Shown here: positions 1 through 39,369 of the stretch, in pieces
How the letters are laid out: each line of letters starts with the position of its first letter
Numbering within the stretch: position 1 is the first letter of the stretch
Assembly (NCBI GenBank): GCA_021781555.1
Contig: JAJXWQ010000033.1
Coordinates: 1 to 39,369, forward strand
DNA from: a bacterium
GTDB taxonomy: Bacteria > Cyanobacteriota > Sericytochromatia > S15B-MN24 > VGJW01
Direction of reading: 5' to 3'
DNA length: 39,369 nt
Notes under the pieces: generated by a model
Seen by the model: only the letters and a program-made list of their open reading frames with translations
Databases searched by the model: none
What the model was told of the DNA's origin: nothing
Translations under genes and position numbers: made by a program

Positions 1-65
1 ACGGGGACCGGTTGCGCAGCGAAGCGACCGCGCAGAGGGCCCCGTTCAAACTGCAAAAGGCCTAG
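1..65 (+). repeat. CTAG element copy 1 (truncated by window edge)
   Basis: This is the right part of the dispersed element: the ACGGGG arm, core GGTTGCGCAGCGAAGCGACC, arm GGGCCCCGT, then TTCAAACTGCAAAAGG and the terminal CTAG at 62-65. The left half lies outside the window. The CTAG contains the TAG stop codon of the minus-strand exonuclease gene, so the gene ends exactly at the element boundary. The core and right end match the full copies at 11018, 14084 and 36975 almost base for base. Confidence 0.85.
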
Positions 66-592
66 GCCCGGGAGATGGGTCGCCAGCCTTCCGCCAGGGC
101 CTGGATGACGATCCCGGCGCAGGCCTCGGCGTCCGACGCCGCGTCGTGGTGACGCAGCGGGATCCGCAGATGCCGGCACACGTCGGGTAGCGTCGTGGGT
201 CGGATGTTCCACATCCGCCTGGCCAGCCGCACCGTGCACTCGAAGGGCTGTGGCGGCGCAGCCTCGCCCGCTGCCTCACAGCACGCGAACAACACCCCGC
301 GGTCGAAGCTCGCATTGTGGGCTGCCAGAAAGTGGGCGTCTGCCAGGGTCTGCTGGACCTCGGGCCAGATATCCTCAAAGGTCGGGCTCTGCGACACGTC
401 CTGCCACGAGATGCCGTGGATGTGCGTGAACGCGAATCGGCGTCGCGGGGGCCGGATGAGGAAGACCTGGCGGGCGGCGACCTGGCCACCCTCGACGCGT
501 ACCAGGCCCAGCGCGCAGGCGCTGTCGCGCCCTGGATCCGCGGTCTCGAAGTCCAGGGCGACGAAGCAGGTATCTTTGGCGGTCGGGAGCAT
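62..592 (-). CDS. DnaQ-like 3'-5' exonuclease (DEDDh family)
   Basis: The 176-residue protein is a single exonuclease domain. Motif Exo I is ALDFETA (Asp14, Glu16), Exo II is HNASFDRG, and Exo III is HHDAASDAEAC, with the His-x4-Asp spacing of DEDDh nucleases such as the DNA polymerase III epsilon subunit and RNase T. It should remove nucleotides from 3' ends of DNA or RNA using two metal ions. The length suits a stand-alone proofreading or repair exonuclease, and no polymerase-binding tail is obvious. I chose the ATG at 592 because GGAGAGG lies upstream and the conserved domain starts just after it; an ATG at 658 would add 22 unconserved residues. The stop codon lies in the CTAG end of repeat copy 1. 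The exact substrate is unknown. Confidence 0.88.
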   Translation of the reverse strand: MLPTAKDTCFVALDFETADPGRDSACALGLVRVEGGQVAARQVFLIRPPRRRFAFTHIHGISWQDVSQSPTFEDIWPEVQQTLADAHFLAAHNASFDRGVLFACCEAAGEAAPPQPFECTVRLARRMWNIRPTTLPDVCRHLRIPLRHHDAASDAEACAGIVIQALAEGWRPISRA

Positions 593-691
593 CCGCAGGT
601 CACCCTCTCCGAAAGGCAGACCGCGCCAGTCAAGGAGCGGCGGCCGGCATGGTAGCACGCAGCGGCTGCTGCGGGGCCACCAAAGCCCCCT

Positions 692-798
692 TTAGCCCGT
701 TTTCAGCTTGAAATGGTCCCTCTGCGCGGTCGCTTCGCTGCGCAACCGGTCCCATTTTGACCCCTTTGCCATATCAACTCAACCGAAAATCGCTCTAG
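692..798 (-). repeat. CTAG element copy 2 (diverged, inverted)
   Basis: A reverse-orientation, diverged copy of about 107 bp. It starts TTAG (692), has the GCTTGAAATGG equivalent of GTTTGAACGG, an intact core on the minus strand (GGTCGCTTCGCTGCGCAACC on plus), and ends CGCTCTAG at 798. It lies between the divergently transcribed exonuclease and PPC genes. The outer stem is changed to ATGG and CCAT, so these pairs are retained although the sequence differs from the consensus. Confidence 0.7.
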
Positions 799-804
799 CC
801 CGAT

Positions 805-844
805 AAAGCGACCGCACAGAGGGACCCGTTGCAGCTGAAAACGG
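805..844 (+). repeat. CTAG element copy 3 (right-half fragment)
   Basis: This fragment carries the right half of the element: AAGCGACCGCACAGAGGG, then CCCGTTGCAGCTGAAAACGG. Instead of CCTAG it continues directly into TATAAGG (846-852), a -10-like sequence about 50 bp before the PPC-domain gene. It lies only 6 bp from copy 2, so the pair may be one rearranged insertion. Copy 6, upstream of the DksA-like gene, has the same TATAA junction. Confidence 0.6.
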
Positions 845-900
845 TATAAGGTGGATCGATCGGTCGGCACCGCGGGATCGAGAGGGGAGCCATTCGGGCG

Positions 901-1320
901 ATGAGCGCACAGACCAGGGGAATCCTCCAGTTCGCAGTCCTGGGTCCGGGCGACGAGGCGATCTCGGCGCTCGAAGCCCTGGCGAGCAAGAACGGCATCA
1001 AGGCCGCGTCGTTCGTGGCGATCGGAGCTTTTTCGAGCGCGACCCTGGGCTACTTCGACCGCCAGTCACGGTCTTACGAGCGCCTGCCGTACGCCGAGCA
1101 GGTCGAGGTCTGCTCGCTGGTGGGCAACATCGCCTGGCTGGATGCCAAGCCCAAGGTCCATGCCCATTGCGTCATCGGCCTCCGCGACGGCTCTACCCGC
1201 GGAGGGCACCTGCTCGAGGGGCACGTCTGGCCGACCCTCGAGGTCAGGCTCGAGATCCTTGCGACCGAGCTCGTCAGGCTCCAGGTTCCGGAGATCGGTC
1301 TGGCCTTGCTCGAGCTGTAG
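901..1320 (+). CDS. PPC/DUF296 domain protein
   Basis: The 139-residue protein is one PPC (plants and prokaryotes conserved, DUF296) domain. The diagnostic C-terminal half reads AHCVIGLRDGSTRGGHLLEG, followed by a Glu-Val-Arg-Leu-Glu strand, as in bacterial members; these form trimers and bind metal through His residues. In plants the domain occurs in AT-hook DNA-binding proteins, but here there is no AT-hook, so DNA binding is not implied and the function is unknown. The gene converges on glmS with only 2 bp between the stop codons. Upstream lie two decayed copies of the CTAG element and a TATAAG -10-like sequence. Confidence 0.85.
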   Translation: MSAQTRGILQFAVLGPGDEAISALEALASKNGIKAASFVAIGAFSSATLGYFDRQSRSYERLPYAEQVEVCSLVGNIAWLDAKPKVHAHCVIGLRDGSTRGGHLLEGHVWPTLEVRLEILATELVRLQVPEIGLALLEL

Positions 1321-1322
1321 CG

Positions 1323-3164
1323 CTACTCGACCGTCACGGACTTGGCCAGGTTGCGAGGCTGGTCGATGTCCTTGCCCAGGATCCGAGCGGTATAGTATGC
1401 CAGCAGCTGCAGGGGCACGACGTTGATGACCGGGCTCACGAGCTCGGAACAGCCCGGGACGTAGATCACGCGGTCCACGTGCGCCGTGATGGCGCGATCG
1501 CCCTCCGTCGCGATGGCGATGACGGTGCCCCGCGCCGCACCCTTGCGGCTCTTGGCCTCCTGGAGGTTGGATATGACCTTGTCGTAGGTCGAGCTGCGCG
1601 TGGCGAGCGCCAGAACGGGCATGGCCTCGTTGATCAGCGCGATCGGCCCGTGCTTCATCTCGCCGGCCGCGTATGCCTCGGCGTGGATGTATGAGATCTC
1701 CTTGAGCTTGAGGGCGCCTTCCATGGCCGTGGGGAAGTTGATCCCGCGCCCGAGGAAAAGGAAATGCTGCGACAGGGCGAAGGTCTCGGCCAGGGCCTGG
1801 ACCTCGTCGGCCGTCTCCAGGGTCTGCTTGACCAGGCCCGGGAGGCGCTTCATGTCGTTGATGAGACCTGCGACCACCGCGTCCGCGAGTTCCTCGCGAA
1901 CCTGGCCGAGGTGGGTCGCCAGCAGCAGCAGCGCCGCGACCATGCTGGTGTAGGCCTTGGTGGAGGCCACGCTGATCTCGGGACCGGATTGCAAGGAGAG
2001 CACACCATCGACCTCGCGGGACATCGTCGAACCGATGGCGTTGATGATGCCGAGCGTCTTGGCCCCGAGCCGCCGGCACTCGCGCAGGGCGGCAAGGGTA
2101 TCGGCCGTCTCGCCCGATTGCGAGATCGCGATGGCCAGCGTGCGGTCCGTGATCACGGGGTCCCGGTACCGGAACTCCGATGCGAAGTCGACCTCGACAG
2201 GTAAACGTGAAAGCCGCTCGATCATGTACTTGCCGACCAGCCCCGCGTAATAGGCGGTTCCGCACGCCACGATGACGATGCGGTCTATCGACCGCAGCTC
2301 GGCCTCAGACAGTCCGAGATCGCCCAGGAAGACGCGGCCCTCGCGCTCGTCGAGCCGCCCGCCGAGCGTGTTGGTGAGACTCGAGGGCTGCTCGAAGATC
2401 TCCTTGAGCATGAAGTGCTCGTATCCGGCTTTCTCGGCGGCAGCGGGATTCCAGTCGATCCGATGGACCTCCTTGACCTTGGGCAAACCCTCGTGGTCGA
2501 AGACGCGAACACCCTCCTTGCTGACCACGACGACCTCGCCATCGTCCAGGTAGACGACCTGGCGGGTGTAGTCCAGGATCGCCGTGACGTCTGACGCCAG
2601 AAAGTGCTCCTCGCTGCCCAGGCCCGCCACGAGGGGTGCGCCGTGGCGCAATCCCACCACCTTGCCGGGCTCATCCCGGTGCATGAACACGGTGGCAAAG
2701 GTTCCTTCGATGCGTCGGTAGGCGGCCAGGACCGCGGCGAAAAGGTCCCCCGCGTAGAGGGACTCCACGAGGTGCGCCAGCACCTCGGTATCCGTGTCGG
2801 ACTCGAAGCGATGTCCCGCGTCGGAAAGCTCGCGCTTGAGGTCGAGGTAGTTCTCGATGATTCCGTTGTGCACGACCACGATCTGGCCGCTGCAATCCGT
2901 GTGCGGATGGGCGTTGAAGGCCGTGGGACGTCCGTGGGTGGCCCAGCGCGTGTGGCCGATTCCGACGTTGCCTGTCAGCGGGGCGCGCTTGAGGCCCTCC
3001 TCGAGATTGTTGAGCTTTCCCACCTCGCGCCGAAGCACGAGCTCGCCGCCGTCAGCGATCGCCAGCCCCGCTGAATCGTAGCCCCGATACTCCAGCCGGC
3101 GCAGGCCATGCATCAGGACCTCGCTGGCTTGCTGGTTTCCTACATATCCGACGATTCCACACAC
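1323..3164 (-). CDS. glmS: glutamine--fructose-6-phosphate aminotransferase (isomerizing)
   Basis: At 613 residues this is a normal-length GlmS. It converts fructose 6-phosphate and glutamine to glucosamine 6-phosphate, the entry step to UDP-GlcNAc for peptidoglycan and lipid sugars. The N-terminal glutaminase starts CGIVGYVG, with the catalytic Cys right after the initiator, and has RWATHGRP and HNGIIENY. Two SIS sugar-isomerase domains follow (ACGTAYYAG and SQSGETADT motifs), and the C-terminus ends in the typical KSVTVE. Translation starts at GTG, which is correct because Cys must become residue 1. The start codon overlaps the palindrome ACTTGGCCAAGT (3163-3174). I see no glmS ribozyme core in the leader. 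Confidence 0.97.
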   Translation of the reverse strand: MCGIVGYVGNQQASEVLMHGLRRLEYRGYDSAGLAIADGGELVLRREVGKLNNLEEGLKRAPLTGNVGIGHTRWATHGRPTAFNAHPHTDCSGQIVVVHNGIIENYLDLKRELSDAGHRFESDTDTEVLAHLVESLYAGDLFAAVLAAYRRIEGTFATVFMHRDEPGKVVGLRHGAPLVAGLGSEEHFLASDVTAILDYTRQVVYLDDGEVVVVSKEGVRVFDHEGLPKVKEVHRIDWNPAAAEKAGYEHFMLKEIFEQPSSLTNTLGGRLDEREGRVFLGDLGLSEAELRSIDRIVIVACGTAYYAGLVGKYMIERLSRLPVEVDFASEFRYRDPVITDRTLAIAISQSGETADTLAALRECRRLGAKTLGIINAIGSTMSREVDGVLSLQSGPEISVASTKAYTSMVAALLLLATHLGQVREELADAVVAGLINDMKRLPGLVKQTLETADEVQALAETFALSQHFLFLGRGINFPTAMEGALKLKEISYIHAEAYAAGEMKHGPIALINEAMPVLALATRSSTYDKVISNLQEAKSRKGAARGTVIAIATEGDRAITAHVDRVIYVPGCSELVSPVINVVPLQLLAYYTARILGKDIDQPRNLAKSVTVE

Positions 3165-3239
3165 TTGGCCAAGTTTCCCATCAGAACGAAAAACAGCGCG
3201 ACCTCAGGCCTACGGCCCACCGCAGAAAGGCTCGCGAAG

Positions 3240-3475
3240 CATCCTGATATAGTCTAGCAGTGGGTTTCGCTGTTTATCGTCAGCGCCTTGTCATGGACGA
3301 CGTTTTCCGGATGGGCCCGTTCGTTCGCTCTGTCCGGTGACAGGCCTCACTGCCCGACCGGTCGAGCGCGCCTAGGCTAGGAGTCATCGTAAGATTTCCC
3401 GACCCAACCTCCTTGCCAACCTGGAGGTTGATTACCCGCCCGAGCCCCGCCGTCCCCCCGGCGGGGCTTTTTTTT
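3240..3475 (+). ncRNA. candidate small RNA ending in an orphan terminator
   Basis: The stretch between the start of glmS (transcribed away) and the next plus-strand gene has no credible ORF but ends in a textbook intrinsic terminator (3443-3475). Just upstream is a hairpin, CAACCTCC pairing with GGAGGTTG, at about 3410-3430. A TATAGT at 3248-3253 could be a -10 box, but I see no good -35. A terminator with no gene before it suggests a small RNA of up to about 220 nt. The 5' end is a guess and no known RNA family was recognised. Confidence 0.4.
3443..3475 (+). terminator. intrinsic terminator
   Basis: Stem AGCCCCGCCG (3443-3452) pairs perfectly with CGGCGGGGCT (3459-3468), with a 6-base loop and eight T residues at 3468-3475. 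No annotated plus-strand gene lies upstream in the window since the PPC gene, beyond glmS. Confidence 0.88.
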
Positions 3476-3531
3476 GCCCGACGGCGAAACGAGTCTTTGG
3501 TAAACATTTGGTTAAGCCTAGAACTTTTAGC

Positions 3532-3560
3532 TTTACTTCATCTTAAACAAGCGCTAGTAT
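3532..3560 (+). promoter_or_regulatory. sigma-70-type promoter of the prenyltransferase gene
   Basis: TTTACT (3532-3537), a 17-bp spacer and TAGTAT (3555-3560) lie in an AT-rich patch between the terminator and the ChlG-like gene. Transcription would start near 3567, giving a leader of about 110 nt. Confidence 0.5.
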
Positions 3561-3675
3561 CGGGCCAGTAGATAAGGGGTTCCCTGGGTGAGGACGCCCA
3601 GGCGGACTGTCGGCCGGATTCGTGGCCAGACTGACCGCCCGGCGTGACCTTCCGTCGGAAGGATACGTTCCAGAG

Positions 3676-4668
3676 ATGCAACTGCGCTCGTTCCCGGTCG
3701 TGGCCCGGACGACTGAAGAATTGCGCCCTCCCCTGGCGCGGCGGACGCTCTCGCTGTGGCGCCTGATGCTCGCGCTCGGGCGGCCCTCGAGCTGGGTGCT
3801 GCCGATGATCGCCCTGGCCAGCGGCGCGCTCGCGTCGGGAGCCGTGACCCTGGACCGGGATCACGCGTTGCGCCTGGTCTGCGGATTGCTGCTGGCAGGC
3901 CCGTTGATGGGCGGAATGAACGCCGTGGTAAACGCCCTGTTCGACCGCGACATCGACGCCATCAACTGCCCCGATCGCCCTCTGCCTTCCGGCCAGATCT
4001 CGACCAACGCGGTCATCGCCCAGATGGGCTTGATGAGCCTGGCCATCCTCCTCTACGCCCATTTCCTCGAGGCGGGCCTCGGTACGCACCTGGATTCCCG
4101 GCTCGGGCTCGGGACCTCGAATGCCGGTGGCATCTTCCTCCTGGTCGCCCTCACCTTGGGCCTCATCTTCGCGGAGAACGCCCCGCCGCTCTCGCTGCGA
4201 CGCAACACCTGGCTGTCGGGCGTGTTCTTCGGAGTCATCGCCGTGCTGCTGCCGTGGCTCATGGGCAACCTCCTTTTCGGCCCGCTGACCCTGGCTTCAA
4301 CCCTTTACGGAGTGTCCTTCGGCCTGGGCGCCGTGGGCCTGCTGATCCTCCTGGCCCTGCGCAAGGTCGAAGGCGACCGCCGCGTGGGCGTCCGCTCCCT
4401 GTCTGCCTTGTTGGGCCCGGAGGTGGGAGTTGCGATCGGGGCGATCATGGTCGACACGGCATACCTGGCGGCAGGGATCCTGATGGCGGGCCAGCGCTGG
4501 GTCTCGGTTGCGGCCCTGGGTGTCCTGCTGGCCCTGCAGGTCGCGCTCCAGGTCTGGTTCCTGCGCCGCCGCGTGCCGCCGCGGTGGACCCTCGCCGCGG
4601 CCATCGCGCTGTTCGGCGCCGGGATGATCGTCTCGGCCGCGACCTTGATGTCGCGAACCTCCCTCTAG
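3676..4668 (+). CDS. ChlG/BchG-like UbiA prenyltransferase with altered Asp motifs
   Basis: The 330-residue polytopic membrane protein belongs to the UbiA superfamily and follows (bacterio)chlorophyll synthase closely: GPLMGG, then DRDIDAINCPDRPLPSGQIS, an APPLSLRRNTWL block, LPWLMGNLLFG, and KVEGDRRVGVRSL. Those enzymes attach a prenyl tail to chlorophyllide using prenyl diphosphate and Mg2+. The ND pairs that open both metal-binding motifs are altered here (Asn86-Ala87 and Leu226-Ala227), while the downstream Asp90, Asp92, Asp94, Glu232 and Asp234 remain. No other pigment gene is present, so the substrate may differ. I chose ATG 3676 because AAGGA lies upstream; GTG 3622 is possible. The stop codon is the CTAG end of repeat copy 4. 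Confidence 0.8.
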   Translation: MQLRSFPVVARTTEELRPPLARRTLSLWRLMLALGRPSSWVLPMIALASGALASGAVTLDRDHALRLVCGLLLAGPLMGGMNAVVNALFDRDIDAINCPDRPLPSGQISTNAVIAQMGLMSLAILLYAHFLEAGLGTHLDSRLGLGTSNAGGIFLLVALTLGLIFAENAPPLSLRRNTWLSGVFFGVIAVLLPWLMGNLLFGPLTLASTLYGVSFGLGAVGLLILLALRKVEGDRRVGVRSLSALLGPEVGVAIGAIMVDTAYLAAGILMAGQRWVSVAALGVLLALQVALQVWFLRRRVPPRWTLAAAIALFGAGMIVSAATLMSRTSL

Positions 4669-4763
4669 ACCTTTTGCAGTTTGAACGGGCCCCTCGGCGC
4701 GGTCGCTGCGCTGGACGACCGGGACTCTTGAGGCCCGATTGGGTCAAGGCGAAATCGCCCTGA
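4665..4763 (-). repeat. CTAG element copy 4 (inverted, partly decayed)
   Basis: A reverse-orientation copy beginning CTAG (4665-4668), then ACCTTTTGCAGTTTGAACGG, GCCCC and a degenerate core (GGTCGCTGCGCTGGACGACC). The distal part decays through GGGTCAAGGCGAAATCGCCC, and a clear terminal CTAG is lost. The first CTAG contains the TAG stop of the ChlG-like gene, so the element abuts the coding end exactly. Confidence 0.75.
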
Positions 4764-4839
4764 TTGCAGCTGCCCAGGGCGTTCCAGGGCGCAAATCTTT
4801 CAGGCGAAACGTCGCATAATTACTGGGTTTCACTGAAAA

Positions 4840-4868
4840 TTTACCTTTTTACTATCTTTACATAACTT
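4840..4868 (+). promoter_or_regulatory. possible promoter in an AT-rich island
   Basis: TTTACC (4840-4845), a 17-bp spacer and TAACTT (4863-4868) lie within a conspicuously AT-rich stretch (about 4815-4875) in otherwise GC-rich DNA. The leader to the transglycosylase ATG would be about 120 nt. The match to consensus is moderate. Confidence 0.4.
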
Positions 4869-4994
4869 ACAAAGGCTGGTAGCCTGGTCCTTCAACCACC
4901 TAACGGGAATTCCGGATCTCATCGTTTCGCACCCAGCCACCTTCATACCAGCACTTTTCCATCCGGCCACGTCCCATCACTTCTGGCAGGAGTC

Positions 4995-5723
4995 ATGGTC
5001 AACACGCTGGTCTACTGGGCAGGCAGGCCCATCGGCATGCGCCGCGAGGCGACGCTCGGACACCGGGCGCAGGCTGCTTTGCTGTCGATCGCGCTCGTCG
5101 TCTTCATGGCGCTCGCGACCGTGCGTGCCTTGCAAGATCGCCCGGACACGATGGCGATCCCGGCGCAGGTTCACCACGCCGTGGCGGCGCACCGGCAAGT
5201 CGCAGCCCAGCATCCTCTGAAGCTGCGCGGGGACTACCACCAGGCCGTCGCGGCGCCGCCGATCTACCCCTATTCTCTGCAAATCCGGCACGTGGCGCGC
5301 AGGTTCAATCTTCCGGCCGACCTCGTCGCCGGCGTGGTCCGTACGGAGTCGCAGTTCAATCCGCGTTGCTTGTCACCGGTCGGGGCCGAGGGACTCATGC
5401 AGTTGATGCCTTCGACGGCCTGGCTCGTGGCCCGCAAGCTGGGCTGGCACCACTTCGACCTCTTCAATCCAACCGACAATCTGACCCTGGGCACCTACTT
5501 CCTCAAGGACCTTCTCAACCAGTACGGCGATCTCTCGACGGCCTTGAGCTACTACAACGCCGGGCAGTGGGGCATCGTCAGCCGCGGGGTCTACCGCAAC
5601 CGGGGCTACATCCGCGCCGTGCTCCGCCACTATCACGCTTATGGCGCCGAGCACCAGGCGTTGCTCACGGTCAAGCCCGTCCTCGCCCGACTCGAGGTCC
5701 GACCGATCCTGGCCGCCGAGTAG
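4995..5723 (+). CDS. membrane-anchored lytic transglycosylase
   Basis: The 242-residue protein has an N-terminal membrane segment (about residues 26-45) that should anchor it outside the cytoplasmic membrane. A C-terminal Slt/GEWL-like domain starts near residue 95. The catalytic Glu118 lies in RTESQFNP, followed by GAEGLMQLMPSTAW, the NLTLGTYFLKDLL block and ALSYYNAG, all hallmarks of lysozyme-like lytic transglycosylases. These cleave the MurNAc-GlcNAc bond of peptidoglycan to form 1,6-anhydro products. The ATG is preceded by GGCAGGAG at good spacing. The gene stands alone; its role in growth, division or envelope-machine assembly cannot be read from the context. Confidence 0.92.
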   Translation: MVNTLVYWAGRPIGMRREATLGHRAQAALLSIALVVFMALATVRALQDRPDTMAIPAQVHHAVAAHRQVAAQHPLKLRGDYHQAVAAPPIYPYSLQIRHVARRFNLPADLVAGVVRTESQFNPRCLSPVGAEGLMQLMPSTAWLVARKLGWHHFDLFNPTDNLTLGTYFLKDLLNQYGDLSTALSYYNAGQWGIVSRGVYRNRGYIRAVLRHYHAYGAEHQALLTVKPVLARLEVRPILAAE

Positions 5724-5799
5724 GCGAGCCAGGTCGCGGGGCTTCTTTTCGGGTTCGTCAAACCGGCTTGAAGCCTTCGCTAATTCTTGCTCTTGGCCC

Positions 5800-5828
5800 T
5801 TGAATCCGGCGCAGCCTTGCGCTAGAGT
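5800..5828 (+). promoter_or_regulatory. sigma-70-type promoter
   Basis: TTGAAT (5800-5805), exactly 17 bp, then TAGAGT (5823-5828). Predicted start near 5835. It drives the stretch that ends in the terminator at 6069-6098. Confidence 0.6.
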
Positions 5829-5834
5829 AAACCT

Positions 5835-6098
5835 CCGCTCAAGCAGGATCCTTCAGGCTCGCGGCAACGCGTGAGGAGGGATCGTGGGTAGAGGCACCAA
5901 CATCATGTGGGGGGCGGCAATCGGTACCGCCGCCAGATCCCAGGATCGACCCCACGGGACCGGGATGCTGAGGCGCGGAGCGCCCCCGGAACCGCCGGCT
6001 GGAAGGCGATCGATGGCCGACCGAGCAGCCGCCATGTTCAGCGAGGCCAAACCGCTGCACGAGCATCGGGAGGCGAGTATTCGTCTCCTCTTTTTTTT
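5835..6098 (+). ncRNA. candidate structured RNA or attenuated leader
   Basis: A complete transcription unit of about 260 nt, promoter 5800-5828 and terminator 6069-6098, with no convincing protein. It can fold: CGTGGG (5883-5888) pairs with CCCACG (5951-5956) around a GGCGGC/GCCGCC hairpin (5913-5934), and further GC-rich palindromes follow. An SD-like GAGGAGG precedes a GTG at 5884, but that frame runs through the terminator into the next gene, so I doubt it is translated. It could be a 6S-like small RNA or a riboswitch/attenuator for the radical SAM gene 60 nt downstream. No known RNA family was recognised. Confidence 0.5.
6069..6098 (+). terminator. intrinsic terminator
   Basis: GGAGGCGA (6069-6076), loop GTAT, TCGTCTCC (6081-6088; one G-T pair), TC, then eight T residues (6091-6098). 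It lies upstream of, not after, a protein gene, which suggests attenuation or the end of a small RNA. Confidence 0.82.
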
Positions 6099-6160
6099 GG
6101 GCACGCGCCGGGCACCCGAGGTAACATGGCGGTTTACCGCAAAAAGAGGTGCAAACGACC

Positions 6161-8911
6161 GTGTTCGATCGCCCGATCGCCAGCGACCGCAAAGATGACT
6201 GGCAGGCGCGCATCCCGAGCCTGCTCCTGACCGTGCCGAGGCCGGCCCGCTACCTCGGCAACGAGTGGGGAGCCGTCCGCAAGCCCTGGGCCGAGACCCC
6301 TGTCCACTGGGCTCTGGCCTTCCCGGATCTGTACGACGTCGGCATGAGCCATCTGGGCAGCAAGATCCTGTACCAGGTCATCAACCGGATGCCGCACGCG
6401 CTGTGCGAGCGCGTCTATGCCCCCGCCCCGGAACTGGAAGCCCTCATGCGCCGCGAGGGCATTCCCCTCTTCGCACTGGAATCCCGGCGCCCCCTCACCG
6501 ATTTCGACGGGATCGGGTTCTCGCTCTCCTACGAGCTCACCTACACCAATCTACTCAACATGCTGGCGCTGGCCGGCATCCCGGTGGAACGCAGCGAACG
6601 CGATCAGTCGACGCAGCCGAACGGCAGCCCCTGGCCGCTCGTCTTCGCGGGCGGGCCCAATGCCTTCAACCCCGAGCCTTTCGCTGATTTCGTCGACTTC
6701 GTCGTGGTGGGCGATGGCGAGGAGGTGGTGTCCGATCTTGCCGACGCCTTCGTGGCACTCAAGGACGGCAGTCTCGGCAGGGAAGAGCTTCTGCGGGGCC
6801 TCGCGCAGATCCGCGGCGTTTACGTGCCGCAGTTCTACGACTGCGAGTACGAGGGCCCCGGTCGCCCGATCCGGCGCTGGATCCCCAAGGACGGCGCTCC
6901 GTTCCCCGTACGCAAGAACGCCATCCGGGAGCTTTTGGCGGAGTACCACCCTACCGACGCTCCGGTCCCTTACCTGCCGGTCATCCACGATCGGATTCCC
7001 ACCGAGGTCCGGCGGGGCTGCGATGCAGGGTGCCGCTACTGCCAGGCCGGCTTCATCTACCTGCCGGTGCGCGAGCGCAAGGCCCAGGATGTCGTCGACC
7101 TCACGAGCGCGACGATCCGCTGCACGGGCTACGAGGAGTACAGCCTGTTCTCGCTTTCGAGTGGCGACTACACGCAATCGGCCGCGGTCGTCAAACCTCT
7201 CACCGAGGCCAACAGTCCGCTAGGGGCCAGCATGAGCCTGCCCAGCCTGCGTGTGGACTCTTTCTCGCTGCAGATGGCGACGGCCGCTCAGCACCTTCGC
7301 AAGAGCACCTTCACCTTCGCACCGGAAGCGGGGTCCCAGCGGCTTCGCGACATCATCAACAAGAACATCACCGAGGACGAGATCCGCTACGCCATTCGCG
7401 AGACCTACCGCGCTGGTTGGCACACGCTCAAGCTCTACTTCATGATCGGCCTTCCGGGCGAGACGCTCGAAGACGTGGCCGAGATCGTGGCCCTGGTCGA
7501 CAAGATCAAGCAGGACTGCGCCGAGATCCGCAGGCAGGACGCCGGCACGGAGGGCGAGGCCCGGCAGTCCGGCAAGCGGCATCCGCCGATCCGCATCCAC
7601 CTCACCATCTCGACCTTCGTCCCCAAGCCCCACGTGCCCTTCCAGTGGCGGGCGCAGGATCGCCTCGAGGACGTCGCAGCCAAGCAGTCTCATCTCTTTT
7701 CCGAGATGAAGAAGCGCGGGGTGAAGGTCAGCGCGCACGACCGCTACACCAGCGAACTCGAGGCCGTGCTCTCCCGGGGCGATCGCCGGGTGGGCCGCCT
7801 GGTCAAGCGAGCCTGGGAGCTCGGCGCCGCCCACGACGCCTGGTCCGAGCATCACCGCCCTGCCCTCTGGCGCCAGGCTGCTCTGGAAACCGGCATCGAC
7901 TTCGAGTTCTACGCCCACAGCCGCTGGAATTACGACTGGATCCTGCCCTGGGATGTCATCGATTCGGGCGTCAACAAGCGCCACAACCGCTACGACGACG
8001 AGCAATCCGAGCGGCGCATCACGCTGGATCACTGCTCCCGGAAATGCTGGGGCTGCGGGGTTTGCTTCAAGTTCGACACCGGCCACGACCTTGCCGGCAG
8101 CGCCTTGCCCAAGATCGATTGCTCCGCTCCGCCGCCGGCCCCCGACTGGGAAATCTCCGCCCATCACCCCCCCCACGACAAGGTCCAGCGGCTGCGCTGC
8201 CGGTTTCTCAAGGACGGCGACCTGCGCTTCATCAGCCACCTCGACCTCATGCGACTCTTCGAACGCGCCCTGCGCCGGGCCGCTCTGCCGGTGGCATTCA
8301 GCCAGGGCTTCAATCCCCACCCGGCCCTCGAGTTTGCGGCGCCACTGGCGCTGGGTGTGACCAGCGAAGCCGAACTCGTCGATATCTACCTGGGCCAGGC
8401 GGTCGCTCCCGCAACCTTCATCCTCCGGCTCAACTTGGCTCTCCCGGAGGAGGCAAGGATCGTCGAATGCCAGGAGCTTCCGATCGGCGGGCCATCGTTG
8501 ATGGCCCTGGTCGACGAGGCCAGCTACCGCGTACGCCTGGCCGGCCCCGTCCCACGCGAGCTGTGGCGGGAGTTCACGGACCGGCAGGAAATCCCCTTCG
8601 TCAAGTCGGGCAAGACGGGCAGCCGCACCGTGGACCTGCGCCCGCTGATCCGGGCCGTCGTCCCCGAGGACGATCGAACGGTCCGCCTACGGCTGGCGTC
8701 GGGCAGCCGGGGGAACGCGAAGCCTGACGACGTGGTCTCGGCCATGGGGGAGTTCCTGGGCCAGGAGCTGCGGACGATCGCCATCCGGCGACTCGAACTC
8801 CTCGTCCTCGACGCGCCCGCCCTTGCCCCGGTGCACGGGGCGCCGCTGCCCGGAGACCCGGCCGACGAAGCAGAAGGCAGGGCGCTTGCCCCTGCCGGCG
8901 ATCAGGCCTGA
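6161..8911 (+). CDS. TIGR03960-type radical SAM protein fused to DUF2344
   Basis: The protein has about 916 residues. The N-terminal part resembles a B12-binding-like region (YDVGMSHLGSKILY, then GGPNAFNPEP). The radical SAM core carries the 4Fe-4S triad Cys287, Cys291 and Cys294 (CDAGCRYC), then FMIGLPGET. A second cysteine-rich patch (CSRKCWGCGVC) lies near residue 630. The C-terminal DUF2344 (TIGR03936-like) domain begins LRCRFLKDGDLRFISHLDL. This fused arrangement is widespread in bacteria, but its reaction is unknown to me. I prefer GTG 6161, about 11 nt after AAAGAGG; GTG 6149 overlaps that site. The gene follows a terminated leader, which may regulate it, and copy 5 of the repeat lies just downstream. 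Confidence 0.9.
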   Translation: MFDRPIASDRKDDWQARIPSLLLTVPRPARYLGNEWGAVRKPWAETPVHWALAFPDLYDVGMSHLGSKILYQVINRMPHALCERVYAPAPELEALMRREGIPLFALESRRPLTDFDGIGFSLSYELTYTNLLNMLALAGIPVERSERDQSTQPNGSPWPLVFAGGPNAFNPEPFADFVDFVVVGDGEEVVSDLADAFVALKDGSLGREELLRGLAQIRGVYVPQFYDCEYEGPGRPIRRWIPKDGAPFPVRKNAIRELLAEYHPTDAPVPYLPVIHDRIPTEVRRGCDAGCRYCQAGFIYLPVRERKAQDVVDLTSATIRCTGYEEYSLFSLSSGDYTQSAAVVKPLTEANSPLGASMSLPSLRVDSFSLQMATAAQHLRKSTFTFAPEAGSQRLRDIINKNITEDEIRYAIRETYRAGWHTLKLYFMIGLPGETLEDVAEIVALVDKIKQDCAEIRRQDAGTEGEARQSGKRHPPIRIHLTISTFVPKPHVPFQWRAQDRLEDVAAKQSHLFSEMKKRGVKVSAHDRYTSELEAVLSRGDRRVGRLVKRAWELGAAHDAWSEHHRPALWRQAALETGIDFEFYAHSRWNYDWILPWDVIDSGVNKRHNRYDDEQSERRITLDHCSRKCWGCGVCFKFDTGHDLAGSALPKIDCSAPPPAPDWEISAHHPPHDKVQRLRCRFLKDGDLRFISHLDLMRLFERALRRAALPVAFSQGFNPHPALEFAAPLALGVTSEAELVDIYLGQAVAPATFILRLNLALPEEARIVECQELPIGGPSLMALVDEASYRVRLAGPVPRELWREFTDRQEIPFVKSGKTGSRTVDLRPLIRAVVPEDDRTVRLRLASGSRGNAKPDDVVSAMGEFLGQELRTIAIRRLELLVLDAPALAPVHGAPLPGDPADEAEGRALAPAGDQA

Positions 8912-8918
8912 GAAGTCC

Positions 8919-8984
8919 AAACGGGGCCCGGTTGCGCAGCGAAGCGACCGCGCCCAGGGCCCCGTTCAAACTGCAAAAGGCTTA
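8919..8984 (+). repeat. CTAG element copy 5 (left end lost)
   Basis: Begins seven bases after the stop of the radical SAM gene at CCAAACGGGGCCC, then the perfect core GGTTGCGCAGCGAAGCGACC, GGGCCCCGTTCAAAC, TGCAAAAGG. It ends CTTAAG where other copies have CTAG. The left inverted-repeat end is missing. Confidence 0.85.
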
Positions 8985-9002
8985 AGGTAGCCGGCTCAGG
9001 CC

Positions 9003-9167
9003 CTAGAAATGATGGTTAACTCGAACCGGGGCCTGCTTGGGAAGATTGAACTCGAGCTCGAGATAGGTGAGCATCCTCGAGACGGCCTCTTCGCGGTTGT
9101 TCACGGTGAAGCAATTGTTGAGGACCGTGTCGGCGTCATAGCTTACCGAAACCCAGAAGCTCTGCAT
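9003..9167 (-). CDS. small 54-residue protein, unknown
   Basis: A short reading frame on the minus strand begins ATG with a strong ribosome site (GGGAGAGAGG, about 3-4 nt before the ATG) and encodes MQSFWVSVSYDADTVLNNCF, followed by NNREEAVSRMLTYLELEF and a tail ending VRVNHHF. Its composition looks protein-like: an alternating beta-type N-terminus and an amphipathic helix with Glu/Arg/Leu periodicity. It has no membrane segment or signal peptide and I recognise no family. It ends TAG inside a CTAG (9003-9006) and lies upstream of, and in the same direction as, nothing obvious, so it may be monocistronic. Function unknown. Confidence 0.6.
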   Translation of the reverse strand: MQSFWVSVSYDADTVLNNCFTVNNREEAVSRMLTYLELEFNLPKQAPVRVNHHF

Positions 9168-9335
9168 CTTCCTCTCTCCCGAAACTCAATGCGGTGTTAA
9201 CTTGTCTCTAATATCGCCTGGATCACATCGATTCTGTCTTATCAAACCGTTAAGCCTGGGGAAACAAGCGTTGAAGTCCGTTCTCCCGTAGACCGCCCGC
9301 GCACCAGCCCCATCCCGGATCGCCACGAAACCGGC

Positions 9336-10079
9336 CTAACGGCGCAGCACCGTCACGAAATGGTCCGCCTGTGCGGGCACGAAAACCGGGATATGCGGCA
9401 TCGCGATCACCGGTTCGCATTGGAGAGCCCTCCAGATGGCCTCCAGGGCCGCGCGCTCGTAATCGAAGCACGTCACGACCAGGGTGCCGCCAGGACGCAC
9501 GGCGGCGAGGGCGTGGGCCAGAAGGTCCCGCGGGCGGTACAGCGAGAGCGGCAGGCCCATGTCCAGATGCTCTGCGCGATTGAGAAACGGAAACAGGATC
9601 AAGACCAGGTCGTGGACCCCCGCGTGCGAGAAGAAGTCCCGGGCCAGGTAGCGGGCTTGCGGCAAGCTTGCGGCATACAGCTGAGCCCAGTCGAAACGCG
9701 AGTGCCCGTCCCGGTAGACGACGAAGGGATCGACCTCGAGTCCCGTCAGCTCGACGTTCCGCTCCGAGCCGCCGTAGAACCGGAGCAAGGCGTCCAGCGC
9801 CCGGACGTAGAACCAGTTCCTGGCCCCGACATCCAGCGCGTCGAGGGGATCCGGGAGCTCGATCCGTGCGGCGGCGAGGGCGGTCTCCACCAGATCCAGC
9901 ACCCCCAGTGCCTCCCGCACCGTCTCGAGCTCCGGCGCCAGGTTTTCGGCTCGAAAGTGGTAGGCGGCTTCGAGCCCGGCCAGCCGATCGGACAGGCGGG
10001 CGGGAGCCGGGGCGAAGTCGAAGAGCTCGGCGATCGGCGCCGGACGGTCGGTCAGGCCCGGCAAGCGCCAGCGCAGCAC
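9336..10079 (-). CDS. class I SAM-dependent methyltransferase-like protein
   Basis: The Rossmann-type features appear in order: ALDVGARNWFYVRAL (SAM-binding motif I), VELTGLEVDPFVVYRD (motif II, with the acidic residue that usually holds the ribose), DLVLILFPFL (motif IV region) and RPGGTLVVTCFDYE (post-IV strand). The substrate is unknown. The start is uncertain. GTG 10079 is the first normal start, but coding-like sequence continues in frame to about 10154, where only ATT or CTG could initiate, after an AGGAG. The frame overlaps the end of the upstream 107-residue gene, so translational coupling or a frameshift is possible. The frame stays open up to 10484, but that part is a shadow of the neighbouring gene. 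Confidence 0.65.
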   Translation of the reverse strand: MLRWRLPGLTDRPAPIAELFDFAPAPARLSDRLAGLEAAYHFRAENLAPELETVREALGVLDLVETALAAARIELPDPLDALDVGARNWFYVRALDALLRFYGGSERNVELTGLEVDPFVVYRDGHSRFDWAQLYAASLPQARYLARDFFSHAGVHDLVLILFPFLNRAEHLDMGLPLSLYRPRDLLAHALAAVRPGGTLVVTCFDYERAALEAIWRALQCEPVIAMPHIPVFVPAQADHFVTVLRR

Positions 10080-10162
10080 GCGCCGGATGGCGAAGGCGAC
10101 CCGGTTGATCGCCCCCAGCGCCCTCTGGCGCAGACCTGCGGGTTCTTCGAGAATGGGGCCGG

Positions 10163-10486
10163 CTAGCTCCTGAAGAAGCCTCGCGGGCGGGTGGACAGGC
10201 TCGCGCCCTTGAACACCTCGTCGATGGTGGCGCGCAACGCATCGAGGCGCCGCAGGTCGACGAAGATCACCTTGTCGCTCCCGATGTAGCGGACGGTATA
10301 GATGAGCGATTCCTGCGGGACCGTGTAGGGCCTTGGCGAGCGTTTGAGAAACTCCCGCACGGCGGCGTCGGCGCAGGCCTCGGGAGGAACGATCAGCACG
10401 CCGAAGTGATTCCAGAGTCCCTCGTCGGGCTCGAGGTCGCGCAACGCGGCCCGGATCAAGCGTTCCCGTTCGTTCACGAGGCACAT
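10163..10486 (-). CDS. conserved-looking 107-residue protein, unknown
   Basis: The protein starts MCLVNERERLIRAALRDLEP and has a central stretch TVPQESLIYTVRYIGSDKVI, then an Arg/Leu-rich helix. It is soluble, with no signal or membrane segment. GGGAG sits about 9-10 nt before the ATG. It lies immediately upstream of the methyltransferase-like gene and probably shares its mRNA, so the two may act together. The stop codon is TAG inside a CTAG (10163-10166), without a repeat there. I do not recognise the family. Confidence 0.6.
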   Translation of the reverse strand: MCLVNERERLIRAALRDLEPDEGLWNHFGVLIVPPEACADAAVREFLKRSPRPYTVPQESLIYTVRYIGSDKVIFVDLRRLDALRATIDEVFKGASLSTRPRGFFRS

Positions 10487-10576
10487 TCTAGCACTCTCCC
10501 GGCCGCGCCGAGCGGCGCGAGATCGCCCCCTTCCCCTTGACGCTCAGCAGAGCCAGATCACTTTCGCCAGGACGGG

Positions 10577-10621
10577 ACGGGGCCCGGGGAGTCAGACGGG
10601 GCCCGTCCAACTTGAAAAAGG
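10577..10621 (+). repeat. CTAG element copy 6 (short, promoter-proximal)
   Basis: A shortened copy lacking the conserved core: ACGGGGCCCGGGGAGTCAG, then the palindrome ACGGGGCCCGT, CCAACTTGAAAAAGG. Instead of CCTAG it runs into a perfect TATAAT (10622-10627), 22 bp before the DksA-like ATG. No -35 box stands at the right distance from this TATAAT. The layout mirrors copy 3 upstream of the PPC gene. Confidence 0.65.
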
Positions 10622-10627
10622 TATAAT
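10622..10627 (+). promoter_or_regulatory. TATAAT -10-like box at repeat junction
   Basis: A perfect -10 hexamer directly after the repeat tail, 22 bp upstream of the DksA-like start codon. With no recognisable -35 it may be an atypical promoter or need an activator. It is called on sequence only. Confidence 0.4.
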
Positions 10628-10649
10628 CCCGCGCGGGAGAATCAGGGCG

Positions 10650-11021
10650 ATGATCGAATCGAGCGAGGCGCGGGGCTTGCTTGAGAGCGAACGGCAGCGG
10701 CTGAGGCGTTTGCTCGGCTGGGCCGAGGACTCGATCCGGGACCACGAGCGCCAATCCGTCATGGAGTCCGGGCCACGATCTGGAGACGACGAATTCGCCG
10801 ACAACGCAACCGAGACCTTCAGTCTGGAGCTAGACGCCACGCTGCGTCAGCGGTTCACCGAGAGCCTGGCCAGCGTGGAGGCGGCGCTCCAGCGACTCGC
10901 AGCCGGTGAGTACGGGCGCTGCGCCCGGTGTGGGGAGGTCATCCCGGCGGGGCGGCTGCGAGCCGTGCCCCAGACTCCGTTCTGTGCGCGATGCGGCCAG
11001 GAGCAGGAGATCGAGGGCTAG
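10650..11021 (+). CDS. DksA/TraR-type C4 zinc-finger protein
   Basis: The 123-residue protein has a long N-terminal coiled-coil hairpin with an acidic turn near residues 46-54 (GDDEFADNATE). A C-terminal four-cysteine zinc finger follows (Cys91, Cys94, Cys112, Cys115; CARC...CARC). This is the DksA/TraR architecture, whose members insert the coiled coil into the RNA polymerase secondary channel and tune initiation, often with ppGpp. The tip does not match the exact DxxDxA of E. coli DksA, so ppGpp synergy is uncertain. The ATG follows an AGGG site. The stop codon TAG is part of the CTAG opening repeat copy 7. The gene is divergent from the 107-residue protein gene. Confidence 0.85.
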   Translation: MIESSEARGLLESERQRLRRLLGWAEDSIRDHERQSVMESGPRSGDDEFADNATETFSLELDATLRQRFTESLASVEAALQRLAAGEYGRCARCGEVIPAGRLRAVPQTPFCARCGQEQEIEG

Positions 11022-11125
11022 AGTACTCCCGGTTTGAATGGATCGAGCCCGATGAGTCAAACGGGGCCCGGTTGCGCAGCGAAGCGACCGTGCAGAGGGC
11101 CCCGTTCAAACTGAAAAAGGGCTAG
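11018..11125 (+). repeat. CTAG element copy 7 (full length, 108 bp)
   Basis: A full-length copy: CTAG (11018-11021), AGTACTCCCG, GTTTGAATGG, the small hairpin ATCG-AGCC-CGAT, then AGTCAAACGGGGCCC, the core, GGGCCCCGTTCAAAC, TGAAAAAGGG, CTAG (11122-11125). The first CTAG holds the stop codon of the DksA-like gene. The two ends are inverted repeats with equal spacing between CTAG and GTTTGAA. Confidence 0.92.
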
Positions 11126-11261
11126 GCCCAGGCGTCCGGGGAAGACGGCTGTCGCTGCCTGGCCGAGCGGGTAGCCAAGATTCGGGCCCGCCGCCCGCTG
11201 CCTGCTACCGAAAGGCGTGCTAGGATGGCTCGTTGCGCCCTTCTTACAGAACGACATCGAC

Positions 11262-12314
11262 ATGCGACTTGGCATCATCGGCTGGCCCTTGGTCGGCAAG
11301 ACCACGGTCTTCAACGCGCTCACCCGCTCGGCGGCCAGGACCGGGTTCGGCGCCGGCTCCGGAGCGCCGAACGTGGCGATCGTCCGCGTTCCTGACGACC
11401 GCGTCGAGCGGCTCGCCGCCCTGTTTTCGCCCAAGAAGACCACCTTTGCCACGGTCGAGTACATCGACCTTCCCGGGTTCGAGCGCGGCAAGGGCAAGGA
11501 CTCCGACCAGTTCCTGACCAACGCCCGCAAGGTCGATGCGCTGGTGCAGGTGGTGCGAGCCTTCGTGGACGACAACGTCCCCCATGCAGAGGGCTCGGTC
11601 GACCCACGGCGCGATGGCCGCCTGATGGAGGAAGAGCTGATTCTCGCCGACCAGATCACGGTCGAGAAGCGCCTCGAGAACATCGCGGCCCAGGCCAAGC
11701 GCGGCAAGAAGCCCGAGAGCCCCGACGAGCAGCCCGCCCTCGAGAAGGCCCTGGCGCACCTCGAATCCGTGCGCCCCTTGCGTACCCTCGAGCTTTCGAG
11801 CAGCGAGGAGGTCGCGCTCCGCGGTTTCGCATTCCTGTCCCAGAAGCCGCTCCTGGTCGTGCTCAACATGGGCGAGGACCAGATGGCAGCTCCGCCGGCC
11901 CTGGCCTCGGATGCCCCGGTGCTGGCCGTCTGCGGCAAGCTCGAGGAGGAGCTCGCCCAGCTCCCGGACGCAGAAGCCGCCGAGCTCATGGCGAGCTACG
12001 GCATCGCCCGGTCCGGCCTGGAGCGAGTCATCCAGGCCTCGTACGATTTGCTGGGCCTGATGAGCTTCTACACGGCCGGCGACGACGAGGTGAAGGCCTG
12101 GACCATCCGCAAGCAGTCCCCTGCGGTCGAAGCCGCCCGCACCATCCACTCCGACATCGCCCGCGGCTTCATCCGGGCCGAGGTGGTCTCCTACGACGAC
12201 CTCATGGAACTCAAGACCTTCCCCCGGGCGCGGGAGGTCGGTAAGCTCCGACTGGAGGGCAAGGACTACGTCGTCCAGGACGGCGAGGTCGTGCACTTCA
12301 GATTCGCCGTCTGA
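11262..12314 (+). CDS. YchF/OLA1-like P-loop GTPase/ATPase (divergent paralogue type)
   Basis: The 350-residue protein is an Obg-related P-loop NTPase. G1 is GWPLVGKTT (near residues 7-15), the G3 region is EYIDLPGF, and the base-recognition motif is NMGED rather than NKxD; the NxxE form is typical of YchF and goes with ATP preference. The C-terminal TGS/DUF933 region (AWTIRKQSPAVEAARTIHSD, then VQDGEVVHFRF) is complete. The canonical YchF G1 (GLPNVGKST) differs, so this may be the second, YchF-related branch. YchF proteins bind ribosomes and affect stress responses. The ATG at 11262 starts the conserved strand; its ribosome site is poor. A strong terminator overlaps the stop codon. Confidence 0.88.
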   Translation: MRLGIIGWPLVGKTTVFNALTRSAARTGFGAGSGAPNVAIVRVPDDRVERLAALFSPKKTTFATVEYIDLPGFERGKGKDSDQFLTNARKVDALVQVVRAFVDDNVPHAEGSVDPRRDGRLMEEELILADQITVEKRLENIAAQAKRGKKPESPDEQPALEKALAHLESVRPLRTLELSSSEEVALRGFAFLSQKPLLVVLNMGEDQMAAPPALASDAPVLAVCGKLEEELAQLPDAEAAELMASYGIARSGLERVIQASYDLLGLMSFYTAGDDEVKAWTIRKQSPAVEAARTIHSDIARGFIRAEVVSYDDLMELKTFPRAREVGKLRLEGKDYVVQDGEVVHFRFAV

Positions 12315-12351
12315 TCGCAGGGATCCGCACCGCTGGCGGATCCCTGCGATC
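12313..12351 (+). terminator. strong hairpin terminator overlapping the stop codon
   Basis: A 16-bp perfect stem, GATCGCAGGGATCCGC (12313-12328) with its complement at 12336-12351, and a 7-base loop. It begins inside the TGA of the YchF-like gene. Only a short T stretch follows. Confidence 0.75.
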
Positions 12352-12749
12352 TTGGAACCTGCTTGCGCCAGGCCTGATCGCGCGCAGCTTTCGAGCGCAA
12401 GAAGTCCCTGGAGGAGGCCCCGCCTGGGCCTCGTGGAAGTCGGTCCCCTTATTCTCGACTTAACCAGCGAGGAAAGCGGCCGCTGCCATAGCTAGACCGT
12501 GAGCGGTGAGCGGCCGCCAGACCGGCCCCCCGCCAGAAAGCTTACCGAACCAGACCCTCCCTACCCTATCTCTCTCCCCGGAACCTTCACCGGTTCCGGG
12601 GATCCCTCTTTTGATGCGTTCTGGACCGGTTCCGCGAGGACGGCCCAGTCGGCAGCGGGTCAGGAGTGCCAGGAGAGCCCGAGGACAGAGCGTCGGGCGC
12701 TGCTTGCAGCAGCGCACGACCAGGGGCCGATTTGCGGTAAAATCCAGGT
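12352..12749. other. 398-bp gene-free stretch with hairpins
   Basis: I see no convincing protein gene here. It contains a GCGGCCGCT (12476-12484) and AGCGGCCGC (12509-12517) inverted repeat, a terminator-like hairpin at 12577-12612, and a TAAAAT near 12738 that could be the -10 box for the next small gene. Confidence 0.4.
12577..12612 (+). terminator. terminator-like hairpin
   Basis: CCCGGAACC (12577-12585), loop TTCACC, GGTTCCGGG (12592-12600), then GATCCCTCTTTT. It is a second terminator-like structure about 260 bp after the YchF-like terminator with no gene between, so it may end a small transcript. Confidence 0.45.
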
Positions 12750-12965
12750 TTGGGGGAACGTGGACCTGCCGTCGTCGGGCAGATCACCCGTCCGCTCGTC
12801 GTACCAGGAGAGGAAGGTCGCATCTGGAAGACCGTCGCCGGCTCGACCGGCCGGCTGCTGCAGCTCGCCTTTTTCTACTTCGCCTTCCCTACCGTCTTCG
12901 GCGTGGCGATGGTCCTGGCCACCCTCGTCCTGTTCGAGAGCCGGAGCCAGGCCCACGCGGGCTGA
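12750..12965 (+). CDS. small single-span membrane protein, unknown
   Basis: The open frame from TTG 12750 encodes 71 residues. A strong hydrophobic helix (LLQLAFFYFAFPTVFGVAMV, continuing to about residue 62) is flanked by a short polar tail ending in SRSQAHAG. The start is unsure: a very good ribosome site (AGGAGAGGAAGG, about 12808-12819) sits inside the frame without an ATG, GTG or TTG right behind it, so a shorter protein from a rare start is possible. It lies 36 bp upstream of, and in the same direction as, the P-loop protein gene, so the two may be co-transcribed. No family recognised. Confidence 0.45.
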   Translation: MGERGPAVVGQITRPLVVPGEEGRIWKTVAGSTGRLLQLAFFYFAFPTVFGVAMVLATLVLFESRSQAHAG

Positions 12966-13001
12966 CTTCACGCTCCCCGGCATTCGTTTCGGAGATCTAG
13001 A

Positions 13002-13979
13002 TTGAACGATATCCTCGATACAGTCCTCCTCCTGGCGCTCCCGGCCTCAGGGAAGTCCGAGGTGCGCCGCTACCTCGAACTCATGCCTGCCGACGCCCGC
13101 AGCCGGGATTTCCACATGGGTCCCAGTGTGCAGCTCGACGACTTCCCCTACGTCCACATGATGCGGCGCATCGACGACGAGCTGGCGGCCCTCGGGCAGC
13201 CGACGGTGTTCTTCCGTTCCACGCAGGATCCTTTCACGGATCCGAGGGATTGGGGCACCCTGACCGACATGATCAACCAGGACCATGAGGACTTGCTTGC
13301 TGGCCGGCGTCGGCATCCGACCGCTGCCGCGCGGGACCTTTTCGAACGGCTCGATCGCGCCAGCGCCGCCACCGGAGCGCCGGAGCGCCTCGGGCGACTC
13401 GACGCGTCGATCCGGACCCAGCTGGCCGACAGGCTGGAGGGCGAGGCCCGGCGCCTGCTGACCGACCTGCAGGCCGGGTTTCCCGATGCGCTCGAGGGCA
13501 AGACCCTGGTCATCGAATTTGCAAGGGGCGGACCGGACGGGTCGTCTCTGCCGCTACCGTCCCCCCATGGCTACCGGCACTCGCTTGGCCTCCTCTCTCC
13601 CGAGATCCTGGCGAAGGCCGTGATCCTGTACATCTGGGTCACTCCCGAGGAGTCCCGCCGCAAGAACGCGGCTCGAGCCAATCCGGACGATCCCGGTTCG
13701 ATTCTTCACCACGGCGTTCCGCGGTCCGTGCTGCTGCGCGAATACGGGATCGACGACATGGAGTGGCTCACCGCGAACTCCGAGCGTCCGGGCTGCGTGA
13801 CCGTCCAGGCCCACGGCCGCACCTATCACCTGCCGGTCGCCCGATTCGACAACCGCGTCGACAAGACCTCGTTCCTGCGTGCCGATCAGGCCGCCTGGGA
13901 ACCCGGCCAGGTCAAGGCTGTCCACGATGGCCTGCGCGACGCCCTCGACCGGATCGCGGGCGCGGTCCAGTCGGTCTGA
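13002..13979 (+). CDS. P-loop NTPase/kinase-like protein, unknown
   Basis: The 325-residue soluble protein opens with a hydrophobic strand and a P-loop, VLLLALPASGKSEVRRYLEL, where Gly17-Lys18-Ser19 would hold the nucleotide phosphates. The leading Gly of Walker A is replaced, giving LPASGKS, as in some small-molecule and nucleotide kinases. A later strand, LYIWVTPEESRRKNAARANP, resembles the arginine-rich lid region of kinases. The substrate is unknown and I cannot name a family. TTG 13002 is chosen because GGAGA stands 8 nt upstream and the P-loop strand starts immediately after. The gene follows a small membrane protein and ends 40 bp before a strong terminator. Confidence 0.7.
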   Translation: MNDILDTVLLLALPASGKSEVRRYLELMPADARSRDFHMGPSVQLDDFPYVHMMRRIDDELAALGQPTVFFRSTQDPFTDPRDWGTLTDMINQDHEDLLAGRRRHPTAAARDLFERLDRASAATGAPERLGRLDASIRTQLADRLEGEARRLLTDLQAGFPDALEGKTLVIEFARGGPDGSSLPLPSPHGYRHSLGLLSPEILAKAVILYIWVTPEESRRKNAARANPDDPGSILHHGVPRSVLLREYGIDDMEWLTANSERPGCVTVQAHGRTYHLPVARFDNRVDKTSFLRADQAAWEPGQVKAVHDGLRDALDRIAGAVQSV

Positions 13980-14019
13980 TCGGGTCCCGGTCGACCTGGC
14001 CCCGGTTCTCGCCGGGTAC

Positions 14020-14055
14020 CCGAGCGGGGGGAGGTTAAAGCCTCCCCCCGCTCGG
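14020..14055. terminator. 15-bp stem terminator
   Basis: CCGAGCGGGGGGAGG (14020-14034), loop TTAAAG, and the perfect complement at 14041-14055. It is symmetric, so it could serve the P-loop gene on plus and the phosphoesterase gene on minus. There is no T tract. Confidence 0.7.
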
Positions 14056-14083
14056 CGCATGCAGGCTGTCAGCCGAAACCGCT

Positions 14084-14191
14084 TTAGAGTGCTCCCGGTT
14101 TGAATGGATCGAGCCCGATGAGTCAAACGGGGCCCGGTTGCGCAGCGAAGCGACCGCGCAGAGGGCCCCGTTCAAACTGCAAAAGGCCTAG
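14084..14191 (+). repeat. CTAG element copy 8 (full length, 108 bp)
   Basis: A full copy nearly identical to copy 7. The left end reads TTAG (14084-14087) instead of CTAG, and the right end is CTAG (14188-14191). It fills the gap between two convergent genes; the minus-strand phosphoesterase stop (14198) lies 6 bp beyond the right end. Confidence 0.92.
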
Positions 14192-14197
14192 GGTGGC

Positions 14198-16975
14198 TCA
14201 GTCGCTCTCGTTGGCCACGTAACGGGACAGCGGGGCCTCGTGGGCCCTGGAGTAGCGTGCGAGGTAGCGCATGACTGCCGCGTAGCTCCGGCGCCCCTTC
14301 GTCGCGATCCACTCCTGGCGCATCTGCTCGGGGCCGGGGACCGTCAGGAGTGAGGTCGGCGTGTAGGCGGGACCGAACTCGGCCGCGTGGCGCTTGAACC
14401 ACGGGCTCGACACGTAATGGCCGGTCGCTCCGACCTTCCTGCGTAACCGCGTGAGCGGACTGCAGCTGCCGGGATTGAGCGCCGGCTTGACCTGCATCGG
14501 CAGCACGGGCACGGGGCGGAAGTCCGGATGGTTCGTCCAGATGTCGCCGAAGACGCTCCCGTTGGCGTCCCACTGCGACATCGCAGGGAGCCCGAGGATG
14601 GCCTCCGTGGTCCGGACGATGTCGAGCTGAGACCGCCGGTGGGTGTCGAGGTAGCCTGGCTTGACCCACGGACCCAGAGCCAGGGCCAGGGTTCTGTGGG
14701 CATCGATGTGATCGGCCCCCGATTGAGCATCGTCCTCGGTGACGAAGACGGCCATCTGCTTCCACTGAGGCGTGGTCGAAAGGTAATGGACGACTTCGGC
14801 GGTGGCGCGATCGTTGTCCGCCACGTAGGTCGCCGGGGTGTAGTAGCAGGGATCCTGCCCGGCGGTATGGTCGTCGGGAAGCCAGATGTAGACGAACCGT
14901 GGGAATGCCCGCCGATGGGCAGCGAGCCACGCGATCGCCGTCTTGGCCCTGAAGGTATCCAGGATCATGCGATCCCAGCCCGGGAAGTCGACGCCCAGGT
15001 GGGCCCGCATGGCCCGAGATATATCGCCCGCCCGCGACCGGGAGACGAACTCGCCGAAGTCCTCGAAGGGCACGTGGTGGGCCAGCAGGTCATCGAAGAG
15101 GTAGAGCCGGCCCGGGTAGGCAATCCAGGGATTGCTCCAGTGGCCCAGGGCCGACAGGTTCTGGTAGATGCACATCGGATTTTCGGCCCCGGCCTTGACA
15201 TTCCCCCAGCCGGGCGCGCCCTGTGGCACGAGTGACTGGGTCCAGCCTGGATTGGGCTCGATATGGCGACCGGAGTAGTACACGGGCCAGGTTCGCTGGA
15301 CCCAGTCCGAGTCGGAGGTGCCGGTGGTCCACTCGTGTCCCTGGGCCGTCACCTCGCCATCGGCCATGAAGTTCGCGAACAGGGTGTCCGCGTGAGCCCA
15401 CCGGTAGAGGTTGGGCAGGTCCCGCTGGTCGTAGAGATCCAGGTGAGGATCCGCCCAGCGGCCGGCTGGACCGTAGGCACCCAGATCCTCGTCGAAGGTC
15501 TTGTTCTCGCGCAGGATGAACACGACGTACCGCATGCGCCGGCGCAACCAGGCGGTGGCCGCGGCGTTGGCGGCCCGCCGGCGGGCCCGCTGGGCACGCG
15601 AGAAACCGTCCTGGGCCATGGCCATGGCGGTCCAGCGCGGAAGGGCGCCCTCGAGGCGCTTGAGGTCGATGCGCTGGACCAGGCCATCCATCATCTCACC
15701 GACCCATTGATGCGGGACGTTGGGTCCCGAGCCCAGCCCCTTGGCGGATACCACGAAGAGACTGTTCGAGCCGGCGGCGATGTCGGTCGGGTACCAACCG
15801 GTCGGCACCAGGCCGAGCGGATGGCCGCTCTTGATGTCGAAGACGGCGATATCGTCGTTACCGGCGTTGGCAACGAAGAGACGCCCGCCGACCACCGCCA
15901 GACCCTCGGGATAGCTGCCCGGGGGGGCATTCCGGTACGGGCTGTCGTCGAAGACGCGGACCGTCGCCAAGGTCCTGGTATCGACCTCGACGATCCGGTC
16001 GACATTGGAGTCGGCGACGAAGCACCGCGCCGAGCCGGGCAAGGCCGCAAGTGCGGTAGGATGCACCCCCGCGCCTTGCGAGGCCGGGCGCAGCCGGGGG
16101 CCCGTAGCGATCCGGCCCACCACGGCAAAGCGATCCCGATCGAGCACCGTCACGCCGTTGCCACCCCAGTCACTGACCACCAGGCGGCGGCCCCCGTCAG
16201 CCAGGGTCACGCCGAAGGGGAAGGCCCCCACGTTGCGGTAGGCGACGTGGCCGCTCGCAAGGGCGATCCGGGCGAGGCTGTTGGATAGCAACCCCGTCAC
16301 GTAGAGGTGCTTGCCGCCGGGGCCGACGGCCACGGCATCGGGATAAAAGAGGGGCTGCCGGTCGTGCTCGCCCTGGTACTCGTAGGGATACTGGGTCCGC
16401 GGGAAGGCTTGCCAGGCCAGCGGATAGCGTCGCGTCACGACCAGCTTGCCGTGGATCCGCCGGATGGCGAGGACATCGTCCGAATCTCCGCCCGCGGCGT
16501 AGAAGGTGCCATCTTGACCCGCGGCCAGCCCCTGGAACAGGTTCTGCTTGTCGACGGCCAGCCGCTCTGGCCCGACGTTCTTCCAGGCCCCGACGTCGTC
16601 TTTACGAGCCTCGATCTTGGCGATATGGGCGGCCGACGGCTTCTTGGGGAAGGCCACCAGCTGCTCGAGGGGAGACAGGGCATTGCGGTCGAAGAGCGTG
16701 ACGGTCTGGGCACTGGTCGGCCCGTTGGCCAGGACCGCCACGCCCGCGGGCCCGACAGCAATCTTGGTGGGGAAGTCGGGCGTTCCGCTGATCCTTCCTA
16801 CTGGCGCAACCCACCGACCGGTCGGAAGCTCATGCGTATAGGCGCCGCGGTTGGCCGTCGTGAGCGAGATGCCCGTCGGCATGCTCTGCGCCACCACGGG
16901 CTCGCTCGCCACGGCGGGCAAGCAGAAGGCGCAAATGACCGCGCCGCGAAGGATGGCTGCAGGCGATGGTGACAT
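14198..16975 (-). CDS. exported bifunctional YncE-like propeller / phosphoesterase
   Basis: The 925-residue secreted protein has an N-terminal signal peptide (AVICAFCLPAVASEP). Residues about 40-460 form a YVTN/YncE-type beta-propeller, with repeated units such as KIAVGPAGVAVLANG, HLYVTGLLSNSLARI and RLFVANAGNDDIAVFDIKSG. The C-terminal half is an alkaline-phosphatase/phospholipase C-like phosphoesterase (PF04185-like): VVFILRENKTFDEDLGAYG, then metal-binding candidates in VFVTEDDAQSGADHIDAHRT. It should hydrolyse a phosphate ester outside the cytoplasm; the substrate is unknown. This fusion is known in many bacteria. I start at ATG 16975, preceded by CGAGG; the open frame extends 20 codons further without conservation. 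A good promoter lies at 17006-17035. Confidence 0.87.
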   Translation of the reverse strand: MSPSPAAILRGAVICAFCLPAVASEPVVAQSMPTGISLTTANRGAYTHELPTGRWVAPVGRISGTPDFPTKIAVGPAGVAVLANGPTSAQTVTLFDRNALSPLEQLVAFPKKPSAAHIAKIEARKDDVGAWKNVGPERLAVDKQNLFQGLAAGQDGTFYAAGGDSDDVLAIRRIHGKLVVTRRYPLAWQAFPRTQYPYEYQGEHDRQPLFYPDAVAVGPGGKHLYVTGLLSNSLARIALASGHVAYRNVGAFPFGVTLADGGRRLVVSDWGGNGVTVLDRDRFAVVGRIATGPRLRPASQGAGVHPTALAALPGSARCFVADSNVDRIVEVDTRTLATVRVFDDSPYRNAPPGSYPEGLAVVGGRLFVANAGNDDIAVFDIKSGHPLGLVPTGWYPTDIAAGSNSLFVVSAKGLGSGPNVPHQWVGEMMDGLVQRIDLKRLEGALPRWTAMAMAQDGFSRAQRARRRAANAAATAWLRRRMRYVVFILRENKTFDEDLGAYGPAGRWADPHLDLYDQRDLPNLYRWAHADTLFANFMADGEVTAQGHEWTTGTSDSDWVQRTWPVYYSGRHIEPNPGWTQSLVPQGAPGWGNVKAGAENPMCIYQNLSALGHWSNPWIAYPGRLYLFDDLLAHHVPFEDFGEFVSRSRAGDISRAMRAHLGVDFPGWDRMILDTFRAKTAIAWLAAHRRAFPRFVYIWLPDDHTAGQDPCYYTPATYVADNDRATAEVVHYLSTTPQWKQMAVFVTEDDAQSGADHIDAHRTLALALGPWVKPGYLDTHRRSQLDIVRTTEAILGLPAMSQWDANGSVFGDIWTNHPDFRPVPVLPMQVKPALNPGSCSPLTRLRRKVGATGHYVSSPWFKRHAAEFGPAYTPTSLLTVPGPEQMRQEWIATKGRRSYAAVMRYLARYSRAHEAPLSRYVANESD

Positions 16976-17005
16976 TCTCGTACCTCGTTGGAGGGTGCGC
17001 TCTTT

Positions 17006-17035
17006 TTTATAGCAAGACGATCGAGCGCTGTCCAA
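17006..17035 (-). promoter_or_regulatory. promoter of the phosphoesterase gene
   Basis: On the minus strand, TTGGAC (17035-17030), an 18-bp spacer and TATAAA (17011-17006). The start would be near 16999, leaving a leader of about 25 nt with the ribosome site. Confidence 0.6.
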
Positions 17036-17174
17036 GGCAGCCCGGCAATGGCGCGCCGTATCTCACCTGCAGAGGGATCGGTACCACGGCGCGGCCGCGG
17101 CGCTGCGCCACCGCTCCCCGTTGGATTCCCAAGGCCCGAGCCTTTCCAGACGAAAGCGCTCTAGACTGTTGAGC

Positions 17175-18701
17175 ATGGTCATCCGTGATTCTGTCTTGCT
17201 CATCTACACCGGAGGGACGATCGGCTGTCTTCCGCGCGATGCCGACGATCCACGCTCGCCCCTGGTTCCGGCCTCTCTCGACCAGGTGATGGCCATGGTG
17301 CCGCACTACGATGCGATCGCCCGGTCGTTGCGGCTTGGCGAAATCCAGGTTCCGCTCGAAACGATTTCCTGGACTCCACCCATCGACTCGTCCCAGATGA
17401 CCTTCGAGCACTGGATCCAGCTGGCTCGCGAGATCGAGTCGCGCTACGAGCAGCACGTCGGGTTCGTGGTGCTGCACGGCACGGATACCCTCGCTTTCAC
17501 CGCGTCGGCGCTCGCCTTCATGCTCGACGGACTGGACAAGCCCGTCGTGCTGACGGGCTCTCAGCTTCCCATCGGCCAGACGCGCTCGGATGCGGTCCAG
17601 AACCTGGTCACGTCGGTCGAGATCGCCGCGGCCAGCCTCCTGGGCGAGACGGTGGTACCCGAGGTCTGCGTCTTCTTCCGGGATTCCCTCCTCCGCGGCT
17701 GCCGGACGACCAAGGTGAGCGCCAGCAGCTTCGGCGCCTTCGCCTCTCCCAACTGCCCACCATTGGGCGCCGCGGGCGAACTCATCACGCTCGACGCGCC
17801 GCGACTGCGGCGCCCCGGAAAGAAGCTCGTGGTCCACGACCACCTCGAGTCGCGGATCGCGATCCTGGACGTGTTTCCAGGCATGAGTCCGGCCCTGCTC
17901 GATGCGCTCCTGTCGTCGGGGGATCTCAGGGGCGTCGTGCTGAAGACCTTCGGGACCGGGAACGTACCTGCCACCTTGGACTTCCTGTCCGCCATCGAGC
18001 GAGCCGCCGAGCGGGGCATCGTCATCCTCGACGTCACGCAGTGCCTGTCCGGCGAGGTCGCGCTGGGTCTCTACGAGGCCAGCGCGGGACTCCTGGCCCT
18101 GGGCGTCGTGGGCGGGATGGACCTGACCCCCGAGGCTGCCCTTGCCAAGCTTGCCTTCGTCCTGGGCCAGGAACCGAACGCCCGGATCGCCGCCGACCTC
18201 GTCCAGCTCGACTGGCGGGGCGAGCAGCAGGCTTCGCGCTTGCTCGTGCACTTCGGAGCCGGAGCGCTCGCAGGCTCGTCCGAAGTGCTAATGGCACCAA
18301 GCTGGCATGTTGGCTTTGGATCTTTGTATGTAAACACCGACAGCGGTATGGATGACATGTTGATAAGCAATATCACCAGTCAATCACCAGCTCACACATG
18401 CGGACAAACCACTTCGTTGTCACCAGATCAGGTCGAGGCTGCGGCGATTCTCCTCGCCGGCGTCCAGGCAAAGTCCGCGGTTCAGCTCGAGGTCTATCTC
18501 GTGCCTCCGGACGGGGTTCCCCTGCGTATCGGCCGTGGCAGGAGCGACCCCGCCACGCCTTACCTTCTCATCGAGGCCACCGAGGGCCTCCGCCCCTGGC
18601 TCGACTCCCTGCCGCAGGGCAAGCTCAAGCTCGTCAATGACAGCCCCACCCCGGTTGCCTGGAAGCGCCTGGATATGGCGCTGCGGGTGTCGATCCGGTA
18701 A
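17175..18701 (+). CDS. type I L-asparaginase with C-terminal extension
   Basis: Residues 1 to about 345 are a complete asparaginase of the AnsA type: nucleophile region YTGGTIG (Thr12, Thr15), second catalytic motif HGTDT (Thr103, Asp104), and VVLTGSQLPIGQTRSDAVQN. The enzyme would hydrolyse asparagine to aspartate and ammonia in the cytoplasm (no signal peptide). It is 508 residues, some 160 longer than usual. The extension (about 350-508) ends in a beta-rich region (QLEVYLVPPDGVPLRIGRGR) I cannot assign. Codons at the extension's beginning (18285-18415) are clearly poorer in G+C than their surroundings, which may mark acquired DNA. The ribosome site before ATG 17175 is weak. The next gene follows 9 bp later. 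Confidence 0.88.
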   Translation: MVIRDSVLLIYTGGTIGCLPRDADDPRSPLVPASLDQVMAMVPHYDAIARSLRLGEIQVPLETISWTPPIDSSQMTFEHWIQLAREIESRYEQHVGFVVLHGTDTLAFTASALAFMLDGLDKPVVLTGSQLPIGQTRSDAVQNLVTSVEIAAASLLGETVVPEVCVFFRDSLLRGCRTTKVSASSFGAFASPNCPPLGAAGELITLDAPRLRRPGKKLVVHDHLESRIAILDVFPGMSPALLDALLSSGDLRGVVLKTFGTGNVPATLDFLSAIERAAERGIVILDVTQCLSGEVALGLYEASAGLLALGVVGGMDLTPEAALAKLAFVLGQEPNARIAADLVQLDWRGEQQASRLLVHFGAGALAGSSEVLMAPSWHVGFGSLYVNTDSGMDDMLISNITSQSPAHTCGQTTSLSPDQVEAAAILLAGVQAKSAVQLEVYLVPPDGVPLRIGRGRSDPATPYLLIEATEGLRPWLDSLPQGKLKLVNDSPTPVAWKRLDMALRVSIR

Positions 18702-18710
18702 GACGGCACC

Positions 18711-20318
18711 ATGGCAGCGAAAGGCCCGCTAGCGCGGACGACTCCCGAGGAGACCCCCGCGCGCCGGGGCCTCCGGACCCTCGCCTCGGTCGCCACCGCC
18801 GCAGCGGTATTCGGGTTCTGGGCCTGGTACGTGCTCACGCTGCGGGGAACCGACGGCGATTACTACTGGCACCTCCTGGCCGGGCGCCTGATGCTGGCGG
18901 GCCATCCCCCTTTCACCAGGGACGTGTTCTCGTGGACGGCCGCCGGGCGGCCCTGGTTCGACCACGAGTGGCTCGGTGAGATCGGCTTGGCGCTCCTGGC
19001 CCGGGCCGGGGGCGTAAAGGCCGTCAAGATCGCCTATGCCGGGGCGATGATCGCCTGGTTCGCGGCCGTCTTCGGCATGTTCCGGAAAGCTGGCCTCTCG
19101 GCCCGGATGTCCGCCTGGGGAGCGCTGGCCACCTGCCTGTCGGCCTACACCGTGCTGTGGCCGCGGATGCAAGGCTTCAGCCTGCTCGGCATGACCGCGA
19201 CCCTGGCCTTGCTCCAGCGCTGGTGGCAATCCGGACGCCTGCCCCGGTGGAGTCTCCTGGCCTATCCGATCGCGGTGGCACTGTGGGCGAACCTTCACGG
19301 GGGCGGGGCCATTGCCGGCCCGGCATCTTGCCTGGTGGTGCTCGGCATCGAGGCAATCGTGCCGAAACGCCTCAGGACTCCAGGCACGCGACAGCTGGCG
19401 CTCGTCACCGCCCTGGCGGGTGTGGCCCTTCTTTGCAACCCCCGCACCTGGCGGCTGATCGCTTTTTCGCTGAGCCCCTGGTTGGACCCGGCCATCCGGG
19501 CCATGAATGCCATGATCCCGGAATGGCGGGCATTCTCTTGGGACGATCCGTTGTGCCGGCACGACACGTTCTGGGCCGCCACGATCGTAGGTTCGGCGCT
19601 CGTGGCCACCCTCGCCCGCGGGCGCCCCGACGCACGGGGCAGCGGGCAGCCGCCCCAGCGGGCGATCAAGCTGTCGATGCTCGGCCTGGCTGTCGTTTGG
19701 GGCGCCCTCGGACTTGCCAGCAGACGCCAGCTGCCCCTGTTCGCGATCGCCACCGTTCCGCTGGCAGCCGCGATCCTGGCGACTGCGGTGGGAGCGGCCG
19801 CAACCCTCGCGCCGGCGCCCCGGTCCTGGCTACGGCTACTGGTCATCGCGGGAGTGGTCGTCACGGTGGGCCCCGGGGTCGGCGATCGCGTGCTCTTCGG
19901 GCCGCTGACCACCGGCCTCCTCTTCCCTTCCCGGAGCGCCCTGCGCCAGGCCGTCCAGATGGCCCCGGGGCGGCATCTTCTCAATCTCTACGACTGGGGC
20001 GGGGACCTGGAGCTGGCGGGATATCCTGCGGTCAAGGATTTCATCGATGGTCGCCAGTATCTTTTCGGTCTCCCTCTGAACGAAGCGCACGACCGGATGA
20101 TGGGCGCCAGGCCGGGCTGGCGGCGTGACCTGGCACGCTACCGCATCGACATGGTCTTCGCTCCGCCGGGCGTTCCCCTGGTCGCCAGGCTCGCTCGCAA
20201 CCCGGCCTGGCGGCTGGCCTTCGCGGACAGCTCCGCGGTCATCATGCTCCGGCAGAGAGTCCTGCCGCCTGCAAGACGGCAAGCCGCCCCGAGCGAAGGC
20301 TCAGTGGCCCAGCGCTAG
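18711..20318 (+). CDS. polytopic membrane protein, GT-C glycosyltransferase-like
   Basis: The 535-residue protein has about ten hydrophobic segments. Its first periplasmic loop, GTDGDYYWHLLAGRLMLAGH, then PPFTRDVFSWTAAGRPWFDHEWLGE, carries the acidic Asp and the DxFSWT...HEWL signature found in lipid-linked-sugar-dependent GT-C-like membrane proteins. The C-terminal globular part has LYDWGGDLELAGYPAVKDFI followed by DGRQYLFG, also typical. These proteins are presumed to transfer a sugar from a polyprenyl-phosphate donor on the outer face of the membrane; donor and acceptor here are unknown. The gene starts 9 bp after the asparaginase gene and its 3' end overlaps the convergent gene by 18 bp. 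Its TAG stop is also within a CTAG (20315-20318), with no repeat inserted. Confidence 0.72.
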   Translation: MAAKGPLARTTPEETPARRGLRTLASVATAAAVFGFWAWYVLTLRGTDGDYYWHLLAGRLMLAGHPPFTRDVFSWTAAGRPWFDHEWLGEIGLALLARAGGVKAVKIAYAGAMIAWFAAVFGMFRKAGLSARMSAWGALATCLSAYTVLWPRMQGFSLLGMTATLALLQRWWQSGRLPRWSLLAYPIAVALWANLHGGGAIAGPASCLVVLGIEAIVPKRLRTPGTRQLALVTALAGVALLCNPRTWRLIAFSLSPWLDPAIRAMNAMIPEWRAFSWDDPLCRHDTFWAATIVGSALVATLARGRPDARGSGQPPQRAIKLSMLGLAVVWGALGLASRRQLPLFAIATVPLAAAILATAVGAAATLAPAPRSWLRLLVIAGVVVTVGPGVGDRVLFGPLTTGLLFPSRSALRQAVQMAPGRHLLNLYDWGGDLELAGYPAVKDFIDGRQYLFGLPLNEAHDRMMGARPGWRRDLARYRIDMVFAPPGVPLVARLARNPAWRLAFADSSAVIMLRQRVLPPARRQAAPSEGSVAQR

Positions 20319-20951
20319 CGCGACACCCACGGCGAGGGAGGTCACCGCCACCACGCCAACAGCCCAGGATGCCTCCCAGACGTAATCCCACACCGGGTGG
20401 CGAGCAGCGTCCGGCTGCGACTCCAGGACCGGATGAAAAGCGACCGAGGCCGTCGCGATCGCTGCCAGGGGAAAACCGACCGCCCGGTCGATCGCCGCCA
20501 GGCTATAGCCAAATCGCATCCAGACGGCATCGGGCCGCTCTGCCGTCTCGACCTCCTGGTAGCTTTCGCGATCGATCTGCAGCTTGAGACGCATCTTCGC
20601 CCGGGCCAGGTGCCGGGCCCGGACCGCGGCAGACTCCGTGGCGTCGTGACGGAACACGGCATCCTCGAGGACGGCGAACAGCCGCTGCTGCGCCTGCATC
20701 GATCCGGTCAGCAGACGATCGTGCCAGCTGTGGAGGCCGGGATCCAGCAGGGCCACCACCCAGACGATCGGGCCTTCGACAACCACGGTCCGGTCGGCCC
20801 AGAGCGGACGGGCCGGGGGCAGCGACAGGCCCTGGTAGGTGATGGATTGCGATCCCGCATGCCACGATCCACCAGAAAGCGGTTGCGCTGCGGCCGGTTG
20901 TGCGAGACTGGCGACCCAGAGGGCCACGACAGGCCCGGCCAAGCGTCTCAT
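20301..20951 (-). CDS. exported/membrane protein of unknown function
   Basis: The 216-residue protein has a signal peptide (PVVALWVASLAQPAAAQ), a middle region with a charged helix (RARHLARAKMRLKLQIDRES), a second hydrophobic stretch (AAIDRAVGFPLAAIATASVA) and a C-terminal membrane helix (ASWAVGVVAVTSLAVGVALA). No family was recognised. It lies 8 bp downstream of the DUF445 gene and so probably forms the end of a sigma factor - DUF445 - exported protein operon. GCAGGGG precedes the ATG. Confidence 0.65.
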   Translation of the reverse strand: MRRLAGPVVALWVASLAQPAAAQPLSGGSWHAGSQSITYQGLSLPPARPLWADRTVVVEGPIVWVVALLDPGLHSWHDRLLTGSMQAQQRLFAVLEDAVFRHDATESAAVRARHLARAKMRLKLQIDRESYQEVETAERPDAVWMRFGYSLAAIDRAVGFPLAAIATASVAFHPVLESQPDAARHPVWDYVWEASWAVGVVAVTSLAVGVALALGH

Positions 20952-20958
20952 CCCCTGC

Positions 20959-22665
20959 TCATACCCGGACGATCCGCAACATGATCAAGATGATGGCGGT
21001 GCCCGCCGCCAGCACGGCCGGCCAGGAGCCTACCACCGCGCACCAGTGGAAGAAGGCCGTGGCGACCAGTCCCACCAGACCTCCGAACATGAGGCCGATG
21101 AGGAAGATCGTGTTGAACTCCCGCTTGGCCAGACGGCCCTTCACCACCTCCTCGATCGCCCTCGGATCGGCCGCCCGGATGCGCTCGCGGACCATGTCCT
21201 TGAGGTCGATCGCCTGGGCGATCTGGTGGGCGTGGTTCTCGAGGAGCGCCAGGACCTGTCCCACGGCAACGTCCTCGATCTGCGCCAGCCGCGCGGCCCC
21301 GAGCACCCGGCTGGGCACACCGATCGGGATCGCCAGCAACCGGCTCACGCCACGCTCGACCCAGTGCTTCAGGGCGCCCTGCGCTGGCTCCTGCGCCAGC
21401 GATTCGCCCAGATAGCGCACCGCCCGGTCGATCCAGTCCCGCGGCGGCTCGGCAGCACCGCTCGGGCCACCCGAACGCCCCGCCCCTGGTTCGCGTTCGA
21501 AGACGCCCGCCGGCAGGACCTCCTCGAGTCGGGCCCTCCGGGCACGCATCAGCACGCGCCCCACCACCCAGAGCGCCGAGCGGCGGATGTCCGGACTCGA
21601 CAGCGCCAGGTTGATCCCCTCGCTGATCTGCTTGCGGGCCCGCTTCGGCAGCCGCCCGTAGAACACTCCGAGCGGCGTCGTGGCCACCTCGTCCATCCAC
21701 ATGTCCACCCGCTTGGCCACGAACTCGCGGGTTTGCGGGTCTTCGAGGGCCTTGCGTAGCTTCGGCACCGTGACGTCGATGAAGCCCTCGAGCCGCCGCG
21801 AGAAGTCCTCGGGAAAGAGCTGGCGCCACGCCCCGAGCAGGCCCTCGAAGGAGAACAGGTTGGGATTGGAAGCGGCCACGCGCTCGAGGATGTCGAGGAC
21901 GTAGGTCTTGAATGCGGCCTTGACCTGGGGCTCCTGCAGCAAGGCCTCGGCCACCGCAAACCACTCGGGCAGGTTATCCTTGATATACGAACGCGCCCAT
22001 TCCAGGGTTTCATGGGGGAGGAAATCCGTGACCAGCCCGAGGTTGGCCAGGTAGGAATCCACCTCCGCTGCGACACCCGCGGCGTTGTCTGCCAGGACAT
22101 CCCAGCGCGTCGCGAGGTATTGCTCGAAAGCCTCGAAGAGCCCCGGCGGCATGAGCTCCTCGAGGGGCCAGCCACGCCGCTGCTCGAGCACCTCACCGAC
22201 CAGACTGGCGACCCGAGCCTGAAAATCTGGCTGACGCAGCAGTGCCGCCGCCCGGTCGCCGATCCAGTCCACCAGCACCCGGATCTCGCGGTCGATCGGC
22301 TCGGTCGCCCCGGTCTCGCCTGCCAGCATGTCGCGAACCGAGGGATACTCGCGATTGGCCGCATCCTTGAGAGCCTGGCTCACGGTCTGCCGTACCTGGC
22401 CTGCCATCTGCTCGGAAGTCAGGAACTCGGAGATTCCCTCTTGCGTGATCAGCCGCTCTTCGATGAGCAAAGCCACCTGATCGGCCAGCGCTTCTTGCCG
22501 GCGCGGAAGGACGCCGAGTTCTTTGATGAGGGGCAGGTTGATCTTCTTGTAGGGATGAAAGAGAAACCAGACCGCCGAAAAATCAACCAGGCGCCCGGCG
22601 ATGGCGGACGCGAAGGCCGTCACCAGGATGGCAGCGAGCAAGCTGATGGGGTGCAAGGACAACAT
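20959..22665 (-). CDS. DUF445 family membrane protein
   Basis: The 568-residue protein has an N-terminal membrane helix (ILVTAFASAIAGRLVDFSAV) followed by the DUF445 signature VWFLFHPYKKINLPLIKELG and VLPRRQEALADQV. Long helical repeats fill the middle, and a C-terminal hairpin of membrane helices (FLIGLMFGGLVGLVATAFFH and the segment after) closes it. DUF445 proteins (YheB/YjiN-like) have no established biochemical role but are often envelope-associated. The gene follows the sigma factor by 61 bp in the same direction, suggesting co-expression. The ribosome site is weak. Confidence 0.78.
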   Translation of the reverse strand: MLSLHPISLLAAILVTAFASAIAGRLVDFSAVWFLFHPYKKINLPLIKELGVLPRRQEALADQVALLIEERLITQEGISEFLTSEQMAGQVRQTVSQALKDAANREYPSVRDMLAGETGATEPIDREIRVLVDWIGDRAAALLRQPDFQARVASLVGEVLEQRRGWPLEELMPPGLFEAFEQYLATRWDVLADNAAGVAAEVDSYLANLGLVTDFLPHETLEWARSYIKDNLPEWFAVAEALLQEPQVKAAFKTYVLDILERVAASNPNLFSFEGLLGAWRQLFPEDFSRRLEGFIDVTVPKLRKALEDPQTREFVAKRVDMWMDEVATTPLGVFYGRLPKRARKQISEGINLALSSPDIRRSALWVVGRVLMRARRARLEEVLPAGVFEREPGAGRSGGPSGAAEPPRDWIDRAVRYLGESLAQEPAQGALKHWVERGVSRLLAIPIGVPSRVLGAARLAQIEDVAVGQVLALLENHAHQIAQAIDLKDMVRERIRAADPRAIEEVVKGRLAKREFNTIFLIGLMFGGLVGLVATAFFHWCAVVGSWPAVLAAGTAIILIMLRIVRV

Positions 22666-22726
22666 GAGGCTGACATGTTACGCGGCAATGCCCGAATCCG
22701 GCGCAAAAAGGCCGAGGCAGGCGATA

Positions 22727-23557
22727 TCAGCCCCACAGCGGGCTGTTGAGCAGTTTCCACAGCTCGCCGAGCGCGGCGCGCACGCGGCGCGAGACCTGCA
22801 TCTGCGAGATTCCGAGCTTCTTGGCGATCTCGGTCTGGGTCAGGTCCTCGTAGAAAGCGAACTCGATCACCTCGCGGGAGACGTCCTTGAGCCTGGCCAC
22901 GGCCTGGCCGAGCATGATCCGGTCCTCGGTGGCGAGCTGGAAGCTGCGGTACCGCTTGTCGACGAGGTGATGCTTGAGCGCCTTGCCGGGCTCCGCTCCG
23001 GATTCGTCGTCCAGCGAGACCGTACCTCCCGCCTCGATGAGCTCGAGGACCTCGGCGACCTTGTCGGCGGTGGCGCCGATCTCGGCGGCGATCTCCTCGG
23101 CCCTGGGCGCTCGGTGCAAGCCCTGCGACAGACGTGCGGTCGCCCGGATGACCTGCGGGCGCAGCTCCTGCAGCTCGCGAGGCACACGGACGATCTGACC
23201 GAGATCCCGCAGAAAATGCCGCATCTCGCCCGCGATGCACGCGCCGGCATAGGCTTCGAACGGGCGGCCCAACCCGGGATCGAAGCGATCGATGGCCCTG
23301 AGCAAGCCGATGGCTCCCACCTGGCAGAGGTCGTCGAGGGCCTCGCTGTCGTTGCGATCCGAGTGGGCGGAGGCGATGCGCCGGACCAAGGGAAGGTGGA
23401 GCTTGACCAGCGCCTCGAGGACCTGCGGCTCCCGGGAGCGCCGGAATGCGGCCAGCAGATCGGGCCCGCCGGCGTCGGCGATCGAGGGTGGCGATGCCGC
23501 CCGTGCGGCGACCGCGCCAGGGCGGTCGGTTGCTCCCATCAATGGCCAAACTAGCAT
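22727..23557 (-). CDS. group 3 sigma-70 factor (SigB/SigF/FliA-like)
   Basis: Regions appear in order: sigma-2 (LDDLCQVGAIGLLRAIDRFD, then FEAYAGACIAGEMRHFLRD, the -10 recognition helix), sigma-3 (VRVPRELQELRPQVI) and sigma-4 with a helix-turn-helix (LTQTEIAKKLGISQMQVSRR). There is no region 1.1. This is an alternative sigma factor of the general-stress/sporulation/flagellar group, directing RNA polymerase to a special promoter set. No anti-sigma or anti-anti-sigma gene is adjacent, which is unusual for SigB/SigF-like members. The start is uncertain: ATG 23557 or ATG 23539, both with poor ribosome sites. Probably the first gene of an operon with DUF445 and an exported protein. Confidence 0.87.
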   Translation of the reverse strand: MLVWPLMGATDRPGAVAARAASPPSIADAGGPDLLAAFRRSREPQVLEALVKLHLPLVRRIASAHSDRNDSEALDDLCQVGAIGLLRAIDRFDPGLGRPFEAYAGACIAGEMRHFLRDLGQIVRVPRELQELRPQVIRATARLSQGLHRAPRAEEIAAEIGATADKVAEVLELIEAGGTVSLDDESGAEPGKALKHHLVDKRYRSFQLATEDRIMLGQAVARLKDVSREVIEFAFYEDLTQTEIAKKLGISQMQVSRRVRAALGELWKLLNSPLWG

Positions 23558-23662
23558 GCCGCCATCGGGACGATCAAGCGCACTGACCTTAACTCTACGG
23601 TAAGGCTCGGCACGCAAGCACGGCGCCGGGCGGCGGTGTGCTCGGACCGAGGACGCCACGCC

Positions 23663-24079
23663 TCAACGAGGTGTGGGCGCGACCGGTTCGAGCGGAGCGG
23701 TGAGCTGCTGACGGCGGAGCTCATCTGCACGCCGGATCGCGAAGACCCACGCCCCGATGTAGAGAGGCAGCCCCGTCGCCAGCCCGATCGCCATCACCGG
23801 GAACCCGTACTGGACCTGCGGGCTACTGGCCTGCGCGGGGTCGGAGGTCCCCCCCCCGAGGCAATTCTCGGTCTGGCAGGCAACGAGGCCGGCGACGGCA
23901 CCGATCCCGACGAGCAACATCCCCGTCCCCCCGACCATCAAGATCGGATCGTGGAAGAGCTCTTGCTCCTGGCCTGGCTTTGCCACCGCGGACGGGGCCG
24001 CGGCGCTGGCGCCCCACGTGGAGGGAAGGCACCCTGCCAGGAGCGAGACGACCAGGAGTGAGGCCAGCGGACGCGCCAT
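23663..24079 (-). CDS. putative lipoprotein, unknown function
   Basis: The 138-residue protein starts MARPLASLLVVSLLAGCLPS, a lipoprotein signal with lipobox LLAGC, so Cys17 should be lipidated. Two further hydrophobic segments follow (LMVGGTGMLLVGIGAVAGLV; FPVMAIGLATGLPLYIGAWV) and a charged tail (IRRADELRRQQL). The mature protein would be lipid-anchored and also membrane-embedded. I chose ATG 24079 because the signal peptide begins there. It is divergent from the MFS gene. No family recognised. Confidence 0.65.
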   Translation of the reverse strand: MARPLASLLVVSLLAGCLPSTWGASAAAPSAVAKPGQEQELFHDPILMVGGTGMLLVGIGAVAGLVACQTENCLGGGTSDPAQASSPQVQYGFPVMAIGLATGLPLYIGAWVFAIRRADELRRQQLTAPLEPVAPTPR

Positions 24080-24234
24080 GCCCCCATCATAAACCAGGAG
24101 CGGAACCCTCGACTCCGGCCCCCGGCCTCTTCCATTCGCCCCGCACCGCCGCCTGGGCTTGCTCAGCATGGCGCTCCCGCAGCGGATCATGGGCCTGTAC
24201 AATGGGGGTTCTGCACGAGGGGACAAGATCAACC

Positions 24235-25536
24235 ATGGACAGCAAGCGTCTGCTGGTCGTCGCTTTTTCGCTCTTTTTGGTGATGGCGGGCTTCGGCATC
24301 ATCATCCCGGCCCTGCCTTACTACACCGAGCAGATCCAGGGATCCGCCACCGCCATCGGGTTCACGATCGGGGCCCTCATGGGTTCCTATTCGCTCGTGC
24401 AGTTCCTGTGCTCGCCCGCCTGGGGACACCTCTCCGACCGCATCGGGCGCAAACCCGTCTTCCTGTCTGGACTCGCCGGGTTTGCACTCTCGTTCACCTT
24501 GATGGGCAACGCCCAGCACATCGCCCACCTTCTTCACGCCAGCCCCCTGTTGGTGCTCTTTGCGGCTCGCTTGGTGGGCGGAATGCTGACCGCGGCCACG
24601 CTCCCGAGCGCATTCGCGATGGTCTCGGATCTGACCTCGGCCGAGAACCGCGGCAAGGGGATGGCGATGGCAGGGGCCATGATGGGCATGGGCTTCGTTT
24701 TTGGGCCGGCGATCGGCGGCATCCTGGCCGAGAACGGCAACTTCCAGCTGCCATTCTTCCTGGCAGCCGGAGCCGCGGCCGCGACCTTCCTGGTCGCTGC
24801 GGTCATCGTGCGCGAAACGCGTCCCGAGCGCTTGGCCGCCGAGAAGCGGGGCTTCTTTGCCGGCTTGGCCGTCGAGGGCGCCGGGCTCTGGCCCTGGCTG
24901 GTTCTGACCTTCCTCCAGTCGCTCGTCTTCGCCGGAATGGAGACCACGCTCGCACTTTATTATCGCGATGTCTTCTTCCCCGGTCTCAAGCCCGATGAAG
25001 TCGTCCGCCAGGTCGGCCTGTTGATGGGCATGGTTGGATTCGTCTCGGCGCTGTTCGCCGGTGGAGCCGTCGGTCGGCTGATCAAGCGCCTGGGCGAGGT
25101 GGCTGTCGCTCGCCTCGGGTTCGCTTTCTTCGCCATCGGCTTTTTCGGCCTGGCGCTCTCACCCTCGCCGACCACGCTCACGATCGCACTGATCGTCGTG
25201 GGCCTCGGGTCGGCATGTATGCGGCCCAGTCTCTCGGCTGGCGTCTCGCGTGCCGCCCGGACGGGTCAAGGCGTGGCGATGGGCCTACAGTCCAGCTTCG
25301 ACAGCCTGGCGCGGGTCTTCGGGCCGCTCCTGGCCGGCAGTCTCTACGTCGTCGGCGTCCACTTTCCTTACCTCGCCAGCAGCGTTCTCTCGGTGGGAGG
25401 CCTGGCGGTCGGCATCCTGGCCCTGATCAACACCCTGCCGACGGCCGCGGCTCCCACCGGCGACACCCCCGCTACGGCCGATCCGGCCGGCAGTCCCGTC
25501 TCATCCGCGCAACTCTCGCGCTCCTGGAGGCGATAA
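24235..25536 (+). CDS. MFS drug/metabolite exporter (DHA1, TetA-like)
   Basis: The 433-residue protein has the 12-helix MFS layout. Motif A is GHLSDRIGRKPVF between helices 2 and 3, and the helix 4-5 region reads RLVGGMLTAATLPSAFAMVS followed by GMAMAGAMMGMGFVFGPAIG (motif C), which marks proton antiporters that export drugs or small metabolites. The second half begins after LVLTFLQSLVFAGMETTLAL. The start at ATG 24235 gives the usual short N-terminus before helix 1. A hairpin separates it from the lipid kinase gene 43 bp downstream. The substrate is unknown; next to lipid genes it could export a lipid-like product. Confidence 0.88.
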   Translation: MDSKRLLVVAFSLFLVMAGFGIIIPALPYYTEQIQGSATAIGFTIGALMGSYSLVQFLCSPAWGHLSDRIGRKPVFLSGLAGFALSFTLMGNAQHIAHLLHASPLLVLFAARLVGGMLTAATLPSAFAMVSDLTSAENRGKGMAMAGAMMGMGFVFGPAIGGILAENGNFQLPFFLAAGAAAATFLVAAVIVRETRPERLAAEKRGFFAGLAVEGAGLWPWLVLTFLQSLVFAGMETTLALYYRDVFFPGLKPDEVVRQVGLLMGMVGFVSALFAGGAVGRLIKRLGEVAVARLGFAFFAIGFFGLALSPSPTTLTIALIVVGLGSACMRPSLSAGVSRAARTGQGVAMGLQSSFDSLARVFGPLLAGSLYVVGVHFPYLASSVLSVGGLAVGILALINTLPTAAAPTGDTPATADPAGSPVSSAQLSRSWRR

Positions 25537-25539
25537 GCA

Positions 25540-25562
25540 TCCCGGGGGAAACGCCCCCGGGA
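25540..25562 (+). terminator. GC hairpin between MFS and lipid kinase genes
   Basis: TCCCGGGGG (25540-25548), loop AAACG, CCCCCGGGA (25554-25562), directly between the MFS stop and the ribosome site of the next gene. No T run follows, so it may be a partial terminator or an mRNA-processing/stability hairpin. Confidence 0.5.
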
Positions 25563-25579
25563 GAGAAGGAGCGAGGGAG

Positions 25580-26494
25580 ATGGCAGCGCGGAGGTTCCGG
25601 ATCATCGTCAACCGCAGCTCGCGACGCGGCGGGAAGGACCGGTTGCTCGACATCCTGCGCGCCGAGTTCGCAGGGGCGCAGGTCGACCTGTGCGTCCCGC
25701 AGACTTACGAGCAGACGGTCGCGGCCGCCGCCTCCGCAGCCGCGGATGGTATCACCGACCTGGTCATGGTGGGTGGTGACGGCACCCTCAACATCGCCGT
25801 CAACCAGATCGCCGGCACCGGGGTCAAGCTCGGCATCATTCCCACCGGGACGGCCAACGACCTGGCCACCCATCTCGGCATTCCACTCGACGTGCGAAAG
25901 GCCTGCCGAGTGATCAAGGCCGGCGGGAGCCGCAGGATCGACGTCGTCGATTGCAACGGCAAGTTCTTCGCCACTGCGGGGGGGATGGGCGTCGTCAGCT
26001 CGGTGGCCACCGGGGTCAATCGATTCAAGGCTTCGTCCGGCTACGCCCGCACGATCGCACGCATCTTTGGAAGCCTGGTCTATGTCCTCTACAGCTTCGT
26101 CCTGCTGGCGTTCGGCCGCGATCTCGAGCAACCCGTCGAGGTCAGCTGCGACGGCCGGACGATCGGCACGTTCCCATCCATCGCGCTCTTCATCTCCAAC
26201 CAGCCGACGATCGGCAAGACCGTGATGCCTTGCCCGCAGGCCCGTCCGGACGACGGCCAGCTCGCGGGCTTGGTCATGAGCGGGGGCAGCCGCCTGGCGA
26301 GCATCCTGACGGTCGTCTTGATGTCCCTGCGTGGCGCGCACCGCCACCGCCGGGATGTCCAGGGTTTCGATGCGCGCGAGATCGCCGTCCGCTCGACCGA
26401 AAGGCGCGTCTTCATCGGAGACGGCGAGGTCCTGGCGCACACCCGGACGCTTTGCTTCGCCGTCCACCCTGCAGCGCTGTCGGTCTGCGCCTGA
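25580..26494 (+). CDS. diacylglycerol/lipid kinase family protein
   Basis: The 304-residue protein has the DAGK catalytic fold: IIVNRSSRRGGK at the N-terminus, the nucleotide motif GGDGTLN near residue 66, and PTGTANDLATHLGIP near residue 92. The C-terminal beta domain ends with a FIGDGEVLAHT block equivalent to the D-G-E motif of YegS/DgkB. It should phosphorylate a lipid hydroxyl such as diacylglycerol or a sphingoid/undecaprenol-like alcohol, using ATP at the membrane. A strong ribosome site (AAGGAGCGAGGG) precedes ATG 25580. HMG-CoA reductase follows, consistent with a lipid-related block. Confidence 0.88.
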   Translation: MAARRFRIIVNRSSRRGGKDRLLDILRAEFAGAQVDLCVPQTYEQTVAAAASAAADGITDLVMVGGDGTLNIAVNQIAGTGVKLGIIPTGTANDLATHLGIPLDVRKACRVIKAGGSRRIDVVDCNGKFFATAGGMGVVSSVATGVNRFKASSGYARTIARIFGSLVYVLYSFVLLAFGRDLEQPVEVSCDGRTIGTFPSIALFISNQPTIGKTVMPCPQARPDDGQLAGLVMSGGSRLASILTVVLMSLRGAHRHRRDVQGFDAREIAVRSTERRVFIGDGEVLAHTRTLCFAVHPAALSVCA

Positions 26495-26636
26495 TTCGTA
26501 CACCCGCAGGGGTTCCGGCCCCTCGAACTGCAGCCAGGGTTCCGCGCAGGAGCTCCCGCGTCCTGCGGATGCATCTCGATGTTTTGACCGTGCCATACCC
26601 TTTGGCTTCCAGCGGCGCACCGGGTACAACGCGAAG

Positions 26637-27869
26637 ATGAGTACCCCGCCACGCATCCACTCCGGCCATGTCCCGTTCCAGGGGCGCTACACCGCGGATG
26701 CCCTCGAAGGGCGAAGAGGCTGGGTGGCCGAGCAAACCGGAGCCGAGCTCTCGGCGCTGGCGGGCGCGCCTCCCCCCGCCAGCGCGGTGGAAGGCAACGT
26801 CGAGAACCATGTGGGCTACGTCCAGCTCCCGGTGGGAGCGGCCGGCCCCTTGCGAATCGACGGGGAGTTCGCGCAGGGAACCTTCTTCGTCCCGCTGGCG
26901 ACGACCGAGGGAGCGCTGGTGGCATCGGCATCCCGCGGCGCCCGGGCCATCACCGAATCCGGCGGGGTGCGCGTACGGGTGCTCAGCGACCAGATGATGC
27001 GCGCTCCGAGCTTCATCTTCCGATCGCTGGTCGACTCCGTGGCCTTTGCGAGCTGGGTACGCAAAGAGCAAGGCGCCATCCGGGCGATCGCCGAGTCACA
27101 GACCCGCCACGGCAAGCTCTTGTCGTGCGATCCCACGGTCCTGGGCGATACCGTCTGCCTCTTGATGTCGTACGACACCGGAGATGCCTACGGCGCCAAC
27201 ATGGTCATGCGGTGCAACTGGGCCGTCTGCAACTACATCGTTTCGACCTTTCCTGCCCAGTCCGGTCGGGAGATTCTCGACCACTACGTCGACTCCAACA
27301 TGGGCGCCGAAAAGAAGATCTCCTTCTTCATGTACACGACCTCCATGCGCGGCAAGCGCGTCGTGGCCGAGGCCAAGCTCGACCGGGGCGTGATGGCGAG
27401 CGTGCTCCGGACCACCCCGGAGGATCTCTTCGAGGCCTTCGTGGCGGGGATCACGCCGACGGCGGCGGCGGGCAGCATGGGAGTCAACGTCAACTTCGCA
27501 AACATCGTGGCCGCGATCTTCACCGCATGCGGACAGGACATCGCGACGGTGCCCGAAAGCGCGCAGGGCCAGCTCAACTTCCGGCTCGAACCTGACGGCC
27601 TCTACTTCGGGTGCCTCATGCCCAACCTCGTCGTCGGCACGGTGGGGGGCGGCACGGCCCTTCCAGCTCAGAGCGCCGCGCTCGACATGCTGGGTTGCAG
27701 GGGGACGGGCGGAGCGAAGAAGCTGGCCGAGATCGTCTGCGCCACCTGCCTTGCGCTCGACCTCTCGACCTTCTCGGCCATCTGCTCGGACCACTTCGTT
27801 CGCGCCCACGAGAAGCTCGGCCGCAACCGCCCCAAGACCGGGCCGCTCGGACTCCCCCCCCAGCTTTGA
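26637..27869 (+). CDS. hydroxymethylglutaryl-CoA reductase (class-I-like)
   Basis: The 410-residue protein is a full HMG-CoA reductase: ENHVGYVQLPVGAAGPL, catalytic Glu91 in TTEGALVAS, Asp183 in DAYGANMV (usually DAMGMNMV), the Lys226-Lys227 pair in EKKISF, GRGK-like RGKRVVAEA, GTVGGGT, and catalytic His391 in RAHEKLGRNRP. It reduces HMG-CoA to mevalonate, committing carbon to isoprenoids by the mevalonate route. The DAYGANMV variant and an insertion-free length suggest an unusual subfamily. No other mevalonate gene is in the window. It lies upstream of the UbiA-like/dikinase operon but is separated by a hairpin, so supply of isoprenoid precursor to that pathway is an inference. Confidence 0.9.
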   Translation: MSTPPRIHSGHVPFQGRYTADALEGRRGWVAEQTGAELSALAGAPPPASAVEGNVENHVGYVQLPVGAAGPLRIDGEFAQGTFFVPLATTEGALVASASRGARAITESGGVRVRVLSDQMMRAPSFIFRSLVDSVAFASWVRKEQGAIRAIAESQTRHGKLLSCDPTVLGDTVCLLMSYDTGDAYGANMVMRCNWAVCNYIVSTFPAQSGREILDHYVDSNMGAEKKISFFMYTTSMRGKRVVAEAKLDRGVMASVLRTTPEDLFEAFVAGITPTAAAGSMGVNVNFANIVAAIFTACGQDIATVPESAQGQLNFRLEPDGLYFGCLMPNLVVGTVGGGTALPAQSAALDMLGCRGTGGAKKLAEIVCATCLALDLSTFSAICSDHFVRAHEKLGRNRPKTGPLGLPPQL

Positions 27870-27879
27870 CCATGCTGTC

Positions 27880-27911
27880 GACCCCCTGCCTTTCCGGAAA
27901 GGCAGGGGGTC
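27880..27911. terminator. perfect palindrome terminator after HMG-CoA reductase
   Basis: GACCCCCTGCCTTTCC (27880-27895) directly followed by its exact complement (27896-27911), a 32-bp perfect palindrome starting 10 bp after the stop codon. There is no T run, but the stem is very strong. Confidence 0.72.
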
Positions 27912-28201
27912 CATAGTAGCGCCGTGGCACGAAGCCTGTCCGGGACTTCGCGCCGGGTGTGCCCCTTCTTGAGAGGTGTCCGCGGGGTGCGCCTCCCGAA
28001 GACACCTTCAGCTTACCGCGTCATCGTGGTCCCCCCAGCAGGCCCCATCACAGCTGGCCCGTGAGCTTCGTCACATGCCTTCGCTTCCCCGCAAGAACCC
28101 GAGCCAGGGGGCTTGCCACCCCTTTTCGAAGGCGGCAACCGTCAGGCGGGGTATATTGCGCCGGTGATGCCGGAAGTGGCCGGCAGCGGAGGAGTCGAAC
28201 C
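27912..28201. other. 290-bp gene-free stretch before the UbiA/dikinase operon
   Basis: No protein gene is convincing. It has an AGGTGTC/GACACCT hairpin (about 27974-28008), a GGGG/CCCC hairpin followed by TTTT (about 28107-28126), and TATATT (28152-28157) that could be the -10 box of the operon. No clear -35. Confidence 0.4.
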
Positions 28202-29146
28202 GTGGCCTCGAGTGCCGTGCGCATGCCCTTCTGGTCCCGCTGGAACAGCTACCAGGCGGAGCGCTTCCCGCTGGCTTCGCATACGGTGGCGATCGCCTTG
28301 CTGTTCGGCAGCACCTGGTTCGCGGCGCAGGCCCTCACCTCCACGGGCCGGCTGCAGATCGGCCCACGCGGGCTGGCGGCGTTTGCAGCCACCTTCCTCA
28401 CGCTGCTCCTCTTGCGGGTCTTCGACGAGTTCAAGGATTTCGATGACGACCGCATCAACCATCCCGACCGCGTGGTCCAGCGGGGTGTCGTCACCCTGGG
28501 CGAGCTGCGCGGGCTGGGCTGGATCGTCGTCGCCGTGCTGGCCACGCTGGCGGCGATCCTCGGGGTCGGGCCGGCGATCGCCTTCGGGGCGGTCTTCGGG
28601 TTTGCCCTGTTGATGCGGGTCGAGTTCTTCGTTCGGGACTGGCTGCGGGGCCACGTCTTCACCTACGCCCTCACCCACCAGGGCATCACGCCCCTGATCT
28701 GCCTGTACATCGGCACGGTATCGCTGGGTAGCTGGACGGCCCTACCCCGGGGCTTTCTGGCGGTTCTCGGGGCAGCAACCGGCGTCGGCCTGTGCTTCGA
28801 GCTGTCGCGCAAGTTCCTGGCCCCCGAGGACGAGAAGCCGACCCTCGATACCTACACGCGCAGGTTTGGCCCCCGAGGCGCTTCCTGGGTGGGCTTCGCC
28901 ACTCTGGTGGTAGCTGCCGGGTGTTCCGCGTGGCTCGTCCACACGCTGGCCTTGCCTGGCTGGGTCGGCGGTCTCATCGGCCTGGCGACGATCGTAGGAG
29001 CGGCGGGCTACGCCAGGTATGCAGCCAGCCCCACGGCCCGCAACGCCAGGGGGGTCAAGGATCTGGGCACGCTCGCCGTCGTGCTGCTGGAACTATTCCT
29101 GGTCGTCGGGATGGTCGCCGCCCGCGGCGTGACGTGGGGCAACTGA
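28202..29146 (+). CDS. UbiA family prenyltransferase-like membrane protein
   Basis: The 314-residue protein has about eight membrane helices and UbiA-type acidic motifs. The first is RVFDEFKDFDDDRINHPDR, followed by VVQRGVVTL, matching the DExKDxxxDRxxHPxRxxxRG form of a bacterial UbiA branch. The second region is ELSRKFLAPEDE, then DTYTRRFG. It should transfer a prenyl group from a diphosphate donor to an unknown acceptor in the membrane. GTG 28202 is preceded by GGAGGAG at 7 nt, which decides the start; the open frame extends upstream without coding character. Its stop is 2 bp before the dikinase ATG, so it is the first gene of a tight operon. Confidence 0.78.
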   Translation: MASSAVRMPFWSRWNSYQAERFPLASHTVAIALLFGSTWFAAQALTSTGRLQIGPRGLAAFAATFLTLLLLRVFDEFKDFDDDRINHPDRVVQRGVVTLGELRGLGWIVVAVLATLAAILGVGPAIAFGAVFGFALLMRVEFFVRDWLRGHVFTYALTHQGITPLICLYIGTVSLGSWTALPRGFLAVLGAATGVGLCFELSRKFLAPEDEKPTLDTYTRRFGPRGASWVGFATLVVAAGCSAWLVHTLALPGWVGGLIGLATIVGAAGYARYAASPTARNARGVKDLGTLAVVLLELFLVVGMVAARGVTWGN

Positions 29147-29148
29147 GG

Positions 29149-31896
29149 ATGGATGCTGCGATGACGTCGCTACCACAGACGAGCGGACTGGTCGTGTTTC
29201 CCGGCGAAGTCGCACCTTCGCAGACCCGCGAGCTGGGCGGGAAGGCTACCAATCTCTGGCGCCTGGTCCAGGCGGGGTTCGACGTGCCGACCTGGTTTGC
29301 GGTCGGCGCCGCGGCGCACCGGTTGGCTCGCCCGGCCCTCGCGGACGGCCAAGGAATTCCACCGGTGGTTCGTGAGGCCGTGCTGGAGGCCTTCGAACGG
29401 ATCTTTCGGCGCGACGGCCATTACGTACCGGTCGCGGTGCGCTCCTCGGCCATCGGGGAGGACGGCACGACCACCTCTTTTGCCGGCCAGCTGAAGACCT
29501 ACCTGTACGTGGCCGGTCCCGAGGCCTTCCTCGAGGCCCTGGCCGGATGCTGGGCCTCTGCGGATGCGTCCGGGATCGCCGCCTATCGCCAGGCACACGA
29601 GATCGCCTCTGCGGCGATCGACATGGCCGTCGTCGTCCAGGAGATGGTCGACTCGGAAGTCAGCGGCGTGGCCTTCACGGCCAATCCGATCACCGGAGAT
29701 CGCAGCGAGGTCGTCGTCCGGGCCGCCTTCGGGCTCGGCGAGGGGGTGGTAGCCGACCTGGTAGAGACCGACGGCTACGTGATCCGGGTGCCGGGGCAGG
29801 ACCAGGCCACCGAGTTCGCTGCGGAGATCGCCCACAAGACCGAGCGGGTCGCCCGGGCGGACCGCGGCGGGACCCGCGTCGTACCCGTCGAGGCCGACCT
29901 CCGGGACCGGTCCTGCCTCGCGGACGGCCAGGTGCGGGAGCTGGCCCGGACGGCCCGGGCGATCGAGGCCGCGTTCGGCTCGCCGCAGGATATCGAGTGG
30001 GCCTATGCCGGGGGTCGCCTGCACGTGTTGCAGGCCCGGCCGATCACCGTGCTGGGCGCCCAGACGGGTGGCCTTGCCGGGAGCTCAGAGCGACCGGAGG
30101 CCTCCCTTGCGAGCGGCGCTCTGCGCCAGATCGTCTGGGACAACTCCAACATCATCGAATCGTACTCGGGCGTCACCAGCGCGCTGACCTTCAGCTTCGC
30201 CCAGAACGCCTACGAAATCGTGTACCGACAGGTCTGTGAGCTGCTGGGCGTCTCACCGCGGGTCCTGGTCGCCAGCACGGCCGTGTTCCGCAACATGCTC
30301 GGCCTGATGAAGGGCCGCGTGTACTACAACCTGCAGAACTGGTACAAGGTCGTCTCGTTGCTCCCCGGATTCGAGGCCAACCGCGCCTTCATGGAGCAGA
30401 TGATGGGCGTCAAGGACTCGGTAGCGTCGACCCGCGCTCAGACCCGGGCTGGCTTCGTCGACCGGATCGGCCCGCTGCTCCATGTCGGGCTGCGCGTGAT
30501 CACCAACTTCCTCACGCTCGATCGTCAGGTCGCGGGGTTCATGCAGTCCTTCGAAGCGACCTATCAGGCCCAGAGCCGGCAAGACCTCTCCCGGATGAGC
30601 CCGCACGAAATCGTCGAGATGTACGACCTGCTCGAAAAGGACGTGCTGCGCAACTGGAAGGCCCCGATCCTGACCGACATCGCCGCGATGGTCTTCTACG
30701 GGGTCCTGCGCAAGCTGGTGGGGGCCTGGTGCCCCGAAGCGGGCGACAGCCTGCAGAACGATCTGCTGTGCGGCGAGGGTGGCATCGAGTCGACCGAGCC
30801 CACCAAAGCCCTGCTGCGGATGGCGATCTCCATCAAGGCGGACCCCGCGCTCGAGGCCGAGTTCCAGTCCCTGCCGCCCCCGGAGGCCGACCGCTGGCTA
30901 CGGGGCGACCTGGAGGCCCGGGGCAGCAAGGCCATGCTGGCTGCGGCCATGCGGGAGTTTCTCGATCGATTCGGATTCCGGTGCATGAACGAGCTCAAGC
31001 TCGAAGAGCCGAGCCTGCGCGACGATCCGACCTTCGCCTACGTGACGATCTCGAACTACCTGCGGCAGGGCGAACTCGATATCGCGGCCATCGAGGCCGC
31101 CGAACGGCGGATTCGCCAGGACGCCGAGCGGCGAGCCGCCGGGGCCCTGCGCGGCCATCCGATCCGGCACCAGGTCTTCGCCTGGGTGCTCGCCAACGCC
31201 CGCAAGGCGGTCAAGAACCGAGAGAACCTGCGTTTCGCCAGGACCAAGATCTTCGGCCTCTGCCGCGAGATGTTCAACGCCCTCGGTGCGAAGCTGGCCG
31301 CGGCCGGACAGCTTCGCACCGCCCGGGATATCTACCACCTGACCGTGCCCGAGATCATCGGCTTCGTCGAGGGCCGCTCGACCTGCACGAACCTCCGGGC
31401 CCTGGCCGAGCTTCGCAGCGCGGAGTTCGACCGCTACCGGGGCGAGGACATTCCCGATCGGTTCACCACGACGGGCATCCCGTACCTCGACCTGCCCCAG
31501 GAGCCAGCCCCGGCCGGGCCCGGAGAAGATTCCGGGGTGCTGTCGGGGACGAGTTGCTGCCCGGGCCGGGTGAAGAAGGCCGTACGGGTCATTCTCTCGC
31601 CGCGGGACGACATGCGCCTTGATGGCCAGATCCTCGTCGCGGAGCGCACGGACCCAGGCTGGGTTCCGCTCTATCCCTCGGCAGCCGGGCTTCTCATCGA
31701 GCGGGGTAGTATCCTGTCGCACTCGGCGATCGTGGCGCGGGAACTGGGTATACCCGCCATCGTCGGCATCAAGGGGCTCACACGTAGGGTTCATGATGGC
31801 CAGGTCGTCGACATGGACGCGCGGGCCGGGAAGGTCTACCTCGAGGCTCCGGCCCCTGACTCCGCCCCGCTGCGTGACGCGGCTTGGCAAGGATAG
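29149..31896 (+). CDS. PEP-synthase/rifampin-phosphotransferase-like dikinase
   Basis: The 915-residue protein has three parts. Residues about 20-305 are the ATP-grasp PPDK N-domain: GGKATNLWRLVQAGFDVP, VAVRSSAIGEDG, VVQEMVDSEVSGVAFTANP and LHVLQARPIT. Residues about 325-800 are a long helical domain beginning WDNSNIIESYSGVTSALTFS. Residues about 825-910 are the swivelling phosphohistidine domain, with the likely catalytic His858 in SILSHSAIVARELGIPAIVG. This order matches rifampin phosphotransferases more than PEP synthase, which ends in a PEP-binding barrel that is absent here. It probably splits ATP to AMP, phosphorylates His858 and passes the phosphate to an unknown acceptor bound by the middle domain. 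ATG 29161 is an alternative start. Confidence 0.82.
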   Translation: MDAAMTSLPQTSGLVVFPGEVAPSQTRELGGKATNLWRLVQAGFDVPTWFAVGAAAHRLARPALADGQGIPPVVREAVLEAFERIFRRDGHYVPVAVRSSAIGEDGTTTSFAGQLKTYLYVAGPEAFLEALAGCWASADASGIAAYRQAHEIASAAIDMAVVVQEMVDSEVSGVAFTANPITGDRSEVVVRAAFGLGEGVVADLVETDGYVIRVPGQDQATEFAAEIAHKTERVARADRGGTRVVPVEADLRDRSCLADGQVRELARTARAIEAAFGSPQDIEWAYAGGRLHVLQARPITVLGAQTGGLAGSSERPEASLASGALRQIVWDNSNIIESYSGVTSALTFSFAQNAYEIVYRQVCELLGVSPRVLVASTAVFRNMLGLMKGRVYYNLQNWYKVVSLLPGFEANRAFMEQMMGVKDSVASTRAQTRAGFVDRIGPLLHVGLRVITNFLTLDRQVAGFMQSFEATYQAQSRQDLSRMSPHEIVEMYDLLEKDVLRNWKAPILTDIAAMVFYGVLRKLVGAWCPEAGDSLQNDLLCGEGGIESTEPTKALLRMAISIKADPALEAEFQSLPPPEADRWLRGDLEARGSKAMLAAAMREFLDRFGFRCMNELKLEEPSLRDDPTFAYVTISNYLRQGELDIAAIEAAERRIRQDAERRAAGALRGHPIRHQVFAWVLANARKAVKNRENLRFARTKIFGLCREMFNALGAKLAAAGQLRTARDIYHLTVPEIIGFVEGRSTCTNLRALAELRSAEFDRYRGEDIPDRFTTTGIPYLDLPQEPAPAGPGEDSGVLSGTSCCPGRVKKAVRVILSPRDDMRLDGQILVAERTDPGWVPLYPSAAGLLIERGSILSHSAIVARELGIPAIVGIKGLTRRVHDGQVVDMDARAGKVYLEAPAPDSAPLRDAAWQG

Positions 31897-31940
31897 GTCG
31901 GTTGGCACGCGAGCTTGTCAGCAGCGATGCCCGAGGCATC

Positions 31941-33008
31941 ATGTCATTTTTTGGCGATGGCCCGGCTAGCAAGGATTTCGTGGAGTTGCCTTACCGCATC
32001 CACGCCCGGGATCTGCACTGGATTCCCCCGTTTCGGCGCTCCGTGCGAGGCCAGCTGGCGCCCTCCTACCCGTGGTACCGCGCGGGGGTGGCGCGGCACT
32101 TCCTGCTCCCGGGGCGAGGCCGGCTCTCGGCCTTCTGGCTCCCCGAGACGGACGTGGGGTACCTCGGCTCGTTCGAATGCAGCGCGGACCAGACCCTGGC
32201 CAGCGCCCTGCTCGACGCGGGCGCGAGGTGGCTCCGCGAGCGGGGAGTCGCTCACATTCGCGGCCCCGTGACCTTCGACACCTGGCATCCGTATCGCTTC
32301 GTGGTGGAGGGCCACGATCGCCCGCCCTTCCTCCTGGAACCCTACAATCCGCCCTACTATCCCTCGCTCTGGGAAGGGTACGGGTTCCGGCCGGTAGCCA
32401 GCTACGTGTCGATGGAGGCCGGCGATCTGGCCGGCGTGATCGAGCGCCTCGAGCCGTTCCATCGGCGCGCCCTGCGCTCGGGATTCACCTTCCGTAAACT
32501 CGACCTGGCGCGCTTCGACGCCGAACTCGCGCTCATGCATACGCTGAGCCAGGCAAGCTTCGCCGAGGCACAGGGTTTCCATCCGATCTCGCTCGATGGC
32601 TTCCGACGGATCTTCGCGAGCGCTCGCAAGCTGGGTTCCGAGCTCACCGTCATCGCCGAACACCAGGACGGCAGACCCGCGGGCTTTCTGTTCGGCTACC
32701 CGGACCTTTCGGACGCCGTCCGGGCCATGCGCGGGAGCGAGAGCCTGGTGGCAAAGGCTCGCTTTGCCCTTGCCCGGCGGCGCCCGCGGGCCGCGGTGTT
32801 GAAGACGCTGGTCGTGATGCCCTGGGCCCGGGGAACCAGCGTCGGGATGGCGCTGGTTGCAAACCACCTCGGCCTGGCCCACGCGGCCGGGTACGAGACC
32901 TCCATCCACGCACTCATGGCCGAGGAAAATCCGTCGACGCACCTGAGCGCATTCACCGGAGCCAGGCAGCTTCGCCGCTACGCGCTCTACGAGCTCCCTG
33001 GAACATGA
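31941..33008 (+). CDS. GNAT-like acyltransferase
   Basis: The 355-residue protein begins with the signature of a large bacterial GNAT-like family: FVELPYRIHARDLHWIPPFR. A first degenerate acyltransferase half follows (WLRERGVAHIRGPVTFDTWH) and then a second half (LKTLVVMPWARGTSVGMALV, and ALMAEENPSTHLS), where the Val-x-Pro strand and Gly-rich turn resemble the acyl-CoA pyrophosphate loop. It is predicted to transfer an acyl group from acyl-CoA to an amine or hydroxyl; the acceptor is unknown. ATG 31941 has CGAGG just upstream; TTG 31902 with AAGGATAGG is possible. Its stop overlaps the ATG of the ligase gene (ATGA), showing translational coupling. Confidence 0.75.
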   Translation: MSFFGDGPASKDFVELPYRIHARDLHWIPPFRRSVRGQLAPSYPWYRAGVARHFLLPGRGRLSAFWLPETDVGYLGSFECSADQTLASALLDAGARWLRERGVAHIRGPVTFDTWHPYRFVVEGHDRPPFLLEPYNPPYYPSLWEGYGFRPVASYVSMEAGDLAGVIERLEPFHRRALRSGFTFRKLDLARFDAELALMHTLSQASFAEAQGFHPISLDGFRRIFASARKLGSELTVIAEHQDGRPAGFLFGYPDLSDAVRAMRGSESLVAKARFALARRRPRAAVLKTLVVMPWARGTSVGMALVANHLGLAHAAGYETSIHALMAEENPSTHLSAFTGARQLRRYALYELPGT

Positions 33009-34627
33009 TTTCGGAACCATCGCAGCGAGCGACCTCGCACAACCTCATTCATTACCTCGATCGCTGGGCCATCGAGGCCCCCGAGCGTCCCGCGATCGTC
33101 ACGCCGGTGGACCTGGCAGCCAGCTCCCATCGCGTCGTCCGATTCCAGGAGCTGGCGACCGAGGTCGGGTCCCTGGCCGCGGGCCTCCGACGCAGGGGTC
33201 TCCGGCCAGGCGATCGCGTGGTCGTGATGGTACCGATGAGCGCCGAGCTCTACACGCTGATCCTGGCGCTGCTCAAGATCGGCGCGATCACGGTCTTCGT
33301 GGACCCCTGGGTGGGGCTGGCACGCCTTTTGAGCTGCATCCGCCTGGTCGAGCCGGCGGCCTTCGCCGGCCCCTGGATCGTGCAGGCGCTGGCGTCCGGG
33401 TTTGCCGAATTTCGTGGCATCAAGACGCGTCTGATCTCGAGCAAGCGGGGCTGGGGACGACTGGTGGATCCCGGGCAGGCGAACCGACCTGAGATCCCGG
33501 AGACGAGCCCGGTGTCGCCAGACGATACCGCCCTCATCACCTTCACCACCGGCAGTTCGGGCGCCCCCAAGGGGGCCGATCGCACCCACGGATTTCTCGA
33601 CGCCCAGCACCAGGCGCTGTGTGCCGAGATGAAGATCCAGGCCGGCGACGTCGCGATGCCGGCCCTGCCCATCTTCATCCTGAGTAACCTCGCGGCCGGC
33701 GCCACGAGCGTGATCCCGGCCATGCGGCCCAGCCGCCCGTCGGCCGTGGACCCCGATGCGATCCTGCGCCAGATCCGGGCCTTCGGCGTCACCTCTCTGG
33801 TCGGTTCCCCGGCCTTCTTTGCTCCCGTGTGCCGGAGGCTCAGGGAAGAGCAGAGCGTACTGGCGGGGGTCCGGAGCGTTTTCACCGGCGGAGCGGCCGT
33901 CCCGCCAGACCTCATGCGGGATCTGGCCGACCTGCTGCCGGACGGAGATGCATTCATCGGCTACGGCTCGACGGAGGCGGAGCCCGTCGCCCTGATCTCG
34001 GCGCGCGAGGTGCTCGCCGAGACCGGAGCGCGGACGGCTCGAGGCGAAGGCGATTGCGTGGGTCGACCGGCGCATGGGATCGAGCTGAAGATCCTTCGGG
34101 CCAGCGCCGGGCCCGTGGTCGATCCCGACTGGGCCCAGCTCGAGCTACCGGCCGGCCAGATCGGCGAGGTGGTGGTCTCCGGGCGTCAGGTCAATCGCAA
34201 CTACTTCCGCAACGAGGAGGCCGTGAGGCTGAACAAGATCCGCGAGCCGAGCGGCCAGATCTGGCACCGGATGGGCGATCTGGGGTACCGCGACGAACGC
34301 GGGCGGTTGTGGATCGTGGGCCGGATGCACAATTGCGTGAACCGGTCGGGAACCGTCCTCTATCCGGGAATCGTGGAGGCCCTGGCCCAGGCCGAGCCCT
34401 GGGTCGAGCGGGCTGCGCTGGTTGGACTGCCCGACCGCGAACTTGGCCAGCGAGCGGTCGTTGCGGTGGTACCCGCAGCGGCCCCCCGGATCGAAACCCT
34501 GCGGACCAAACTTGCCGACCACGGCATCTTGGTCGATGAGGTGATCCTGCAAAGGCGCATCCCGGTCGACCCCAGGCACAACGCGAAGGTCGACTACGAT
34601 CGGCTCGCTCGCTCCCTGTCACGGTAG
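33005..34627 (+). CDS. OleC-like AMP-dependent fatty acid ligase
   Basis: The 540-residue protein is an ANL-superfamily adenylate-forming enzyme. The P-loop is TFTTGSSGAPKGADRTHGFL, A5 is YGSTEAEP, A7 is GDLGYRDERGRLW, and the A10 lysine is in RIPVDPRHNAKVDY. The block LPIFILSNLAAGATSVIP, then RPSAVDP and GVTSLVGSPAF, is characteristic of the OleC/fatty-acid-ligase branch, whose best-known member turns beta-hydroxy acids into beta-lactones. No OleA, OleB or OleD is next to it, so simple acyl-adenylate or acyl-CoA formation is equally possible. The start codon overlaps the preceding stop (ATGA). An SRPBCC gene follows after 21 bp. Confidence 0.83.
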   Translation: MISEPSQRATSHNLIHYLDRWAIEAPERPAIVTPVDLAASSHRVVRFQELATEVGSLAAGLRRRGLRPGDRVVVMVPMSAELYTLILALLKIGAITVFVDPWVGLARLLSCIRLVEPAAFAGPWIVQALASGFAEFRGIKTRLISSKRGWGRLVDPGQANRPEIPETSPVSPDDTALITFTTGSSGAPKGADRTHGFLDAQHQALCAEMKIQAGDVAMPALPIFILSNLAAGATSVIPAMRPSRPSAVDPDAILRQIRAFGVTSLVGSPAFFAPVCRRLREEQSVLAGVRSVFTGGAAVPPDLMRDLADLLPDGDAFIGYGSTEAEPVALISAREVLAETGARTARGEGDCVGRPAHGIELKILRASAGPVVDPDWAQLELPAGQIGEVVVSGRQVNRNYFRNEEAVRLNKIREPSGQIWHRMGDLGYRDERGRLWIVGRMHNCVNRSGTVLYPGIVEALAQAEPWVERAALVGLPDRELGQRAVVAVVPAAAPRIETLRTKLADHGILVDEVILQRRIPVDPRHNAKVDYDRLARSLSR

Positions 34628-34648
34628 CCTGGACTACAAGGAGGCCCG

Positions 34649-35257
34649 ATGGGCATCTACTGGCGATGGCTCCAGGCCGCGGCGATCATCGTGCTGTTCG
34701 TGCCGGCGGTCTTCCTGGCGATCGGGTTCCTGGGGCCGGAAACGATCGTCAGCCAGGTCCAGCGGAGGGTGGCGGCTCCCCCGGCGCGGGTCTGGGCGAT
34801 CGCGACGGACTGGCGCACGATCACCGCCCGTGGTGGCGCCGGGTCCGGCCTACCGGTCTTCCTGAGCCGGACGGTGGTCGGGGGCGGAGACCCGGTGGCC
34901 GGCAAGGTTCTGCGATATTCCCTGGGGCCCGACCAGGCCTGGAATCAGAAGCTCACGGAGTGGGAACCCGATCGTCGCTATGCCTTCCGAAACGCCGCGG
35001 CTGGCCACCAGGCTCCCCTGCCGGGAAACGTGGCGATGGCGTTCACCTTCAGGCCCACTGCGACAGACTCGACCGAGGTCGGCTTCACGATCACGGTGAC
35101 CAGCCATGGTGCCATCAACAAGGCGCTCGCCCTGGTCCTGGGTGACGGTCTGGGCACGCTGCGAGGCTATCAAGCACTGATCTTGCGCGAGATCGCCTCG
35201 GCGTCGGTTCGCGCCGGGGGGCCTCCCGCCAAGGCTGCCGTCGCCGCAGCCCGCTAG
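34649..35257 (+). CDS. membrane-anchored SRPBCC (START-like) protein
   Basis: The 202-residue protein has one N-terminal membrane helix (LQAAAIIVLFVPAVFLAIGF), then an SRPBCC/polyketide-cyclase-like domain beginning VQRRVAAPPARVWAIATDWR and continuing through LTEWEPDRRYAFRN and STEVGFTITVTSHG. Such domains enclose hydrophobic ligands such as lipids or polyketides, so it may bind or carry the product or intermediate of the upstream enzymes. A perfect AAGGAGG precedes ATG 34649. The TAG stop is the left CTAG of repeat copy 9, shared with the convergent acyl-CoA dehydrogenase's end on the other side. Confidence 0.75.
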   Translation: MGIYWRWLQAAAIIVLFVPAVFLAIGFLGPETIVSQVQRRVAAPPARVWAIATDWRTITARGGAGSGLPVFLSRTVVGGGDPVAGKVLRYSLGPDQAWNQKLTEWEPDRRYAFRNAAAGHQAPLPGNVAMAFTFRPTATDSTEVGFTITVTSHGAINKALALVLGDGLGTLRGYQALILREIASASVRAGGPPAKAAVAAAR

Positions 35258-35309
35258 CGTGCGCCCGGAACGAGTCAAACGGGACCCGTTCACCCGGCCA
35301 AAGACCTAG
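35254..35309 (+). repeat. CTAG element copy 9 (56-bp mini form)
   Basis: Both ends are retained: CTAG (35254-35257) then CGTGCGCCCGG, and AAAGACCTAG with CTAG at 35306-35309. Between them are GAGTCAAACGGG and ACCCGTTCA, so the central stem is kept while the left GTTTGAA region and the core hairpin are deleted. The left CTAG is the stop of the SRPBCC gene (plus strand) and the right CTAG is the stop of the acyl-CoA dehydrogenase gene (minus strand). The element therefore is the entire intergenic space. Confidence 0.82.
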
Positions 35310-36973
35310 CGCCGGATCGCCTGTGGCCTTGCGAGCAGCCCCATGGCCGTCCAGCCCTCCAGGTGCGCATCGACCAGGCGGCGAGCGTGCGCCACCAGGC
35401 TCTCGCGATCCGGATCCATCGCCAGCCCGGCCTCGCCGAGCAAGAGGCAGGCCTCCAGCGCCGGGGCCAGTTTGAAGACCCACTGGCGCGCTGGCACCGT
35501 CCAGTCGTCGCCCTCCAGACCCCGCAGGCCCGCCAGTGCGGACTCGAGCTCGTCGGTGTGCTCGGCCAGGCGCTCGCCCAGGTAGCGATCCGGAGAACGG
35601 GAGAGATTGGCGCGCATGAGGTCGAAGAGCGGCTCGTGGGCGGACTCCTTTTCCACGGCACGGAAGGTGTCCAGAACCAGGATGTTGGTCGTGCCCTCCC
35701 AGATGGGCAAGACCTGCGCATCGCGATAGAAGCAGGAAAGGCGAAAGTCCTCGACATAGCCGTTGCCGCCGAGCATCTCGATGGCCTCGGACGCGCTCCA
35801 GATCGCCCGCTTGGCCGTGAAGAGCTTGAGGACCGGAGTGAGGATCCGTAGCAACGCCCGCTCGGTAGCGTCGTTTGCACCTTCCTCGATGCGCTCGAAT
35901 CGCCCCACGACCTCGAACGCCAGCGCCTGGGCACCGTCAAGCTCGGCGGCCAGAGCGTCGAGCGTGTCGGCGACCATCGGGTACCGGGCGATCGTGCGGC
36001 CAAACGCCTGGCGACCCTCGGCCCAGGCCAGGGCCTCTGCAAAGGCCCGGCTCATGATCGCGACAGCGGCCAATCCGTTGTAAAGGCGCGAAAGGTTGAC
36101 CATGTGGGCCATCTGCTTCCAGCCAGCATCCAGCTGGCCGACCAGGAAGCCCTTGGCCCCCGCAAGCTCGATCTCACCGGTAGCCAGCGATCGGGTTCCG
36201 AGCTTGTCCTTGAGGCGGCGTATCTGGAAGGTGTTGCGGCCATGGTCCGGCAGCGTCCGCGGCACCGCAAAGAGGCCGAGCCCACGCGTCCCTGACCGTG
36301 CCCCATCCGGCCGCGCCAGGACCAGCGCGAGGTCACCGCCCGCGTTGGATGCGAACCATTTCTCCCCATGCAGGCGCCAGGCATCGCCGTCGCGCTGCGC
36401 CCGGGAGTCGATCGCGCCGACGTCCGATCCGCCCTGCCGCTCGGTCAGGAACATCATGGCCGTGTACCGGCCCGAACCCCGCGCCCCCAGGCGCGGGAGG
36501 TAGCGGTCCCGCAGGACCCCATCGCCGTAAGCCGCCAGGACCTGGCCAGCGCCGTCCGTCATGGCCAGGGGGCAGAGCACCCCCTGCTCGTAACGGCCAA
36601 AGGCCAGGCTTCCGGCGGCCGAGATGGTACGGGCGTGGCCGCCCCAGCGCCTGCGCTCTGGAGGATCGTAAAGCATGGAAACGATCCCAAAACGCCCGTA
36701 TGCGAAATCCTCGAGCTGTTGGTAGGAAGGGTGATGGATGACGTCGTGGAGCGGCTCACCGAAACGATCGTGCGTCCGTAGCGTGGGCGGATGGGCGTTG
36801 GCCTCGAAGGACAGAGCGTCGAGCTCGGCCCCCGCCTGATCGATCTCGCCAAGGAAGGCCTGGGCCTGGCGCGCCGACTCCCTGGGCAAGCGCCGCGACA
36901 GGCGGGCGGCAAGAAAGGGATCCCTCGAAATCGCCGGCATGGAACCCATCGGTATAGCAGGCATATGGTCCAT
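35306..36973 (-). CDS. AidB-type acyl-CoA dehydrogenase
   Basis: The 555-residue flavoprotein is of the longer AidB/isovaleryl-CoA dehydrogenase branch: an N-terminal LHDVIHHPSYQQL block, MMFLTERQGGSDVGA (flavin and substrate loop), LGTRSLATGEIEL, EMLGGNGYVEDFRL and IWEGTTNILVLD near the active site. It would dehydrogenate an acyl-CoA at alpha-beta using FAD, or act like AidB in alkylation stress; the branch does not decide. The start is uncertain: ATG 36973 has GGGAG 9 nt upstream that belongs to repeat copy 10; ATGs at 36964, 36949 and 36940 are alternatives. Its stop is the right CTAG of copy 9. Longer frames reaching into copy 10 are artefacts. Confidence 0.87.
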   Translation of the reverse strand: MDHMPAIPMGSMPAISRDPFLAARLSRRLPRESARQAQAFLGEIDQAGAELDALSFEANAHPPTLRTHDRFGEPLHDVIHHPSYQQLEDFAYGRFGIVSMLYDPPERRRWGGHARTISAAGSLAFGRYEQGVLCPLAMTDGAGQVLAAYGDGVLRDRYLPRLGARGSGRYTAMMFLTERQGGSDVGAIDSRAQRDGDAWRLHGEKWFASNAGGDLALVLARPDGARSGTRGLGLFAVPRTLPDHGRNTFQIRRLKDKLGTRSLATGEIELAGAKGFLVGQLDAGWKQMAHMVNLSRLYNGLAAVAIMSRAFAEALAWAEGRQAFGRTIARYPMVADTLDALAAELDGAQALAFEVVGRFERIEEGANDATERALLRILTPVLKLFTAKRAIWSASEAIEMLGGNGYVEDFRLSCFYRDAQVLPIWEGTTNILVLDTFRAVEKESAHEPLFDLMRANLSRSPDRYLGERLAEHTDELESALAGLRGLEGDDWTVPARQWVFKLAPALEACLLLGEAGLAMDPDRESLVAHARRLVDAHLEGWTAMGLLARPQAIRR

Positions 36974-36974
36974 A

Positions 36975-37081
36975 CTAGAGTGCTCCCGGTTTGAATGGAT
37001 CGAGCCCGATGAGTCAAACGGGGCCCGGTTGCGCAGCGAAGCGACCGGCAGAGGGCCCCGTTCAAACTGCAAAAGGCCTAG
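36975..37081 (+). repeat. CTAG element copy 10 (full length, 107 bp)
   Basis: CTAG (36975-36978), AGTGCTCCCG, GTTTGAATGG, ATCG-AGCC-CGAT, the stem, the core, TTCAAAC, TGCAAAAGGC, CTAG (37078-37081). It differs from copy 8 by a one-base deletion after the core. It lies directly upstream of the minus-strand acyl-CoA dehydrogenase start, to which it contributes the Shine-Dalgarno-like GGGAG. Confidence 0.92.
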
Positions 37082-37148
37082 GAGTCTACCGAAGCTAGAT
37101 ACAAGACGTAGGGACTACTACTCAGAACGAGTCTGGTCTGGACGCGAA

Positions 37149-37526
37149 TCAGAGGGGGATCGGCGTCCCCTTTTCGTCCACCGCGACGAACACGCTCTCG
37201 GCGGTCGTGACGACGGCGACCTCACGCGGATCATGCTGGCGCTGGGCCTCGACGCGGATCTGGACGGTGATGCTGGTGCGCCCCCGCTTGATGGTCTGGG
37301 AGTAGAAGCTGACGATATCGCCGACGTAGACGGGCCGCTTGAACACGACCTCACGCATCGCAACCGTCACGAACCGGTGGTCGGTATTCTTGCGAGCTTC
37401 CACCGCTCCCGCCAGATCGATGTAGGACAGGATCACGCCGCCGAAGATGGTGCCGTTCTCGTTGGTGTCCTTGGGAAGCAAGAGAACGCGGATGGCGGGT
37501 TCACCCCGAAAGGTGGCGTCTGGCAT
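37149..37526 (-). CDS. YciA-like acyl-CoA thioesterase (hotdog fold)
   Basis: The 125-residue protein carries the acyl-CoA thioesterase signature [20 protein letters not shown], then IDLAGAVEA, with the catalytic Asp/Asn pair of the YciA family. The strand [20 protein letters not shown] follows, and the tail ends [11 protein letters not shown]. It hydrolyses acyl-CoA to free acid and CoA in the cytoplasm, usually as a hexamer of hotdog folds. AGGA stands upstream of ATG 37526; a start at 37586 would add 20 unconserved residues. Same direction as the acyl-CoA dehydrogenase gene but separated by repeat copy 10. Confidence 0.9.
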
Positions 37527-37694
37527 GAAAGGTCCTGATGCAGGTAAAGAGAGGGGTTCGACGAGAAGAGTAGCAGCTTCGATCAACTTTTTAAAGGTCC
37601 TTTGGCAAGGATTTAATCGACACTTACGATAAGCGTATCAGGCAGGCGCCTGTTTTGATAATTCTGGCGACTCGGCCTCCTCCTGGCCAAGCGC

Positions 37695-37713
37695 GGGCCC
37701 ATCAGGTGGGCCC
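37695..37713. other. small inverted repeat upstream of the subtilase gene
   Basis: GGGCCCA (37695-37701), loop TCAGG, TGGGCCC (37707-37713), followed by TTT, in the intergenic region between the divergent thioesterase and subtilase genes. It could be an operator or leader hairpin; nothing else supports a role. Confidence 0.3.
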
Positions 37714-37772
37714 TTTGCGAATAGATCCTCGCTTCCCTACCGCCCTCTTAGGGCCCATCGCAAGGAGCCGTG

Positions 37773-39083
37773 ATGTCGTCTCGCCGGGTCGCGTTCCCAT
37801 CCCTGGCCGTCGTGCTGTGCGCGAGTGCGCTCGCCGGCTGCGGTGTTGGCCCCCAGCAGTATGGCTTCGGCCTGCAGAGCCCGGATTCTCTTTCCGTCAC
37901 CAGCCAGGCCGTGCCAGGCCAGCTGCTGGTGGGCTATACCCAGACCCGTCCTACCATCTCGGCTGACATCCTCAAGGACGATCCGGCCATCAAGCTCCAG
38001 CTCGTGGCCCCCGCCGCCGGCCAGACGGTGGCCGACCTCCAGGCCAAGCTCAAGCAGCAGCCGGGTGTCGCGTTCGTGGAGCCCAACTGGGTGATCCCGG
38101 TCCCGGCACCGGCGCCGCGAGTCGCAAGTCAAGCCAGCGCGCCGATCCTCGGCTTCAATCTCACCAGCGATCCCCTCGAGTCCAAGCAGTGGCAACTCGC
38201 CACGATCCACGCCCCACAGGCGTGGAAGTACAGCACGGGGCGGGGCGTCACGGTTGCGGTCATCGATACCGGCGTGGACGAGACCCATCCCGACCTCCAG
38301 GCCAACCTGGTCCCGGGCTACAACACCCTCGAGAACAACTCCAATCCGCACGATGACAACGGTCACGGCACCAACGTCGCCGGCATCATCGCAGAGGTCG
38401 GTGGCAACGGGATCGGCGGTATCGGAGTCGCCCCGGATGCCAAGATCATGCCCGTGCGGGCTCTCGGCGCGCAGGGTGGTACGGCGCTCAGCGTGTCCAC
38501 GGCCATCCAGTACGCGGCCGATCATGGGGCCAACATCATCAACATGAGCCTCGGCAGCAGCCAGTCCTCTCAGGCCATCCAGAGCGCCGTCAACTACGCG
38601 CTGGGCAAGGGCGTCATCGTGGTCGTGGCCATGGGCAACGACGGCCAGAATGGCAACCCCACGTCGTATCCGGCGGCTTACCAGGGCGTGATTGCGGTGG
38701 GCGCCACGGATCCGCAGGATCAGGTCACCCCATGGTCCGACTGGGGCTCGTGGGAGGCCGTTTCGGCCCCCGGGTATGGCATCTGGGCGACCTTCCCCAA
38801 CTACGACTGCGCCCTGCTCGATATCGCCAAGCAGCACCCCGAGGAGCTGCCTTCCGAGGACTCCATCCAGGAGGGCTACGCGGCCATCAGCGGCACCAGC
38901 CAGGCCACCCCGGTCGTCAGCGGGGTCGTCGCCCTGATGAAGTCCATCGATCCCGGCCTGACGCCTGCCCAGGCGCGCCAGGATCTCATGGCCTCCGCTC
39001 GCTCGACCACCGGGGGCTTCGACGATCACTACGGAGCCGGCATCGTCGACGCTCTGGCGGCTGTCCGTTCCGTGCAACAGTAG
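37773..39083 (+). CDS. subtilisin-like serine protease lipoprotein (S8)
   Basis: The 436-residue protein has a lipoprotein signal (LAVVLCASALAGC, lipidated Cys near 22), an inhibitor-I9-like propeptide-type region (PGQLLVGYTQ to VAFVEPNWVIP, about 45-110) and a subtilisin domain with the triad Asp165 (VIDTGVDETHPD), His198 (NGHGTNVAG) and Ser376 (GTSQATP); the oxyanion Asn is in VAMGNDGQ. It should be a surface-attached protease made as a zymogen. AAGGAG lies 6-7 nt before ATG 37773. An intrinsic terminator follows. The gene is divergent from the thioesterase gene. Confidence 0.93.
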   Translation: MSSRRVAFPSLAVVLCASALAGCGVGPQQYGFGLQSPDSLSVTSQAVPGQLLVGYTQTRPTISADILKDDPAIKLQLVAPAAGQTVADLQAKLKQQPGVAFVEPNWVIPVPAPAPRVASQASAPILGFNLTSDPLESKQWQLATIHAPQAWKYSTGRGVTVAVIDTGVDETHPDLQANLVPGYNTLENNSNPHDDNGHGTNVAGIIAEVGGNGIGGIGVAPDAKIMPVRALGAQGGTALSVSTAIQYAADHGANIINMSLGSSQSSQAIQSAVNYALGKGVIVVVAMGNDGQNGNPTSYPAAYQGVIAVGATDPQDQVTPWSDWGSWEAVSAPGYGIWATFPNYDCALLDIAKQHPEELPSEDSIQEGYAAISGTSQATPVVSGVVALMKSIDPGLTPAQARQDLMASARSTTGGFDDHYGAGIVDALAAVRSVQQ

Positions 39084-39095
39084 ACCCGTCGTCCG

Positions 39096-39132
39096 GACGC
39101 GGGAGCCCAGCGCGCGGCTCTCGCGTCTTTTT
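39096..39132 (+). terminator. intrinsic terminator of the subtilase gene
   Basis: GACGCGGGAGCC (39096-39107), 8-base loop, GGCTCTCGCGTC (39116-39127; one G-T pair), then five T residues at 39128-39132. Confidence 0.88.
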
Positions 39133-39166
39133 CATGCCGCGAGTCCTCGATTTGCCCGGGCCGGAA

Positions 39167-39240
39167 ACGTCAAGCGAGGCCCGGCCGCGCAGCGAAGCGA
39201 CCGCACACAGGAACCCCTTCCTGCGACAAAAGGGCCCGAG
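39167..39240 (+). repeat. CTAG element copy 11 (decayed)
   Basis: A degenerate forward copy: ACGTCAAGCGAGGCCCGG, core CGCGCAGCGAAGCGACCG (nearly intact), then CACACAGGAACCCC and a tail with CAAAAGGGCCCGAG in place of CAAAAGGCCTAG. The left end and outer stem are lost while the core is preserved. Confidence 0.6.
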
Positions 39241-39323
39241 ATCCTGCCGCGACGGGATCGCATCCGGGGCTCTACGACCGCCTGCAGTCGTCAAGGGGTT
39301 CGGGGTAGTGTAGGTTGGACCCC

Positions 39324-39369
39324 ATGTTCCGCATGCGAATTTCCACGATCGTCCTGGCCCCCGTGCTCC
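39324..39369 (+). CDS. start of a further gene (cut by window end)
   Basis: An ATG at 39324 opens a frame MFRMRISTIVLAPVL that runs off the window. The basic start and hydrophobic stretch look like a signal peptide. No strong ribosome site is visible (GGTTGG upstream). Product unknown. Confidence 0.35.
   Translation, partial: MFRMRISTIVLAPVL

Follow-up and report, generated by a model that had tools for sequence, protein, structure and literature searches.

The closest described relatives of the protein reported here are the chlorophyll synthases. In ChlG, as set out in a 2026 review of its structure that draws in part on a modelled ternary complex (PMC13297055), N89 and D93 bind one Mg, with the second Mg on D219 and D226; K39 and K221 touch the diphosphate, and stabilisation of the reacting carbon falls to Y159 and Y181. 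The Mg ligands of AfUbiA are N68 and D72 in motif 1, together with D198 and D202, and alanine at either motif-2 aspartate renders GPP binding 45- and 21-fold weaker without abolishing it (PMC4106721). In E. coli MenA, motif residues including the motif-2 Asp and Tyr139 equivalents are essential for transfer (PMC4106721).

The essentially complete lack of photosynthesis genes in Sericytochromatia and Vampirovibrionia has been taken to mean that these lineages were never photosynthetic (PMC6349859, PMC8245535), and loss of photosynthesis in both has also been argued for (PMC8047818). In the open-licence literature searched, no chlorophyll-synthase relative was found for Sericytochromatia. Here such a relative is described from the window, that is, the whole stretch of DNA analysed, which is one entire contig of 39,369 bases from a 3.8 Mb genome in 181 contigs. 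This genome is assigned by its kinships to the Sericytochromatia, a non-photosynthetic class next to the cyanobacteria. That an order including Ca. Tanganyikabacteria and an S15B-MN24 genome conserves a gene of the chlorophyll-synthase lineage provides new evidence on whether photosynthesis was never had or was lost.

Family assignment and chlorophyll pathway genes

The gene lies in a reading frame spanning positions 3622-4668 (Table 1), and its ATG at 3676 was taken as the start because the N-terminus that follows, MQLRSFP or MQLRSLP, is seen again in relatives from other families. The PF01040 profile places the protein in the UbiA superfamily (74.2 bits, above the curated cut-off of 34.2), and a simple Kyte-Doolittle hydropathy count gives nine transmembrane segments, where eight or nine are expected for the superfamily. 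Among NCBIfam models the highest scores were those of ChlG (182 bits, cut-off 313), BchG (162, cut-off 212), the ChlG equivalog (134, cut-off 436) and BchK (106, cut-off 494), all below their cut-offs, with the next family reaching only 52 bits; the same ranking, with ChlG/BchG models first, was obtained for every homolog tested. The best PDB match is the cyanobacterial chlorophyll a synthase ChlG (9sau/9sas, E 4e-33).

Table 1. Coordinates of the ChlG-like gene, its aligned active-site positions and its conserved neighbours (window positions unless a locus is named).
Feature	Position	Strand	Basis and remarks
glmS (glucosamine-6-phosphate synthase), divergent neighbour	1323..3164	-	Pfam, synteny
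ChlG/BchG-related UbiA-superfamily membrane protein, 330 aa	3676..4668	+	ORF, family scans, homologs
R36, equivalent of ChlG K39 (diphosphate contact)	3781..3783	+	R, H or Q across the family; role from PMC13297055
Motif 1, N86-A-L-F-D90-R91-D-I-D94	3931..3957	+	Alignment; ligand roles from PMC13297055, PMC4106721
Loop E167-N-A-P-P-L-S-L-R175-R176	4174..4203	+	Alignment; E167 replaces ChlG Tyr159
A189, equivalent of ChlG Tyr181	4240..4242	+	Alignment; tyrosine gone in all seven homologs
Motif 2, L226-A227-L-R-K-V-E232-G-D234-R235	4351..4380	+	Alignment
SLT-domain lytic transglycosylase, downstream neighbour, same strand as ChlG-like gene	4995..5723	+	Pfam, synteny
Lipid-A-disaccharide-synthase-related gene	L091:10370-11521 (306 bits), L090:403-1542, L087:13179-14237		TIGR03492

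Genes of the chlorophyll pathway were searched for in 14 non-photosynthetic genomes, in which BchH (magnesium chelatase H) and AcsF gave no match and BchL short matches only, of about 20-37 bits; two cyanobacteria serving as controls returned full matches for all three. Short, low-scoring BchL matches are typical of P-loop proteins. An earlier note on this DNA had stated that no pigment gene lies in the window, which is borne out and extends to the whole genome, also devoid of BchH, BchL and AcsF; the genome search for pigment genes, a result of which might have spoken against that note, yielded no chlorophyll gene set. Since these three enzymes are absent, the organism cannot produce chlorophyllide by the known route that uses them. 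A working (bacterio)chlorophyll synthase fed with chlorophyllide from outside the cell would agree with the sequence kinship, but the lack of chlorophyll genes, together with the loss, detailed below, of the residues by which ChlG holds its second Mg and stabilises the transition state, makes it hardly credible.

Relatives of a second tail-end enzyme of the pathway occur in the same order as ChlP/BchP-like geranylgeranyl reductases, at L140:1044-2360 (genome G008) and L141:3759-5126 (genome G007), with TIGR02023 scores of 275 and 234 bits, under the cut-off of 343. These reductases are nearer to cyanobacterial ChlP (30%, about 205 bits for the G008 copy) than to Roseobacter BchP (29%, about 130 bits). 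Both genomes carry the reductase but not the ChlG-like gene, and no pigment gene was found beside the reductases.

Active-site residues

The active site was assessed from published structures and alignments, in which the window protein and its homologs were compared residue by residue with ChlG (PDB 9sau/9sas) and three proteobacterial BchG. According to the earlier note, the Asn-Asp pairs that open both metal motifs are replaced by Asn86-Ala87 and Leu226-Ala227; the alignment confirms this against Asn89-Asp90 and Asn218-Asp219 of ChlG, and the loss is common to all seven homologs, which display A/A/S/A/S/A/A at the Asp90 position and LA/LA/AA/GT/FA/AG/DT at that of Asn218-Asp219. The two aspartate-rich motifs of the UbiA superfamily (NDxxDxxxD and DxxxD) are not intact in the window protein. 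Motif 1 lacks only its second residue, A87 standing in place of Asp90, with N86 and D90, the equivalents of Mg ligands in ChlG and AfUbiA, kept. Motif 2 lacks its Asn-Asp, with E232 and D234 retained in the window protein.

The observation in the earlier note is correct, with some refinements. In motif 2 the change removes a ligand (the D219 equivalent). The aspartate lost from motif 1 corresponds to no known direct metal ligand, because those of AfUbiA (N68/D72) and ChlG (N89/D93) match the kept N86 and D90. Motif 1 may thus still be able to hold a metal, and motif 2 is crippled. In addition to what the earlier note described, Tyr159 and Tyr181 of ChlG have given way to E167 and A189, and their equivalents are lost in all seven homologs; the aspartate of motif 1 matters less than the loss of these tyrosines. 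Regarding the ChlG active-site set as a whole, the window protein keeps N89, D93 and D226, has lost D219, Y159 and Y181, and bears Arg at both lysine positions, K39 and K221, so that the positive charge is retained.

Several positions also vary from one member of the family to another. That of ChlG D226 is occupied by D, D, E, H, D, E and E across the seven homologs, D97 is altered in two members, the positions of N89 and K221 are variable as well, and the NxPxRPxPSG loop is missing in two members. Binding at motif 1 would not be uniform in the family, since in the G005 homolog N86 is replaced by Arg and D90 by Glu. All seven share a hydrophobic scaffold, a loop signature (N/D)APP(L/V)xLRR in which both Arg are invariant, acidic residues at D/E90 and E/D232, and eight family-wide invariant polar or aromatic residues that include the charged R91, R175, R176, R235 and E249. 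When the 70 columns invariant in the ChlG/BchG sample were considered, the 10 belonging to the active site proved less often retained (16 of 60 cells) than the remaining 60 (170 of 360 cells), with a Fisher p of 0.003 that serves as a rough guide, alignment cells being related by descent and hence non-independent.

The donor or acceptor may have changed, as the earlier note proposed, but with a metal ligand of motif 2 and the two catalytic tyrosines gone, a protein that has ceased to act as a transferase is favoured. The chief rival to our reading is an enzyme that still transfers prenyl chains, to a new acceptor and with its metal site reorganised, for example with one Mg on N86/D90 and with E232/D234 standing in for the lost Asp. 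In agreement with it, the window protein still has N86, D90, D94, E232 and D234, the positions always acidic in the seven homologs would suit a metal site that is still in place, the motif-1 Asp that was lost is no direct Mg ligand in AfUbiA or ChlG, and purifying selection on the gene is strong (see below). Against it, Asp219 of motif 2, Tyr159 and Tyr181 are gone in all members, the motif-2 Asp and Tyr139 equivalents being essential in E. coli MenA, and neither D226 nor D97 is constant. We regard an active enzyme as somewhat doubtful, although a real contender.

Phylogeny, distribution and selection

In three multi-family UbiA trees the family groups with ChlG and BchG, with support for the joint group of 100/99, 73/90 and 89/91, apart from MenA-, UbiA- and CtaB-like groups and from archaeal DGGGP synthases. 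The family thus belongs, by sequence phylogeny, to the ChlG/BchG superclade, and the kinship put forward in the earlier note is upheld by family scans and trees alike, the UbiA phylogeny with ChlG, BchG and archaeal DGGGP synthases leaving the protein inside that superclade. Its position within varies between trees. In the three larger trees it branches outside ChlG+BchG (95/87, 69/90 and 83/84), in a reduced 15-row tree it falls with BchG at weak support (61/35), and in a tree built without the motif columns it falls with ChlG (64/54). AU tests rejected neither the grouping with cyanobacterial ChlG (p 0.11-0.37) nor, where tested, that with BchG (p 0.14). The phototrophs in these trees are Cyanobacteria and Proteobacteria, with Chlorobiota, Chloroflexota, Heliobacteria and Acidobacteriota missing, and branches are long. 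Since no order is rejected, branches are long and phototroph sampling is limited, 'ancestral' cannot be claimed; of the 'ancestral or repurposed branch' of the earlier note, the second term stands, the organism being without chlorophyll synthesis, and the first is one of several placements whose support ranges from 61 to 95 with sampling. As a separate observation, G007 carries two tandem divergent UbiA-family genes (L078, G007:C27:9117-9896 and 10822-11547) that branch together, outside the ChlG/BchG group.

The gene is present in seven genomes from three families of one order of Sericytochromatia, with identities of 92% in the genus, 42-56% in the family and 34-38% in the two other families. 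It was not found in two genomes of a fourth family of the order (G007, G008), in the other orders of the class or in the small-genome f9 group of the phylum; G016 gave a weak partial match of 29.6 bits. Matching genomes of the same phylum mostly carry one ChlG apiece, as in cyanobacteria. A scan of genome contigs with the single window protein gave no match, and one with the family alignment, which rests on one peptide pattern so that relatives without it escape, gave four loci, three of them titled as cyanobacterial/Sericytochromatia MAGs. Viral contigs searched with the family and with ChlG/BchG held no relative, none was found in phages, and the plasmid search returned only proteobacterial BchG and haloarchaeal DGGGP synthases.

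This distribution bears on origin. There is a sizeable possibility that the ancestor of the order received BchG or ChlG from a phototroph by horizontal transfer, with a later change of function, rather than by inheritance from a common ancestor with Cyanobacteria: the gene is lacking in the remaining orders of the class and in the f9 group, which points that way, as does the weak BchG grouping in the 15-row tree, against which stand the larger trees that place the family outside ChlG+BchG, with no position significantly better. It appears unlikely that the common ancestor of Sericytochromatia and Cyanobacteria already had a chlorophyll synthase, or the direct forerunner of one, and that the protein came down from it vertically to become a non-catalytic envelope protein; if this did happen, the gene would preserve a molecular trace of a metabolism that prenylated tetrapyrroles, in a lineage that is often regarded as never phototrophic.

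Open frames are intact in all seven genomes. Between the window gene and its genus relative, dN/dS is 0.047/0.47 = 0.10 (NG86) or 0.039/0.65 = 0.06 (YN00), below that of the adjoining transglycosylase gene. Such values between the two closest copies indicate that the gene is not decaying and is under purifying selection, and it is functional rather than a decaying relic. This agrees with the earlier note, which took the parallel loss in both motifs to point away from random decay. A functionless relic of chlorophyll synthase might account for the drift of active-site positions between members and for the NxPxRPxPSG loop lost in two, but seven intact frames in three families, a conserved place, the low dN/dS and family-specific invariant residues render it very improbable.

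Gene neighbourhood and proposed function

The gene glmS lies upstream and divergent in six of the seven genomes, across a gap of about 0.2 to 4 kb, the 3 kb contig of the seventh (G001) stopping before the glmS position. The SLT transglycosylase gene follows downstream on the same strand, also in six of seven; the exception is G005, whose 12.8 kb contig yielded no such gene. A lipid-A-disaccharide-synthase-related gene, absent from the window, stands upstream of the ChlG-like gene in G002, G005 and G009 (the last being the copy at 306 bits), the three copies sharing 37-43% identity. G007, G008 and the other orders do have glmS, and neither the ChlG-like gene nor SLT was found beside it, within only about 2 kb upstream on the G007 contig; in G004 the contig stops inside the glmS match, which makes the absence there uninformative. 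The gene order, conserved across families, argues for vertical descent within the order. Neighbours such as glmS, the transglycosylase and the lipid-A-type gene belong to cell-envelope metabolism, suggesting an envelope role for the protein, although simple inheritance of the arrangement could by itself explain why these genes lie together, and the lipid-A-like gene does not adjoin the window gene.

Elsewhere in the window, all on the + strand, there are an HMG-CoA reductase gene (26331-27869, 361 bits), after which comes a divergent UbiA-like prenyltransferase (27959-29146; PRK05951, 65 bits, below cut-off), and a single 920-residue ORF (6149-8911) for a radical SAM protein that combines Radical_SAM_N2 and DUF2344 domains.

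Considering the residues and neighbours together, the protein may well be a membrane protein of the chlorophyll-synthase lineage that has been repurposed and binds a prenyl (di)phosphate without acting as a catalyst. The gene would have been inherited vertically and retained within one order of Sericytochromatia. Its product (i) would still fold as the nine-helix UbiA barrel, (ii) would still bind a prenyl (di)phosphate through the motif-1 site (N86, D90) and an Arg cluster formed by R36, R91, R175, R176 and R235, and (iii) would no longer transfer the prenyl chain. Polyprenyl phosphates are used in cell-envelope metabolism, and the likely task would then be a binding, carrier, sensor or scaffold role therein. 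Counting against a non-catalytic protein, the kept N86, D90, D94, E232 and D234 leave room for a one-metal or altered two-metal site. If the proposal is true, this would be a rare example of a protein of the UbiA superfamily that lost catalytic residues and was nevertheless maintained by selection, and one useful for separating prenyl-diphosphate binding from transfer.

Among known systems, cyanobacterial ChlG (PDB 9sau, 9sas; TIGR02056) shares with the window protein the DRDIDAIN...RPLPSG, APPLxL(K/R), LPW and VEGDR blocks and the Mg-1 ligands N89 and D93, the two being about 30-35% identical along most of their length; the protein differs from it in the loss of Asp90, Asn218, Asp219, Tyr159 and Tyr181, in scoring 134 bits against a 436-bit cut-off and in occurring without a chlorophyll pathway. 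Proteobacterial BchG (TIGR01476; plasmid-borne copies aligned) belongs to the same superclade, at 26-32% identity to the family, but keeps both Asn-Asp pairs and both tyrosines and adjoins photosynthesis genes. The archaeal DGGGP synthase (geranylgeranylglyceryl-phosphate geranylgeranyltransferase, PDB 6m31) is a near UbiA family (42 bits in NCBIfam, E 3e-4 in PDB) that falls outside the ChlG/BchG/Sericytochromatia group in the tree. With AfUbiA and E. coli MenA (PMC4106721) the protein has in common the motif-1 ligand equivalents and the basic diphosphate contacts, present as Arg, and it differs from E. coli MenA in missing the transfer-essential motif-2 Asp and Tyr139 equivalent.

Follow-up and report, generated by a model that had tools for sequence, protein, structure and literature searches.

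HMG-CoA reductase (HMGR), a target of cholesterol drugs, is taken as a sign of the mevalonate pathway. In its class I form, K735 makes a salt bridge to the terminal carboxylate of HMG and S684 is a further HMG contact (PMC9500038). Rifampin phosphotransferases (RPHs) are often misannotated as phosphoenolpyruvate (PEP) synthases; their catalytic histidine domain is C-terminal, and transfer proceeds via R666, E667 and K670 (PMC4844700). Among UbiA enzymes, DGGGP synthase serves archaeal ether-lipid synthesis, and the ligase OleC belongs to the OleABCD pathway to long-chain olefins. Proteins of the DUF3419/BtaA family transfer an aminocarboxypropyl group from SAM toward betaine lipids, a synthesis described for BtaA together with BtaB. 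In algae, DUF3419 has been linked to synthesis of the betaine lipid DGTS (PMC6642084). Neighbourhoods of UbiA and of HMGR are mentioned in the Lipocone paper, with partners that differ from those described here. Relatives of all these enzymes meet in the locus analyzed below, for which the original prediction knew of no characterised pathway; our search likewise found no published description of the gene combination in the literature covered, which left preprints and most subscription journals outside. Here we describe a gene set conserved across two phyla and a proposed change of substrate in its HMGR, both of which we hold to be likely.

The window, that is, the whole stretch of 39,369 nucleotides that was analyzed, corresponds to contig C33 in a genome of 3.8 Mb (G000). 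Its relevant features are as follows.

24232-25536, + strand: MFS exporter (open reading frame open from 23980, start probably near 24232)
25580-26494, + strand: YegS/DAGK-type lipid kinase (DAGK_cat above the Pfam cut-off)
26637-27869, + strand: class I-like HMG-CoA-reductase-family enzyme, HMGR (HMG-CoA_red above the Pfam cut-off)
27880-27911, between HMGR and UbiA: perfect 32-bp palindrome, a strong hairpin with no T-run
28202-29146, + strand: UbiA-like protein, 314 aa (GTG start, GGAGGAG at 28188-28194)
29149-31896, + strand: RPH-architecture phosphotransferase ('dikinase'), 915 aa (PPDK_N and PEP-utilizers above the Pfam cut-offs)
31941-33008, + strand: GNAT, a tandem-GNAT-fold acyltransferase by predicted structure
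33005-34627, + strand: acyl-AMP/acyl-CoA ligase, PRK09274/OleC-like (AMP-binding above the Pfam cut-off)
34649-35257, + strand: SRPBCC protein of lipid-binding type with an N-terminal hydrophobic segment (Polyketide_cyc2 above the Pfam cut-off)

The five genes from UbiA to SRPBCC had been predicted to run on one strand with gaps of 2, 44, -4 and 21 bp, which matches the open reading frame coordinates throughout, and the HMGR, lipid kinase and MFS exporter placed upstream of them are present on the same strand. HMGR and UbiA are 332 bp apart, and the palindrome in this interval lies 10 bp past the HMGR stop (folding z = -4.9); HMGR may therefore be transcribed separately in the window's genome. 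Downstream of the operon, the opposite strand carries an AidB-like acyl-CoA dehydrogenase (35306-37072, -) and a small thioesterase-like open reading frame (37149-37586, -), a counterpart of which, with 64% identity, also follows the cluster in another genome (G003). The window holds a further UbiA protein at 3658-4668 (+), whose closest models are those of (bacterio)chlorophyll synthase, with sub-cut-off scores of 182 bits for PRK07566 and 162 bits for BchG, in a genome that is likely non-photosynthetic.

Recurrence of the gene set was assessed in 292 genomes of the window's phylum, which include a family (f9) with genome sizes of 1.8-2.3 Mb alongside larger genomes in the cyanobacterial size range, and in 395 genomes of a second phylum, that of a 'Bacteroidia bacterium' MAG (G292). 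Within the window's phylum, at thresholds of at least 700 bits for the dikinase and E <= 1e-15 for the UbiA family, the two families occupy an identical set of genomes (20/292) and are adjacent in 18 of the 20 carriers; in the other two (G004, G022) the genes lie on contig ends. The naive hypergeometric value for this co-occurrence, 2e-31, ignores shared ancestry and is a rough guide only. One of the two exceptions, a genome of cyanobacterial size, has HMGR and UbiA close together on a 5.4-kb contig (G022:C7, L159) and the dikinase at the start of another. Eleven of the 395 second-phylum genomes carry the dikinase, mostly within one cluster of HMGR, UbiA, dikinase, DUF3419 (BtaA-like), a CTP-kinase-like protein, GNAT and acyl-AMP ligase. 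UbiA, DUF3419 and GNAT stand beside the dikinase in 10 of these 11 carriers and the CTP-kinase-like gene in 9 of 11, while ligase and HMGR accompany it in 8 of 11, with HMGR adjoining UbiA in 8 of 11. Many of the second-phylum cluster genes have overlapping ends; the G292 cluster is split over two contigs.

Gene order differs among the cluster genomes. The SRPBCC gene, for instance, lies between GNAT and ligase in G356 and G450 and after the ligase in G003, the exporter is of MFS type in the window and often of MMPL type elsewhere, and a YegS/DAGK-type lipid kinase is a frequent cluster neighbour in the window's class. DUF3419 tracks the dikinase closely, being present in 14 of 15 dikinase genomes; the 59 genomes searched hold it in just one more case, as a divergent copy in G008. 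Most ligase relatives in other phyla (L003-L011, L013-L016, L019) are without cluster partners on the stretches examined, so the ligase alone is no cluster marker.

The arrangement is conserved across two phyla and is not due to chance. Two outcomes would have counted against the original prediction, a co-occurrence limited to one genome and ligase and dikinase homologues always found with unrelated partners; instead, the set recurs across two phyla and the dikinase keeps its UbiA partner. By comparison across genomes, UbiA and the RPH-like kinase are an obligate pair, in one gene set with GNAT, AMP ligase, DUF3419, the CTP-kinase-like protein and the HMGR-family reductase. The HMGR, which the original prediction had mentioned as an upstream neighbour, is by the same token a core member of this wider cluster, since it recurs in the second-phylum clusters. 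The variable gene order and the hairpin-bearing gap between HMGR and UbiA in the window might point to unrelated lipid genes that lie loosely together and share no pathway, but this is very improbable against the identical presence and absence of UbiA and dikinase and the overlapping genes of one set in two phyla.

The presence of HMGR would ordinarily imply mevalonate synthesis, and an isoprenoid ether-lipid pathway, in which HMGR supplies mevalonate and UbiA moves geranylgeranyl-type chains to glycerol phosphate as a bacterial analogue of archaeal lipids, would account for its family membership, for the best fold match of the UbiA-like protein (DGGGP synthase) and for the mevalonate-pathway genes in the window's genome. 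We nevertheless consider it unlikely. Of the 23 cluster genomes tested, 15 have DXR (MEP pathway) while mevalonate-diphosphate decarboxylase (TIGR01240) is effectively absent, so that mevalonate would lead nowhere in them, and all HMGRs found in these 15 are of the cluster type. The decarboxylase exceeds the TIGR01240 cut-off in G000, G001, G006, G007, G009 and G010 and falls just below it in G356 and G450; such decarboxylase-bearing cluster genomes have a second HMGR remote from the cluster type (G007 has only the remote one), and the remote HMGRs exceeded the class II model TIGR00532 in 3/3 tested. The window's genome itself encodes its class II HMGR apart from the cluster, at C87:55924 on a different contig, where a GHMP kinase and then the decarboxylase (C87:58250) come next. 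The same region (G000:C87:53000-59200) also holds an apparent type 2 IPP isomerase. PF08540 detected no HMG-CoA synthase in any of the 23 genomes, not even in those with other mevalonate genes, which makes its absence weak evidence, and TIGR00748 gave sub-cut-off matches only, similar to those in control genomes.

The residues point the same way. In an alignment of 17 cluster-type HMGRs, 12 of them from clusters and 5 unlinked, with the human (1dq8) and archaeal (6hr7) class I references, which share their fold family, the catalytic residues E559, K691, D767 and H866 are kept in 17/17. The HMG contacts R590 and K692 are also retained in all 17, a point against a changed substrate. By contrast, position 684 is D/E and position 735 is A/S/M/T/V in 17/17, where both references have S and K, respectively, so that the S684 and K735 contacts to HMG are lost. 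An acidic residue at 684 and the lack of a lysine at 735 should disfavour HMG-CoA. The TIGR00533 cut-off of 441.8 bits is likewise reached neither by the window's HMGR (313) nor by four others (337-352). In two clusters from which HMGR is missing (G432, G648), a NAD_binding_4 reductase is found. NAD_binding_4 is the family of fatty acyl-CoA reductases, and its presence in place of HMGR points to acyl-thioester reduction. The f9 clusters and the G003 cluster have neither HMGR nor a FAR-type gene within the cluster, so reduction is either not universal or done elsewhere. The split between DXR and the decarboxylase, together with the residue changes, led us to reject the cluster HMGR as a probable isoprenoid supplier; prenylation without mevalonate from this enzyme is possible. 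From its sequence and its hosts, the cluster HMGR has probably been repurposed away from mevalonate. The HMGR tree suggests transfer of HMGR between phyla: it joins two genomes of cyanobacterial size, G022 and G024, to G499/G550/G562/G570 of the second phylum (support 100/98) and separates them from relatives of the window. Given the long branches of the tree, this is a lead only.

The dikinase shares the domain order of RPH, with PPDK_N (ATP-grasp) at 69-306, an acceptor domain and a C-terminal phosphohistidine domain (PEP-utilizers, 825-894 of 915 aa) in which H858 corresponds to RPH H825. Its R691/E692/R695, invariant in the family, align with RPH R666/E667/K670. The nearest solved relatives (PDB 5fbs, 5hv1-5hv3) were deposited as 'phosphoenolpyruvate synthase' and are rifampin phosphotransferase structures. 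The protein nonetheless differs from RPH in scoring far under the cut-off of the RPH model NF041857 (304.5 bits against 999) and in its lipid-synthesis gene context. PEP synthase does not fit either: the score against TIGR01418 is 261 bits for a cut-off of 740, no PEP-binding domain match was found in the dikinase and the histidine domain is C-terminal, not central. A very near relative is described by NF004881 (PRK06241.2-2), itself named 'phosphoenolpyruvate synthase', which matches residues 73-898 with 845.9 bits, short of its cut-off of 883. Because of the RPH domain order and transfer residues, the dikinase should phosphorylate an acceptor other than pyruvate.

RedH and PigC are ligases that share this architecture, and their models outscore RPH against the dikinase (383 and 336 bits, respectively, compared with 304); by this analogy the dikinase might ligate rather than phosphorylate. 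The cluster would then encode a secondary metabolite, with a PigC/RedH-type ligase condensing a reductase-made aldehyde with another unit to yield a small natural product bearing a prenyl group. Natural-product pathways do include thioester reductases and AMP ligases, and exporters are present, but the RPH transfer residues are kept as R/E/R, the clusters read showed no carrier protein, PKS or NRPS, and both head-group modules described below (DUF3419 or PssA/PSD/CTP_transf_1) are membrane-lipid types, which leaves the secondary metabolite improbable.

For the UbiA-like protein there is no Pfam match, and NCBIfam prenyltransferase matches are weak. Its AlphaFold model (pLDDT 90) nevertheless has best PDB matches to 7bpu/6m31/4od4 (E about 1e-5, probability 1.0), led by the archaeal DGGGP synthase 7bpu at a TM of 0.64 and also including UbiA, so the modelled protein has the UbiA fold. 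It has the first Asp-rich motif in common with DGGGP synthase, as D-E-x-K-D-x-x-x-D, invariant in the family, but the second is replaced by ExxRKxxxPxxE. Aligning this second motif by way of the window's ChlG-like protein reached a probability of just 45% and was set aside. It further differs from DGGGP synthase in its bacterial HMGR-like, kinase and acyltransferase partners. As the second motif is non-canonical, a diphosphate donor is unproven. The chain moved could be alkyl as well as prenyl. The GNAT, also without a Pfam match, has a model (pLDDT 86.5) that matches tandem GNATs and FemX/MprF-type folds.

The ligase resembles OleC and PRK09274, reaching 455 bits for a PRK09274 cut-off of 478, and its C-terminal Lys528 is nearly invariant. 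It falls far below the cut-offs of the OleC models NF045786 and NF045785, with 325 bits against 900 and 252 against 850. OleC of an olefin pathway was rejected for this ligase on these model scores. Neither the window, as had been noted, nor the clusters read showed a recognisable OleA, OleB or OleD next to the ligase; since the ligase is PRK09274-like and fails the OleC models, their absence is no anomaly.

Head-group enzymes vary between clusters. The window operon is without DUF3419 and the CTP-kinase-like gene, both recurrent cluster members elsewhere, where the relatives' cluster genes are above the PF11899 (BtaA/DUF3419) cut-off. The sole DUF3419 found in the window's genome is a distant paralog (L134, C91:124-3592) beside an MMPL exporter, which forms a separate deep clade with copies from G001 and G005, the latter genome having the cluster type as well. 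A second version of the cluster (G002:C66, L126; G004:C340, L128) keeps UbiA, dikinase and GNAT, has no DUF3419 and adds PS decarboxylase (PSD) with either CTP_transf_1 or a CDP-alcohol phosphatidyltransferase (PssA). The genomes with this version (L126, L128 and L129 in G002, G004 and G005) also hold the DUF3419 version, and PS decarboxylase and DUF3419 occur together in the G432 and G648 clusters. That head-group enzymes swap around a constant core suggests that UbiA and the kinase make the lipid backbone. Betaine-lipid synthesis by BtaA/BtaB is a partial likeness: BtaA-family genes are present in the relatives' clusters, but these have extra chain-building genes and no BtaB was noticed alongside.

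The same swap bears on phosphorus-free aminolipid remodelling, in which the product would be an N-acylated homoserine (BtaA-type) lipid and UbiA and the kinase would only recycle carrier lipid. The tracking of the cluster by DUF3419, its tie to DGTS in algae and the presence of GNAT and acyl ligase are in its favour; however, the obligate pair is UbiA plus dikinase and not DUF3419, the PssA/PSD-type versions keep this pair without DUF3419, and the window operon has none, making such remodelling rather unlikely.

We favour a membrane-lipid assembly pathway in which an acyl group would be reduced to an alcohol, phosphorylated, coupled by UbiA and given a head group. Support is good for the gene set and for the argument on HMGR, while the chemistry and the order of steps are what we infer, and the chemistry as a whole is put forward tentatively, with somewhat less than even confidence. 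The ligase would activate a carboxylic acid to acyl-AMP/acyl-CoA, and the HMGR-family enzyme (NAD_binding_4/FAR-type in some clusters) would reduce the acyl thioester to an alcohol, HMG-CoA not being its substrate. The RPH-like enzyme would phosphorylate this alcohol via phosphohistidine, and either the CTP-kinase-like protein or some other kinase would supply a second phosphate. The UbiA-like enzyme would move the alkyl or polyprenyl chain to a glycerol-type acceptor to give an ether lipid in the manner of archaeal DGGGP synthase, a step proposed because the DGGGP-synthase-like fold and alcohol-forming-type reductases are both present. DUF3419 would add a 3-amino-3-carboxypropyl head group from SAM; in other versions CDP-alcohol phosphatidyltransferase and PS decarboxylase would yield a PS/PE-type head. 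GNAT would add an acyl group, and the SRPBCC protein and MFS/MMPL exporters would bind and export the product. The original prediction of a prenylated, phosphorylated and acylated lipid fits the conserved set as far as phosphorylation and acylation go; 'prenyl' is unproven and could be alkyl. Doubtful, though possible, is the wider claim of a third ether-lipid route apart from the archaeal and plasmalogen routes, combining an HMGR-fold alcohol step, an RPH-fold kinase, a UbiA ether step and interchangeable BtaA- or PssA/PSD-type heads.

The cluster marks out a testable lipid pathway that recurs in the window's lineage, in a few cyanobacterial-size genomes and in Bacteroidota, and the two head-group modules within it allow direct comparison. 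With an HMGR clade placed within a lipid cluster, in genomes that lack the rest of the mevalonate pathway, annotations in two phyla are probably incorrect, and the HMGR fold can probably serve another substrate.
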